Source: Cudoniella acicularis
Taxonomy: Eukaryota > Ascomycota > Leotiomycetes > Helotiales > Helotiaceae
Assembly (NCBI GenBank): GCA_013054445.1
Contig: JAAMPI010000117.1
Location: 1-64,000 of the forward strand
DNA: 64,000 nt
Direction: 5' to 3'
Both the position numbers and the translations under genes were made by a program. Position 1 is the first letter of the stretch; every line of letters begins with the position of its first letter. Under the pieces are notes generated by a model, which did not search any database, was not told where the DNA came from, and was given only the letters and a program-made list of their open reading frames with translations. Positions 1 through 64,000 of this stretch are shown piece after piece.

Positions 1-341
1 CGGTGTCTTGGTAGTATATTAGAAGAATTTAATATGTGAATATTAATCTAGTAGTTCCTTAGTGACTACTTAACTCTCAACACTAGGCATAATAATGTGG
101 ATAGTTACTGCTAAAATGTGATTAGGAATTAGGAATCATATCCGCGAATAACTAAATTCAGTACGTTCAAGCACTGAAAACGAAATGGCTTAAGAGAAAT
201 TGTTTACTTGCAGATTATTCTTTCCACTATCAAGAATTTAAAGAAAAGGGGATTAAGCTTTTCTGAAAAGGCATCTAAAAATCCAGGCGCGAGTGAAAAG
301 GGGGCAGACTACCCCGTCCGGTTATCACAAATCCTCCAACC
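1..341. other. Window edge, no gene seen
   Basis: AT-rich sequence before the 3' end of the esterase pseudogene. The only open frame, on the plus strand from about 208, has no family resemblance and overlaps the pseudogene tail. I see nothing I can support here. Confidence 0.5.
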
Positions 342-2066
<1,725 letters not shown>

Positions 2067-3161
2067 TTCGTAGAAGAAAGGACGTTTACCTAGAAGAGAT
2101 GGGTATATGGCTGAGAACTTCACTTCCACTGAAGGCAAGGGACCTTGATGTAGAAATTCTACTTGGATGGAGTAGATTCCGACATGGATTTGTAACTTAA
2201 AAACTTCCCCATACTCGGGAACGTCACTTAAAACCGTGAAGATTTGCAGTGCCGACCCTGTTAGAACTTGCGCTAACTTAGATGCCAGCATACGCGCTAC
2301 CACTTGGCTAGATATTCAGGAACTGTTAAGACTCATACGTTAGAATCACATGACTTATCCTTTAGGCTTAGCTTCGTACAATTTGTACTTAAATGCTTAC
2401 TCAATTGAGTCCTTCTCAACGATCTTGATAGGAACGGATGGGGTCTTGCTCATAGCAGAAAGCTGAATATAATAATATGTGCATAGACAAAATCATCATT
2501 GTAATTGCACCTATTAGGAATAAATCAAACCACGTTGCTAAAATATGACTACTCATAAAATGGCAATAATGCTGAAGAACTTCCCGTTGCCACTTGGGAA
2601 CTGGATCAATACAAGGGATAGAGGATGGGGTTGACAAATTGAGGGGTTAGATGTAGAGCTTGTTGATCGCCGCGGCTTCTACCCGTTTCCCCACATTTAC
2701 CCCACACTAATTGAAGTGCCGATCCCTCAAAAACACTTGCCCTTTCTTAATTTTGCGTGTCTTCCAAACCTCGGCAGCTCGGCCGCTAGTTGATTGGATG
2801 ATATTGCAGTGGTTAGATGTGGGATATCCCCGAAGAAATTGGCCTTTCAAGTTGGATACCAGACGAAATCTCAACTGGGGAAGTCTTAGAAGCAGGCTGT
2901 TTTCGACTTGCTGGAGCGGAAGCAGATCCTCGATCTAGAAAATACTCCACCTTGAAAGCTCCCACAACACCTTCCAATACCAAACTGTAATGCTGCCTTT
3001 CTGAGATAGATTTGATAACACCTGAGTATAAAGATGCTCACAGAACTGTTCATACAGAAAGAAGCAGTTCAAACTTACTTTGACTCACACATCCATCTAT
3101 GATTCGCAGTTTGGAAGGAGTCATTTCATTTGCAGAACCATTGTTATATTTTTAAGGAGCA
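2067..3161. other. Intergenic region, about 1.1 kb
   Basis: Upstream of the esterase pseudogene and downstream of the agmatinase gene. Short frames occur, for example a 73-codon minus frame at 2416-2637 with one hydrophobic stretch. None has introns, homologous motifs or codon bias that I can support. Confidence 0.4.
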
Positions 3162-4808
3162 TCAAGCTTTCGGCCTCCTGACAGGAACGTGAACCTAGAA
3201 TAAGGAAATCAGTCACAAATTCAAATAAATCTCGTTTAGGAAAGGCCCAAAAGGGTATTGGGTGCATTGAAAGACCTACCATCCAATGGAGAATCTCATA
3301 TACGATCTGGGCAACAGCAATCCCAGTTGTTTCTGCGGCATTGTCGTATATCGGTGTAAACTCGACCACGTCAGAACCAACAATTTTCAATCCTGCATCA
3401 GATAGGCCCTTGATTATTGCCAAGAGCTGGAAAAAAAAAAGTCAGCTCTATTCGGCGATAGAATACCGGTTGAAACTCGCCTCTCTTGTCGTCCAACCTC
3501 CTGGCTCGATTGTGCCAGTAGCTGGAGCAAATGCTGGGTCTAGAACATCGATATCTACACTGAGATAAACAAACTCATCGCCAACCGTTTTGATAATTCT
3601 CTCAATGACTTTGTCTACGCCGAGTTTATCCAGCTCTCGTGCACGAATATAGCTGAAACCGCACCGCAAATCATTATCGAGATCAAAATGTCGGTCGAAC
3701 AACGCGCAGCGAGACCCAAGATGCATATTGCTATTGTTCGACAGTAAGCCTTCTTCGTGAGCGATGTGAAGCATTGTTCCATGGTTGATATCAGAGTACT
3801 TTGACACGCCTCCTCCAAGTTGTTTTGGATCCCAGGTATCCTAACCGTTGTTAGAAGGGTGATTCTCTGAAAGTTACAAGTTTGGCTCGATTCTTTGTTG
3901 AATGGGGTAGCGTACTAGATGGCTATCAAAATGAAGCACTGCTACTCTTCCCCATGTTGAGTGGAGGGCGCGAAGTATGGGGAGAGCTAAGCTGTCAGAA
4001 TTGCCATAGCCGGTACCGCCAAACACTCACTGATTGTGTGATCTTCAAACAAATTAGCACTGCTTTTCGAAAAAGACAGTCGATAGGTTAAAAGATTTTG
4101 CCAACCATTTACAGGAGGGCTCAAGGGGACGGAACGGAAAAAATAGGTTGCTTACCACCTCCGATAGTAATAAGGCGTACTGCATCTGCAGCAGATTCGT
4201 TCTTTGGTTGCAGCCGATTGATAGCTTTCATGCCTTGCTCTAGCTCTTGGATTGCAACTAGTTTATCGAATGGGGTGTTTTCAATGTCGCCACAGTCTGT
4301 GACTTTGGCCCAGTCGCGCAAGGGATTGACCCCGCCGTGGTCCATGCTGTTTCCCGCATTAGCACCATGCAGTTGAACCTAATTCCAAAACATACTCCCA
4401 TCCCCATGCAGGATCAAACCTTCGGGCTCCCTGTCGGGCTCCATTCGGGCCAAATCTCGCCCCGGGTCGATAGGAGACGCCTAGATCAAAAGGATGGCCA
4501 ACAACACCAATATCAAAAGTCCTAGTGTTCTCAGATTTTGTGCATTGGGTGTAGTCTAGATGAGCGAAGGTTCCCAGCCCTGCGTATACGATATCTTCAT
4601 CAAAATCGCGGTTTCGATATGCTGGGGGTAAGGTGTCGGGCTCCTGGTGAGCGAGGACACCGGTTTTGCGCCCATATATAGATGATTGGATGAAGTTTAG
4701 AGGCTTCTCGGGATTTCCCAGCACTTTCTGGGAAACTAGCTCGTCTGGGTTGTCTCCCGAGACCGCTGAGTAACTCAGAGCCAACAGCAAGAACAATTGA
4801 GAGAGCAT
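3162..4808 (-). CDS. Secreted agmatinase/arginase-family ureohydrolase
   Basis: A 408-residue product in seven exons: 4808-4396, 4346-4156, 4042-4031, 3986-3916, 3840-3481, 3426-3280 and 3194-3162. The exon lengths sum to 409 codons. It begins with a signal peptide (MLSQLFLLLALSYSAVSG), so it is probably secreted or vacuolar. The binuclear manganese site of the ureohydrolase family is complete: GGDHTIT, HFDSHLDTWD and SVDIDVLDPAFAPATGT, followed by EPGGWTTREL and the GSDVVEFTPIYD block. The family hydrolyses guanidino compounds such as agmatine to urea; the exact substrate cannot be read from sequence. Two splicing features are odd. Exon 3 is only 12 nt and encodes the DHTI core, and intron 5 has a GC donor (GCGAGT at 3480). 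Both are needed to keep the conserved frame. No sign of decay. Confidence 0.9.
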
Positions 4809-5578
4809 GACTTGAAAAATGAAATGAGGAAAGACTCAAGAGAAGGGGGACGTTCAAGGTTATATATGTGCAACAGAGATGTTGACGATCAAATCTTGGT
4901 CGCTCGGGCTGCGGAGAGAAAGTCTTAAGATAAGAACCTAACCGAATGAAGAAGGTCTAGCCGGGAATGGAAAGGTACTAGGCTTTTCGTCCAAGGTCCA
5001 AGGTCCAAGGTCCAAGCTCCAAGACCCAAACTCCATGTTGCAACATTTTCTTCATCAACACCATGCCCTCGTGTGCGTGCTGCTGTCCCAGTCATCTAAA
5101 TACAGAGTCCTGCGAAGCAGCAGCGGAGTATATATTCTACCGTATTACCAGTTGATATTGTTTGAGATGCGCACCCCCAGTCGAACTCAGCCAATGGAAA
5201 TCATTGTTACCCCCCGCGCCTGTCAGCCATGGCTTTCTGCATAGAGATGGGGGCTATTGGGGGCCATTTTCTCCGCGCCTTCGAATCGGGATTTTCGATG
5301 CTGGTGAACTGGCAAAGCCTTAAAATCTTCCCCGCTCCCCATTGGACTGGAGTACGACCGTGCAAGTGCCACTGGATCAGCACTAAGATTGTGTTGCGGT
5401 GTGATGTTGCTACAGTCACGCAACAGTGAAAGTGTGTATTTCTTACACCGCTGGAGCCTTGACAGCCTTGACAGCCTCTTAATCTTTCTCCTTTAATCCC
5501 ATATCAATTGACCTTTCCACAAATTATCTACCATCACAGAACTTTAGGAAATCATAGCACAACCGTTGAGCTGCAACA
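4809..5578. other. Divergent intergenic region, agmatinase and calpain genes
   Basis: Shared 5' region of the agmatinase (-) and calpain (+) genes. It holds a short tandem repeat near 4989-5016. Overlapping open frames on both strands around 5207-5429 are mirror images without family resemblance, so I do not call them genes. Confidence 0.4.
4989..5016. repeat. GTCCAAG tandem repeat, about 4 copies
   Basis: Four near-perfect heptamers of GTCCAAG, followed by degenerate copies (CTCCAAG, ACCCAA), lie about 180 bp upstream of the agmatinase start. It may be only a slippage microsatellite. Confidence 0.7.
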
Positions 5579-8500
5579 ATGCTACCCCACCGCCAACGCC
5601 AGCCTCGAACCAACAGAGCAGAAAAGGCGGAGAAAGCAGCGAAAGCCGAGAAGGCTGGGGAGGCAGAAGCTGAAGGAAGTGTCTGCTCTTCGAACAGCTC
5701 CCGAAATGCTAAAGGGGCGAAGGAGACGCCTATGATTCTCATGGCAGCTCCTCCTGCAAAGAAGCCCAAGCACCAATCGCCCCAAGACGCCATCGACGAG
5801 TTCTGGGCTAAGTTTGACAGCAAGACTCCAGGCAGAGGTAGGCTACCAATCTTCTCAATTAAAATCATGCTAATCGTTCAAACATCACAGCCACGACTAT
5901 CCTCCCTACGAATAAGTTCACCAAGGAAGCTGGCAAGAAATCACCCAAAGGAGTAGTCGAAGGGGAAAACGCCGTTTCGTCGTACGAGGAGGCAGCCAAA
6001 ATATGCAAGGAGAAAGTCGAGAAGATTGTTAAGGAGTGCCGACGTGTCAACCAGAAATATGTGGACAACCATTTTAATATCGAATTCGACTTGAAATGGG
6101 GAAAGAAAGATTGCCTCATGATGCTCTCGGACTCATCAGAGAATGCCAACTCGTATTTTGATCCTCTCCCAGGATCTGTGAAGAGAGTTGGTGACATCTT
6201 TGATAACCCCAAATTTTTCGTTGAAGGCGCCACGGCAAATGATATTCGGCAGGGTCGAGATGGTGACTGCTGGTTCATGGCAGCATTGTGCACACTCGGA
6301 AATAAGCCTGGTCTTATTGAAAAAGTCTGCGTTGCAAGAGATGAGCAGGTCGGAGTCTATGGTTTCGTCTTTTACAGAGATGGCGAATGGATATCTGAAA
6401 TTATTGATGATAAGCTCTACCTGATCAAGCCTGACTACGATGAGAGTTGGGAGGAACGTAATATGATTGAGGATCGTCAAAGAATTGATTCCGAGGAAGA
6501 TTATCGAAAGATATATCAGGTTTGTTACACGTCCGAAATCTTTCTTCTCAATCAGACAACATCGCTGACTTGCTACGCAAGACTAATTCTGGTGCACTCT
6601 ACTTCGCCCAATGTGAGGATCCGAATGAGACGTGGCTCCCACTGATGGAAAAGGCGTATGCTAAAGCACACGGAGTACGTTGAGTGACCCGTCAATTTCT
6701 AAATTTTGCTTGATATGAGACATCCGCCACCCGGCATTTTTAACTACTGTCAATTGACGGTGGTGTTATGCATTTAGTTGCACTGCGGCTGACAATTTAC
6801 AGGATTATGCTGCTATTGAGGGTGGCTGGACGGGCGAAGGACTCGAAGATTTGACCGGCGGCGTTACCACTGAACTTCTCTCCACCGACATCCTGGATAA
6901 GGAATATTTTTGGAATGAGGAGCTTATGAAAGTCAATAAGGATTTCCTCTTCGGTTGCTCTAGCAGTCTTTTCTGGGGCAGGGGGTACAGGAAAGGAATT
7001 TATGAAGGGCATGCTTACTCTATTATGAAATGCGTGGAGATTGACAAGAAACGGCTGTGCCTCCTTAGGAATCCCTGGGGAGAAGGAGAGTGGACAGGCG
7101 CTTGGAGTGAGTGCTTTGGAATTATTTCGTACTCTTACTAACATCTTCTAGGTGATGGAAGCAAGGAATGGACTCCGGAATGGATGCAAAAGCTTGAACA
7201 TCGCTTTGGGGATGATGGGGCGTTCTGGATGTCGTACGAAGACTTGTTGAAAAAATACCAGACCTTCGATCGAACACGATTATTCACGGATGAGTGGAAA
7301 GTCACTCAACAATGGACGTCTGTAACCGTTCCATGGTCCGTCGATTACAATTCAACGAAGTTTTCCTTCACACTCGAGAAAAAAGCCCCAGTTGTCATTG
7401 TTCTTTCTCAGGTTAGTCGAGCCGCCTTCCTGAAACTTGCATTTTCTGTACGATATTAGAAGCTAATTCCTCACAGCTCGATAGTCGTTATTTCTGTGGC
7501 CTTGAAGGGCAATATAGCTTTGACTTGACTTTTAGGGTACACAAAGCCGGCGAGGAAGACTATATCGTTCGCAGCCATGGCAATTACTCTATGTCACGAT
7601 CTGCTACTGCGGAACTTGAGCTCGACGCTGGCGAATACCATGTCTTGATGAAGGTGGAGGCAAACCGCAATGGTTATGCCGCACAGGTCGAGGACGTGGT
7701 TCGCAATAATGCGAAATTGAGAAGAGACAAGCTGTTAAGAATTGGTCTGTCTTATGATTTAGCCCACGCCAAGGGGAAATTTCATGAAACGGATGAAGAG
7801 AAAAAGGCAAGAAAGAAGTTCGAGAGCGCGAAGAAGGCGAAAGAGAAGAAGGAAATGAAGGACAAATTGATGAAGGAGAAGAAGCAACGCAAACATACCG
7901 AGAATCGGGAGAAGAGGAAACAACAAGCTGCCAAAATTAAGAGGAGAGAAAAGAGAAAAGCTAAAGCTAAGAAAGCTGAAAAGGAGAAGTTAGAGAAGGA
8001 GAAATTAGCCAAAGGGGAAGAGGCTAAGAAGGCAGAGGCCAAAGAGGTGCCCACTGAAGGTGAAGCCAAACCCACCGAATCTGCGGAGAAGGATAGCAAA
8101 TCTGATGAAAAGACCATGACGACTGCCCTACCAGAGGCTTCTGAGACAAAACCCACCAAAATTTCTTCCGAAACCCCGAAACCCAGCGACCCACCAGCAT
8201 CGAAATCGGCAAGTTCCGGACCACCTCCACCACCTGGGCCTCCAGGTTCCCGAGGTCCACCACCACTCGGGTCGAGTGGTCCATTCGACGACTCCGACGA
8301 TGATTCTGATATCAACTCGGTGATATCTGACATTTCCTCAACGGCTGTTGAAGATGCTATAGAAGAAGCCGGGTTGGCTGCTAAAGCTGTTGTCCCACCT
8401 CCAATCACCGACGATGATGAAGACGAGTTTCAGAACGGACCCTTGGAATGCCATTGCAGTTATTGGGTTGAGAATCTACTCTAAGGATTCCGGGGTATCG

Positions 8501-8809
8501 GTCAAGGTTATTCGGCCAAGAGAGTGGGAATTGGACGGAGAGAGAAAGCTGGATGTTGATGATTCGGCTGCTGATGCGACGAAGAAGACCGATGAACAAG
8601 TTAAAGAAGGAGAGGAGAAGGAGGGTGAGGGAAAAAAGACCGATGAAAAGGCCAAAACTGACGAGAAAATCGACGAGAAGGTAAGTGAGGAGGCAAAACC
8701 TGATGCTATCGAGAAGAAAGAGGAGAAATCAGAGACTGTAAGTGAAGAGAAGGTCGAATCCAACAAGAAAGAGGAGGAAGGCAGTGAAGGCTCAGGGGTG
8801 ATCGTCTGA
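5579..8809 (+). CDS. Calpain-like cysteine protease, frame broken near the C-terminus
   Basis: Cytoplasmic papain-fold protease of the calpain family, about 960 residues. Introns at 5838-5890, 6520-6581, 6675-6802, 7107-7151 and 7412-7476 all keep frame. The catalytic triad is visible: Cys in GRDGDCWFMAAL (about 6253-6288), His in YEGHAYSIMK (about 7003-7032) and Asn in LLRNPWGEGEW (about 7063-7095). The N-terminal tail is rich in Ala/Glu/Lys. After the protease and a beta-sandwich-like domain comes a long Lys/Glu coiled-coil stretch (about 7790-8090), a proline-rich patch (PPPPPGPPG) and an acidic tail. At 8436-8438 the frame DEFQN stops matching and DPWNAIAVIGLRIYSKD continues one frame over, which implies one extra G. 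The tail is then open to the stop at 8809. This is either a sequence error or a truncating mutation that removes about 120 residues but spares the protease domain. Confidence 0.85.
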
Positions 8810-9521
8810 TTTTTCTTATACCCTTTCGCGGTAGCCTGTTGATTATATATAGGCTTTGATATCTTTCTATTTGATAAGAGAGGAGGTAACAATGCTGAAA
8901 CAAAAGCGACAAGGCCTGATTTACCCTTTCATAGCTCTTACCTAAATTGTGGTCTTTTAACCTAGTAGTTATTTAATTATTTTAAAGTGCTTCGTGCTAT
9001 TTTGCAATATGAACCGCTGAAACATTGGAAGGCAGTGGCACGGATGAATGAATGCTCGTGATGTATCTGTTTTTTATCGCACCCGCAAAGTCATATGGAT
9101 TCAAAATTCCTGTTTTATTAAGAATTTATTCAGTCCTTTACTAGAAGTTTTAACACCATTCAGTTAAGTGTTCTTCGTTTGTGCTTAGGTGACCCGACAA
9201 AAGGGGGTTTGCGGCAATCGGGCATTTTACAAGAGGAGAAGAGACACAGATTAGAAAGAATTTTATCAGGAAATTATTTTTGTAGTTAATAATTATACAG
9301 TCTATTCTATTCTAGATCTTGTCATTATACTCCGCTCTACCTATAAGTGGAGTTTTAGCTCATCCTATAAATTCGCTCATGTCTAACAGACAGAAAATGC
9401 AGCAAAAAGCCAAGAGAAAACCCAACAGCTCTAAAAGCAACACCAGCAATGCACAAAAACCACAATCCAACCTACGCCTATCCTCCATGTATATATCCCA
9501 TGAGTATTTACCACTCACTCC
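8810..9521. other. Convergent 3' intergenic region
   Basis: AT-rich spacer between the ends of the calpain (+) and MFS transporter (-) genes. It presumably holds both polyadenylation regions. No motif, repeat or additional gene can be supported. Confidence 0.4.
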
Positions 9522-11386
9522 TCAAGCAGCACCACCAGCCACGACCTTCCCCTTCAAATTCCTCCACTTACTCAAAACACTAACAATAACCGCAACGCCC
9601 GAACTTGCAATCGCAATCGCATACGCGACCTTGAGTCCGCTCATATACGCCAAAATAACACCCGGCACGACATCCGGTGAAAAGTGACTCCTGATCTCAG
9701 TAACACCTACGCTGATGACCACACTTGAATCGACGCTCGGCGCATATTTAGGCAGGTTTCCAACTAAGGTATTTGCGAAGCCGACTTGCCCCGCAGAAAC
9801 GAAGAAGGCACCGCCGATGGTCTGGCAGAAGAGAACCATGGCTGTGACAGAGGAAAGATCGGAGGGTTCGACGACAGCTTGGGCAGCGATGATGGGGACT
9901 TGGAAGGCCCCTCCGATACCAAGACCTGCTAGCACTTGGAAGCCTATCCAGTGCCCGGAGCTGGAAGTTGTGTCGAGGGTGTAGAGGAGACCGCAGCCGA
10001 CTGTTGCGAGCACGGATCCGATGACCATCCAGGGAATGAAATGGCCGTTGGCAGATATCATGGAACCTGACGTGATGGTAGAGAGCACGACGGCAATGAT
10101 GAGGGGTAGGTTACGGATACCTGATTGGGCGGCGGAAACTCCAGAGACGACTTGGAAGTAAATGGGGAGGTAGTATAGGAGAAGGAAGAAGCCTCCGCCG
10201 AGGAAGAAGATGAATGCCATTCCGACGGAGATGGTGCGATCTTTGAGGAGGCGTCCGACGATCATGGCGCGCTCGCCTTGGAAGTATTCAACGACGCAGA
10301 AAGCGATGAAGATCAGGACGAAGCCGACGAGGGTGCCGATGACGCTGGAGTCTGACCAAGGTTTCGTTTGGCCACCCCATTGGAGAGCGAGAATATAGCA
10401 TACGATTGCGGCCATGATCGTAAACGTGCCAGGGAGATCCATCTGCAGGATTTTTTCCTTGAGGCTTGCTGGCGCGGGGACGGCTTGCGAGGGAGTCGTG
10501 AAGAAGAGGAGAATAATGGCTGCGGAGAGACCGCCAATTGGGAGGTTAATGTAGAAGCACCATCTCCATGTGACTTTATCTGCGAAGACTCCACCGAGAA
10601 GAGGGCCGACAACACTAGCCAAGCCGTAAGCTGCTCCCATGAGTCCTGTGTATGCTGCTCGTTGCGCAGGTGGTGCCGAGAAGGCAATGATTGTGTATGC
10701 TCCTGAGGCGATTCCAGCTCCTCCTAGACCTGCGATGGCTCGTCCAACAATTAGGGCTGTGCTATTTGGTGCTACTCCTTTTCGGTTGTTAGCGAGATAC
10801 TATATATAGGATAACAGGGCTACTGACCACAGATGAGACTACCAAGCTCAAAGACGAAGATAGACATCAAAAAGGTAATCTTTAAGGGGAAATATTTGTA
10901 TGCTTTTCCCCATGTTGACTGAAAGGCCCCGACTGTAAGGAAAAAAGCAGAACCATACCATCCGACTAAATCGAGTCCTTGGAATTCGTCTGTGATTTTA
11001 GGAATGGCCGTTGCTACAATGGTCATATCAAGCGAAACCTAGTATTGTTAGTCGAATTTCGAATTGGTTTTGGAGAGGGTACTCACGAGAAAAATGCTAA
11101 GCAGCAAAGACATAACGATCAAAATTAGACGTCCTTTTGCTGGGTATTCTCCTAAGTCCTCCTCTGGCCCAGCAGAAGTCTCCTTAGTTGACCCCTCTTC
11201 ATTGTCGGTTGATGAATCTTCGAGATTCTTGTTTTCTTTGCTGAGAGATGGGCGAGGAGAGGGCGATATGCTTCTCCCAGGCTCCCTATCCCCCGCGAGG
11301 GTTACCGATCGCGAGTCGACGTCAATCATGTCTGTAATAAGAGGATGTTCCAGGCTGAGAATAAAAAGGGAATGATTATTCAACAA
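9522..11386 (-). CDS. MFS multidrug/toxin efflux transporter, 14-TM type
   Basis: Integral plasma-membrane drug:H+ antiporter of the DHA2-like (14-TM) fungal group, which exports xenobiotics or secondary metabolites. Two short introns (near 11041-11085 and 10794-10838) splice in frame, joining LLLSIFL to [15 protein letters not shown] and SLICG to [14 protein letters not shown] Ser/Glu-rich cytoplasmic N-terminus of about 80 residues precedes the first helix. The signature motifs are the [11 protein letters not shown] stretch of TM1, the [10 protein letters not shown] region, antiporter motif C as [12 protein letters not shown] (about 10590-10630), and [14 protein letters not shown] run of further hydrophobic helices follows to the C-terminal KWRNLKGK. 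The start at 11386 is the longest; an in-frame ATG at 11329 (MIDVDS) is an equally good choice. No neighbouring biosynthetic genes indicate a substrate. Confidence 0.9.
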
Positions 11387-12532
11387 GTAAATGAAGACTC
11401 GTAAGGAAGTGCGGGTTGCTGGTTGAAGTGAAGTAAAAAGATGAAGCTGACAGGCAACGCATTTATCTTATATCCATTCCCCACACTGCGGACGAAAAAA
11501 TAAAAACTCCGCTCGACTACGGACGGACGTGGACTTACGCCATAAGAGCCAGTATGACTCTTCACGGACATGATTCTCTCCTGCTTACGAAATAGTGGAA
11601 ACGCTATATCAAATCTGCAACGTGTGAAATATCAAAACAAAGTTGCTGGACAGGGGTCAAAGCACTAGCTCCTGCAGATAAAAGGACTTAGGGTTGTCAG
11701 AACGCTACCTCCCCCCCGTATCTGCTCTTCCGAGTGCAAGGGTCCGGAGATATCGAGGGTTTGCCCCATTGTGGCAGGGCTTTCGCACGGAAAGGACCCA
11801 GTATCGTGCTGTTTCAGCCAATGAGAGGTGTGCGGGAGACGGTGGATTATCGCGATAGGCTCCAGCTAGCTTTGTAAGCCTTCCGCCTTCGCGGCGGTCG
11901 AAGTTGCTGAGAGCTGACTGGCTGACAAAACGACTAAGCATGATGAGTCGAAGTGAGGAATGGTGATGGTGTTTTGCAGTATCGATTTTCCACCGAACGC
12001 GGCGGAGAACTCGTCCGCATTATTATTCAGCATCAAGGGTCAGGGTCAATATTCCCCTTTCCTGTAGCGAGTATGGTCATAGCTTATCAATAATGTCCCT
12101 AACCTCTTCTTCGTGCTGCAAAGACTTCGATTGGAGCATTTTAGCCTCAAACCACTTTACTTTATAAGCATGTACTAGACTACCAGTACTTACTGGCCCA
12201 CCAATTTTCAAGTTTATTTTGTGACACGGGATATGATGATTGCGTATTTGAGCCGTGTTCTTTGGTGCATCGCTGAATTTTCGTCCGACATTTCGTCCAC
12301 GTCCTATCGTGCTTCATTCTGCAATGGCATCGCAAACGCATCGCGATCAAAAATATTTGAGGTCAGATTTCAAATCAAATTCTCCGCAGTGAATTCAAAA
12401 TTTAGAAATTTGCCGCGAATGGCCATGAAAGGCATGGGAAAGTTTTGAAAAGGTTGTGACTGTCTCCTGTTGAGCAGCAAGTACCCCCATTCCAAAAGGG
12501 GAGTAAGGGCCCCAAAATTGTGCCTTCTCTTC
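11387..12532. other. Intergenic region, about 1.1 kb
   Basis: Upstream of the MFS gene. It contains a GC-rich patch near 11700-11990 with open frames on the minus strand (for example 11705-11941) that lack motifs or splice structure. I see no supported gene. Confidence 0.35.
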
Positions 12533-12803
12533 TCAGTGCTCTTGGGCAGCAACGGCTTCTTCCGGCGTGAAATACTCTTTCAAATCACTTTTGGAAGCAG
12601 CGCCCTGTGTTCGGCTGAATTCCTCATTTGATAAAAACGTGCTCTTTCCCCTCCGGGCGAAGCAAACCCATTCGCACCTGCAGCTGTTAATGTCTGTCGC
12701 TGAATGCTGCTAAGCCTCCAGGGCTCCCTCAGGTAGCTTACCAATATGACATGGGACTCCGTGACCGAAAGCTGACCTCCGTCTGCCCTTCTTCAGTTCT
12801 CAT
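12533..12803 (-). CDS. Small spliced gene, conserved-looking 68-residue protein
   Basis: Not recognised as a named family. Exon 1 (12803-12742) and exon 2 (12677-12533) flank a 64-nt intron with a canonical GTAAGC donor, a CATTAACAG-like branch region and a CAG acceptor. The joined frame is 69 codons with no internal stop and has coding-like composition: a basic Cys/Trp-rich middle (YWCEWVCFARRGKSTF) and an acidic tail (EYFTPEEAVAAQEH). The frame also stays open for about 25 codons upstream of the first ATG, back to a TGA near 12880, and reads plausibly there (TIDWKELAALSFG). The true start may therefore be further upstream, or the gene may have lost its 5' end. I infer a real small gene from splice geometry and composition only. 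Confidence 0.45.
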
Positions 12804-13282
12804 TCGTATTGAACCAAAACTGAGGGCGGCAAGTTCCTTCCAATCAATAGTGGGTAGCCCTTTTAAGGTGCATCAAACGTGCGCTTGAAGAGGATTGCAT
12901 TCATGACGACCGCTAGGCTTCTATCAATGTTGCAAAGCAGCTGGGTTCAAGCATTCGACAATTCAAGAGATGGAAAGCGGAGACAGTAAGTTCCCATTTC
13001 TCGCGAGTTCGCTGTCAGTCTCGACTCTGCATTTATTAAAGTTTTTTTTTAAGAGAATGGTTGGACAACAACACGGGAGTATTATATCACTTAAATCTCG
13101 AATCAATGTGTTTTCCAAAAATTCTTTGTTACTGTTTTAATTCTTTTTGGTTCATGTATTATATGTTAAAAAAAGAGGGTACTCATATAAGGAGTTGCGA
13201 ATGTAATAATGGGAGTTCATGCTGATCATTTTAGAGTGTTGAGGAAGAGACAGAAATAGTCTTGAGTCCATCCACCCATCAT
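12804..13282. other. Intergenic region
   Basis: A plus-strand ATG at 12903 opens 28 codons up to a GTAAGT at 12987, but no convincing downstream exon follows. The rest is AT-rich. No gene is supported. Confidence 0.35.
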
Positions 13283-13921
13283 CTACTCAGAAGTAAATCC
13301 CTCGTCACCACTCTCTTCGTCTCCTACCAGCGTGACCTCATCATCACTCTCTTCACCTTCTACCATCGCCACCTCACCAACGAGCGCGTCCCTCGCCTTC
13401 CTTATCCAAGTTTCCCCCTCATCCGCAAACCTCACCCTCTGATCGCTTTCCGCTTCGTCCGGTAACGACGCGGCAAATGAGTCCAGCACGACCTCCCACA
13501 CCCTCCTCCTCTCCCACATTCTCCCTTCGCTGGCGCTCGCTTCCCACGCATCCCCGAGAGCCCCATGCCCCTCAATCCAACTAAACCACTCCCTAAAATT
13601 GCCCATGCCACCAACCGTCTCATCAACAAACTCGAATTGAGCGTATTCGCTTTCCCAAATGCGCTCCAGGCAGTTGTGGAAAAGCTGAAAATTGGCAAGC
13701 ACGTCTGAAATGGCGCTTTTATCGGCTGGATCACACTCTAAGATGAAAGCGGAGTGAAGTTTTTCGTAGACTTCGATTTGGCGGAACAAGGTGTCCTTCA
13801 GAGTGACGTCGGGGTATTCAGAGAGGTCTTCGAAGACTGTGGCGAGGGGGTCGGTGTTGGCGAATATGGGGAAGGCGTCCACAGCGGGGTTGGGGTGGTA
13901 TTCGCAGAGGGATTGAAACAT
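13283..13921 (-). CDS. Acidic hypothetical protein, 212 residues, single exon
   Basis: An uninterrupted frame starting MFQSLCEYHPNP. It is rich in Glu/Asp, with aromatic helical segments (FREWFSWIEGHGAL, RRVWEVVLDSFAASL) and a strongly acidic C-terminus (EESDDEVTLVGDEESGDEGF). No signal peptide or transmembrane segment is visible, so a soluble intracellular protein is likely. Overlapping plus-strand frames (13262-13465, 13754-13993) are weaker in composition. I do not recognise the family. Confidence 0.55.
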   Translation of the reverse strand: MFQSLCEYHPNPAVDAFPIFANTDPLATVFEDLSEYPDVTLKDTLFRQIEVYEKLHSAFILECDPADKSAISDVLANFQLFHNCLERIWESEYAQFEFVDETVGGMGNFREWFSWIEGHGALGDAWEASASEGRMWERRRVWEVVLDSFAASLPDEAESDQRVRFADEGETWIRKARDALVGEVAMVEGEESDDEVTLVGDEESGDEGFTSE

Positions 13922-14895
13922 TTCCCTTGTTGGAGCGAGTTATGTGTCAGTGATTTTAAAAAAATGCGGTTTTTTGGAGGGAGCCTTGGTTGAGCTGAAG
14001 AGTTCGATGTCGGTGATGAGTTTTATAACTAGGTATGCTTTCAAGAATGGGCATGCAAAGGACATTCTGGATGATACCTCACTCTTCTATTGAGCATTTC
14101 ACGCGATTTCTGTCTGCTATGAATGGATATCGTTTTTGCGTCTCAAGTCTTTGTTCTCCAGCACAATACCTTGGAAAGGTTGTGGTTCCCTCATCAAAGA
14201 TTTTTATTCTGACTTTTTTGTGTAGGAAACAATCCTAGAATCAGTGATTCTTTGTTCCTCGGATTGTCCAGTGAGAATTATGAGAAGAGGAAGTGGTGCT
14301 GCACATCTCTGTTCATTTGAGGTGCTGTGGTCAAGTCTGAAGATAGTGAACTCGACGGTTTCGACCAGAGCACTTTAAATATTAAAGTATTAAGGGTGCC
14401 GCACGGTATCTCATATTTCCGTATTGTTATCTTTGTCCACTTAGTCTTCTGCTAATATAAAAATTTCGATATTTATTGTTTTTAGTTTTATTGAGAGTAG
14501 AAACATCTGTGGACATAGTTAAGTTGAGTCAAACAAGAAGCTTCGACAGTGAATAAGGATTGGAATAAGAAGGATGTGGGAGCAGGAGTAACAATTTTTG
14601 AAATTCATGGTGAATATTATATGAAACTTGAAAGTGAGCAAAGAGGGATGTTAGCTTTTGAAGATAAGGTATAGAGATAGAAAAAGAAGTTAAGCGAGAG
14701 ATGATAGGTTCACACAGGTGTTTTTCACTAGCCTAGTTTTCCCGATATCGATATTGATTCCCTGATACTGATATTGATCTAAAAAAATAATGCTCTGCAT
14801 TTGAGCTCCACTTGCAACAGATCTGGTAACAGCACTGGCCATGCACGCATTGCTGGCATCGAATTGGACTTCTTATATTCGCAATTAAACTAGCA
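13922..14895. other. Intergenic region, about 1 kb
   Basis: AT-rich spacer between the divergent acidic protein (-) and phosphatase-like (+) genes. No repeat, RNA gene or supported coding segment was found. Confidence 0.4.
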
Positions 14896-16821
14896 ATGCC
14901 GGCATCGACTTCAGCATCTCAATTGGCGATGGACACAGCCATGGCAACGCTACCAACAATGCAACCGACCAATAGCACGCAGTCAACGAGCGAGGACGAA
15001 ACAGAGCACAAGCCATTGACTACGGGGTTTATCAAAGCTACGGGAGATGCGACTCGCGATGAAAAGCACGATGAGGTAGCCTGTCAAGGTGGGGATAGAG
15101 GGTTGGTTTTCAATGAGAACGCGACGCCAGTAGAGGTATTATACTGTGGACTTTTGGAGGCAGATGCTCTCGTCGCCACGGAGAAAATTGACTGCGACAA
15201 CAATGACAACAAGGAGGACACATGTCAAAATGAGGATAGAGAGTTGACTCCTATTGATAACGCATCGCCAACAAATGAACCACTTGCCACGGACTCACTA
15301 GACTCGAAGCAGATTCTACCAAAAATTCCCATAGTAACAGTGATTCCCATCGACAGCGCGTCACCAGCAGAGGAAACACAGCATGGGTATTTGCATACAA
15401 AGATTCTCGAGGTCAAGGGGGATATGAGTTGCGATGGCAAGGACGAGAAAGCAGTATATCAAAATGAGGATAGAAAGCCGACTCTCGTTGAGAACGCACC
15501 GCCAACAGCGGAAACGGTTGTACTTGAACCGAAGCGCATTCCAGCAACACTCTGGGTTCCTAAAGGAAAGCCGAATCTCACCGAAGTTACTGCAGATTCT
15601 CTCAAGATTCCAGCAGGACTTTGGGTTCCCAAAGAAAAACCGAATCTCGCTGAAGTTACTGCAGATTCCCTTAAGGTCCCAGTAGAGTCGACTCGTCCTA
15701 GAAGAGCGTTACTAGCAAAGCGCCCAGTTGCCACAGCTTCATTTAAGCCAAAGCAGCTTCCAGAAAATATTTTCGAAGCGAAGTTGCTACTGGCGCAACC
15801 GGACGTCGCAACCGCAACTGGGCCAAAGATCATTGTCCATATGGTGCGTCATGCAGAGGTAAGAATCAACCACCTTTCGAACCCTCTTCTTGAGCAAGAG
15901 ATCTAACATATGATTACGTCAAGTCTGCACACAAAGTAAGCGCTGAAATCAATTATGATATGCCCGACCCCAACCTCACTGAAGCTGGTGAAGAAGAGTG
16001 CCAACAAGTCGCTATCGATTTCAGAGAGTGGCACGCAAACTACATTACACACATTTTTTGCTCACCCATGATACGAACTATCAGAACTAGTCTCTTGAGC
16101 TTTTCGCAAATCTTCTCATTGCGAGAGGATTTTAAGATCGTGGCTATGCCAGAATTACAAAATTTGGGGAGACAAGCAAGTGGGACTGGTTTGGATGCAG
16201 CTGTGCTTTGGGAAATGGGTGAAAACGAATGGAAAGGTCGGGTAGACACTGTGAGCCATGTGTGCGAAGGATGGAATGTGAAGCGGCATACCAAGTGGTG
16301 TCCAAGGCAGTATAAATGGAGGATTCGGTATATCAAAGATTTTATGTGAGTATTTTCAAATTTAAAAACTAAGCTCGTCAGTCTTCTATGGCATGCTGAT
16401 ATAATGGCTAACTTATCTGCGAGCATTCAGAAGGAAGCTTTCAGATGATAATCCAGGAAGACATATTGAGATCGTCCTTGTTACCCATGGGAGCCTTTTA
16501 CTTCAGCTAATAGGAGGCGGTATGTCTGTTTGCGATGCTCCCAGTTTCTGAAGCGTTCCACCGAGTACTAATTTTCAAACAGAATATACAGAATCCCACA
16601 AGTCTTGCAATATTTTCACTTACGTTCTGGACCAGGATGGGTTTAAAAGAATTACTCGTGGCGAACTCCAGGATATGAGAAATACAGTCGCAGATGCAAG
16701 AGGCTTTGAAGGGCCAACGCAGGAGGTAGTCAAGCAGATTCGTGAAAGAGTTTCGCTTGGTTGCGAGAACCTGTGGGCACTTAATTGCCAGTATAAGTCT
16801 TGGGAGGTCCTGTTTGCTTGA
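14896..16821 (+). CDS. Histidine-phosphatase (phosphoglycerate-mutase-like) protein, repetitive N-terminus
   Basis: 570 residues in four exons: 14896-15858, 15924-16345, 16431-16519 and 16583-16821, summing to 571 codons. The C-terminal 250 residues are a histidine-phosphatase fold. The phospho-accepting motif is degenerate (HMVRHAES in place of RHGE/RHAQ), followed by PDPNLTEAGEEEC, CSPMIRTIRTS and the second catalytic His in VLVTHGSFLLQL. The family cleaves or transfers phosphate; the substrate is unknown. The unusual part is an N-terminal extension of about 310 residues, low in hydrophobics. It holds direct repeats of a 23-residue unit (IPA.LWVPK.KPNL.EVTADSL) at about 15538-15675, plus weaker repeats around NED/RELTP. 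The extension has no recognised domain and is probably disordered. Confidence 0.8.
15538..15675 (+). repeat. Intragenic 69-nt direct repeat
   Basis: Two consecutive 69-nt units plus a partial third encode the IPA-LWVPK-KPNL-EVTADSL-K repeats of the phosphatase-like protein. The copies differ at several bases while the amino acids are largely kept, so selection on the protein is possible. Confidence 0.7.
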
Positions 16822-17226
16822 ATCAATGAATATTCCAAGGAGCGGAATGTGGTAGACGTGGTAGACAATGGTAGATGCTGATGGCAGGAGAGAAATTGAA
16901 ATCTTGACGTTGGAGAAATGAAGCGAAAGAGACAAGTGTGGCTGATGTTGGAAGGGTGGCGTTTATCCGCGCTATCACGTGAATCTATTTTTGGCGCGTC
17001 TGGCGTAAGCGAGTCAACGCCGCCTTCGTTCGAAATTTCACGAGCTTGACAAACAAACACAAACAGTTTACTGAAATTTCCACTTCATCTTCCGGAAAGT
17101 TGATACACATTCGTCACTTCTGGAAAGGACGCTGGTCACCAAGAATTCTTTTCATTAACTTTTTACCTCCACTGATATGAATGTGCGATAGTAGCCTCAG
17201 CAATATCTCCTCCGCCACACGCCATC
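16822..17226. other. Intergenic region
   Basis: Spacer between the phosphatase-like and helicase genes, both on the plus strand. Minus-strand frames here mirror the upstream gene. It presumably holds a terminator and the helicase promoter; no specific motif was recognised. Confidence 0.4.
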
Positions 17227-20200
17227 ATGGCTGAGAACAATACTGACCAGGATCCCGTCCGGGGGACTGAATCGATCATAAGCTGGTATGATAGCACCAG
17301 ACCCATGTTTATCGACTTGGTAGGAGACTATGCTGGAAAGGAGCTGTTCTTACTTGAAGGCGACTCGCTTCTACGAGAGTGTTTCGAAGACGACAGAATA
17401 GATTTTGACTGTAAGTTGCCATTTCACACCAGGTGTATTATAATCTCAAACTGGAGACAACTTCGATTTTGCGGTATTGGAACCTCTCGATCAATCATTT
17501 GCTGGCACGCGATGGTGTAGACCGTGTGGTTGACGACAATGATAAGCTTGATCAGCTTCAAATTTCATGCAGATGTTCTGCTGCATCAAAACTCTGTACA
17601 AGACAGATCCGCTAACATCGCTCAGCTGGCTATCAATTATTACATACCGTCTATGTCGTGGAAAGATTCCTGGAGAACCTCGTAAAGCGACATTGCTCGT
17701 TCCACATCGCCTTTTTCGATGGTGAGTTCTTCCGTGTTTGAGTCAAATTCCTTTCTAACAAATATCCCAGATCATTCAGCCCTTTGTATTCCTCCTGGTC
17801 TTACAGCAACGCATCGCTCGCGATATCTACTGGCAAGAGCTGTGATCAAGCGACATTTGGCTCTGCGCTTACCTTTATCGCACTCAGATGTGGTGATCAA
17901 TGATTTTCCTTCTCTCGAAAGCGAGACATTCAAGGAGTATCTTGATATAACCCCTATTCATTTCGTAATGGTTCATGATGGCTCGTCGAGAGCAGCTAAA
18001 GCCACTCTGGATAGTCCTGATGAGAAACTGGCAAAGATTTTACTACGAGGAATGATATGGTATTGGAATTCTCACAGATTAAACGTGGCCCTCATCAACC
18101 AGATCGAGTTCAGAGATTCCAAAGTCTTTACGATGATTGTGGAGAGTTTCACAACTTCAAGCAAAGCGAAACTGCTTATGACAACCAAGTTCATCAATGA
18201 AATCAAGGAGACGAGAACTTTGCTACAGAAATGTTACCAAAACGATGAGCCTGAATTTGAGGTGGACGTCGAGGACCTTGCAGAGAGTCCATCCAGCGAT
18301 AGAAATTGCGAAAGCTATTACCTATCAGCATTCGCTGTCTCTACCATCCTCGAAGACGAGGACAGCGATACATTCCTACCCAGTGCATTTATCCTTCATA
18401 AGATAATACTGACGCATATGTCAATTTCAGAGCGAAGACTTCCGCTCATCACTTTTGATAGCGACTTCGAGGAAAAAATCGATGATTTTCTCTCCAAGAT
18501 CTCTGACATCTTCAGAAACACCATGACAGATGCTAAATGGATCGATTTCATGAAAAAGAAAGGAGCAGCTGATGATACAATCGACCTCATCGATGGTCGA
18601 ATGTTTCGTGCAACTATTAAGGCCCTGTGTGACAAATCTATTGAAGGACAAGGAGCACTTCCTCTTGCAGCGCAAAAAGACTGGGCATATCTGCGTGGCA
18701 TGGTAATGCACCTGGCAGAGGAAGAATTATCGCTGAAGGGGAGTGACAAGCCGGAGAGCTCGAAAACCACGGCTACGCAACGTGACTTCGAGCCAGTGTC
18801 CGAAGACCTTGCTGTACTCCCATTTTCGCATCCTGTATTTGATAAACATTTGGAATGCATTCACGTCACTGCAGACACCTCAGTCCCTGCTAGGTTGGGA
18901 GCTATGAAGCTCTTTCGAGAAACAACACACTGGCACAATCACCGGAAGCCACTGAACCCCAAAGTTCCAGTTGCCCAAAAAGTCTCTAAATGGCGGTTCG
19001 TAAACCCAATCTCGCTCCCATACAACAATTTTGTTACGTATTTAATAGCTCTTTACTGACTTTCGCAGTAATCCACTACGGATGAATCAATTTTACATGA
19101 ACGAAATGACAACTTATGCGGCAAGTCTCACAGGGGCAAAGGGCAAGGCACTTGACGCCGAAACGATAACCGTTGGACCAAAGAAATTGATCAAGCTAGT
19201 CGAAGAGAAACCCGAGAAACCCTCAAATGGCCCCAAGAAGGAAGAAGCATCAGATTCTCGCCAAACGAAAGGGAATGCAGCACCTAAAAAGGGGACCAAG
19301 AAGGCCGCTAGTGGGTTATCGAGAAAAGAACAAATGATTGCGGACAACAAAGAGCGTAAGGGTGGGACAGAAGCTGACAAGGCATTCAACGCCTGGGCTA
19401 CTGTAAGAAAAGGCCTTGATACAATCCCTAGTGACCAGGAGCGTTACTTGAGAACCATTGATCATTTGAACAGTTTGGATTCAGCAAAGACTGGGCATCT
19501 CGAGGGAGAAATCAATACTTATGCGCTCCAAAGCCTCCTAGGATGGTGGTCCGAATGTTGCAAATCAGACAAGAAGCCGGAGAGTTATCACATCGTGGCG
19601 TTAATTTGGACCACGGTTCGAGCAATCTGCACTTCAAAGTCACCCACGAGCAAGGAAGTTACCCAACACGTTACGAAAGTCTGTACTCTCTTGGGAATTA
19701 CTGATGCTGTCACGCCAATCGCCTCTACAACTGATCGCAAGCTGTCGTTTACTTTCGCTTACCCACTGCAAACACAAGTACTTCGCATCGATATGTCGCA
19801 AACTGATTTTCAACTCGACTATTGCGGTCCGTATATGGACAGAATGTTAGATGCGAAACCCGATCCTCGAGTATCAAGTTTCGTTCCGGATGGATGGCAA
19901 CGAGATGTACTTGATCAACTAGATGCAAACAAGAGTGTCTTTGTAGTTGCCCCTACATCTGCCGGAAAAACTTTCATCAGTTTCTACGCTATGGAGCAAG
20001 TATTGCGAGCCGACAATGACGGCGTTCTTGTATATGTTGCGCCTACAAAAGCGTTGGTTAATCAAATTGCCGCAGAAGTTCAAGGTAAGTTTCAGCGATA
20101 TTTGGAGGATAACATCTCGCAAATTAAGTGAACATTGTTGACTTAGTTAGGACGATTCTCTAAACGGTATCCGCTCGCTGGAAAGGGTATCTGGGCCATC

Positions 20201-23200
20201 CATACTCGAGATTATCGCGTGAATAATCCTACGGGCTGCCAAATTCTTGTTACTGTTCCCCATGTGCTTCAAATAATGCTCTTATCCCCTTCGAATGCCA
20301 AATCTTGGGCGCCAAGAGTTCGTCGAATTATTTTCGATGAAATCCACTCTATTGGGCAAGCTGAAGATGGAGTAGTATGGGAGCAGTTGTTATTGCTAGC
20401 ACCATGTCCAATCATCGCCTTATCTGCGACTGTTGGCAACCCAGGTCAGTTCAACGACTGGTTGATTGAAACGCAAAAATCTTCTGGGTCCGAATTAAAG
20501 ATGATTCAACACCATACGAGATACTCAGATTTGAGAAAGTACATGTACGAACCCCCAAAATCATTTAAATTCTCGGGATTGGGTAAATCTTACGGAGTTG
20601 GTCTTGGTCTGGATGGTTTGACAGGATTCGAAGAGTTTCATCCTGTGGCGAGTCTCGTGGACAAATCCCGCGGGATGCCAGATGACTTAGCTCTCGAGCC
20701 CAGGGACTGTCTTTCCTTGTGGAAAGCGATGAAAAAATGTCGGACGGACAAGTATAAGGTTCCAGAATCTTTGGATCCTGCTAAGGCACTTCCCGCTTGC
20801 ATTCGAAAGGCCGATATATTTGCATGGGAGAAAGCACTGAAGAAAGTGCTTTTGCAGTGGATGTTAGATCGTGCATCTCCGTTCGATCGAGTCGTTATGG
20901 AATTATCCCCGAAAGGTTCATCAGTCGAGCCCGATCAAGTACTGTCGGCTACCTCATCAGTAACAGAAGGTGATAATCTCGATCCTTTGGATCTTAACGC
21001 CACAACGCTCCCATTGCTCTTTCAATTGCACAAACGCCGTGCCCTTCCGGCTATCCTATTTAATTATGACAGAAGCCAGTGCGAGACAATTGCATTTGCA
21101 ATCTTGAAACAACTGGTTGATGCCGAAGCTCGCTGGAAAGAAGGCCCACAATGGAAAAAGCTAATGGAGGGATACGAAAAATATCAGGAAATAAAGGACA
21201 AGAAGTCCCGGAAACCAGCAAAACCCGCCAAAAAGAGTAAAGACGCGGATGACGAGGGAGGATCTAAAATGGATCGGATGCGAGATGAGGCATCAGATGG
21301 ATCATCAATTTATGATCTTTTCGACCCCGAGGCTCCCCAATCCGACTTTAGTTTCGCAGACCCGAAAAGGCTTCAGAAAACAGAGCTTGACGGTTTCATT
21401 CGTGCTCTGAGATGGAAGGACATCAAGGAAGAGTTGATTGATTTACTCAAGAGAGGAATTGGTGTTCATCATGCCGGTATGAACCGCAAATATCGACAAT
21501 GCGTGGAGATGTTGTTTCGAAAGGGCTTTTTAAGAGTCGTTATTGCCACGGGAACTCTGTCCTTGGGTATCAACATGCCTTGCGCCACTGTTGTTTTCAG
21601 CGGTGACTCCGTGTTCTTGACTGCACTCAATTTTAGACAAGCCGCAGGTCGTTCAGGTCGTCGTGGATTTGACCTTCTTGGAAACGTTGTCTTTCAAGGA
21701 ATTTCCAGAGAACGAGCGAGTAGGCTGATGAGCTCGAGACTCCCAGAGCTTACAGGGCATTTCCCCATCACAACTACCTTGGTTCTACGCCTTTTCACCT
21801 TGCTCAATGGATCTGACAGCTCAAAATATGCGGTCAGAGCTATTAACTCACTTCTATCTCAACCGCGACTTTATCTCGGTGGTCAGAGTTTCAAGGAGCA
21901 GGTCTTGCATCATCTGCGATTCTCTATTGAATATCTCCGCAGAAATGAATTGCTTGGTCCAGGTGGAGAACCTGTGAATTTTACGAGTTGTGTATCGCAT
22001 TTGTATTTCACCGAAAATTCAAGTTTTGCGTTTCATGGTAGGCCGGAACTCTTTTTTGAACTGTACCTTAAATTGAATTATTTTGCTGACTAGATTCTCC
22101 AGCTCTCCTCAAAGGGGGATACTTCCACACACTCTGTGCCGATATTGATACCAAAACCGACATAGTACTTCAGCAGATGATTCTTGTACTGAGTCATCTA
22201 TTTGGTCGAAGAGTTTGTAGAGAGGTTGATGACCCGGAGGAGGCAGAAAACATCAAGAGATCGCCTTCTATCGTGTATCTACCGCCTCTGCCGGAAGAAG
22301 CCACTAAAATTCTACGGAAACATAACAAGGATACCCTGGATATATTCACCACCTATGTCAAAACGTTCGCAACTCAGCACGTGAAGGAGACAGAAAATGC
22401 CCTCCCACTCACACACACACCAGTTGGCTCAGCAGCTCTGTCGGTTCAACCAGGCAATGTCCAGAAGGCCAACGGTTCAGCCCATACAAATGGTAGCGTC
22501 AAGGAGACCCCTACCAAGATCGGTTTTCTACCAAGTCTTCCAGTACCACATGCACGATCTGCTTTTGTTGCACTATCTGGTCTGGGAGATGAGTTTACCA
22601 CCATTGAGGATCTATGCTCATCTACTCGTGAGGGCGTTTTCTTAGAGGCCGCCGTCATTCCCCACTTGGAGATCCATCCCGATGAATCTCGAACACCTCT
22701 CAATGCCTACCTACTAGATTTTTACATGCATGGTGCTTTAGACCCCTTGGAGAAGGCCAACGGCATTCGAAAATCGGATGCAAGTAGTTCCCTTCATAAT
22801 TCATGCCACGATGCTAATCAAAAAATTAGGTATGGTTCGTACTAAATGATTTCTCTCTTGTCCTCGCCACTATTGCTACATCGTTTGCTTTGTACCTTGG
22901 CCTCGACTCAGAAGCTGATCCAGAGATGCTGGACGTTATGGGTAGCGGAGATGCGGCTGAAAATGATGGAGATGAACAAGTGGCAGCTAAGACGGAGACT
23001 GTTACCCCAACAACCCAACAACAAAATGCACCAGCTCAAGCTGCACCAGTCAGGAAGAGCAAGAAGGTCGTTGACGACTGGGACGCCGGCGAGGATGCCA
23101 TTGACGCGGAGGAGAAGTTCCTGGAAAATGGCGGCTTGAACGGCACTGGAGCTACCGATGACGAAGAGTATGATAAATTGATGAATGTGTACAAAGCATT

Positions 23201-23252
23201 CCGGAAATTGAAGACGGAATTTGATGAGAAGTTCAGAGCTATTTGGGCATGA
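17227..23252 (+). CDS. DDX60-like Ski2-family DEIH-box RNA helicase
   Basis: 1835 residues in seven exons: 17227-17410, 17626-17721, 17771-18995, 19069-20084, 20151-22037, 22103-22779 and 22830-23252. The lengths sum to exactly 1836 codons. Superfamily 2 motifs are complete: VVAPTSAGKTF (Walker A, near 19950), FDEIHSIG (DEIH box, near 20333), ALSATVGNP, GVHHAGMNRKYRQ, RVVIATGTLSLGINMPCATVVF and FRQAAGRSGRRG. The N-terminal ELFLLEGDSLL and GYQLLHTVYVVERFL blocks and the C-terminal VWFVLNDFSLVLATI match the DDX60 layout. In vertebrates DDX60 is linked to antiviral RNA sensing; the fungal role is not established. The last intron (22780-22829) has a GC donor (GCAAGT), required for frame. The gene is intact and converges on a HET-ankyrin gene. 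Confidence 0.92.
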
Positions 23253-23672
23253 ACAGACGACTGTTATGGCTATGGTACGACGAAAATGCTTAAACGTCTG
23301 ATGATGGTTTGTTTTGTTAGAGATATTGTCATAGCATTCATTGGGCTAGACTTTTCATATATGGATAGACTAAATTGATACATCCAATCTCTCAGCGAAA
23401 AAGGTGTGCTATATTTTTTCTGTGACTTTTTGAGATGAAACTGCTAAGTTTTGAACCTTGAACTAATTCGCCGTTGAAAGGGCTCATATATAAGATAACA
23501 ACGGGGTCTATTACCACTTAGCAAATACAGTGAACCACTGCTGATGAACCAATGCAAGTATACAATTGGGTATGAAAATGATAACCAAGATCTAATACAT
23601 CTCTTCGAAAAACAAATTATGCCGCAAGTTATTCAACACTAGTTGAGCAAGAAGCCCAACCACCGGCATGAT
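23253..23672. other. Convergent spacer
   Basis: 420 bp between the ends of the helicase and HET-ankyrin genes. It is AT-rich and presumably holds two polyadenylation regions. Nothing else was seen. Confidence 0.4.
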
Positions 23673-26633
23673 CTACAATAAATCCCTGTGCAGCATATCC
23701 CAATACATACCAATGACATACATCGACAAGCCCGCGCCCATAGTCGTCGTTAGTCCAAAGACTCCCACCCCAGTACCCAGCCCAATCATCGACACAACAC
23801 TATCCGTTTTGCGATATCTTCTCAGAAAGAAAGCCGTAACTTTCCACGCGATACCAGTGCTCCCAGCAAACGCACTAAAGATAAGCACATGTATCGTTGT
23901 ATTGAAGACTAGACCCCTTTGGTCCCCATGGTTCTCCAAAAGCTTCGCAATGTCAGGATTGCCGCTTCTTTTTGCTAGGTCACTGGCTGTGTCTCCACTT
24001 CGAGTTCGCGATCGGAGGATCATTCTGTTGTCTTTTTCGAGTTTGTCCGTATTGAGGTGCTGCATGAAGAGTTTGACAACCCGTGCGTGGCCGCCCTCAA
24101 TAGCCCATTGTAATGCCGTGGCGCCGTTTTCCTTATCCCTGAAATGAAGCCTCGCACCGTTCTTCAAAAGCAGATTGGTGATTTCGTAATTTCCAAGTTT
24201 GGCTGAGATCATGATGACGGTTTCCCCATCGGGAAATATGCGATTGACGTTTGCTTGTGCTTTTATACATTCATTGACAGCAGATTCGTTCTGGTTCCTG
24301 ACGGCTCTTTCGAGCGCTGTGTACCCGTTTTCTAGGATATCAATAGGGGAACCGGCATTAACGAGGAGTGGTATGGCGTGCGCATAACCATAGGAGGCTG
24401 CAACTATTATGGGCGGTTTTCCGTTGGGAAGAAAGCATACAGGGTCTGCTCCTTTGGACAAAAGTATCTCCAGTAACTTGGGATTCTCGAGGGCGAAAAA
24501 GATAGGATATTCTCCTTGGTCGTTCGGAATATTCACATCTCCTCCAGTCTCTAGAATCAACTCAACAATTTCTGGATTAGCTTTTCTATTTCGTGGTTGA
24601 AGCGCCGCTTGGAGTGGCTGCAGAATATCAACATCATCAATGAAGACCTTGGCACCCCTTTTAATGAGAGTCGTGGCTATCTCCAAGTTTGAGTTTTGAC
24701 ATGCAAAGACCAACGCAGACTCTTTCTTCGTTGTGAGGCGGTTGAGCCATAGGTCCCACATACTCTTGTCGAGAAGTAGAGTGACTGCCTCTGTGAAATC
24801 AAGATAGGTAGCCGTGTGCAGCGCGGTCCAACCTTCGGAGTCCGTCGCTTTCAGTCCCTTTTTGCCCAGTTGCTTCAATTCAGAGACGACATTTGCAATT
24901 TCTCCGGATCTTATAGCAATCTGAAGCGGTGACTCGTTGTGATGCTCGGGTTCCTTCACTGCCTTGGTAACTGCGAGGAACTCGGAAGAGTCAACACGCT
25001 CGAGATTCAAACTAGTGTCTTCGATGTTTAGGGGGCTTTGATGCTTTAACAGCAGTTCGACTTTGGTTGGGTGTTCAGGCTGATTCGAAAACTTCTCTCC
25101 AGTTGTCTCACCCTGCCAGGTTGAAAAAGCAGTCAAAAAAATGGAGACCTCATTTGCATCAACCTTGGTTCGCTTGACAAATAGTACCAGTTCACTGCTC
25201 CCACCAAGACCTTCTTGAGAAATTATGTATCCCTGTCCCTTCTCGACTTCTTCAAGAAAACCAGTTCGAGCCTCCTCTCTTTCGGACTCATGCACCCAGA
25301 ACTTACCAGCCCAGACTTTCAGCGGATCTTCGGTTTCTATTTCCAAAGCCATGTTCCCAAACGGGCTGCCAGCCTTCGTGGAGAAGTCTGGAAGCAATTT
25401 CCGGACTTTGTACGTATACCACGAGTTACGAATACCTCTTACTTCCCAGGTATTTCCGGAAATCCAATAGTGACGGAGACCGTTTAGGTAGGCAGGTGCC
25501 CAAGCATATCCTTCCAAACAGCGCGGGGAGCCCCAAGTCATAACCAGCTGCATAGATTCTTCTTTTCGAGCTCTGTATATTTTGGCAATGCCTTCTTCGC
25601 GTGTCATTTCTGTCCACTTGAGCCCTAAAGAAGGGTACAGTGCACGGGCATTGTCAATTTCGTAAGAAACATCTCGAACTGTACAGGCACGAACCAAGTC
25701 CACGAGAGTCATGCCCACATTTGGCCATCGAACGAGGTACCGTAATGCGAAGTAGGGCTGTTTTGCTAGCCGTCGTTGATCAGGGGTTGCGTCCGAGTCG
25801 CCCTCCGTTTTTCTGTGTTGCTTATCAAAACCTGCCATTGCTCCCAGGGTATTGACAAGCTCATGGTAATCAACGACCCCAGATCCTGTCAAAACCACGA
25901 CTTTGAAGGCCAATTTTGCTTCTTGAAATGTCCACAATCTCGCCCTCCATTTCCCACAGCAGAGAGCGAACGCGACATCAAAAGGATCGGTCGACGGCAT
26001 TTTCATGACCAGAGCATCCATTACCACCACGCAACGCGCGCGTTCGTAAATGGTGGCCATCTGATTGATTAGGGCAACTTTGATGTTTTCTTCGAAGGTA
26101 GACAATTGTAGCAATCCTCCTGGAACGGCCAAAGGGTCCAACCATATCCACGACACATCCAGAGGCTTGAGATGCTCAAATAATTTGTCCAGCACATAGC
26201 GTGGTATGCCTCTGTTCTTGTCGTCGCCCCACATTCCTTCACTCCATACATGAGAGATTGCTACATATTCGCTCATCCTGAGGTCGAACTCTCCAGATCT
26301 GTTGACGCAGAGCGCTAGGTTGCTCTCGGCCGCTTGGGACCATAACCGCCGTGGTGGTTTGATCCAATCTCTCTCAATCCACTGTGTGCGCTCAACAGTT
26401 TTAAGATTCTTTATTGCGCCATCGAATTTCTTCAGAGAGGCTCGGACTTCCTCCGAAGTCCAGTCCTTAAAGGCGTTTCTTGCAGCATCTTTGGCGCTGA
26501 GATCGACGACTCCAGCATCGACCAGGATTTCTTGAACATCTCGGGCCGGACCTTTGACGATCCAGTAGGCATCATCGCCTGGCTTGGAGACAACTCGCCG
26601 TTGTGAGTATGGAGAAAGAGGCATTTTGTCCAA
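23673..26633 (-). CDS. HET-like/ankyrin-repeat protein with C-terminal membrane helices
   Basis: A single 986-codon exon. Residues about 115-260 show a divergent HET (heterokaryon incompatibility) module: EYVAISHVWSEG, SWIWLDPLAVPGG (where canonical HET has WIDSLCINQ), NQMATIYERARCVVVMDA and RARLWTFQEAKLA. From about residue 555 there are at least eight ankyrin-like repeats (for example ATDSEGWTALHTATYLDFTEA and KENGATALQWAIEGGHARVV). The last 80 residues form two hydrophobic segments (IHVLIFSAFAGSTGIAWKV and MIGLGTGVGVFGLTTTMGAG), suggesting membrane anchorage. HET modules trigger cell death after non-self recognition in fungi, and ankyrin repeats are a usual sensor part. The order effector-repeat-membrane tail is an inference from sequence. 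It has no introns and no disruption. Confidence 0.85.
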   Translation of the reverse strand: MDKMPLSPYSQRRVVSKPGDDAYWIVKGPARDVQEILVDAGVVDLSAKDAARNAFKDWTSEEVRASLKKFDGAIKNLKTVERTQWIERDWIKPPRRLWSQAAESNLALCVNRSGEFDLRMSEYVAISHVWSEGMWGDDKNRGIPRYVLDKLFEHLKPLDVSWIWLDPLAVPGGLLQLSTFEENIKVALINQMATIYERARCVVVMDALVMKMPSTDPFDVAFALCCGKWRARLWTFQEAKLAFKVVVLTGSGVVDYHELVNTLGAMAGFDKQHRKTEGDSDATPDQRRLAKQPYFALRYLVRWPNVGMTLVDLVRACTVRDVSYEIDNARALYPSLGLKWTEMTREEGIAKIYRARKEESMQLVMTWGSPRCLEGYAWAPAYLNGLRHYWISGNTWEVRGIRNSWYTYKVRKLLPDFSTKAGSPFGNMALEIETEDPLKVWAGKFWVHESEREEARTGFLEEVEKGQGYIISQEGLGGSSELVLFVKRTKVDANEVSIFLTAFSTWQGETTGEKFSNQPEHPTKVELLLKHQSPLNIEDTSLNLERVDSSEFLAVTKAVKEPEHHNESPLQIAIRSGEIANVVSELKQLGKKGLKATDSEGWTALHTATYLDFTEAVTLLLDKSMWDLWLNRLTTKKESALVFACQNSNLEIATTLIKRGAKVFIDDVDILQPLQAALQPRNRKANPEIVELILETGGDVNIPNDQGEYPIFFALENPKLLEILLSKGADPVCFLPNGKPPIIVAASYGYAHAIPLLVNAGSPIDILENGYTALERAVRNQNESAVNECIKAQANVNRIFPDGETVIMISAKLGNYEITNLLLKNGARLHFRDKENGATALQWAIEGGHARVVKLFMQHLNTDKLEKDNRMILRSRTRSGDTASDLAKRSGNPDIAKLLENHGDQRGLVFNTTIHVLIFSAFAGSTGIAWKVTAFFLRRYRKTDSVVSMIGLGTGVGVFGLTTTMGAGLSMYVIGMYWDMLHRDLL

Positions 26634-27240
26634 AGGAAGAATCGAAAGAAAGTTTTGAACAAGATTGGATTTGCTGACCCCAAGAAGTTGTACGGAACAC
26701 GTCAGATAAGGTTAAGCTTAGAGCTGTGCTTCTTTTCCAACGGGAAGCGTCCGAAAGGAATCCTCATCTGTGGTACTGTGCTCAGCTGCTTGGAGTTGTG
26801 GATTCAATGTTCGGAGACTAGATTCAAAGAGGCTCGAGCGAGCGTGTCTTGTAAGCATCAGCCGCTGGCAACCTTGGCCAGCGCCCTTCGGCCCGCCACA
26901 TGGCCCCGATCTGATAAGGACAGGGCTGTAACTGCCACGCGAGCGGAGCTGCAGGCATGCTTCCAGCGCAAGGAGCGCCGTGTTACTCCAGGCAGGCGAG
27001 CCGAGGGCTTTTCTTCCGGATAGAGAGGGTGGTGATTGGACTCTGGAGATTGGAACTTTAGAAGTGTTGAAAGTTTTGGAAGATCACTAGAGATTCATCG
27101 AAGCTCGCTGGTGTTCGTGAACCTTGGGAGCAGCAATACCATGTTTTGCGTCATGAATAACGAGCCTAGTCAGATAAGTCTGTGTTTTCAGGGCATTCGC
27201 GATCCCCGCACCCACCTAAAAAAACCACAATAATTATGCC
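26634..27240. other. Upstream region of the HET-ankyrin gene
   Basis: The promoter region of the HET-ankyrin gene. A plus frame at 26655-27023 has no motif and unusual composition and is not supported as a gene. The transposon-rich block begins just to the right. Confidence 0.4.
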
Positions 27241-27289
27241 TCCCACGAACCCCCCCCCCTCGATTTTAAGCACGCCCCTGGCTTCNAAA

Positions 27290-29650
27290 TAGAAACAAAA
27301 CCCAAGGAAGCGATATACCAGCTATATAGCTTCGGAAAAAACTTAGTTGATCAGATTATAGAGCGCTACGGGTTAGGTAAATTGACGATTATTAAGATTT
27401 TAGGCTATCCTACCCTAAAGTGAAAACGACTAGTAAGAACTAGGCGACCTAAAGAACTCAGCGATGTACAGGTTAACGAGGCTATAGAGTATCTCTTAGA
27501 TAGCTAGGATAATCGAGTCCTTAATTAGGTATAATTACGCGACGAATTAAAGCTCTCTTATACGCTAGAGACGCTTACAACTCGACTAAAGCAGAAGGGC
27601 TATTGTATAATCAGGTCGGGTAAGTTAACGTCACGTGCCATTTTCACACCCCTTTTCTAGAAGGCAACCATTTCACTAGTTTAAGTCAGAGATAGACTAA
27701 AATAGGCTTAAATTAAAGCTATTTAGTACTTAGTTGCTCTCCCCTTGTTCTTTAAGCACGTATCTTATCTGCGTGGTACAGAATCACATAATTTTAAAAG
27801 GAATTTTCTATCAATCTATAGCTATACTTGCTAGAGGGCTAGCCTTATATCCGTTACACTTTTTACCTTATGCCTGCGTTTAGAGATTATATCCTTGATA
27901 TACTTCTAAAGATTCTTAATAGGATTAAGGTCCGGGGACTAAGGTGGCTAACTTATCCTCTTGATCCTCTTATTAGTCAAATATTTAGTGATAATCTTAG
28001 TAGTATACCACGGCGTATTATCCTCTTATATAACCACCTTATCCCCGTATTTCCTCCTTATCCTTTCATAGAATAGAATAAACAACCTTTAAAGTACCTA
28101 CTTATACCTCTTAGCTGTCATATTCTCCCCTTCTAGAAGCATATACAGGGGCCCTATCTCGTCCCTATAAAAACAGCTCCACACCCCTACTGTCGTTCTC
28201 CTACTTTTAAAAGAAGGTCGTAAGTTCTTCTCCGCGTATTCCTCTTCCCTTCTAGGCCCCCTTGTTACCTAAAATGTTTATAAATCCTCTCTTACTTCGA
28301 AGGTAACCTCGTCGCTCTAACACACCTTCCGATTGTCCCTTTTCATAGCTTTTTCGGCTTTATAGTAGATCCTACGTTTTTTCTTGTATAGTGTTAAAAG
28401 AAAGGGCTTTTTACGTGGTCTCCGCTTTGCTTTTCCGAAGGATTTAAGGATAATTGCGACTGTGTAGTGGTTTAAACGCTTGCCGGATTTAGAAGGCGTT
28501 CTAAGCGCTTTTAAGGTCATCCTTATGTCTCGAGTAGCCGTACGTATAAGGGCTCTTTCCCCCCGGGAAGTGATTTCCTTTAGACGACCACTTCTTGGCT
28601 TGGTTTTGAACGTCATATTAGGGCAAATAGATTGACGGGTAATAAATAAGGAAATTATAGTACGGGGGTGTTTAAGTTTATATGAAATCTAGGTCGGTAT
28701 ATATCCTTCTAAATATAGGGTCTAGATATCACGTCTCTAGACTAGTGTGAACACCGTACGGGTGTTCTTTGGTGCGACACCTATAGTTGAAAGTTTAGAA
28801 AGGAAATAATTAAGAATTAATTAAAAATTAAATTCTATATATAGGTGGGGGGGGGTCAAAGCAGGGCATGGATTATAAGCGAATGTGACGCTGACTTACC
28901 CGACCTGATTATAGATATATAGCCCGCTAGAAGCCCTACCTCACCCCCGCACAAGTCCTCGCACGTCTCCTCTAGGTAATCACACATATATTTTAGACGA
29001 TAGAGTAGCTAAAGGTGCTCTAGTCGGACGAGGTGACATTTCTGGTTAGTAGAAGGACTATAAAGTAGAGAGTGACGAGAAAGAGAAGTGAGCGATGCTA
29101 TAAAACCTATATCTAGTATTATTTTTATCGTGGCTACACGACACTAGTCAACGCTTAGGGAGCAATTAGATATAGCTATAAGAGTCCTTTACTATTTATT
29201 CACGGTTCTAGTAAGAGGGGAGCCTTTAAGTAAACCGACTACCTGTCCCAAATCCTCGCGCCACACATCTAGGGTATTTTAGAGACCTTTACTACACAAA
29301 CTCACCTTCTTCAGCCTTCTACCGAGCCCTTGTTTATAGAGGACGGAAACTCTACCTATAGCTATAAATCAAAAAGCAACTACTATATAAGATAACGTAT
29401 AGAGTATAGGATTATTTTAATACCACACCCCTCTACGAGTCCTGATATAAACCCTATTAAGAAGTGCTAGAGGCGGATTATACAAGTATTGTATAGACGC
29501 TATAGGTAGCCTATAACTAAGGCCGAAATAGAAGCTATAGTCCTCGAAGAATAGGATAGAATATCATAAGATTAGATAAATAAGCTGATATTAAAGCAAG
29601 AGTATTAGGTTTATATATTAATAGAACGCTATAGGTAGTCTACTCCTAAT
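27290..29650 (+). mobile_element. Decayed Tc1/mariner-type transposon (outer element), interrupted
   Basis: The left part (about 27310-27605) reads on the plus strand as a helix-turn-helix of Tc1 type with stops: an IERYGLGKLTIIKIL region, then RRPKELSDVQVNEAI, and LKQKGYC at the break. The matching right part resumes after 28913 with catalytic-core remnants. Near 29330-29470 these resemble FIEDG and SPDINPIEKCW-type signatures of the DDE/D core, again with many stops. The 1.3-kb inner element sits exactly between the parts. There is an N at 27286, and the AT-richness fits RIP. I could not define the outer terminal repeats. Confidence 0.6.
27608..28911 (-). mobile_element. Inner Tc1/mariner-type element with terminal inverted repeats and TA target sites
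   Basis: Terminal inverted repeats of about 27 bp start TAATCAGGTCGGGTAAGT at 27608 and end with the complement at 28911. Inside each TIR, CGTCAC is shared and only two positions differ. TA dinucleotides flank both ends (27606-27607 and 28912-28913), as expected for Tc1/mariner insertion. The minus strand carries a transposase relic. The region 28317-28616 is open and reads KTKPRSGRLKEITSRG, TLKALRTPSKSGKRLNHYTVAI and RPRKKPFL. It is followed, with stops, by a DEVTFEV-like block, EDNTPWYTTKI and SPDLNPIKNL. The element is dead and is inserted inside another Tc1-like relic. Confidence 0.8.
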
Positions 29651-29983
29651 TAAAATATCGTGATTATACTTCAAAATCGAGTTCTATAGGCCTTATAGCC
29701 TGAAAACATAGACTTATCTGACCAGGCTCGTTAGTATGGCAGACAGCACTTTAAGCGTTGGCAAACCACCCGTCCAAGGTCTACCGAGCACTCGCTAGAA
29801 CGTAGGCTTGCAGACATCATTAAGAGAGAGCTATATCTTAATGAGCAACGAGAACAGAACCGTCAAGAATAGATAAAACTTCTATGGAATAACAATGCCG
29901 CAACTCCGTAAGAAGGCGAGAACAACCTATTTCAGAGTTTAGCGGTCGCAAATCCGTAAGTAGGCTGCTCGATAGGTACCCGT

Positions 29984-30013
29984 GGGTAGGAGTAAGGAGA
30001 GTTACTCCTACCC
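29984..30013. repeat. Perfect 12-bp hairpin, 6-nt loop
   Basis: GGGTAGGAGTAA at 29984-29995 pairs with TTACTCCTACCC at 30002-30013. It lies in transposon-derived DNA, with CTAA about eight bases downstream (30022-30025). Function unknown. A Helitron-like 3' end was considered but is weakly supported. Confidence 0.5.
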
Positions 30014-30089
30014 GTGGGTTGCTAAGAACCTGTATAAAAATGAAGATATACTTTTATTTAATATTTTAATTATTCTCCTAATTATTTCT

Positions 30090-30300
30090 CCTAATNACCT
30101 TTCTTATACTCTACTAGTATATCTTCCTAGCGCGNACCATCCTGGCGCGCACCCTCCTCCTTCGCACTCTTCCCTTCGAGTCCTCTCTTCGCTCGTACTA
30201 AGTGGGTCATTAATTTTAAAAAGTCAGCCTCCTAAGCCCCCCTAAGAAGAAGAAGGTAAAGTTAAAGCTACTAGCACTACACTAAACCTTAATCGCTTCC
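30090..30300. other. Low-quality stretch with ambiguous bases
   Basis: N at 30096 and 30135, with a third in the window at 27286. All three lie in the repeat island, consistent with assembly difficulty. The sequence is otherwise AT-rich and no gene is supported. Confidence 0.6.
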
Positions 30301-30369
30301 GGATTCTCTCCTAGTAATCTATAGCCGACGAGCACAGGCGAGGAGAGAAAAAAAAGAGAGAGGGGGGGG

Positions 30370-30520
30370 GACTCGAAAAGAAGCGTGTATAAGGAAGGAG
30401 AGTATACACAAGAAGAGCGTGTATAAGGAAGAAGAGCGTGTATAAGAAAGGAGAGTGTGTGCTAGGAGAATGTGTATAAGGAAGAAGACTATATACTAAA
30501 AAAGTATATATAATTTATAT
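30370..30520. repeat. Degenerate minisatellite (GTGTATAAGGAAG-type unit)
   Basis: At least five imperfect units of the form GAGCGTGTATAAGGAAGA repeat between about 30380 and 30490, next to a purine-rich run (GAGAGAGGGGGGG). It lies immediately downstream of the HET gene. Confidence 0.6.
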
Positions 30521-30731
30521 ATACAGGTACCTCTAACGAATCACACGCGAGCAAGTATCGCTGTACTTATAAAATTCAACTTCTTGAAACCAATGGAAAT
30601 GACGCTCTTCTGACCCCTTTCGCTTTTCTCTCTGTTTGCGGAATGAATACGATAAAGGAAGACAGACCAGCAGTCGATCGAACCCCTCACGACTTGAAAC
30701 TTTACAGTTTTCGCTATCTACTCTACTCCCT

Positions 30732-32817
30732 TTAAACGATATCAACGGTCTTTAAACTGAATCCTTCAATGTTGGATATTGTGTTTCGACTTGGAATGGT
30801 CACCAGGCCAATCCGACGATACGTCCTTTTGAGTTGAGCTATTGGCTCCAATAATAACGCCCAGATCTCAGAATGAGCATTATGGCGATTTCCCGGCTCC
30901 CAAGTAGAAAACTCAGATACTCGCAAGACACACGCGTGTTTTGCCTCCAGGATCTCTTGAGCGTTTCCTGCATCTAGAGGTATATCTGGGTGGAAACGGA
31001 GAGTATCTTCGTCTTGTATATTATTGAAGGGAGGGGTGGCTCTAAATCGAAGATATTGGGCCCCCGGTGGAACTGGCAGGTTTCCGCTTGTCCATGTGTT
31101 TGGGCAGGGATAGAACTTGCCAGCAGTGCTGAAGTCCCTAATTTCTTTGCACCAGGCTCGGAGGGTTAGGGTCATAGGCAACCCTGGGGAGAGATACTCG
31201 TCCGTCTTAACAGGGGTTGCGATATCGATAAGCTCAGCTCCAAAGTCGTTGCCATGCTTTACAAGACTGCTCACTTGATAAGACGGGCCGGCCCAGTAGC
31301 TAAACTCTGCACAGGCCCAGCTCCATGAAGGCGAGAATTCAAGGTAAGCATTGGATCTGGTGCCCTTCCATACAAGTCCCCTTGCAAAGTCTTCAACCCA
31401 AATACCTGCAGCGTAATGATACCCCGTTCTCTTCGAGAACTCTCTTGCCATTGCAGAGATGGCTGGAAACCTGTCTTTTTTGACAGTTAACCCCCGGGTC
31501 ATGTAGTCGTTAACTTGATGATACCACCATGCTAGGGAACCATCGTCATTAAATTCTGGGTCTGGGAACTCAAAGTCCAGACGAGAGGGAAGCGGTTTGT
31601 AGGGGATTTTATACAATCCTCGTGGAAACAGAGTGCGCCTAGACAACTTCAACCATGGCGTTGTTTCGCTTCCAGTCGTGTCCTGACAAGCCCATGATAG
31701 CCCCCAGTCATTATAGTGCAACTTGCGCACCGAAAGAGCCTGTTCTTGCAGCACCCATGCTCGCGTTTGCAATGGCGCAACATCTGAGATGATATTCTTG
31801 TTCGAATTTGCATTCCGAAGATCCACGTAGACGCTACCACTTATTCCACGCTTTCGGCTGTAACAAGGGAGAACGAAAGAGTCCGACTTGAGCCTTCTGC
31901 TCTTCACACTTTTGAATATTCCTTTGTGAGCGCCTTCTGATACTTCAGCGGATATGGTGACTAAGGCATTTTCGTAGATCCTGGCCATTTGTTTCGCTTC
32001 CTTTTCCCAATCTTCGTGTGAATCTTGGATTATACATAACGAATCAATCCACAAATACTGACAACCCAATTGTCGGGTAATAAAAATGGAATCTCTGAAA
32101 GTTTGGGGCAGACGATCCATCGGCACCTTTTCCTGATGTGATTCGAGGTTGCTTAACGTAGTTGTGAAAATCTGTTGGGTGCCCCAGCAGTGGCTAAGGC
32201 TCAGCCACCGCCTGCATTCGCCATTACTGATATGAAGAAACGGGTCGTTATTATCATCGCCTACATCAATAACCCGACTAGGGAGAGGCGACAGTTGCTT
32301 GGGGCACTCGTCATGTGTATCTAAGCAGTTCTGAATCCACTTTGATGCCACCGCAAAGCACCCATCCGAACTTGAATCGTCACTAAGCGGTCGCCATGTG
32401 AACAATGAGGCCAGCGGACCACCTGGCAATTGTCAGACTATTAGACACGTAACCGTTATATCCCAGAGGAAATGACCTACTCTCATCGGTGCTGAGATAA
32501 ATCGTCACCTCATCCTCCCCAAAATCATATTCATCTCTCGCGCAGCCAGACTCTATGCGCATTGGAATTTTGAACCTCACAGTGTCATGAAAAACTTCGA
32601 ATGTGATCTGATATCTCGCACCTAGTGGTGACTCCGATTCCATGTCTCCACCTGCTCGGTGCTTTTGCGTAACAAGTTGACAGAGAGAGCATCCAGCACG
32701 TGCGGCACGACACAAGGCGCTGTAGGATTCGTGGTGAGGGACCGGTGCGCCTTCCTCGACTTCAGATCGGAAACCTATGTCAAGATCAAAGATCTTCTCA
32801 CATTGGCTGCAAAACAT
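30732..32817 (-). CDS. HET-domain protein
   Basis: Cytoplasmic heterokaryon-incompatibility-type protein. Exon 1 (32817-32481) starts MFCSQCEKIF, with the Cys pairs FCSQC and CSLC typical of the N-terminus of this group. A 58-nt GT-AG intron (32480-32423) leads into exon 2 (32422-30732), joining TDES to GGPLASLFTWRPL. The HET blocks are canonical: RWLSLSHCWG (about 32200), LPQTFRDSIFITRQLG, YLWIDSLCIIQDS and RIYENALVTISA. The family's RAWVLQEQALS motif and a C-terminal region containing SPSWSWACAE follow. It is intact despite lying between two blocks of dead transposons. Trigger and partner are unknown. Confidence 0.9.
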
Positions 32818-33703
32818 GTCGGAGTCGATGCAAGAATTTGGCTTGGATAGGGAGGAAAGAATTGGGTTATTTGAAGAAACTGAAACTGGCAGAGCAAATT
32901 GTGGTGCAGCTTACATTCTCATGCAGGTCGCTTGCCTAGCCTATAGCAAGTCCGGTGAAATTATCCTCAGACCTATTACAGCACTTTACTGAGAAGTGTT
33001 GATTTGAGTTTGATTTACAGTTTGTTTAAATAGAAGCTTTATGGTTTATTCTTTCTTCTACTATATCCGCGAAATCTACGGGATGCGAGATGAACATATC
33101 GTTTTTTAGTCGAACAGGATTTGCCTCCAAAATTGACTTACGATTGTTAGCAGGAAAGGCGGCTAGGAGAGAATGTAAAGAGGGGCTGTTTCGAGTGTAC
33201 ATTGCTATTTTATAGAGATGAAACTCTTGTTTCTTGGCGGTCGTTACTATCCTTTATAGCAGCGCCCAACACAGCACCCACAACGGCATATATCCATTCT
33301 ATGCTACATCGGTAGATAGGATAGGCGCGCAACAATGTCCAAGCAGCAGTTAAGGGTTAGGGTAACCCTTCTATTTTCGCTACTAGGAAAGTAATAATCC
33401 GGGGTGTTTTTCAGTGGTTTGAATTATTTATAGTAATAAGTAAGTTATACAAATTTTATTCTAGAATCTATAGACTGTGACTCGACGGGCATGTAGTTGG
33501 CCGTATCTCCTCGACCGTTGTATGCGCAGTATCGCAAACTCGTATAAAACACTCGTAAATCAATAAACAACTACTAAATGAAAAGTGCTAATGATTAGAG
33601 AGTCAATATAAGAGGATAGGCTAGATTAGGCTAAATCTACTATCATTCTTATCATGTGTCACAGTAGTAGAGTTATTAAGAGTATTATAAGGTATAGAAA
33701 TAG
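32818..33703. other. AT-rich spacer with a telomere-like hairpin
   Basis: Upstream of the HET gene. It includes AAGGGTTA-GGG-TAACCCTT at 33352-33370, a short inverted telomere-like motif. No coding sequence is supported. The last eight bases are the presumed target site of the adjacent MITE. Confidence 0.4.
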
Positions 33704-34091
33704 AGGTACGGTTATTATAGCGACAGGTAATAAGGCACCCGCTAAGTCATATACAAATTTACTAACGCTACTTTATTATTATAATAAAAATAACCTAGGA
33801 AATATTTTCTATTATAGATAAGTACTATTATAATATAACTAGTTAATAGAAATTTATAATTTTAAAAATACCTAATTTATTATATTTATTAAATTAATAG
33901 AAATAAATTATAATAATTTTAAAGCTATTACTTTAAAGATTTTATTTCTATAGAGTAATTAAGAGTGTTATAGGGTAGATTCTTGTTTATTAAAAGGGTA
34001 AGAGTGCCTTATAATACCTCGCACACCCTCGCTTGACTACCTTAATATAGTAATTCCTGCCTTATTGCCTGTCGCTATAATAATCGTGCCC
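33704..34091 (-). mobile_element. 388-bp MITE, copy A (hAT-like, 8-bp target duplication)
   Basis: Non-autonomous AT-rich element with terminal inverted repeats sharing ATTATTATAGCGACAGG. It is flanked by AGAAATAG (33696-33703) and AGAAATGG (34092-34099), an 8-bp duplication differing at one base. Its reverse complement aligns along its whole length with copy B at 38310-38697, which is also exactly 388 bp. It encodes nothing. Confidence 0.8.
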
Positions 34092-34099
34092 AGAAATGG

Positions 34100-34620
34100 T
34101 CGTATAAGAGATGCTTTTGCCTTACGTATCACGCCCCTACCGGGTTGAAAATAATTAGATTTCGTTTGTGGATTATATCTTCTTCCGTGGCTGTGCTACC
34201 TTAGTGATAAGGGAACTGGAAGGACTAGAGGGGGAGAGGCGGTGTACTCATGTATACTGTGACACAACGTAGCGCCAGACAGCACTCGTGTTTGCATCCC
34301 CTCTATCCCTAATCCCCCCTCCCCCCTCCCACCTTTCTTCAGTTTCTATCAATTTCTGTGTCTGCTTTAGAAAGTACACGCGGGACAACCGCGGACCCTA
34401 ACCATAACTATCCGGGCCCTTGCTTTTAATTTCGATAGAAGATATAAGAGTAGGGGCTGCCACCAGCGGCCTATTAAGCGAAAACTATAAAAATAAACGC
34501 CTTATTTTTAAAGCTTACTTTAATTATAATTTATATTATTTTAATCAAAAGATCGTACGAATTAATTAATAGTAACTAATTTACCTACTTTAATTATATT
34601 CTTGATTTTATAGGTTGATT
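34100..34620. other. AT-rich, no gene seen
   Basis: Between MITE copy A and the next transposon relic. Pyrimidine-rich and AT-rich blocks only. Confidence 0.4.
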
Positions 34621-35290
34621 ACTCTATATAATACCAGAAGTCACGTAGGTCTACCTAGTCCTAAAACTTTTAAATATCTTTATATATCTTTATATATATT
34701 TCCTATTTTTTTAGCTCTTCTTTTATCTAACACTATACCTCCTTAATTAGGTTTAAATCTAGCGAAGAATATAGGTAGGAAAAGCCTCGGATACCGTGTT
34801 ATAGCTATAATAGCTAAGTCTTCCCTAAATATACCTTTAAACCGTCTTCTATAAAGATATACTCTAGCCTGAGTTCGTTAAATAGCGAGAAAATAACAGG
34901 TTCAAGAACTTGTTCGAGGTACGCCTTCGAGTAAATACCCTTACACCTAGGAAGCTTTTCTAAGAAGACTAATTCTGACTTATGGCCCTACATAACAGCC
35001 CCCTATATCACGACCGAGAACCTCCCTGACCTATATAACGACCTTATATAACTCGGATAGCGCTTTCCGTCTACCGCTATATAACCTAGATCCTTCTACC
35101 CTTCCTAACCTCGAACGTAGCTTCGTCTGACTAAATGACCTTCCGCTAGTCTCCCCCGGGCTTGCCATCATCCCTATAGGCTATATAGTCCGATATCCCC
35201 TACCACCTATGATCGAGCGTAAAGGCTAATTGTTCCTTGGCTTATAGGCATGATATATAAGGATAGTTATCCTTCGTTGACGCCATTTGG
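34620..35290 (-). mobile_element. Decayed Tc1-type transposase relic
   Basis: The minus strand shows pieces of a DDE transposase with many stops: SDEATFEVRKG near 35130, a RVFTRRRTSNKFLN-like tract, a degraded EDG.K block near 34840 and SLDLNLIKEV (from SPDLNPIE) near 34750. Stops replace Trp, Gln or Arg codons, as RIP would produce. Terminal repeats could not be defined. It is non-functional. Confidence 0.6.
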
Positions 35291-36147
35291 GGAGAAAAAG
35301 AAAGAATATTTTGGTAAAGCTGGTTCTTTTACGTTGTAAGAAATGAAAACTGCAAACCAATATACTTCTTTGAAGAAGAGAAAAAACACGAAGATGCGGA
35401 ACGACAACGAGAACTTGAAGCCCAAAAGTGCAAAGAGGGAAAGAAAGGAAGAAAAGGAATAGAGAGGAGACCGCTAGGGGGAATGGCGAGTCTTCTCGTA
35501 GTAGTAGACGCTACTAGTCAGTAATTTTGAGTAACAAAGCGCTTTGGATTATTCCTCTCTGTCCTGACGCCCTATTCCCTTTATTTTTAATAAGGAAATC
35601 CTCAAAATAATACAGCTGCCTGTAAGCAGAGAGCCCTTTACCTCACAACCCTTTACATTCATCTGCAGGCTCTCGTTCAAAGTTCCTTTACCTCTATACT
35701 TGACTTTTTCTGATCCATAGTTTGTGCTGAGCCTGACAGTAGAACACTTTTCTTTTCTCTTCCCTGAGCGGCTTAAAGCTATATTTTGGCTTGATTTTGG
35801 TCCTATTCATTCCTACCAGGAATTTCTCCCCTATAAATAGAATTTAAAATTTAGAGACCTTCCCCTGCTGGGATAACATTAGGAAAACATTTTGTTAAAG
35901 GTTCTTCGTTGGGTTCTTTTAGCCTTAAAGCAAGCAACTTTTAGGGGTATTTAAACTTATTCTTAAAGAGATCAATGCTTAGGGGACATGCTTGATCATC
36001 AGGCAAAGAGGTTACAAAGAATATGTAGAGAATTGCGTTGCTAATGGATAGGAAAGGTTCTTTTCTTTTCAAATTAAGTCGATATAAGTTTCAAAATGAT
36101 CGAGGGGAAAAAACACACGCCACAGCAAATACAAGTACGGATATGAA
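35291..36147. other. Repeat-derived spacer, no gene seen
   Basis: AT-rich DNA downstream of the S1/P1 nuclease gene with scattered purine runs. I see no coding, RNA or repeat structure I can name. Confidence 0.35.
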
Positions 36148-37176
36148 TCAAAGGTCTACCCGTCCTCGCTGAACAGTGAAACCTGAGTCAGACCCGGCAG
36201 CAGCAGCAAGGGCGTTTACCCAAGCAGCGAGTCTCAAACCAGCTTTAGAGATTTGACTTTCAACGATCGGAACCGCACCGTCATAATAATCTCCCCCAAG
36301 GTCGTTGTTCTTCAGCCAATCGATACCATTAGCCAGCACGTAGGAACAAACATAAGCGTTCGTCTCAGTAGCCCACTGCACTGAACATGACTCAGGATCT
36401 TGAATGTTATCACATTCCTCAGCGGTACTTGTGACACCCTTCTCTTGATTGCCGCTATACAACTGGCTGGCCCACTTCGCAGCTGCATCTTTCTCTTGAT
36501 TGTGCTTCTCGGTATGTTTGAGGCCGTTTATTTTGTGTATGATATCAGTGTCCCATATACTATGCAGATTCTCCTTGCTGCAGCGATTGTCGAAGCATAC
36601 TTTGATCTCGTTGCCTCCACGATCTAACTTCTCGGCATGTAGGGGTTGGTGAATATCGCCAATGAAGTGAAGAATGTACATTAGAGCTTCAGTTTGGACA
36701 GTGGTACTTTGACTGTGGTCGAGAACGATGGATGTCTGTTTCATGTGTATTCTTAGCAATTATAGCTGCGTAACAAGATAGTAGCTCACAAACCTGATTT
36801 GTGATAGCAGAGATAACGCAGCCGTTTACGCAATCACGTTTGTAGTTGACGCCGCAAGATTCGGGTGGATTGTCGTTTGCATCTAGGAGGAATTCTCAGA
36901 ATGGCAATAGCGGGGGTAAAGTAGCTTGTAGAGAAGCTTACCGACAAAATGCCAGCCTTCCGTGTAGTGCCTATGGTACCTGACTGCGTCGGCCCAGACA
37001 GCCGCATCTGAGATATCGTATTCGTTTTCGTTTGCCAGCAAGTTGTCCACCCACTGCGAAGCTTGGTCCGTGAAGTATTTTTGAGCCAGGTAGCCGACGG
37101 TACGATGGCCCACGTCTCCCCAGCCAACAATGGGCTGAGCGAAGGCAAGAATCGCATAGAGAATTTTGGAACGCAT
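36148..37176 (-). CDS. Secreted S1/P1-type zinc-dependent nuclease
   Basis: Extracellular single-strand nuclease/3'-nucleotidase. The signal peptide (MRSKILYAILAFAQPIVG) is cut just before WGDVGHRTVGYLAQKYF, so the mature protein begins with the Trp and nearby His that bind zinc, as is usual in this family. Further zinc ligands are visible in ISDAAVWADAVR, EGWHFV, LHFIGDIHQPLHAEKLDRGGNEI and NLHSIWDTDII. Two introns (near 36943-36884 and 36797-36743) splice in frame, one of them between VISAITNQ and TSIVLDHS. Cysteines in the central and C-terminal part are as in secreted members. The gene is intact although it sits between two MITE copies and transposon debris. It probably serves phosphate or nucleotide scavenging. 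Confidence 0.92.
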
Positions 37177-38309
37177 TGTAATTAATGGGGGGTAGTGAGG
37201 AGAGAAGGAAGTGCTGAAGAATTTCAGAAGAAAAGGAGAAGGCTAGAAGATGACCAGCTCACCTGGTTTCTTTTAAGAAAGCTCCAGCTACATCAAATGA
37301 GGTCCAGCTCCAATCCCCCCCCCTCACTTTCCCCTGGGGGTGTGGTGACACAATGTCAGCCTTGCGTGGGGAGGAGATCACTCCGAATACCACGTGCGCC
37401 ACTCATAGGGGGGCAAGCGTTGTGTTACCGCAGCTGTCAAGTGCCCACCAACGCAAGTCAGCCGTTAATTCAGCAAACTCGACCATCTTTTATATCAATT
37501 AGCCAATTGAAGTTTTTTGTTCACCTGATGACTGGCCGACTAGCTAACAGCTGCCTATATGTTTGTAAGTTAAACTAGTTAACTTGTGATATTTAGTCAG
37601 CCCATCAGCTAGAAGTATATCCTCAGCTGATTATTGACCGATTGGCAGAAAGCGCATATTTTTGTGCCAGAGGGTACCGGCCGCCGCGTAAGGGGGTTTA
37701 GTTGTGTATCTATATGTGAGTTCCGAGTTCGCTTCTGAGAAGTAGAAAAATTTCCTGTTATTAGGAGAAATGTCATGTGTAAAAAGTATCAAAGCCTACT
37801 AGCCTGCCTGTCAATATAACACCAGCTAGATAAATCAAGTAATTTTCCTTCGCCTATTTCCTGAACCTTGGATGTTCCAGTGCTTGTCTTGCACCTTTCT
37901 TCTTCAAGTGAGATTCTCTGAAGTGGATGCGCAGCTGTGACGGTGAGGCTGGAGCTCTTAACTGTAACCCGAGAAAACATACAGCCAATTAGCGTAGCGT
38001 TTGCAGAGTCAGAAGCCGTAAGCTGGGCTGGACTCCTATATCTTAAACCCAATCTAACATACTACCCAATATTCTTGTATGCCGTATCCCGAATATCGTT
38101 TCGATTTGCTGAAAGTTTAGGCCAGTAATAGACCCGAAAATAACCTCTGTGATTTCATTGTATCAGTGGTCTTGTTCCAAACCTCAGTGGCCTTATTTTA
38201 TGGATTCGCTTTGTTGGTTTCGATACAAGCGTAAGTTGTGGGTGAAGATAATTAGTCTATTGAGCCAACCGGTATGCAGCCTCACAATAGCTGCGCATTC
38301 AAAAAAACG
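37177..38309. other. Intergenic region, about 1.1 kb
   Basis: 5' region of the nuclease gene followed by AT-rich sequence up to MITE copy B. Short frames (37195-37578, 37789-38052) show no motifs. Nothing is supported. Confidence 0.4.
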
Positions 38310-38697
38310 AGTATGATTATTATAGCGACAGGCAACAAGGCAGGAATTACCATATTATGGTAGTCAAGTAAGGGTGTGTAAGGCATTATAAGACGCTCTT
38401 GCTCTTTTAATAAACGAGAATCTACTATACGACACCCTTAATTATTCTATAGAAATAAACTTTTTAAAATAATAGTTTTAAAATTATTATAATTTATTTT
38501 TATTAATTTAATAAATATAATAACTTACGTGTTTTTAAAACTATAAATTTATATTGATTAGTAATATTATAATAGTACTTATCTATAATAGAAAATATTT
38601 CCTAAGTTATTTTTATTATAATAATAAAACAGCGTTAGTGAATTTGTATATGACTTAGCGGATACCTTGTTGCCTGTCGCTATAATAATCGTACCCT
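38310..38697 (+). mobile_element. 388-bp MITE, copy B (hAT-like, 8-bp target duplication)
   Basis: Same element as copy A in the opposite orientation. It begins AGTATGATTATTATAGCGAC and ends with GTCGCTATAATAATCGTACC followed by CT. It is flanked by AAAAAACG (38302-38309) and AAAAAATG (38698-38705), an 8-bp duplication differing by one transition. The two copies bracket the S1/P1 nuclease gene. Confidence 0.8.
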
Positions 38698-38886
38698 AAA
38701 AAATGCCCTCGCCCTCACAGTAGCCTTCAATTCTGCCCTGCATCGCCCTGAGGGCGATTTCTAACCAGCGAGAAATATCTAGCTCAACAATCCCAAACCG
38801 ACTCCACAAGTTATCCTCAGAATAATTTCGCCGTCACCGAAAGAGTCATTGCCTTCATCTTTAGTAGACTCAAGTCTGAACGAAAA

Positions 38887-41800
38887 ATGGACAAAACTCT
38901 CAGCCTAGAGTGGCCAGTGGACCCTACCCTGACCACGGACAGTGTTAGGCAGCCTAAGTTCGATTCTTTCGCACAAGCATTGGTTGGAGACAGCTTGCCC
39001 TCTAACAAATTTGAAGTCCTCTACGGTCAGGCAGGTGTTGGACTTCACTTATCTTCCACATTCGATTCTCCTCTCGCGCTGAACGAGATTCAAACTCGTG
39101 CTGATGACGTATACGGGGCGAATTCACAGGTTATGATGCCCTGCGAGCCATTTCAACAGGAACGTGAGACTAATTCAAGAAAAGGTAACGAAGTCCTATC
39201 AAATAAAAGATCGTACTATTCAAAATCTTGTTACTGACTAAATAGGAATGTATTCTGCAAAAACTTCTAACGCAACAGTCACTGATATTATGGCAGTGGG
39301 CTACCTTCCCATACAACCTGGACTTCTAGCCGAAAAGGACTTTGATTTGTTTTCTCAAGGACACGCCGCCGGTTGGTTTTCTACAGAAAATGTCAACGTC
39401 AGTCCACCCCAGCTTCCAACGAACGACATTGCCCAAGTCAGCGACACTGCAGGGGATTTATTTCGAACACACCCTGGTTCCTTGCCAAGTCAGATATCGA
39501 TGACATTCTTTCCTTCAGATGAGACCTAGCCTCAAGCGGATTGGCCACAAAGAATTCAATGGAACTCGCAGAAATCCACCAATTAGCAGAGATAACGTTG
39601 GCAGAAACAACATTCAACCCGGTCATTTTTCAAAGCACCTTGCCCAACAAAAGCAGCCAGTAGACCTAGTGTGTCTCCAAGAAGTGCTCTGTCAGCCCTT
39701 AAAACTTCCCTGAAAGGTTATTCGGCGTCTTCTCCACTATTTCGACGTACGGCTGCAGCGCTCATTCTTCGGCTCAAACAATTACTCGATGGTGAAGATT
39801 TATTAAAAAATATGCAGAGGAGATGGCGCCTCGGGTAAGTCATCTACAAGTTTAAGCTCTCTCCTCGAGGATGCTTTCGAGATGTCTGAGGTCTTTGACA
39901 CCGAGTCTCACACAGACAATACTTCGATGTCATCAAAGTCTTCCCAGCAACGAGATGCCTCTACTACGGCCTACACTTGCACGTCTTTAGATGCTGCCGC
40001 TTCTGTTCGAAAACCACTCCGGTGTACTTTCAGTGGACGTCAACGGATGTCTAAAACGGAAACCGACTGGAGGCGACATGAGCAAACCCATTGGCCTCAG
40101 GTCGATTATATGTTCGCTGTGCTTGGTTCCTGAACATGATGAAAATGGCAATCTTATATGCAAACACTGTGGATATTTGATCATACAGCCGGATGGACTC
40201 AAGGCTCACTCCCTCCAATGTCCCTCAGCACAAAATAGCACAAGGATGTTTGCGCGGGAATGCGGTCTAAACCAACAACTTCGAGGGTATCATGCTATGG
40301 AAGAACCCTTAGCAAATCAACTCGCCGTCACATGCGAGTATATCATCACGAGCGATTGGCCGAAACAATGCCACCTATGTCCGAGGCGGTCCCGAACCCT
40401 TGAAGAAAGGCTAGAGCATATCGCCAGCCACTCCGCAGCTAGAGAACGTCGCCTACCTCCCCCGGGTCTTCATGATAACGATGATAGCGATGATGATGAT
40501 ATGAATGACAATCATGGTACTCGGAACCATAAACGGGTTGCAGACCAAAACACAATTTCCGCCGCTTCTAAAGATCAGAGTCAAAATCAGACATTTACAG
40601 GACAAGCAATTGATTTCCAGCAATACTCATATCTTAGGAAGGCTTCTTCGCACTACCCATTCGCGATTCACAATTGGTACGCTCTTCAACTAAGGCTTGT
40701 CACACACCAGTTGCCAAAACGCGCCCTTCGACATCTTCCAATTCCAGCCAACACGGCCAAACAAGCCTTGCTACAGTCCACTTTTGAACTTGAGGCGACT
40801 CCAATTACTGCATCAAAGAGTTTTAATGCTTCACCTCCAAGTCAACCTTTCATGGAAGTTGCAAAGTCAGATTGTTTAGTGATGACCGGCCCGGAGGACA
40901 AGGACAAAACCCCCGTCAGCATCCCCTCAACTAGCTCGGGCAATGATTTTTGGTTGACAGGGTCATTGCTGTTTCAGGATTCACATTTTGAGCCAGACTG
41001 GTTTGCAGGTCAGTCACTGGAGATTTCGTCCATCACAGCCCCCAATCTGAAAACGCGTGCCGAAAGGATTATTTCTTTGAGCCTCCGGCTTCTTTGCCCA
41101 TGGACACGGACAGGGACGTATTGCCCTAATATGGAGGGCGTGATGCCAAGCTTCAATTTTTACGAACAGCACATACCGAATCTTCCTTCCAAATCTGGTA
41201 ACTATGACGCGGATCCTGTCCTTGGCCTCCTGAAACTTGGATCAGCTCAAACGGCAATTGGTGACGCAATTGCAAAGCTTTGCATCCGAAAAATAGTGTT
41301 TTTTCATCAATACAATCATGGATATGCCAATTCGATCCAGAAACTTCTGCCGCCCAAACCATCTGTTCTGGAAAGACAGAGAATGGAAAAGCTCCAAACC
41401 ACACAATGACTGGCACATACTTTTGGTCGACTCTAGAACTTGGTCTTAATGAGATCTGGCACCGCAACAATGCATTTATTTTGCCCGAAATGTCCTTTCC
41501 GATGCAACGTTTCATTGTCGAGGAAGAATATTTTGAATTCTAGCATAAAAGCACTTCTACTACTCTTTTCAAATCTGGGAGATCGCTACATTATTCCGAT
41601 GATGGATCGCTTGATTCTCATGCGAAAGAGAAGTCTTGTCGCCGGTAACTAAAAAAACAAACAGAACGCCACTCGCATACGATATCCAGCCGGCCTGGGC
41701 CTGGGAAAGCATTCTTGGCGAGTCATATCAGCTTGAAACCGGGAGCCTTACTCCTTTTAAGTGGCGGTCTTGGATCACATCTGAATATGGAAACTTGCTG

Positions 41801-42135
41801 CGGCATGCTGCTCCATGCTCCATCACCGGGGTGCTCTGAGTGTGAACACGAAAAATGTGCCAAAACCGAAGGTCCCCAGATGGCCGCTGTCAGAGAATTG
41901 CCCAGAAGTGCGTCAGCGTTCGAGGGCCATAGTCAACAAAGCTTGCTAAGCTCACCGAATCCACCAAATTCTGGGAGAGATCATCTTCCTCAGTTTTGTT
42001 ATTCTTGTTGTGGTATACGGAGCTATAGGCCTGACCAATAGCCCCATTGCGACCATAACCAATGTGAAGACTGCCAGCGTTTGAACTGGAAAAGCAAGGC
42101 TTATCGCTTAACGCGCAGGCAGGAGCTATGTACTT
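38887..42135 (+). pseudogene. C2H2 zinc-finger protein gene, broken by several frameshifts
   Basis: Starts MDKTLSLEWPVDP. A good intron (about 39186-39245, with TACTGAC branch) joins NSRK to GMYSAKT. Later coding stretches sit in changing frames: SDE to DLASSGLATKNSMELAEIH near 39527; LPNK to AASRPSVSPRSALSALK near 39650; RRWRL to GKSSTSLSSLLEDAF near 39836; THWPQVDY to CSLCLVPEHDENG near 40111; and more after 41270. Zinc-binding features are WRRHEQTH, CSLCLVPEHDENGNLICKHC, QCHLCPRRSRTLEERLEHIASH and a terminal CSECEHEKC tract. The family is a fungal C2H2-type, probably nuclear protein. Three of the four mapped shifts are +1 (A4, G3, TATATG). Either the gene is dead or this stretch has several single-base sequence errors. 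The downstream limit is approximate. Confidence 0.6.
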
Positions 42136-43088
42136 GAAGAACACCTTCGGGTTTCCAACAAATCGAAAAGTTTCCCGTGCATGGACTTACTATCAAGATA
42201 GTGATACGCGTGTCTTTTGGTTTTATATCTAGGATAATTTCTGTTTCGCAGAGAAAAGATTAACGGCTAGCTTTTATTTTCGCCAGGAGATTTACGTGGC
42301 GGTGGGATCTGATGGGTAATTTTCAGCTTACAATTCATATTTCTTGAAAGTATTGTAGCATTTATATTCAACCTCACGATTCTCATTGTCCTGAATTGTT
42401 TTTAGACTCGACGACCACGGAAGTGAGCTATTCACCTTTTCATTTTTCCGTAACTATAACCATAATCTTATTAACATCGCAACGTTTGAAGTTTTATCCT
42501 CAACTATTTCTCCTATTTGTACACCGTTTCTTGTTATGTTCCTGAGTTATTTCTACAGCAGATATGCATCCTATAGTAGAGATTACACAGCTCACCCATG
42601 ACAACTCCATCCCCTAAAATCCTCCCAGTTTTCCTGATATGGAGTTTTGACCTCGTCTATTCCACAACCACAGCCGTCAAAGACGTGGCAACGATGAAGC
42701 ACTGCATGCACCTGCTTACCACACACAGAAAATGCTTGCAAACTAATTCTTCACTATTTATAAATGTGACAGGAGTGCCGAATATCTAAGGGGGTTTCGG
42801 TAGGATGTAGGCATAATACTCTTGAGTGTTTTTATGAATTCTTTTATGCAGAGTATCATACAAATGAGATTTTGTTTTGTTTTCAAAAGACTCGAAATGA
42901 ATTCGTGCTTACGATCCTATCCAGGGGCCTGTCGGGGTTCTCGACATCAGGGATAGGGGTCAGGGGCGACAGCCGAATCGTCGCTACGGTAGGCCAAGGC
43001 TAAGCGAGGATCTTCAATCCTTCGTCTCAAGGCCAGATTTCCCCCCTTCAGTCTTCGATTCTTGTCTCTTACCCACTAGCGTGGAACA
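42136..43088. other. Intergenic region, about 0.95 kb
   Basis: AT-rich spacer with a GC-rich patch at about 42915-43010. A 63-codon frame at 42598 has no recognisable motif. No gene is supported. Confidence 0.4.
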
Positions 43089-44197
43089 ATGGCTTCTCCA
43101 AACTCGACCCAGCTTGTCCACCGTCTTTCAATATTCGTTACCGAACTTCCCCTCCTCATTCTCTTCATCGCGACTGCCTTCCTTCTCTTTCTCTCCTCTT
43201 CCGACAATGTCGCTGCTATTTGGCCGAAATGCTCGCTAAATGCTTCACTATCACTCATTCCATCGCTGTCGACCATGCCCTTCATCGGACATCCTACATG
43301 TTACATGGTATCATTTTTCTCCTACGCCTTGGATTCATCACGAGCGTTTGCTGTCATGTCCGTAATTCTGTCGTTCGTCTGCGCACTTCTCACCGTCTGC
43401 ACGGTTGAATCTGCTCGTATTTTCAACTCACGCAGCACTATAATCCGCAATCCAACTCTGTCCTGGCTTTTCTTCAACCTTGCTGGTGGGGCACTCGCAT
43501 AGCAACTAATTATCGTACCGGCATTCATCACTCGCACAAGAAGCGCACATCAAGCACAAATTCAAAACCCAAAAGAACCGCCATTGCGTGATGCAGAAGC
43601 AAAAAAGAACTCGAATAGTGAATCTGAGACGCGCTATCTACATTCGAAAGCGGAAATTTACGCAATACCCCTATCAATCATTATCGGCTATGTGGTTCCT
43701 TCTGCGATAATGCTTTTCAAACGAAATCCAACCATCACCATCTGGCTATTTTCCCCCTTTTGGGTGTCTATCGCACGTCAGGTTATTCGGGGAATCCTTA
43801 ACATCTTGTCATTTCCTCTCGATTTACAGGAAAGGAGGCAAACATCTGGCATCTGGAGTCTCACAACCAGTCTCTCGCATTTGTCTACGTTGTTCTGATA
43901 TTGCTCTCCATCGCTTCACACATGTTAATCTTACAAAATCTTCAATATGCAGACAATGGCTCGGCTACCACAACTGCAGCGCTAGGGTTCATTGAGATTG
44001 ATTTTACTGCTATCGCATTAACAATTTTTTACTGGCTCTTGCTCGAAGCAGGTTGGAAGGTCTTGGCGACGGCAATTATGTGCTCGGCTTTTGGTGGCCC
44101 TGGAGTTGGACTTGTTGTAGGATGGATAATGAGGGAAGCGAAAGTGGAGGAAGTATTCAATCAAAAAAACGCACGACGACTAGTCGATTTAAAATAA
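43089..44197 (+). pseudogene. Integral membrane protein gene with one in-frame TAG
   Basis: A polytopic membrane protein of unknown function; six or more hydrophobic segments are visible (LPLLILFIATAFLLFL, FAVMSVILSFVCALLTV, SIIIGYVVPSAIMLF, FVYVVLILLSIASHML, FTAIALTIFYWLLL). The frame is interrupted at 43500-43502 (GGALA-TAG-QLIIVPAF), where TGG to TAG would be a RIP-type change. A 53-nt intron (about 43788-43840, GTTATT donor, CCTTAAC branch, AAAG acceptor) removes the apparent frameshift and joins SIARQ to EANIWHLESHNQ. Apart from the stop, the frame reaches 44197. It could be a recent single-mutation pseudogene, or a stop bypassed by an unseen splice. Confidence 0.6.
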
Positions 44198-44831
44198 CGA
44201 AAAGCTGTCGAGCATGCATCCCGGGATGAGGACTTGTAAAGTCACTTACCTAGAAGTTCTAAGAGCAGATAGAAGACGCCAAAGCCTTAGATCAACGTGA
44301 TATTCCTCCACCTATGTAACATTTTTTCCTGGCGCGATTTGGATGTCGATAGCTGAAGTAACGTTCCTACCAAATGGAGATTCAGGAAGAATTACAATTT
44401 CAAAAAACAAGCCCGGAAAAACTCGCCTATTATTCGAAGGAATTACCCCTTTGGGCACGGAACTACACCGGATGTCCTGAACCTGGTGTCCGCGAGGAAG
44501 CTTGCAGCTCAGTGGATGTTAATATGGCTAAATACTTTAATCCCTGACTGTGCAACCATCCCCACTGTGCCTGAATACATAAGGATCGCATTTCCACGTG
44601 TTTCGAAGTAACCCTCCAAATAAGTCAGGAATTTAATGGATATGTGGTTAAGAAAAGTAGAATTACAAATAATGGGAATTTTGTAATTGTTGGGTAAGCG
44701 CTTAAAAATCATTCGTGAAGCATATAGGACGTTCGCAATTTCAGGTAACAGGTTTGGATTGTATCACCCAACATTCACTATCAGTCATCGGTACTTCAAT
44801 TTTAGCTACTTGAATAACATCATTCGTTTCA
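44198..44831. other. Intergenic region
   Basis: AT-rich spacer between two plus-strand genes. Short frames only; no supported feature. Confidence 0.4.
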
Positions 44832-46140
44832 ATGATGAGGCCTTTTGCTTTTCTGGCGGTAGTTCTTTACTTTGCCGAGCCTATTCTAAGCAGTCCATAT
44901 CCAGTGAATGATGAAGTCAAAAGGGCAGCAACCACGGCGGCTCCAACGCTTTGCAGTGGCTGTTGGACTATGGATCCCTGTGAGTTTACTCCTTGTTATA
45001 GAAAAATTATCGCAAAAGGCCATGTCGAAATTATCTCTTACTCACACTTCCTAGTTACATGCACATCATGGTCATCAATCATGCCACAATTCATTAGCAG
45101 TATGCTTAATCCGTGAGTGACCTTGCACAAGAATACTTCTCATCAACAATTATTTATGTCACTCATAGCCCCGCTTCAGTATCCACTTTCCATGCTTCAG
45201 ACTTCTGCTCCACACTTCTTCAAAGCTGGGGAGCTACATACGCAACTGTAACTTCCACGGGAGTTTTCACCGCAACATCCACCTCTAGAACTACAACATA
45301 CACAACAACCACGGATAGAAGGCTCGTAATATTGCCCTCGATGTTACTAAAAAAGCTAACCAAATTGATCAGCTACCCGACAAGCAGCGTCTACTGCCCC
45401 ATCCCTACCCCAGGAATGACATGCGGCCTCGCGAACGGCGCCGTTGTAGACCCAACCATCCTCAACGAAATCTACACCGAAGAACCAGGCCCAGTAAACA
45501 GCCCAGAGGACTGCTACCAAAAATGCCTCGCCATCCCCTCCTGTAAAAGTTTCTTCACCTCCCAGTGGCCTGATGGAAGTGCCTGGAACTGTGATATTTT
45601 CCGCAATACGCTCAGAGGAAATGTACCTTCTGCTTCGGCTGGGAATCAATTTTACGATCGTGGATGCCCGCAATATCTACCTGTGGGTTCTTTTTTTTAC
45701 TTTTCATCTTCCGTTTACATGGGATTGTATACTAATGAGAAAAAATAGGCGCGATGCAAAGCCCCAACTTCAACACAAGCGGTTGCAGCAACAATCACAA
45801 AGCGCGCAACTGAAGCTGGGATCACGCCCGGACCAGAGAAACGCCTCGTTCATACTATTCCACGACTCCCATCTTATCTGGCATACATGTATTCGACATT
45901 TTACGGGGCCCTCGTTCCAGTCGCTTGCTCGTGTATCATCACGTCGCCGCTCGCACCGTCGATTGTACTTGAGACTATAACATCTGTGACGTATACACGT
46001 ACTGTGGTGGGTTTTAATTAATTCAGAAACACAGGAGTGGCTGCTAATTCTTGACAGACGGCGAAAACTACACAGTCGTTTACGGTCACTAGTTTTGAAA
46101 CCCCGCATTTGACGACTGTTTATTCGACGGTTGCTTGAAG
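44832..46140 (+). CDS. Secreted PAN/Apple-like protein with Thr-rich linkers
   Basis: The signal peptide (MRPFAFLAVVLYFAEPILS, or from the ATG one codon earlier) is followed by KR and a Cys-bearing segment (TLCSGCWTMDP). My splice model uses GTGAGT donors at about 44981 and 45113, then introns near 45682-45748 (ending AAAATAG) and 46009-46058. The second exon joins SSMLNP to PASVSTFHASDFC. A PAN/Apple-like module (about 45390-45680) shows CGLANGAVVD, SPEDCYQKCLAIPSCKSFF, WNCDIF and FYDRGCP. The C-terminus is Thr/Val-rich (TSVTYTRTV, TTQSFTVTSFE). It is probably extracellular and O-glycosylated, with a carbohydrate- or protein-binding role inferred from the PAN fold. The first two exon borders are the least certain. 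Confidence 0.65.
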
Positions 46141-47416
46141 AATCGGGTATTGACTTGTGGCTCTGAAGGGAGTTGATGGGAAGGCAAGATGACAATTGAT
46201 ATTAGTTTCTTAAAGGAGATTTATCTTATCGGTAGTCACAAATTAGTTGGATTTCACTTCGATATGGTACCCCTGAATCCATCGCTTAAACCGCATTCCC
46301 CATATTTCGCTAACCCCCCCTTTTCGCTGGGCTCCGTTTGCGCAGATATTAGAATATGCTATTCTTAAATCATTCAATCCAGCGCGTTGATATTCATGTT
46401 CCAAACACCTTTGACTGAATTTCTTACCTGGTGATTATCCGAGAATTGGGAGCATGTGTCTGGGTGTTAACCACTAAAGTACATGCACACCTTCATCACA
46501 TAAGACCTGTCGATTACACAACTTATAGAGCTTGCATTGTTTTGGATAAGTGTGATTTCCATCAAGCACCGCTGGTCGGCAACGGCGCATGGCAGTTTTT
46601 CCGTTGTCAAGTCGCACAATAGAAAATCATAGTTGATGTGCGTAACTTGGTCAGCTAGGAGGTCTCGTGGATTAAAATTTGACCGAGCGTCATCTCACGA
46701 GACACATTAAAATTCTGGCAACTTCCTATTTTGCAAAGAACCGACGCAGCAGGGCAGCACTTCTTTGCCTCTCAAGAAGAGCCGAAAGTAGAAACTATTT
46801 TACAAGCAGCATTCAATTACCTAATTTACGAAACTTTTGAAGTGTTGTGGGGCTTAGATTCATCTGAAGGGCGGAGATCAGTCTCGGGAAGTTTGTGTAA
46901 CAATACATGTGAAGTTTGTAACGTTGTACAAATACATTGAATTTTTGCACGGGTGGAATTTACCTAATATTGGTTGCATTTTTCCATGATTCGATACCAC
47001 CCATGGTTTTGCAACATAAATACCTCGGCAAGGAAGTAGTTCCTGCAAGTGAGGGGGAAAACTTTAAACTTATCCGAGGATTGAGGAACAAATACATGCT
47101 TCCAACATGACCGGTCATTTCTGGAATTTACCCCACACTTCCAAACTATCGTCTTGTGATACTGAACATTTCTCGGTGTACACTTGTAAGGTTACTCGAG
47201 CAAGCCAAGCCGCCATCCCCGAACATTTCTGAAAGACATATCCAATAAACAGGCACGCTCTTGGAAACTTGTCATGTTCCATCCCTTGCCTTTTATCTTC
47301 TGACCTTACGATACTTGGTTCTCAGAGAGGTAGGTTTTCCACTATGCAGGATTTCATAACCTTTATTTCCCGCGCCTCGAAAGGCATTCTCAATTACCAG
47401 AGGAAATACCATCACA
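46141..47416. other. Intergenic region, about 1.3 kb
   Basis: A long spacer upstream of the GH55 gene. Frames at 46431 and 46731 lack motifs. No RNA gene or repeat was recognised. Confidence 0.4.
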
Positions 47417-50400
47417 ATGACTTTCTTCTATAATACGATAGTGATTGCACTTGCCCTTGGGGTAAACTGCGCCCATTTCAAAATTCCAGAGGTTGAGAAC
47501 ACAGTTAATGAAATACTGCACGAATTTTCAAACACTGTCCACTACGCTGGAAACGGAACTCAAAGCTCCCATGTTGAAAAACGACAGTCCACTCCCTACT
47601 GGTACGAAATGATTACCCATCAGGGAATATCTGCATTTGGACCGAGCGGATATCAAGTATATCGAAATGTCAAAGATTACGGAGCAAAAGGTAGCTTTCA
47701 ACACATCAAAAAAAGATGGGATTATTTTATTTGCTAATCAATTCATAGGTGACGGAGTCACGGATGATACTGCAGCTATCAACGCGGCCATGAACGCAGG
47801 AGGACGCTGCGGTCAAGGATGCTCCTCTTCCACCGTTACGCCGGCTGTAATTTACTTCCCATCCGGCACATACATACTCTCTTCGTCAATCATTGATCAA
47901 TACTACACCCAGGTCATTGGAAATCCCAACAATCCGCCAGTTCTGAAGGCCACTGCAGGATTTTCAGGATTCGGATTAATTGATGGCGACAAATATTACA
48001 CCGCAAACTTGAATTGGGATTCCACCAATGTGTTTTGGAGACAAGTCCGTAATTTTGTCTTTGATTTGACAAGTGTTCCTATTGGATCTTCCATTTGTGG
48101 TATCCACTGGCCTACGGCTCAAGCGACGAGCTTGCAGAATCTTGTTTTTCAGATGAGTTCAGCTGCTGGGACACAGCATGTTGGGATATTTTCTGAGAGC
48201 GGTATGTGTCAAATAATGGTAATCAAGATTGAGAAAGAAGTAGCTGATAAAGTGGTAGGTTCTGCTGGCTTCATGAATGACTTAACCTTTAACGGAGGTA
48301 ACTTCGGTCTACAAATCGGAAACCAACAATTTACCATGCGCAACATCGTTTTCAACAACTGCGTCACGGCAATCAGCCAACTCTGGAGCTGGGGATGGTT
48401 ATACCAAGGTCTGACCATCAACAACTGTCAAAAGGGAGTCGACATTTCGTCCGTAAATTCTGGGAGCCAATTAGTTGGGTCGATCACTATCATCGATAGC
48501 ACATTCACAAATACACCAGTTGGAGTGATTACAGCATTTAGTTCAACATCTTTCCCAAACACGGCGGGGAGTCTGATCTTGGAGAATGTTTTCCTCAGCA
48601 ATGTGGGAATTGCTGTGCAGGAAGCGGGAGGCGCAACTCTTCTCGCTGGTAATAGTGGCTCAACTACTATTGCAGGCTGGGGTCAGGGAAACGAGTATAC
48701 ACCAAATGGACCGCAAAGATTCCAAGGCTCATTTACACCAATGACCAGACCGGAATTACTCTTGAACGGAAATGTATATTATTTTCGTTCCAAGCCGCAA
48801 TACAACAACTTACCTGTATCTTCATTTCTGAGTGTCCGCAGTGCTGGTGCCACGGGAAACGGCGTGGCGGACGATACAGCTGCTCTACAGACCGTTATAA
48901 ACAATGCCGCCGCCTCAGGATCCGTGGTCTACTTCGACGCTGGAACATATCGAATAACAAGCACTTTACAAATTCCACCCGGGTCAAAGTTGGTAGGAGA
49001 GGCATACCCAATAATCGTGTCAAGCGGGCCATTCTTCAACGACATGAACAGCCCTCAACCAGTAGTCCGTGTCGGCAACGCAGGACAGGCTGGGAAAGTT
49101 GAATGGACGGACACGATAGTCAGCACGCAAGGCACACAAGCAGGCGCCATCGCCATCGAATGGAATCTCGCCAGCTCCGGAGCTGCTTCCGGCATGTGGG
49201 ATGTGCATGTTCGTATTGGAGGATTTGCAGGTTCGAATCTCCAGGTTGGGCAATGCCCGAAGACTCCCGGGAATCTAGCAATTAATACGGCCTGTGTTGG
49301 GGCTTATATGCTCATGCATGTTACGGCTTCGGCGTCGAACCTTTATTTGGAGAATGTATGGCTTTGGACGGCGGATCACGATGTTGATAGTTCGGATAAT
49401 AATCAAATTACGATTTATAGTGGGAGAGGGCTGCATATTGAAAGTACTGCTGGGAATTTCTGGCTGTGAGCTACTTCCTTTCCTCACTTGATCATGATTA
49501 TGCACTTTGCTGATTATTTCGTATAATAGTGTTGGCACAGCCGTCGAACATAATACCCTCTACCAGTACCAGTTAGCAAACACTCAGAACATTTTCATGG
49601 GCTTCATCCAAACAGAAACTCCGTAAGTACTGGTCAAAATTGTTGATGACAAGCTAAGTCGCTTGAAGTTATTACCAGCCGAATCCCAGCGCTCCTACGC
49701 CGTTTAGTGTTGTGCCTACCCTCAATGACCCCGATTTTGCCTCTTCTTGTGCTGGCCAGTCAGGAAATTGTGCTAATGCCTGGGGTTTGCGCATCCTCAA
49801 TTCCAGCAATATTCTCGTATACGGAGGCGGACTTTATTCCTTCTTCAACGACTACAATACCAGTAAGCTCTATGAATTTTCGATCCCCAATCCTCTATCC
49901 CCTTTTTTGATTTGTTTTGCTCGCATAAGAATAATTCTCCACAGCTTGCTCTAACGGTGGCGGTCCTGAAACCTGCCAATCCAATATCTTCAGCCTCGAA
50001 AGATCTCTAAGCAACATAAACGTCTACTGCCTCAACACAGTAGGAACAACCAACATGATAACCCAAGCCGGGAAATCCCTGGCATTGTACAGTGACAACG
50101 TCAATATTTACTCGGATACAATCGCTCTTTTTAACCCAGGAGTGGTGTCTTATCCCATCTCTTCTCCCGGGGCTACTATCCTGTGTTGGACATACCGGGG
50201 ATGCTATACGGATTCTATATCTGCACGCATACTCGGAAACACGCTCACGGTTAACGGTGGTGCGGCGGCTATGACTATTGGGGCTTGTTTGAATGCTTGT
50301 CAGACTGCTGGCTTCTCGCTTGCAGGCATCGAGTATTCGGGAGAATGCTGTAAGTCCTTTCCTCCCAACTATCATCGTTTTAACATATTTTCTAACGTGT

Positions 50401-50936
50401 AGCGCAACCAGACTGTGACAACGCGCTTCGAAATGGAGGAGGTCCAGCCCCAGATGGTGCTGCTCAGTGCAATATGTCATGCAATGGCAACAAGACCGAG
50501 ATTTGCGGTGGGCCAAATCGACTAGATTTATATAGCTCTAGCGCTTGCACCTCTGCTCCTATTGGAACAAGTTGGAATTCCAAGGGTTGTTATAGTGATA
50601 GTATATCGGCGAGAACGTTAAGCATTGGCCCTGTTTCTGTTGGAGGAGCGACGACTGTTCAGTTGTGTCAGGCTGCTTGTAAGGCTTTGGGATATGTCTA
50701 TGCTGGCGTTGAGTATGCTGTCGAATGCTGTGAGTCAACCTTTCTCCTATTTTGCCGATCTTATTTTCAAGTTGGGCGACTGAGGCAATTTGTGATCAGG
50801 GTGTGATAATGCGTTGAGAAATGGAGGCGGCCCTGCTGCTAATGGGTCTGTTCAATGCAATATGGCGTGCTCCGGAAACGCAACCCAAACATGTGGAGGT
50901 CCTAACAGATTAGATCTGTATACATTTGGATTCTAG
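47417..50936 (+). CDS. GH55 exo/endo-beta-1,3-glucanase with two WSC domains
   Basis: Secreted cell-wall or plant-callose active glucan 1,3-beta-glucosidase. The signal peptide is MTFFYNTIVIALALGVNC, with a KR pro-site at about residue 56. The two right-handed beta-helix halves begin with the paired signatures VKDYGAKGDGVTDDTAAIN and VRSAGATGNGVADDTAALQ. Conserved blocks include YFPSGTYILSSSI, VYFDAGTYRITSTL, WDVHVRIGGFAGSNLQ and LYLENVWLWTADHDVD. Seven introns keep frame, for example at the FSES-GSAGF and GFIQTETP-YYQPNP joints. At the C-terminus two WSC modules follow (about 50200-50550 and 50580-50930). Each has GCYTDS or GCYSDS, EC(Y/W)CDNALRNGG, QCNM.C.GN and CGGPNRLDLY; their donors sit after the same EC codon, so they look like a tandem exon duplication. 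WSC modules bind glucan or other wall polysaccharide. Confidence 0.92.
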
Positions 50937-51025
50937 TCGTCAAGTTGGTAAGCGGAGGAACACCCACCAACAGCCAGGGGAAAGCAGGCGTATGAAGAAC
51001 CATAGCAATCCAAAATTGAACCATT

Positions 51026-52079
51026 CTAACTTGAACTTCTCGCTGGATATGCTGCTGTCTCATCAAATTTATCTCTCAACTTATGCTCAACAGCCCATTC
51101 ATAAACACGATCCCAATCTCGGCAGGTGTGCGTAGTTCGCGCATCTGGAGCGCTGAGATTGGATTCAGGGATCCATGTCCAGGAGATTGTAGAAACGTCA
51201 ATGGAACACATCAGAGATTGGCGAATGGAATCTATGCAGTGCGCTTTAAAAAATTGGTTAGTAAGTGATGACCAGCCAAGGAATATTTTGAAAATTTACC
51301 AATGTGCCAATCATTCTGCCATTTAATCTCCGCCTGATATGAACCGTTGGCCTTGACTCCAAGTGGGTGGCCGCCGTAGTATTCGGGATAGAGACTTTTC
51401 CGAATCATATTCTAATACAATTTATTTGTTAGCAAAACGCCCTCAAGAACAATATATAGAACATAAATGCATACCAAGCAGTGAAGCTGATGGAAGACAT
51501 CGAGTCCCACGATATATTGCGAACTCCCAGCTAACAGCGGAGCCGTCTGGTTTGGAAGTTGTCGAGCAGATTCCTCATCGATCTGACTGATTCCTACGTC
51601 TGCACGCAGCCAATATCAGTTTATTTTATTTCAAAGGAGGCAAGCAAGGCGTACGTCTGTAAAGTACATCCCAAGCCGCATCAACCTCCTCGGATGGTGG
51701 CCCTTGATATGGAGTACTGTCACTGGCGGCGTTACTGTGAAACACCACTGTTTTGTACTCGAGCGCATCTTGAGCTGGTGCTGGTAGATGAATTAGTTTC
51801 GTTTTAGAGGCGATTAAGTTCATACGTACAGTATATTTGCTGCGGAAAGGGTGATGGATATGAAATGGGACGAAGGTAAAGTAGAAGGCAGAGGGTAGTG
51901 AGCAGAATATTGAATAACGCAGAAAGAATGAGCCATGGAAATGTTCGCCTGCGATGAAGAAGCTCTCGCGGTTCATGGGCGAACGATTCAGCATCACTCA
52001 AAAGCCTCTCATCCTCTTCATTTGAGGCCTTGCTGTCCAACATTTTCCTCTCGGGTTTAACTTTGTCGCATTCACGCAA
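51026..52079 (-). CDS. UstYa-family (DUF3328) oxidase, putative RiPP cyclase
   Basis: 276 residues in five exons: 52079-51830, 51780-51655, 51599-51475, 51411-51300 and 51243-51026; the phases agree throughout. An N-terminal cytosolic stretch is followed by one membrane helix (WLILSALFNILLTTLCLLLYL), then YSPAQDALEYK, the family's PYQGPPSEEVDAAWD motif, and both metal-binding HxxHC motifs: HQLHC before intron 3 and HIAHC (split by intron 4) before IDSIRQSLMC. UstYa proteins catalyse oxidative side-chain cyclisation of Kex2-cut ribosomal peptides in the secretory pathway (ustiloxin, phomopsin, asperipin, cyclochlorotine). The gene is divergent from the repeat precursor at 52674, 594 bp away, which strongly suggests that peptide as substrate. 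It is intact. Confidence 0.9.
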
Positions 52080-52673
52080 AGCATTTACTTAGAACCCACA
52101 AGTTTTCCAAGAAGTGTGCCCTAGGAAAGTAAGTGAACCGCGCCGCAGGATGCTAGGGCGCAAATTAAGGCGGGGTTGATGTGCAATTTCCCTGTTCGGA
52201 GCGGAGGCCGTTTAACGAGAGGCCTCCAACATTTAATGAGGCACGAGGCAGTCTCTGGGTTAAAAGGAGGTCTAGGCTGGAATTTAGAGCCTTGGAAAGA
52301 AGAAGGCTTTCCGTCGCAATAATTGCGGTGAGCTGCGCCTTCATATGGATAATAAGCGCATTGCGCTTACAAGGCACCAAAATAAATTGGAACGCCGTAA
52401 ATACCATAAGTAGTTTCCGGAGGTAAGCAGGTTCTCGGCACAGCAAGGAAGTTCCGGGAAACATCTACCTCGCCGTACGCCTGGAAACTTTGAATTAAGC
52501 GGCCGACCTGAATCAGCGCTGTAGACTTGGCGCCAGAGACGGGATATAAAATGGTCACCCGACCAAATTTCGAACTGTAGCTGAATTTCAAACTTCATCT
52601 TCATTTTGGGTTCATTCTAATCACCTGACGCAAGCCATTAAACTCACCAACCTCATTCATTCCTCCTACCATT
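52080..52673. promoter_or_regulatory. Shared divergent promoter of the RiPP pair
   Basis: 594 bp between the two start codons. A TATA-like TATAAAA at 52545-52551 lies about 120 bp before the precursor ATG. Frames on both strands inside the region overlap each other and look incidental. Co-expression of the two genes is inferred from the arrangement. Confidence 0.5.
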
Positions 52674-52946
52674 ATGAAATTTCAAGAAGTTGCCCTCTCC
52701 GGCCTCGTCGCCTTCGTCAGCCTTACAAGCGCCCTTCCCTTAGTGAAGAAAGATGAAGCTGCGACTGATGTTGACAATACATACATTCCCGTCACTTCGC
52801 ACCTGTTCTGGATTGGCCAAAGCCCGAAAACCAAGAGAGATGAAGCCACTGCCGATGTCGACAACGTATATATTCCGGTGACGTCGCACCTGTTCTGGGT
52901 TGGAAACTCCCCAGAATCGAAGAGAGACGAGGCGGCAAGAAAGTGA
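52674..52946 (+). CDS. Putative dikaritin-type RiPP precursor with two Kex2-bounded repeats
   Basis: 90 residues, single exon. Residues 1-20 form a signal peptide (MKFQEVALSGLVAFVSLTSA), then LPLVKK. Two 29-residue repeats follow, residues 27-55 and 56-84. Each starts DEA, has a D-V-D-N spacer, an identical core YIPVTSHLFW (37-46 and 66-75), a G-x-S-P segment and a terminal KR. The protein ends DEAARK. Kexin cleavage at KK and KR would release one peptide per repeat. This is the design of ustiloxin, phomopsin, asperipin and epichloecyclin precursors, and the core begins with Tyr followed by a branched residue, as in several of them. The adjacent UstYa gene supports cyclisation. An alpha-pheromone precursor shares the layout, but the usual Cys-flanked pheromone core is missing. 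The core is unknown to me. Confidence 0.85.
   Translation: MKFQEVALSGLVAFVSLTSALPLVKKDEAATDVDNTYIPVTSHLFWIGQSPKTKRDEATADVDNVYIPVTSHLFWVGNSPESKRDEAARK
52782..52898 (+). repeat. 87-nt tandem repeat encoding the precursor cores
   Basis: The two repeat units have an 87-nt period. Within the ten core codons four third positions differ (Tyr, Pro, Val, Thr) without changing an amino acid, whereas flanking residues vary. This indicates old duplication with selection on the peptide. Confidence 0.8.
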
Positions 52947-54019
52947 AGAGTTTGAAGGAGGATGCCAAGGGCTTGAATTAAGATTGATGGACGGGGTGTA
53001 TTGGCCTGCTTCGGAGATGGAAACATGGGTTGTAAACGTCAGAGCTGGGAGCATGCCGTGGGATCTCCAGTCATTGGGACTACTTTTCTGTTTGGAACTT
53101 GGAATTGAGTACCACTTCATGCATTTATCGCACAACAAATATCGTGACTGAATGAGGTCACTTTGTGATGGCTGTTTTTCTCATAAGACATGCCCTTATT
53201 TTTAAATTTACTTTTTAAAACTAATTATGATGAAAACTAAACCAAACTGCTGTTTCTTCTTGAAAATCTCACAAATTGATTGAAACGGAATTCTGAAACT
53301 TACACGAGTGAAGGACATAAAATTTATGCGTCTGACAGGTGGGTTTCGTAAGAAGATACGTAAGTTATGAGTCATTTCTCTTTTTCAAACACGAGAACAA
53401 TGTCAAGGTAAAGTTATCCTAGGCTCTTGTTGCACCAGTCCTTCTCCATATGGCTGGAATATTTGACTTGCACTCGACTTGATCGAAATGATTCACAATA
53501 CTGCATAGCTTCCTCTTAGCACCGCAGGCTATCACAGAGTATGAAAGACGGTAAAAATATCAGTTATAACAAAAGTCCTGAATCAAGATTAGAGCCAGGA
53601 CCGAAGCTGTAAAAGGATTGTCAGAACTTTGGATGACGTGCATCCCGGCAGATTCCGAACGAACCAATCACACATACTTCTAAACCAGGTGAATTGGCAT
53701 TTTTTAATCCCTGAGTCACCTTGTACCACGGGAAAAAACAATATTGATGCCGTACTGACTCATTCTCGAGGAAGAGTTTGTAGGGTGACATCCCATCAAA
53801 AGATTGGTGCAACCAGCCGCTTGGACCTAGGCTGCTAGTGCATTCCAGGCACCCACCGGTACAGCCTCAGCCTCCACCATAAAGACCACCACCTCAACCC
53901 AATTCCATTTCCTGAAATTGATCTTCACAAAACAAACTTGAACAACACCAAGAAACTATCATCAGATTCCGACTATCAACTAGGAATTCCATCAGAGTCG
54001 AAACTTCAACTCTATCAAA
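52947..54019. other. Intergenic region, about 1.1 kb
   Basis: 3' region of the precursor gene and 5' region of the VIT gene. A frame at 52900-53151 overlaps the precursor end and has no motif. No additional tailoring gene is present here. Confidence 0.5.
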
Positions 54020-57007
54020 ATGACGAAAATATGCGGCTGCTACTACTACATAGCATCGGTGCACTACGGGCAACCACAATACCTCCCACTCCTCAATAGC
54101 GAGGCGCACACAACTATCCTCTCTACGACATCGAGAACAGTACTTAAACAGAAATTCATGAACCCATCAAAAAAAAGAAGCTATCGATGAATGCGTGTAC
54201 ACTTTTCCCCTCTACGATGGCGTGAGCGTCGTCAGCTTCACGTGCCACGTGGACGACAAAGTCTTGCGAGGCTTGGTGAAGGAAAAAGTCAAGGCGAAAC
54301 AAATATTCGACGATGCTGTCGCAAAGGGCGAAACAGCCGGTCTACTTACACAGGCGGACGAGGCATCAGATGTCTTCAGCACTAAGCTTGGTAATATCCC
54401 CGCAGGCGAGAGTGTTACTGTCGAGATCACCTATGTTGGAGAACTAAAGCATCACGACACTGATGGCATCCGATTCACGATCCCAACAAAGATCGCCCCG
54501 CGATATGGATCTGGTCCGGTTGTTTCCGGATACCAGGCGCAAGACAATGGCGGTATCAGTATCACCGTCGACGTGAACATGCCGGAAGGATCTTTCATCA
54601 AGGGAGTTCAGTCTCCTTCCCACCCAATCGCCGTTTCGATGGGAACAATTTCGACTGCATCCAATGCTGACCCCACGATGAGCAAAGCATCTGCCACCCT
54701 TTCCTTGGGAAGTGCTGCGCTTGAAAAGGACTTCGTTCTCATCGTGCAGTCCAAGGATATCGGGATCCCCAAGGCAACTCTGGAGACTCATCCCACGATT
54801 CCGAACCATCGAGCATTGATGGCCACACTCGTGCCCAAGTTCTCTCTTCCGCCGGCTAGACCAGAAATTTTTTTTTGTTGCCGATAGAAGTGGCAGCATG
54901 GAGGGAAACATACAAATGTTGGTTTCGGCCATGCAAGTCTTCCTCAAGTCCATGCCGACGGGAGTTAAATTCAACATCTGCTCATTTGGTTCATCGTACT
55001 CCTTCCTCTGGGAGAAAAGCAAAACATACACCGCAGAAACTCTCGAGGAAGCAACTAGACATCTCGAGACTTTTGGTGCAAATATGGGTGGTACGGAAAC
55101 CTTCAGAGCAATCAAGGCAACGATCGATCGACGCTTTACTGACATCCCACTTGAAATCATGCTCCTAACCGATGGAGATATCTGGCAGCAACAGGAGCTC
55201 TTCAATTATATTGATGAACAGGTTGAGAAGTCGAAGGGCAAGATCAGAGTCTTTCCATTGGGAATCGGTAGTGGCGTATCTCACGCGCTCATCGAGGGCC
55301 TGGCTCGCCATGGAAATGGATTTGCACAAGCTGTACAGCATGGCGAGAGACTGGACAACTCGGTGGTTCGCATGCTTCGCGGGGCGTTGTCGCCACATAT
55401 AACCGATTACACCCTTGAGGTCAAATATGAACAAGGAGAGGATGATTTCGAACTGATCGACAAGGTCACAGAAGGATTTAAGGTGCTTCTCAGTGATCCC
55501 AGCGAGGCGACAAAAGCTGCAGAAAAGAAGCCAACAATTTCGCTGTTCGATACGGCTGCAAATCCAGAGGCAGAGAGCACCAAAGGATTCGGTGATGCAA
55601 CCTCTCATTTGCCCAACATACCGTTCCCGAAGCTTCTTCAAGCCCCTCATAAGATACCATCCCTCTTTGCATTCTCTCGAACTTCGGTTTATCTCTTAAT
55701 GTCGCCCGAGACATATCAGCGAAACCCAACTGCGGTCGTCCTCCGTGCAACGTCTGAGCATGGACCCCTGGCTCTCGAAATCCCAATCGAAGTTCTTCCA
55801 TCACCAGCCGAAACCATTCACCAGCTTGCCGCTAAGAAGGCAGTTCAGGACCTCGAGGAAGGTCGAGGCTGGATTTACGACGCCAAAGATCAAAACGGAA
55901 CTCTCGTCAAGGACCGATACCCAAGCTCATTTGAAGACTTGGTGAAGAAGGAAGCTGTGCGACTAGGGGAGAAGTTCCAGATCGCTGGGAAGTGGTGCTC
56001 ATTTGTCGCCGTTTCTGCGAATGACGAGGAGATCGACCGCAGGAATGTCTCGACCTCAAATCCCGTGGATCGTAAGTTGAAATACCGTGCGAACAACTTA
56101 CGGTCTCTTCCACAGCTTTCGTCACAGACCAGGGCAACCAGAGGCGGTCGGGGCTCAGCTAGCCCGCCGCGCTCAAGCGTTCGAAGCGAGGGTGCGTTCA
56201 CAATGGGATCATTTGGGAACGCACCACAACCACCCTCAAGGACACAAGCACACGCACGTCAAATCCCCCCAAATATAGGCCATGGGCCTAGCAATCTCTT
56301 CGGCGGCATCATGCGTATGAGGTCTATTGCACCGTGTCCAACGATGAGACAGATGGCGCCGGCACCTGGTACGTTAAAATATGAGGCAATGGCTGATCTG
56401 ATATTGCAAGCTGACCGTCGATTTGTAGGCTCAAATGCTCAAGGCCTACCCCCACCCCCCGGTGCGCTTAAGCACCAATATTTGATGGACGCTAGGCTTA
56501 CCAGCGCGGAATCTTACCAGGCGCTCGGCTCAATGGCTGAACCTGAAGAAGACTTTGCTGGAGTATTATTTACATCTAAAAAAGTCCAAGAAGTCCAAGA
56601 AGTCCAAGAAATCTCGAGAGATGCAGCCTCGATATTTGTGTGAGGGATCAGAAGAAGAAGAAGAAGTATCCAAAGGGCGGGGTGAATCTGAAGGCTGGTC
56701 AACTAAGACACCTATCGAGAAGCTGCACGGTTTTATCGCTCTCCAAAATTTTGATGGCTCCTGGCCCGCGGATGATGACGAGATCTCTGCCATACTTGGC
56801 TTACCGGTAGGAGAAAATCCCCAAGGCGGTGACAAGAGCGTTTGGGTGACGCTGATTATCGTCTGCTTCCTGGAGATGAAGATGGCGGAGGAAGAGGGAA
56901 CTTGGGGGATGGTTGTTGAGAAGGCTCGTGGTTGGTTGGAGGGTTGTGGACCCATGGACTTGGAGGATTTGGAGAAACAGGCCAGCGAGGTTGTGAAGAA
57001 GCTTTAA
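54020..57007 (+). CDS. VIT / von Willebrand factor A domain protein, three +1 frame breaks
   Basis: About 995 residues without introns if the breaks are ignored; related to inter-alpha-trypsin-inhibitor heavy-chain-like proteins found across fungi. The VIT domain (about 54050-54530) includes VYTFPLYDGVSVVSFTC and AKGETAGLLTQ. The vWA domain (about 54870-55420) has a MIDAS-like DRSGSM, then GGTETFRAIKA and MLLTDGDIW. The rest is Pro/Gly-rich with a Lys/Ser tail and a C-terminal helical region (FIALQNFDGSWPADDDEI). The start at 54020 (MTKICGCYYY) fits. The frame slips at three homopolymers, each +1: A8 at about 54169, T9 at 54868-54876 and A6 at about 56576. Between them no stop occurs. Sequencing indels are therefore as likely as decay. 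A cytoplasmic protein-interaction role is inferred. Confidence 0.75.
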
Positions 57008-57399
57008 GTTACGCGTTTTTAATATTGCTGATTGGTGATTTGGTTACTCTCTTGGTGTTAGTTGGGACATGAGATATTGCGAGTTGTTGACCTGGCCATA
57101 GTTGCCCAAAAAGAATCTCCAGTGCTGCTAATCAGCATAAATAATTAGCTCCGTACACTGGGTCATCCATCAATATAATATTTTCTAGCCAAAATTGTCT
57201 ACTGATACATGTAATGATCCACATGGCAAAAGTGCGCAGAGGTCCTAATGGATGTTGGAAACCCCCAGAGGTTGATCAAAAGGGCTTGCCAGCTGAATGC
57301 GTATCATCCTCTTTTGCAATCGCAGTCTTTGAACGAGTGTTCTATGGAAAAGCGGCGTACAAATACGGGCTTGTTGTTTGACAGTGATCTTTCATATAT

Positions 57400-58770
57400 G
57401 CTAACCGAACGGTAGGAACAATCTAATCGGGGCTGAACTTGCCTTTTTTTTCTCCCTTCTTTTCTGGTAGGCTTTCCACTTCCCGGATGCTTTCTCTAGG
57501 TCCTTTTGAGCCAGAGAACGTACTGTTATAGGCCGCCACCATTTAGCACCCAGATCCGGTCAGAAACGGATTTCAAGGCATTTGACGACTCGGAAATTGC
57601 AACCGAACTCATCTCATAGCCATCTCGTTCTCGGCCAACATGAACGACAACCTGACGGAGACCACGGTAAAATTTGGCCTCAGTCCCGCCGAAACCGCAG
57701 CGTCGGTCCCCAGTTCGCCCAAATGGAATTCAAAGAGATTGGATTTGATATTTTGTAAAGTCACGGAATTTGGCTGCGCCTGATAGCTTCAACCCAACAG
57801 TATCAATCTCTGCGTCGTAATATTTATATTGGTGTTTTGGACGATCGCCGTAGAAAGCTAGTAGTTCTTGGTAGAAAGTTGATAGTTCTTGATACCATTT
57901 CCTTAAGAAAATTCGTCGAGATTCTTGGCAGATGCTTGCAAGGACCGGTGTATGAATACTGGCCGGGAAGTGGTCGTCTCAAAACGTGGAATGCGATAAT
58001 CTGAACGTGTGGGGTGTTTGGATGGCGAATTTCCAGACCATGTCTTGTATTTCAATCGGGTGTTTTGCGAAAGGGGGGAATGGGTCGATGGTTTCCGTTT
58101 CACGATCATGATCTAAGAGCGTTTAGAATGAACTGCCGGACAGGATGTAAGGGCTTGACAATTACCTTGAGCTGCGGTGGGGCCATGGTTTTGAATACCG
58201 TAGGTCCATCTGCGACCTTGAGCTTCCAGTAACCCGCGAGTAATCCCGTCAGAAGCTCGACATCCCGGAAAGCACCTTTCCCCCTGGGAGATTGTGACAA
58301 CTCAATGTCTAGTGGAATGAGGTCAACTTCTGGCATATCATCGTTGCCAACAACAAAAATGTTCTCCCCCACGCCACTTTCTGCGCACTTGGCAATCTCC
58401 CTAACCACTATCATCCACTCCAGTTCGATCCTGCATGGGTTCTCATTTTCTGCCAGCCACGAATGTTCGTCTTTACTCGTGTTTTCGGATAAGAACTCAA
58501 AATCGTAGACTTCGAATCTCTTTGGCTTGGCTAATGCAAGCAAATCCACGGCTAAAGTCTTTATCGCTGTAAGAGCCTTCCGATTCCTTAACCAAGTCTT
58601 GCATCATATGTGAAAGGCACCCCCGTTTCTGCAAGCCTTCTTGCCTCTGTACACGATGTCGATGTTTGGATTGACGTATATTGGGATGTTTGACTCGCCC
58701 TGCTAAGTAGTTGGTTCCAAGGCAAACCCACACTTAGTCCGGATCCCTTCATCCATTGACCTGTACATGG
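57400..58770 (-). pseudogene. Decayed gene of unrecognised (possibly 2EXR-like) family
   Basis: Minus-strand coding remnants interrupted by stops. The 5' part has MYRSMDEGIRTKCGFALEP, then a TAG, NIPIYVNPNIDIVYRGKKA, then a TGA. It continues as LAVDLLALAKPKRFEVYDFEF and ends at 58106 (KPLHPVRQFILNALRS). The layout hints at the fungal 2EXR group of F-box-like proteins, but I am not sure. Further down, 57420-57580 contains another coding-like piece (ITVRSLAQKDLEKASGKWKAY), perhaps from the same or another dead gene. The premature TAG is compatible with CAG to TAG. No intact product is expected. Confidence 0.45.
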
Positions 58771-58812
58771 TCAGGCCTACAGCTCGAGATTCGCGACACA
58801 CCCCCAAAATAG

Positions 58813-58838
58813 TAGGGTTAGGGTTAACCCTAACCCTA
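58813..58838. repeat. Head-to-head telomeric palindrome
   Basis: A perfect 26-bp inverted repeat: TAGGGTTAGGGTT facing AACCCTAACCCTA. It consists of two TTAGGG units meeting two CCCTAA units at an internal position. Telomere-fusion or break-repair origin is an inference. Confidence 0.9.
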
Positions 58839-59014
58839 AGACGCGCATGTCGTACTATTCATGAATTCATGTGATTAGCGAATGGGCATTCAAATAAGCA
58901 TGAGAAAAGCGAGTTAAGCTAATTTACAAATTATTTTGGCTTTATACAACCCGGTAGTTTCATTTGGTAATTATTTCAACGTTGACGGATATTACAAGGA
59001 TAAATAATACGGAC

Positions 59015-59774
59015 TTACGAAGAAGCAGCTCGCTTAACCCCCCATGGACCCCGTTTCTGGACGAATAGTCCAATGACAGTGGCAGTATCTGTTTCGGTAC
59101 TAGTAGCAGTTGTGATGACTGTAGTTGTTGTGGTTGTGAATGAGTTTGTGGTCTGATGTCGTCAGTGTTCGCCTGTATGGAAGAGTTGTTCGAATATGAT
59201 AGGCCGTGTGACATGGAACGAAGGAGCGGATAGGCAGAATTATCTTACAACTGTGACAGTTTGGTAAGTTGTGGTAAAAACTATTATGACAGCTGGTGCA
59301 GTGACAGTGGTCATCGCTTAGGAGGAGTTAGCAGGTGGGCTTGAAAAGGAGGAAGATTTGCAGCAGGCGCTTGGTTTCTCGTTTTCGTGAATGCCGTGCT
59401 CTTTGAGTGTAAGGCAGAAGTGACTTACTGGCAGCCAGAGTCACACTGGCTGTGCTAACTGGTAGTGTCACTGTAGAAGTTTTTGTCAGTGCAGTGGAGG
59501 TTCTGCCGTAGAGAATATTAGCGAAGAACCACATTAAAACGGCGTATAATTTCAAAGTTTTCTTTCATTTGAGTAATCTTTTTGATACTTATAGGGACTA
59601 TAGAATGGCTTACGTAGTAATGGGGGGGGCTGGGAAGTTACTGGAGCAATACGATTCTGCGATAGGATAATTCGACAAAATAAGAAGTTGTTGATAAGGA
59701 GCGGTTGAACAGGGTGATCCAGCAGCAATGACAGAAGTCACCGCACTGAGCGCAGCGAAGACGGAGAATTTCAT
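59015..59774 (-). CDS. Secreted Thr/Val-rich small protein
   Basis: 146 residues in four exons: 59774-59614, 59502-59429, 59316-59249 and 59152-59015, summing to 147 codons. It has a signal peptide (MKFSVFAALSAVTSVIAAG) and a short Cys region (SPCSTAPYQQLL, ESYCSSNFPAPP). Long Thr/Val tracts follow (TKTSTVTLPVSTASVTL, TTYQTVTVTTNSFTTTTTT), likely to be O-mannosylated as in cell-wall proteins. The C-terminus contains two dibasic sites seven residues apart (QKRGPWGVKRAASS, stop), which kexin could cut to release a GPWGV peptide. No known domain. It could be a wall protein or a small secreted effector-type protein. All splice sites are GT-AG. Confidence 0.7.
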
Positions 59775-59829
59775 AATTTTTTGTTTTTCAGAGGAAATTT
59801 TGATGAGGAATGAGGAAATTTACCATGGA

Positions 59830-60345
59830 TCACCTTGTGACGAAGCATTCGGACAATAATATATTTCCACAGAAGTGCAGTACCACAAGCCGCGTCAAGA
59901 TGTCAATCGCTGCGAGCATCTTGCCTAGACTCGTTACTTTTTCTAGATCTTCGTAGTATGTAGATCGTTGAAAGTTAAGACGAAAAGTCACAACTTTTGC
60001 TGAAAGCTTGGTGCGTCGGAGTTGCTTTGCCAAGTCTAAAAATATAGGACAATTCAGAGTAGTGACACGGATGTCTCCAAACATTTCTTGACGGAAACAA
60101 TACAATTTACTAGCTTTATTGTAGTTCACATATGATATTATTCTTGAAACATACTTCCTATATCGCTGCTCTTTCTTTTCGTTGTGTAAACATTTGAGAA
60201 GGTTGTGTTGATTAGGGAATTTAGAGAGAGAGGGAAGTGGAGAAATAGCTACTTCGTAGTTGAACTTCATATCAGCAACAAACACTTCTTCTCCTCCAAC
60301 TAACAGATACAAATATTCTTCAAAATCTCGAAAGAAAGGTCTCAA
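59830..60345 (-). CDS. Hypothetical protein fragment
   Basis: An open minus-strand frame of about 170 codons with coding-like composition (RPFFRDFEEYLYLLVGGEEVFVADMKFNYEV and onward), ending near ECFVTR. No ATG precedes the conserved-looking start. The first in-frame ATG is at MKFNYEV, and a TGA lies a few codons upstream of the open stretch. It may lack its 5' exon or be a remnant. The family is not recognised. Confidence 0.35.
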   Translation of the reverse strand: MRPFFRDFEEYLYLLVGGEEVFVADMKFNYEVAISPLPSLSKFPNQHNLLKCLHNEKKEQRYRKYVSRIISYVNYNKASKLYCFRQEMFGDIRVTTLNCPIFLDLAKQLRRTKLSAKVVTFRLNFQRSTYYEDLEKVTSLGKMLAAIDILTRLVVLHFCGNILLSECFVTR

Positions 60346-60950
60346 ATTTCGAAATTCGTGGGTGGCAAATCAGAGTTCTACAATAATTAGAGATTACAAC
60401 AATAGATGAGATGGTATTTCCTTGTGGAGAGTGAGAATAGAACTTGGAATTCTCTGCTCGTAAGAAAGTAGCGCAAAGTATATGCTTAATTGTCCCAGCA
60501 GCACGGAAAGTTCGTGGAGAATGAAGGAAACTGCAGCAGTGTCAGAGTTGCGCTAAAATGAGACACCCCTTGGCATCGACCTAATTAGGTCTAAGTGATC
60601 CTCAACACTCGTGGGAGGGGTGCATTACCCCACAAAAGCTTTCAAGGCCAAGCTCTTTGAAGTAAAAATAAGCGATGGGGACTACACTGTAAATCTTGCC
60701 AAGTTATGATCGGAATAATTACTGCAGTGACTGCACAGGTCTGGGCATTCTTAAACTTTCTATTACGACTTAAGCTCTACCAATTATTACATAACACAAG
60801 ATCTGGATCCTTGGCACAGCAAAGATACTAAAGAAGTGAAACTTTAATCATAAGAAGCAGAGATGTCTCCTACTGCTGATGTCTGGTGTAACAAAATTAC
60901 GTCCCATCACAGTCGCCACTGCCTAACTTCACTTGTAACTCATAACCCTT
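60346..60950. other. Intergenic region
   Basis: AT-rich spacer downstream of the P450 gene. No motif, RNA gene or repeat supported. Confidence 0.4.
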
Positions 60951-62824
60951 TTACTCCAAAATTAATCGAATATTACCTCTTCCTTTCTCTGGCGAAGGAA
61001 ATCCATAATCGCTTTTTAAATCCACATCCCTCCTATCCGTCTCGTACAACTTCATCCCTTTAACTCCAATCACAGCCCCCGTTTCACCTCTTTCGAGCCT
61101 TGCAAAAGTCCTCAAGAACGTTGCTAGTGCCATGTACAGTTCGGCATTTGCCAAAGGCTGCCCGAGGCAATTCCTGGTACCTCGAGAAAAAGGCATTAAG
61201 TGCTTTGGATTTCCTGATGGTATATTGACAGGCCTTGAAGGGAGCCCGTGTGGGGGCGGCTCTGGTAGCCAACGCTCAGGGATAAATGACCATGGCTCCG
61301 GGTAGAACTCTGGAGATTGATGAATCAAAGGACCATGCATGCTGACTGCGGTCTAATTCGCAAAATTAGAAAGTGTCAGCCCAAGATCAGACAAGCAGAC
61401 CTACATTTGGCGGAATAGTCCATTCTCCAAGCTCGAGTATCTCGGTAGGAGCTGAGCGAGCGAGACGATAGGAAACTCCGGAAACAAGACGAAGTGTTTC
61501 ATGGATTACCGCCGTCTGAAACCGTCAGAACTGCACATGAAATTCTCTCGATATCTACCTGCCAGGTAAGGAAGTTTCTCAAGTTCCGCCGGTTTGACTG
61601 GTTTTGAAATAACTGGAATCGCCTTCTCAAGTTCCTCGACAAGGACTTGCAGTCTTGCTTGATCAAGTAAGAGATAAACTATTGCAGATGCCAGTGAAGT
61701 AGCTGTGGTAACAGTTCCAGCTATTAATAGCAACTCGGCTTCCTGCCATAAACGATTCACGGATTTGTCTTCATCTGGCAAAAATGTGCTGCCCAACATC
61801 TCCGTGAAAATGGTATCGTGCTTTAGATTTTGGTATTCCCCTCGAGACTTGATAGTTTGGTTGATCATCTTCACGCAGTGCTAAAGGTTGTTAGTAGACA
61901 TCTTGAACGCAAATTTGCAAATCGACTGACCTGTTTTAACTCATTGTACTTAGCCAATCCTGGACCGAATAATGCCTCCATAAGCCCGTTTGGTAAACTG
62001 TCCAGGACGTGTGGTAGCCACTGCGCCTGAACCGTAATGTGCATGTTCTTTATCAGCACATCTGTTGCCTCCATAATCATAGCATTAAATCCGGGAGCTT
62101 CAATATAGTTTTCGTCAACACCAAAACAATATTCTGCAATAATGTCACTTGTCAACGCTGAGAAAGCTGGGGTCAAAGGGATAACCTCGCCCGTCCGTTG
62201 ATAACGTCGCAAAACGGAAATCAAACGAGAGATTTTCTCTTCAATAAGATGGTCGATCTTGCGGATTGAGGCAGTGGAAAAGAAAGGAGTTACTGCATTG
62301 CGACGAAGGCGATGTTTCTCGTGTGAGATTGTTCCAAATATCGACTCTTTATTTGAAAACGCATGCGACCAGGTTGGTGGCTTGTCGCGTTTGCTGTGTG
62401 AGGCGAAGAGCACATCATAGAAATTTGGATCGTTGACATGTAGCTCGTGAGGGCTTATACGAATAATTGGGCTTTCTGGCGAGCGGTTTTTAGTTTGGGA
62501 CTAATTTGCGTCGACAAGAGTGGAGGTTTTAGAAGATTGTGGGATGCAGTGATGATTAACATACTGTATTCCTCGTGGAGTTTCTGTATCTTGAACATGT
62601 ACTCCCCATTCCCGGCAAGTTGATCATAATAGAACATGTACCCGTATGTAAGGCCGGCGAGCTTTGGGCCTGGGAATTTGGCATATTTACTGAAAAAAAA
62701 GACGATGGATTGAGACTCCAGCAGCATAGACAAGGTATATAATAGCCACATATGCAGCAAAGGTTTTAATTGAGAGCTCGGACGAGACAAAGTGGTAGAG
62801 GTGAGCCATAATGCCGATGCTCAT
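60951..62824 (-). CDS. Cytochrome P450 monooxygenase, one +1 T in exon 1
   Basis: 544 residues in five exons: 62824-62565, 62475-61931, 61880-61563, 61515-61405 and 61352-60951. The ER-anchored heme-thiolate enzyme has an N-terminal membrane helix (KTFAAYVAIIYLVYAAGV), KFPGPKLAGLT, I-helix AGTVTTATSL (Val where most P450s have Asp or Glu), HETLRL (ExxR), PERW and the heme loop FSRGTRNCLGQPLA with its Cys ligand. The substrate is unknown. The frame needs one T fewer in the T8 run at 62693-62700, between SIHRLFF and SKYAKF. The third intron (61562-61516) has a GC donor (GCAGGT) required for frame. It is about 8 kb from the RiPP pair, with unrelated genes between, so membership in that pathway is doubtful. 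Confidence 0.88.
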
Positions 62825-63725
62825 TGGGAAAGAAGAGGATGGAAATTGAAGGTGGGAGGATGGAGGGGAACAATCACACAATATACACAGCCTCCCCCTC
62901 ATGCGTCTGCTCAAGATTATTATTCAACTTGTGCTGTAAATTTCTCCGGTCGTGCGGTATAAAGTTATCCAATCATTGAATTCATTCAATTGGAGGGTTC
63001 AGGGGTAACCTGCAGGGCTCTCCATATATGGATGTTGATTGGATATCTAATACGGTCAACTCCTGGTTTAAGGTAACATTTCCCTTAATTACAGTGCTTA
63101 GGTTGCCGATAAGCATGATATTGTGCATTCGCTCGCCCCGCCGCTTGATTCCAAAATTTCCACGAAACACTTTACAACATTAAAACGAAACGTAATTCTA
63201 ATGACTACCTAGGTAAGCATTTAGGTAAACAGTCAAACAGGTAGACTGGATTATATTTAATGTTCTATCATAATACCGCATTTATACCGCATTTATCCTT
63301 GCAGATGTTAGAAGTTACCACATGTTAGAGACCTAGAAACAGTTACTATTGGGCGATATTCGACACGATAAATAAATTTAAGTAATTTGAAAATTTTTGT
63401 AGAACATAAAACAATCGTCTATATAGGAATTCCAATTTACCTATATCATCTGGAAATCCTTTGATCCCCCACTTTGGCTTCTTTTCCACCATTTCTTCTT
63501 CGCTCGGCTATACAACCTCTTAAAATTCGAATATGATGCCACCACCATGGCCAGCTGCAGCAGTCTCGATTGGGAGGTTACACGGCAGCCTGAAACTTTT
63601 GAGCATCAACCTCGTCATCTCGTAAATTCGCTCGACGTGCAATAAACAACTACTATTTCGATATCAAACTTTGATGGACCCCGCGGTGTTTCAAGTGCTG
63701 TTCAGTCTTCGATTCCAAGCTTGAG
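62825..63725. other. Intergenic region, about 0.9 kb
   Basis: AT-rich divergent spacer between the P450 (-) and the partial gene (+). A short minus frame at 62982-63170 and a plus ATG near 63533 have no support. Confidence 0.4.
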
Positions 63726-64000
63726 ATGCCAGACCCGATGTTCTGGGATGAGACTCTCGGGCTGAATACTCATCGTCAAAAATCCGTATCAGGTGCAGGA
63801 ATTGATGAGAATGGGCTCGGGATCGGTTGCATAGTGTGGCTCTCAGCGACAAATCCATTGGATGAGCCTGTCATCTGCATCAGACCACACCATTGTAATA
63901 ACTCTGTACTCAACGCTGGAGGGTTCAACCACCCAGCTGTGGTCCTGAAGCAGGATTTGTGTTTCGGTGGCCCTCCTTTCTACTCTATTGCAATGGTAAG
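63726..64000 (+). CDS. Partial gene, first exon of a hypothetical protein
   Basis: ATG at 63726 opens 90 codons without a stop (MPDPMFWDETLGL, then GLGIGCIVWLSATNP, CIRPHHCNNSVLNAGGFNHPAVVL). It ends in FYSIAM at 63995, where a GTAAG donor coincides with the window end. The His/Cys-rich PHHCNN segment and NHPAVVL look like a conserved fungal family of unknown function. The gene continues outside the window. Confidence 0.6.
   Translation, partial: MPDPMFWDETLGLNTHRQKSVSGAGIDENGLGIGCIVWLSATNPLDEPVICIRPHHCNNSVLNAGGFNHPAVVLKQDLCFGGPPFYSIAMV

Follow-up and report, generated by a model that had tools for sequence, protein, structure and literature searches.

A short gene for a Kex2-type repeat precursor, with the sequence YIPVTSHLFW in both of its repeats, was found head to head with an intact UstYa-family gene in the genome of Cudoniella acicularis (NCBI taxonomy: Leotiomycetes, Helotiales, Helotiaceae). 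The gene anatomy supports well the reading of this pair as a probable UstYa-type (dikaritin-like) RiPP locus. The original prediction considered the locus undescribed. This holds for the precursor peptide, the sequence of which is new, but not for the kind of locus: repeat precursors next to UstYa genes are already known, have been surveyed across fungi (PMC7329392) and occur ten more times in the stretches of the same genome that were read. The window, i.e. the whole stretch of DNA analysed, comprises 64.0 of the 64.66 kb (64,661 bp) of contig C191.

Anatomy of the precursor and UstYa genes

The precursor ORF requires no intron and encodes, in this order, a hydrophobic N-terminus, KK, repeat 1, repeat 2 and DEAARK (Table 1). 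Both repeats end in KR and 22 of their 29 residues are identical, with YIPVTSHLFW unchanged. Translation of the ORF bore out the 90-residue protein with two KR-ended repeats and this core in each, as had been proposed. The signal peptide assigned to it at the same time is putative: the N-terminus is signal-like by a hydrophobicity rule, the best uncharged 9-mer having a mean hydropathy of 2.36.

Table 1. Features of the locus and its surroundings on contig C191, and repeat precursors near UstYa genes on other contigs.
Feature	Position	Strand	Remarks
Precursor gene, Kex2-type repeat protein	52674-52946	+	Single exon encoding 90 aa, with 2 repeats of 29 aa
Signal-peptide-like N-terminus, residues 1-24	52674-52745	+	Hydrophobicity rule
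Repeat 1	52752-52838	+	DEAATDVDNTYIPVTSHLFWIGQSPKTKR
Putative core YIPVTSHLFW, repeat 1	52782-52811	+	
Repeat 2	52839-52925	+	DEATADVDNVYIPVTSHLFWVGNSPESKR
Putative core YIPVTSHLFW, repeat 2	52869-52898	+	4 synonymous, 0 amino-acid changes versus repeat 1
Intergenic region	52044-52673		630 bp, between the divergent start codons of precursor and UstYa gene
UstYa-family gene G7Y89_g2625 (PF11807, DUF3328)	51026-52043	-	Five exons, 264 aa, HQLHC and HIAHC
UstYa gene, exon 1	52043-51830	-	
UstYa gene, exon 2	51780-51655	-	
UstYa gene, exon 3	51599-51475	-	
UstYa gene, exon 4	51411-51300	-	
UstYa gene, exon 5	51243-51026	-	
Pectate-lyase-like gene (PF12708)	47613-49469		Lower-coordinate side, then WSC-domain exons
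VIT and VWA exons	54162-56643		Higher-coordinate side
Cytochrome P450 exon	61871-62500	-	About 9 kb from the precursor
Precursor on C40 (L010)			Repeat QEADDGNYYYYGE
Precursor on C107 (L024)	16577-17452	-	About eleven di-histidine repeats HHTEAQIAAKKAKA, without Tyr or Trp, beside a UstYa gene
Precursor on C279 (L019)			Repeat STDGPSIAIPWTKNYGEYEE
Precursor on C336 (L027)			Repeat NFEADSSLAVG..SSYAT
Precursor on C368 (L029)			Repeat EEVDAGLFTSLDGVWASYGYDEK
Precursor on C681 (L016)			Repeat WESDAPAE, truncated by contig end
Precursor on C788 (L031)			Repeat ELDGDLYNYK
Precursor on C801 (L023)			Repeat NEADVDSIQW
Precursor on C1520 (L026)			Repeat DEDLAKYG
Precursor on C1634 (L034)			Repeat DGDDKVVYTWSLPE

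It is very improbable that this ORF is a fortuitous reading frame or the remnant of a gene. When 20 sequences were generated from the window by a first-order Markov model, none contained a signal-like ORF with KR-bounded repeats at a score of at least 30, and a looser scan omitting the signal rule returned no match in 30 Markov versions at a score of at least 50; on the same scale the repeat of the real precursor scores 129. The frame is intact, the start is signal-like and the differences between the repeats are biased towards synonymous ones. At the DNA level the two repeats are 74% identical, their 23 differences in 87 bases being distributed 8/2/13 over codon positions 1/2/3 (chi-square p = 0.019), with a pS of 0.61 and a pN of 0.16. 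This codon-position bias, together with the excess of pS over pN, indicates that the repeats diverged under constraint at the protein level. On its own, the unchanged run of ten core residues is not significant (P = 0.26 if changes are placed at random) and, two copies being weak evidence, the argument for constraint on the core only was set aside. A VIT/VWA ORF in the window, with a score of 27, was dismissed as it is not a short repeat precursor.

The point in favour of a chance ORF is that the searches returned neither a database copy nor a homologue of the precursor. A search with the native 90-aa protein against the protein database gave 19 candidates, none at E ≤ 1, and a lengthened probe aimed at longer precursors gave none at E ≤ 1 among the best 7997 word-sharing candidates. 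The search for a paralogue in the C. acicularis genome returned only the precursor itself, and the string YIPVTSHLFW did not occur in the literature searched.

Homologues marking the precursor as an alpha-type pheromone gene had been named beforehand as a reason to abandon the reading; as no homologue was found, none marks it as such. A mating pheromone gene is hardly credible. For another leotiomycete, Oidiodendron maius, an alpha-factor of 89 aa that likewise has no more than two repeats has been described, and the same source gives GQ or PG as present in the majority of leotiomycete mature repeats (PMC10569646). Repeat 1 has GQ (IGQSP), but repeat 2 lacks both dipeptides and shows GN, and the precursor holds no Cys and no XA or XP dipeptide directly before the core. 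Of the alpha-type pattern given in that source (GQ or PG, XA or XP before, a Kex site after), GQ was thus found in repeat 1 only. Furthermore, a DUF3328 gene lies nearby in three out of 216 KEPs (Kex2-processed repeat proteins) of the fungal pheromone group and in none of 227 yeast alpha-factors, as given in the KEP survey (PMC7329392). C. acicularis is reported to have a detectable alpha-factor gene, while no functional ste2 could be annotated (PMC10569646). A degenerate alpha-factor DNA pattern gave 57 matches in the genome versus 31 in a reverse-read control and missed that gene, so the latter could be the same gene as the precursor. No multi-repeat alpha-factor cluster was evident among the matches, only C388 and C1810 having two each, kilobases apart, and at the one site inspected out of the 57, on C1194, there was no precursor.

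Splicing of the UstYa gene, with all four introns of the GT-AG type, yields a translation equal to NCBI G7Y89_g2625 letter for letter. A domain search, also named in the original prediction as a way to overturn it, detected UstYa homology: PF11807 matched the protein at 1.4e-52, scoring 179.1 bits where the cut-off is 25, over profile positions 3-220 of 220. With this match over the whole domain and two HxxHC motifs (residues 150-154 and 191-195), the protein belongs to the UstYa family and the gene is intact, in agreement with the prediction. Across 62 aligned homologues of the at least 120 listed, H150, H153, C154, H194 and C195 are invariant and H191 is nearly so. The best leotiomycete relatives among the matches listed include proteins of Halenospora varia and Amorphotheca resinae. 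A hydrophobic helix at residues 35-57 is a probable membrane anchor. The structure model of the protein (mean pLDDT 77.1, pTM 0.62) had no match at E ≤ 0.001 among solved structures and its fold yielded no mechanism. Sequence comparison with solved structures gave weak matches, none better than E 0.02, that were judged to be chance.

The proposed divergent pairing of the two genes follows from their coordinates and strands, but the start codons are 630 bp apart instead of the 594 bp first claimed. A repeat precursor close to a UstYa gene, by which a dikaritin-type (UstYa-type) locus is recognised, is therefore present. In the intergenic region TATAAA occurs on the forward strand at 52545, 129 bp upstream of the precursor ATG, and is absent from the reverse strand; no inverted repeat of at least 10 was present in the region.

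Neighbourhood and comparison with known loci

Selected ORFs of the window were scanned with Pfam, a coverage in which a small tailoring gene may remain. The sole other possible tailoring gene seen was the cytochrome P450 exon. On the higher-coordinate side of the locus, ORFs without a Pfam match are also found. None of the 48 tyrosinase matches in the genome lies on the window contig, and a tyrosinase in the cluster, which characterises the ustiloxin/phomopsin subgroup, is thus lacking here.

The ustiloxin and phomopsin loci (dikaritins) resemble the present locus in KR-bounded repeats and UstYa-family genes, and have a signal peptide where the present precursor has a signal-like start. An acidic residue shortly before the Tyr-containing core is also shared, in EDYXI of ustiloxin and phomopsin (PMC6339444) and in DNTYIPV of the present precursor. 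As reported, these loci differ in having a tyrosinase with two or five UstYa-family genes, and cores of YAIG/YVIG and YVIP (PMC7329392) compared to YIPVTSHLFW. The asperipin-2a locus of Aspergillus flavus (aprA, aprY, aprT, aprR) is described as having, like the present one, one repeat precursor, a single UstYa homologue as oxidase and no tyrosinase (PMC6514808). Its core FYYTGY lies in repeats of 8 aa (PMC6514808, PMC7329392) and not of 29 aa, and no counterpart of its transporter and reductase genes was identified beside the present pair.

In the KEP survey, 1758 of 7878 proteins (22%) had a DUF3328 gene nearby, and these genes peaked at the position adjoining the precursor (PMC7329392). Such KEPs have the same architecture and adjacency as the present locus, but the survey took annotated proteins as input and required at least three repeats, of at least 8 aa between dibasic sites (Umemura 2020), while the present precursor has two. 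For both reasons the survey would miss it, and the term KEP describes the build of the precursor here, not the passing of that rule. Nine putative dikaritin clusters, with precursors beside DUF3328 genes, have been reported for another ascomycete, Venturia inaequalis, in a study for which a single repeat sufficed, provided that repeats were 10 residues or longer and set apart by kexin sites (PMC9632046), as they are in the present precursor. V. inaequalis is a plant pathogen, and the likeness noted concerns gene arrangement.

Repeat precursors beside other UstYa genes of the genome

A total of 121 UstYa domain matches was found on 62 contigs of the C. acicularis genome. The stretches around the matches were read on 25 of the 61 other contigs, taken mainly by match strength and not as a random sample. 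Ten of these contigs carried a further repeat precursor near a UstYa gene, each with a different repeat. No precursor was detected on the remaining 15 contigs read, where it should be kept in mind that for some matches (e.g. C980 near 9.5 kb) the stretch read took in less than both flanks and that intron-split or very short repeats can escape the scan. Out-of-frame rows duplicating a counted repeat were excluded: in one scan one row on C788, two on C279 and one on C107, in another the C788 and C107 rows. All ten precursors lie upstream of the nearest UstYa match at a distance of 0.6 to 2.2 kb. Eight are plainly head to head with the UstYa gene; those on C279 and C368 each have a UstYa gene on either side, and are divergent from one of these and in tandem with the other. 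Several have a putative signal-like first exon just upstream in another frame, as judged by eye.

The same recurrence bears on the possibility that the repeat protein acts in linear, secreted form as a signalling peptide, an effector or a hormone, the neighbouring UstYa gene serving another pathway. In the survey cited above 6120 of the 7878 KEPs (78%) had no DUF3328 gene nearby (PMC7329392), and UstYa matches on as many as 62 contigs, with 15 of the 25 others read yielding no precursor, would fit such a coincidence. Precursors upstream of a UstYa gene and divergent from it on ten other contigs are, however, hard to obtain by chance, and 93.6 kb of control DNA (12 loci found via an unrelated pattern, 34.1 kb, plus 59.5 kb of the window) contained no short precursor, which makes a linear peptide quite unlikely. 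A long ORF in control locus L045 (score 52) was dismissed, not being a short repeat precursor.

With the register set by eye, ten of the 11 repeats compared hold Tyr or Trp. In eight of the 11 the six residues that precede the first of these aromatic residues include an acidic one, the exceptions being C107, C279 and C681. Di-histidine KEP types with DUF3328 genes, as on C107, are known from the fungal survey (PMC7329392).

On C279 (L018 and L019; 17.1 kb) UstYa matches occur at several places, which by their positions and strands belong to five genes or more, together with one repeat precursor. Tyrosinase matches were located within about 2 to 5 kb of UstYa matches at C1370:733-4025, C1124:22692-29031 and C1160:61436-71891, and in gene content these three loci come closer than the present one to ustiloxin/phomopsin clusters.

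Proposed pathway and significance

For the present pair we infer that the 90-aa precursor is expressed and enters the secretory pathway, where Kex2 would cut after KK and KR; one Kex2-type P-domain match was found in the genome. Kex1-like trimming would then leave the 27-residue peptides DEAATDVDNTYIPVTSHLFWIGQSPKT and DEATADVDNVYIPVTSHLFWVGNSPES. For the linear 27-mers the calculated MH+ values are 3005.453 and 2962.374, changing to 3003.437 and 2960.358 with the loss of 2 H and to 3001.421 and 2958.343 with that of 4 H; the corresponding values for YIPVTSHLFW alone are 1262.657, 1260.641 and 1258.626. The UstYa oxidase, probably membrane-anchored, would oxidise the core, which is rich in aromatic residues, with a side-chain macrocycle as the most likely outcome, after which flanking residues may be trimmed and the product secreted. 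UstYa-family proteins have been described as indispensable for cyclising the cores of ustiloxin, asperipin-2a and phomopsin (PMC7329392), and on this ground the oxidase probably acts on the aromatic core here. Since the products of these three pathways are linked through Tyr, Tyr is the natural guess for the linkage. By this analogy it is a guess, as His and Trp are also present in YIPVTSHLFW and some DUF3328-associated KEP types are reported without Tyr (PMC7329392). YIPVTSHLFW may be the product core within putative boundaries; the bond and the product ends cannot be read from the sequence.

Modification of the peptide without cyclisation, by hydroxylation, chlorination or another oxidation as in the cyclochlorotine pathway, is considered unlikely. 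Several of the closest matches listed for the UstYa protein carry a UniRef name beginning 'Cyclochlorotine biosynthesis', but cyclochlorotine, the product of that pathway, is a nonribosomal peptide. UstYa-family proteins are indeed reported to hydroxylate, chlorinate and take part in transacylation, also outside RiPPs (PMC12048977), whereas the members studied to date beside Kex2-repeat precursors were needed for cyclisation (PMC7329392, PMC6514808).

Macrocyclisation remains the preferred reading. More tentatively, the genome may contain many minimal RiPP modules, each self-sufficient and built of a UstYa gene placed head to head with a precursor of the Kex2-repeat type, with differing aromatic cores mostly placed behind an acidic stretch that could be a shared recognition element. 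In the same speculative vein, the present pair might yield a new class of large peptide macrocycle, closed via Tyr, His or Trp in YIPVTSHLFW with no tyrosinase involved.

What adds most to the first reading of the locus is the recurrence of head-to-head UstYa/repeat-precursor pairs with differing repeats. The locus itself illustrates how a survey of annotated proteins with at least three repeats can overlook such pairs. Should the pair function as proposed, a new ribosomal macrocycle could be produced and tested in a laboratory host with a single enzyme and a single precursor, and no fewer than ten sibling pairs with differing repeats would form a natural panel for UstYa substrate choice and the bonds formed.
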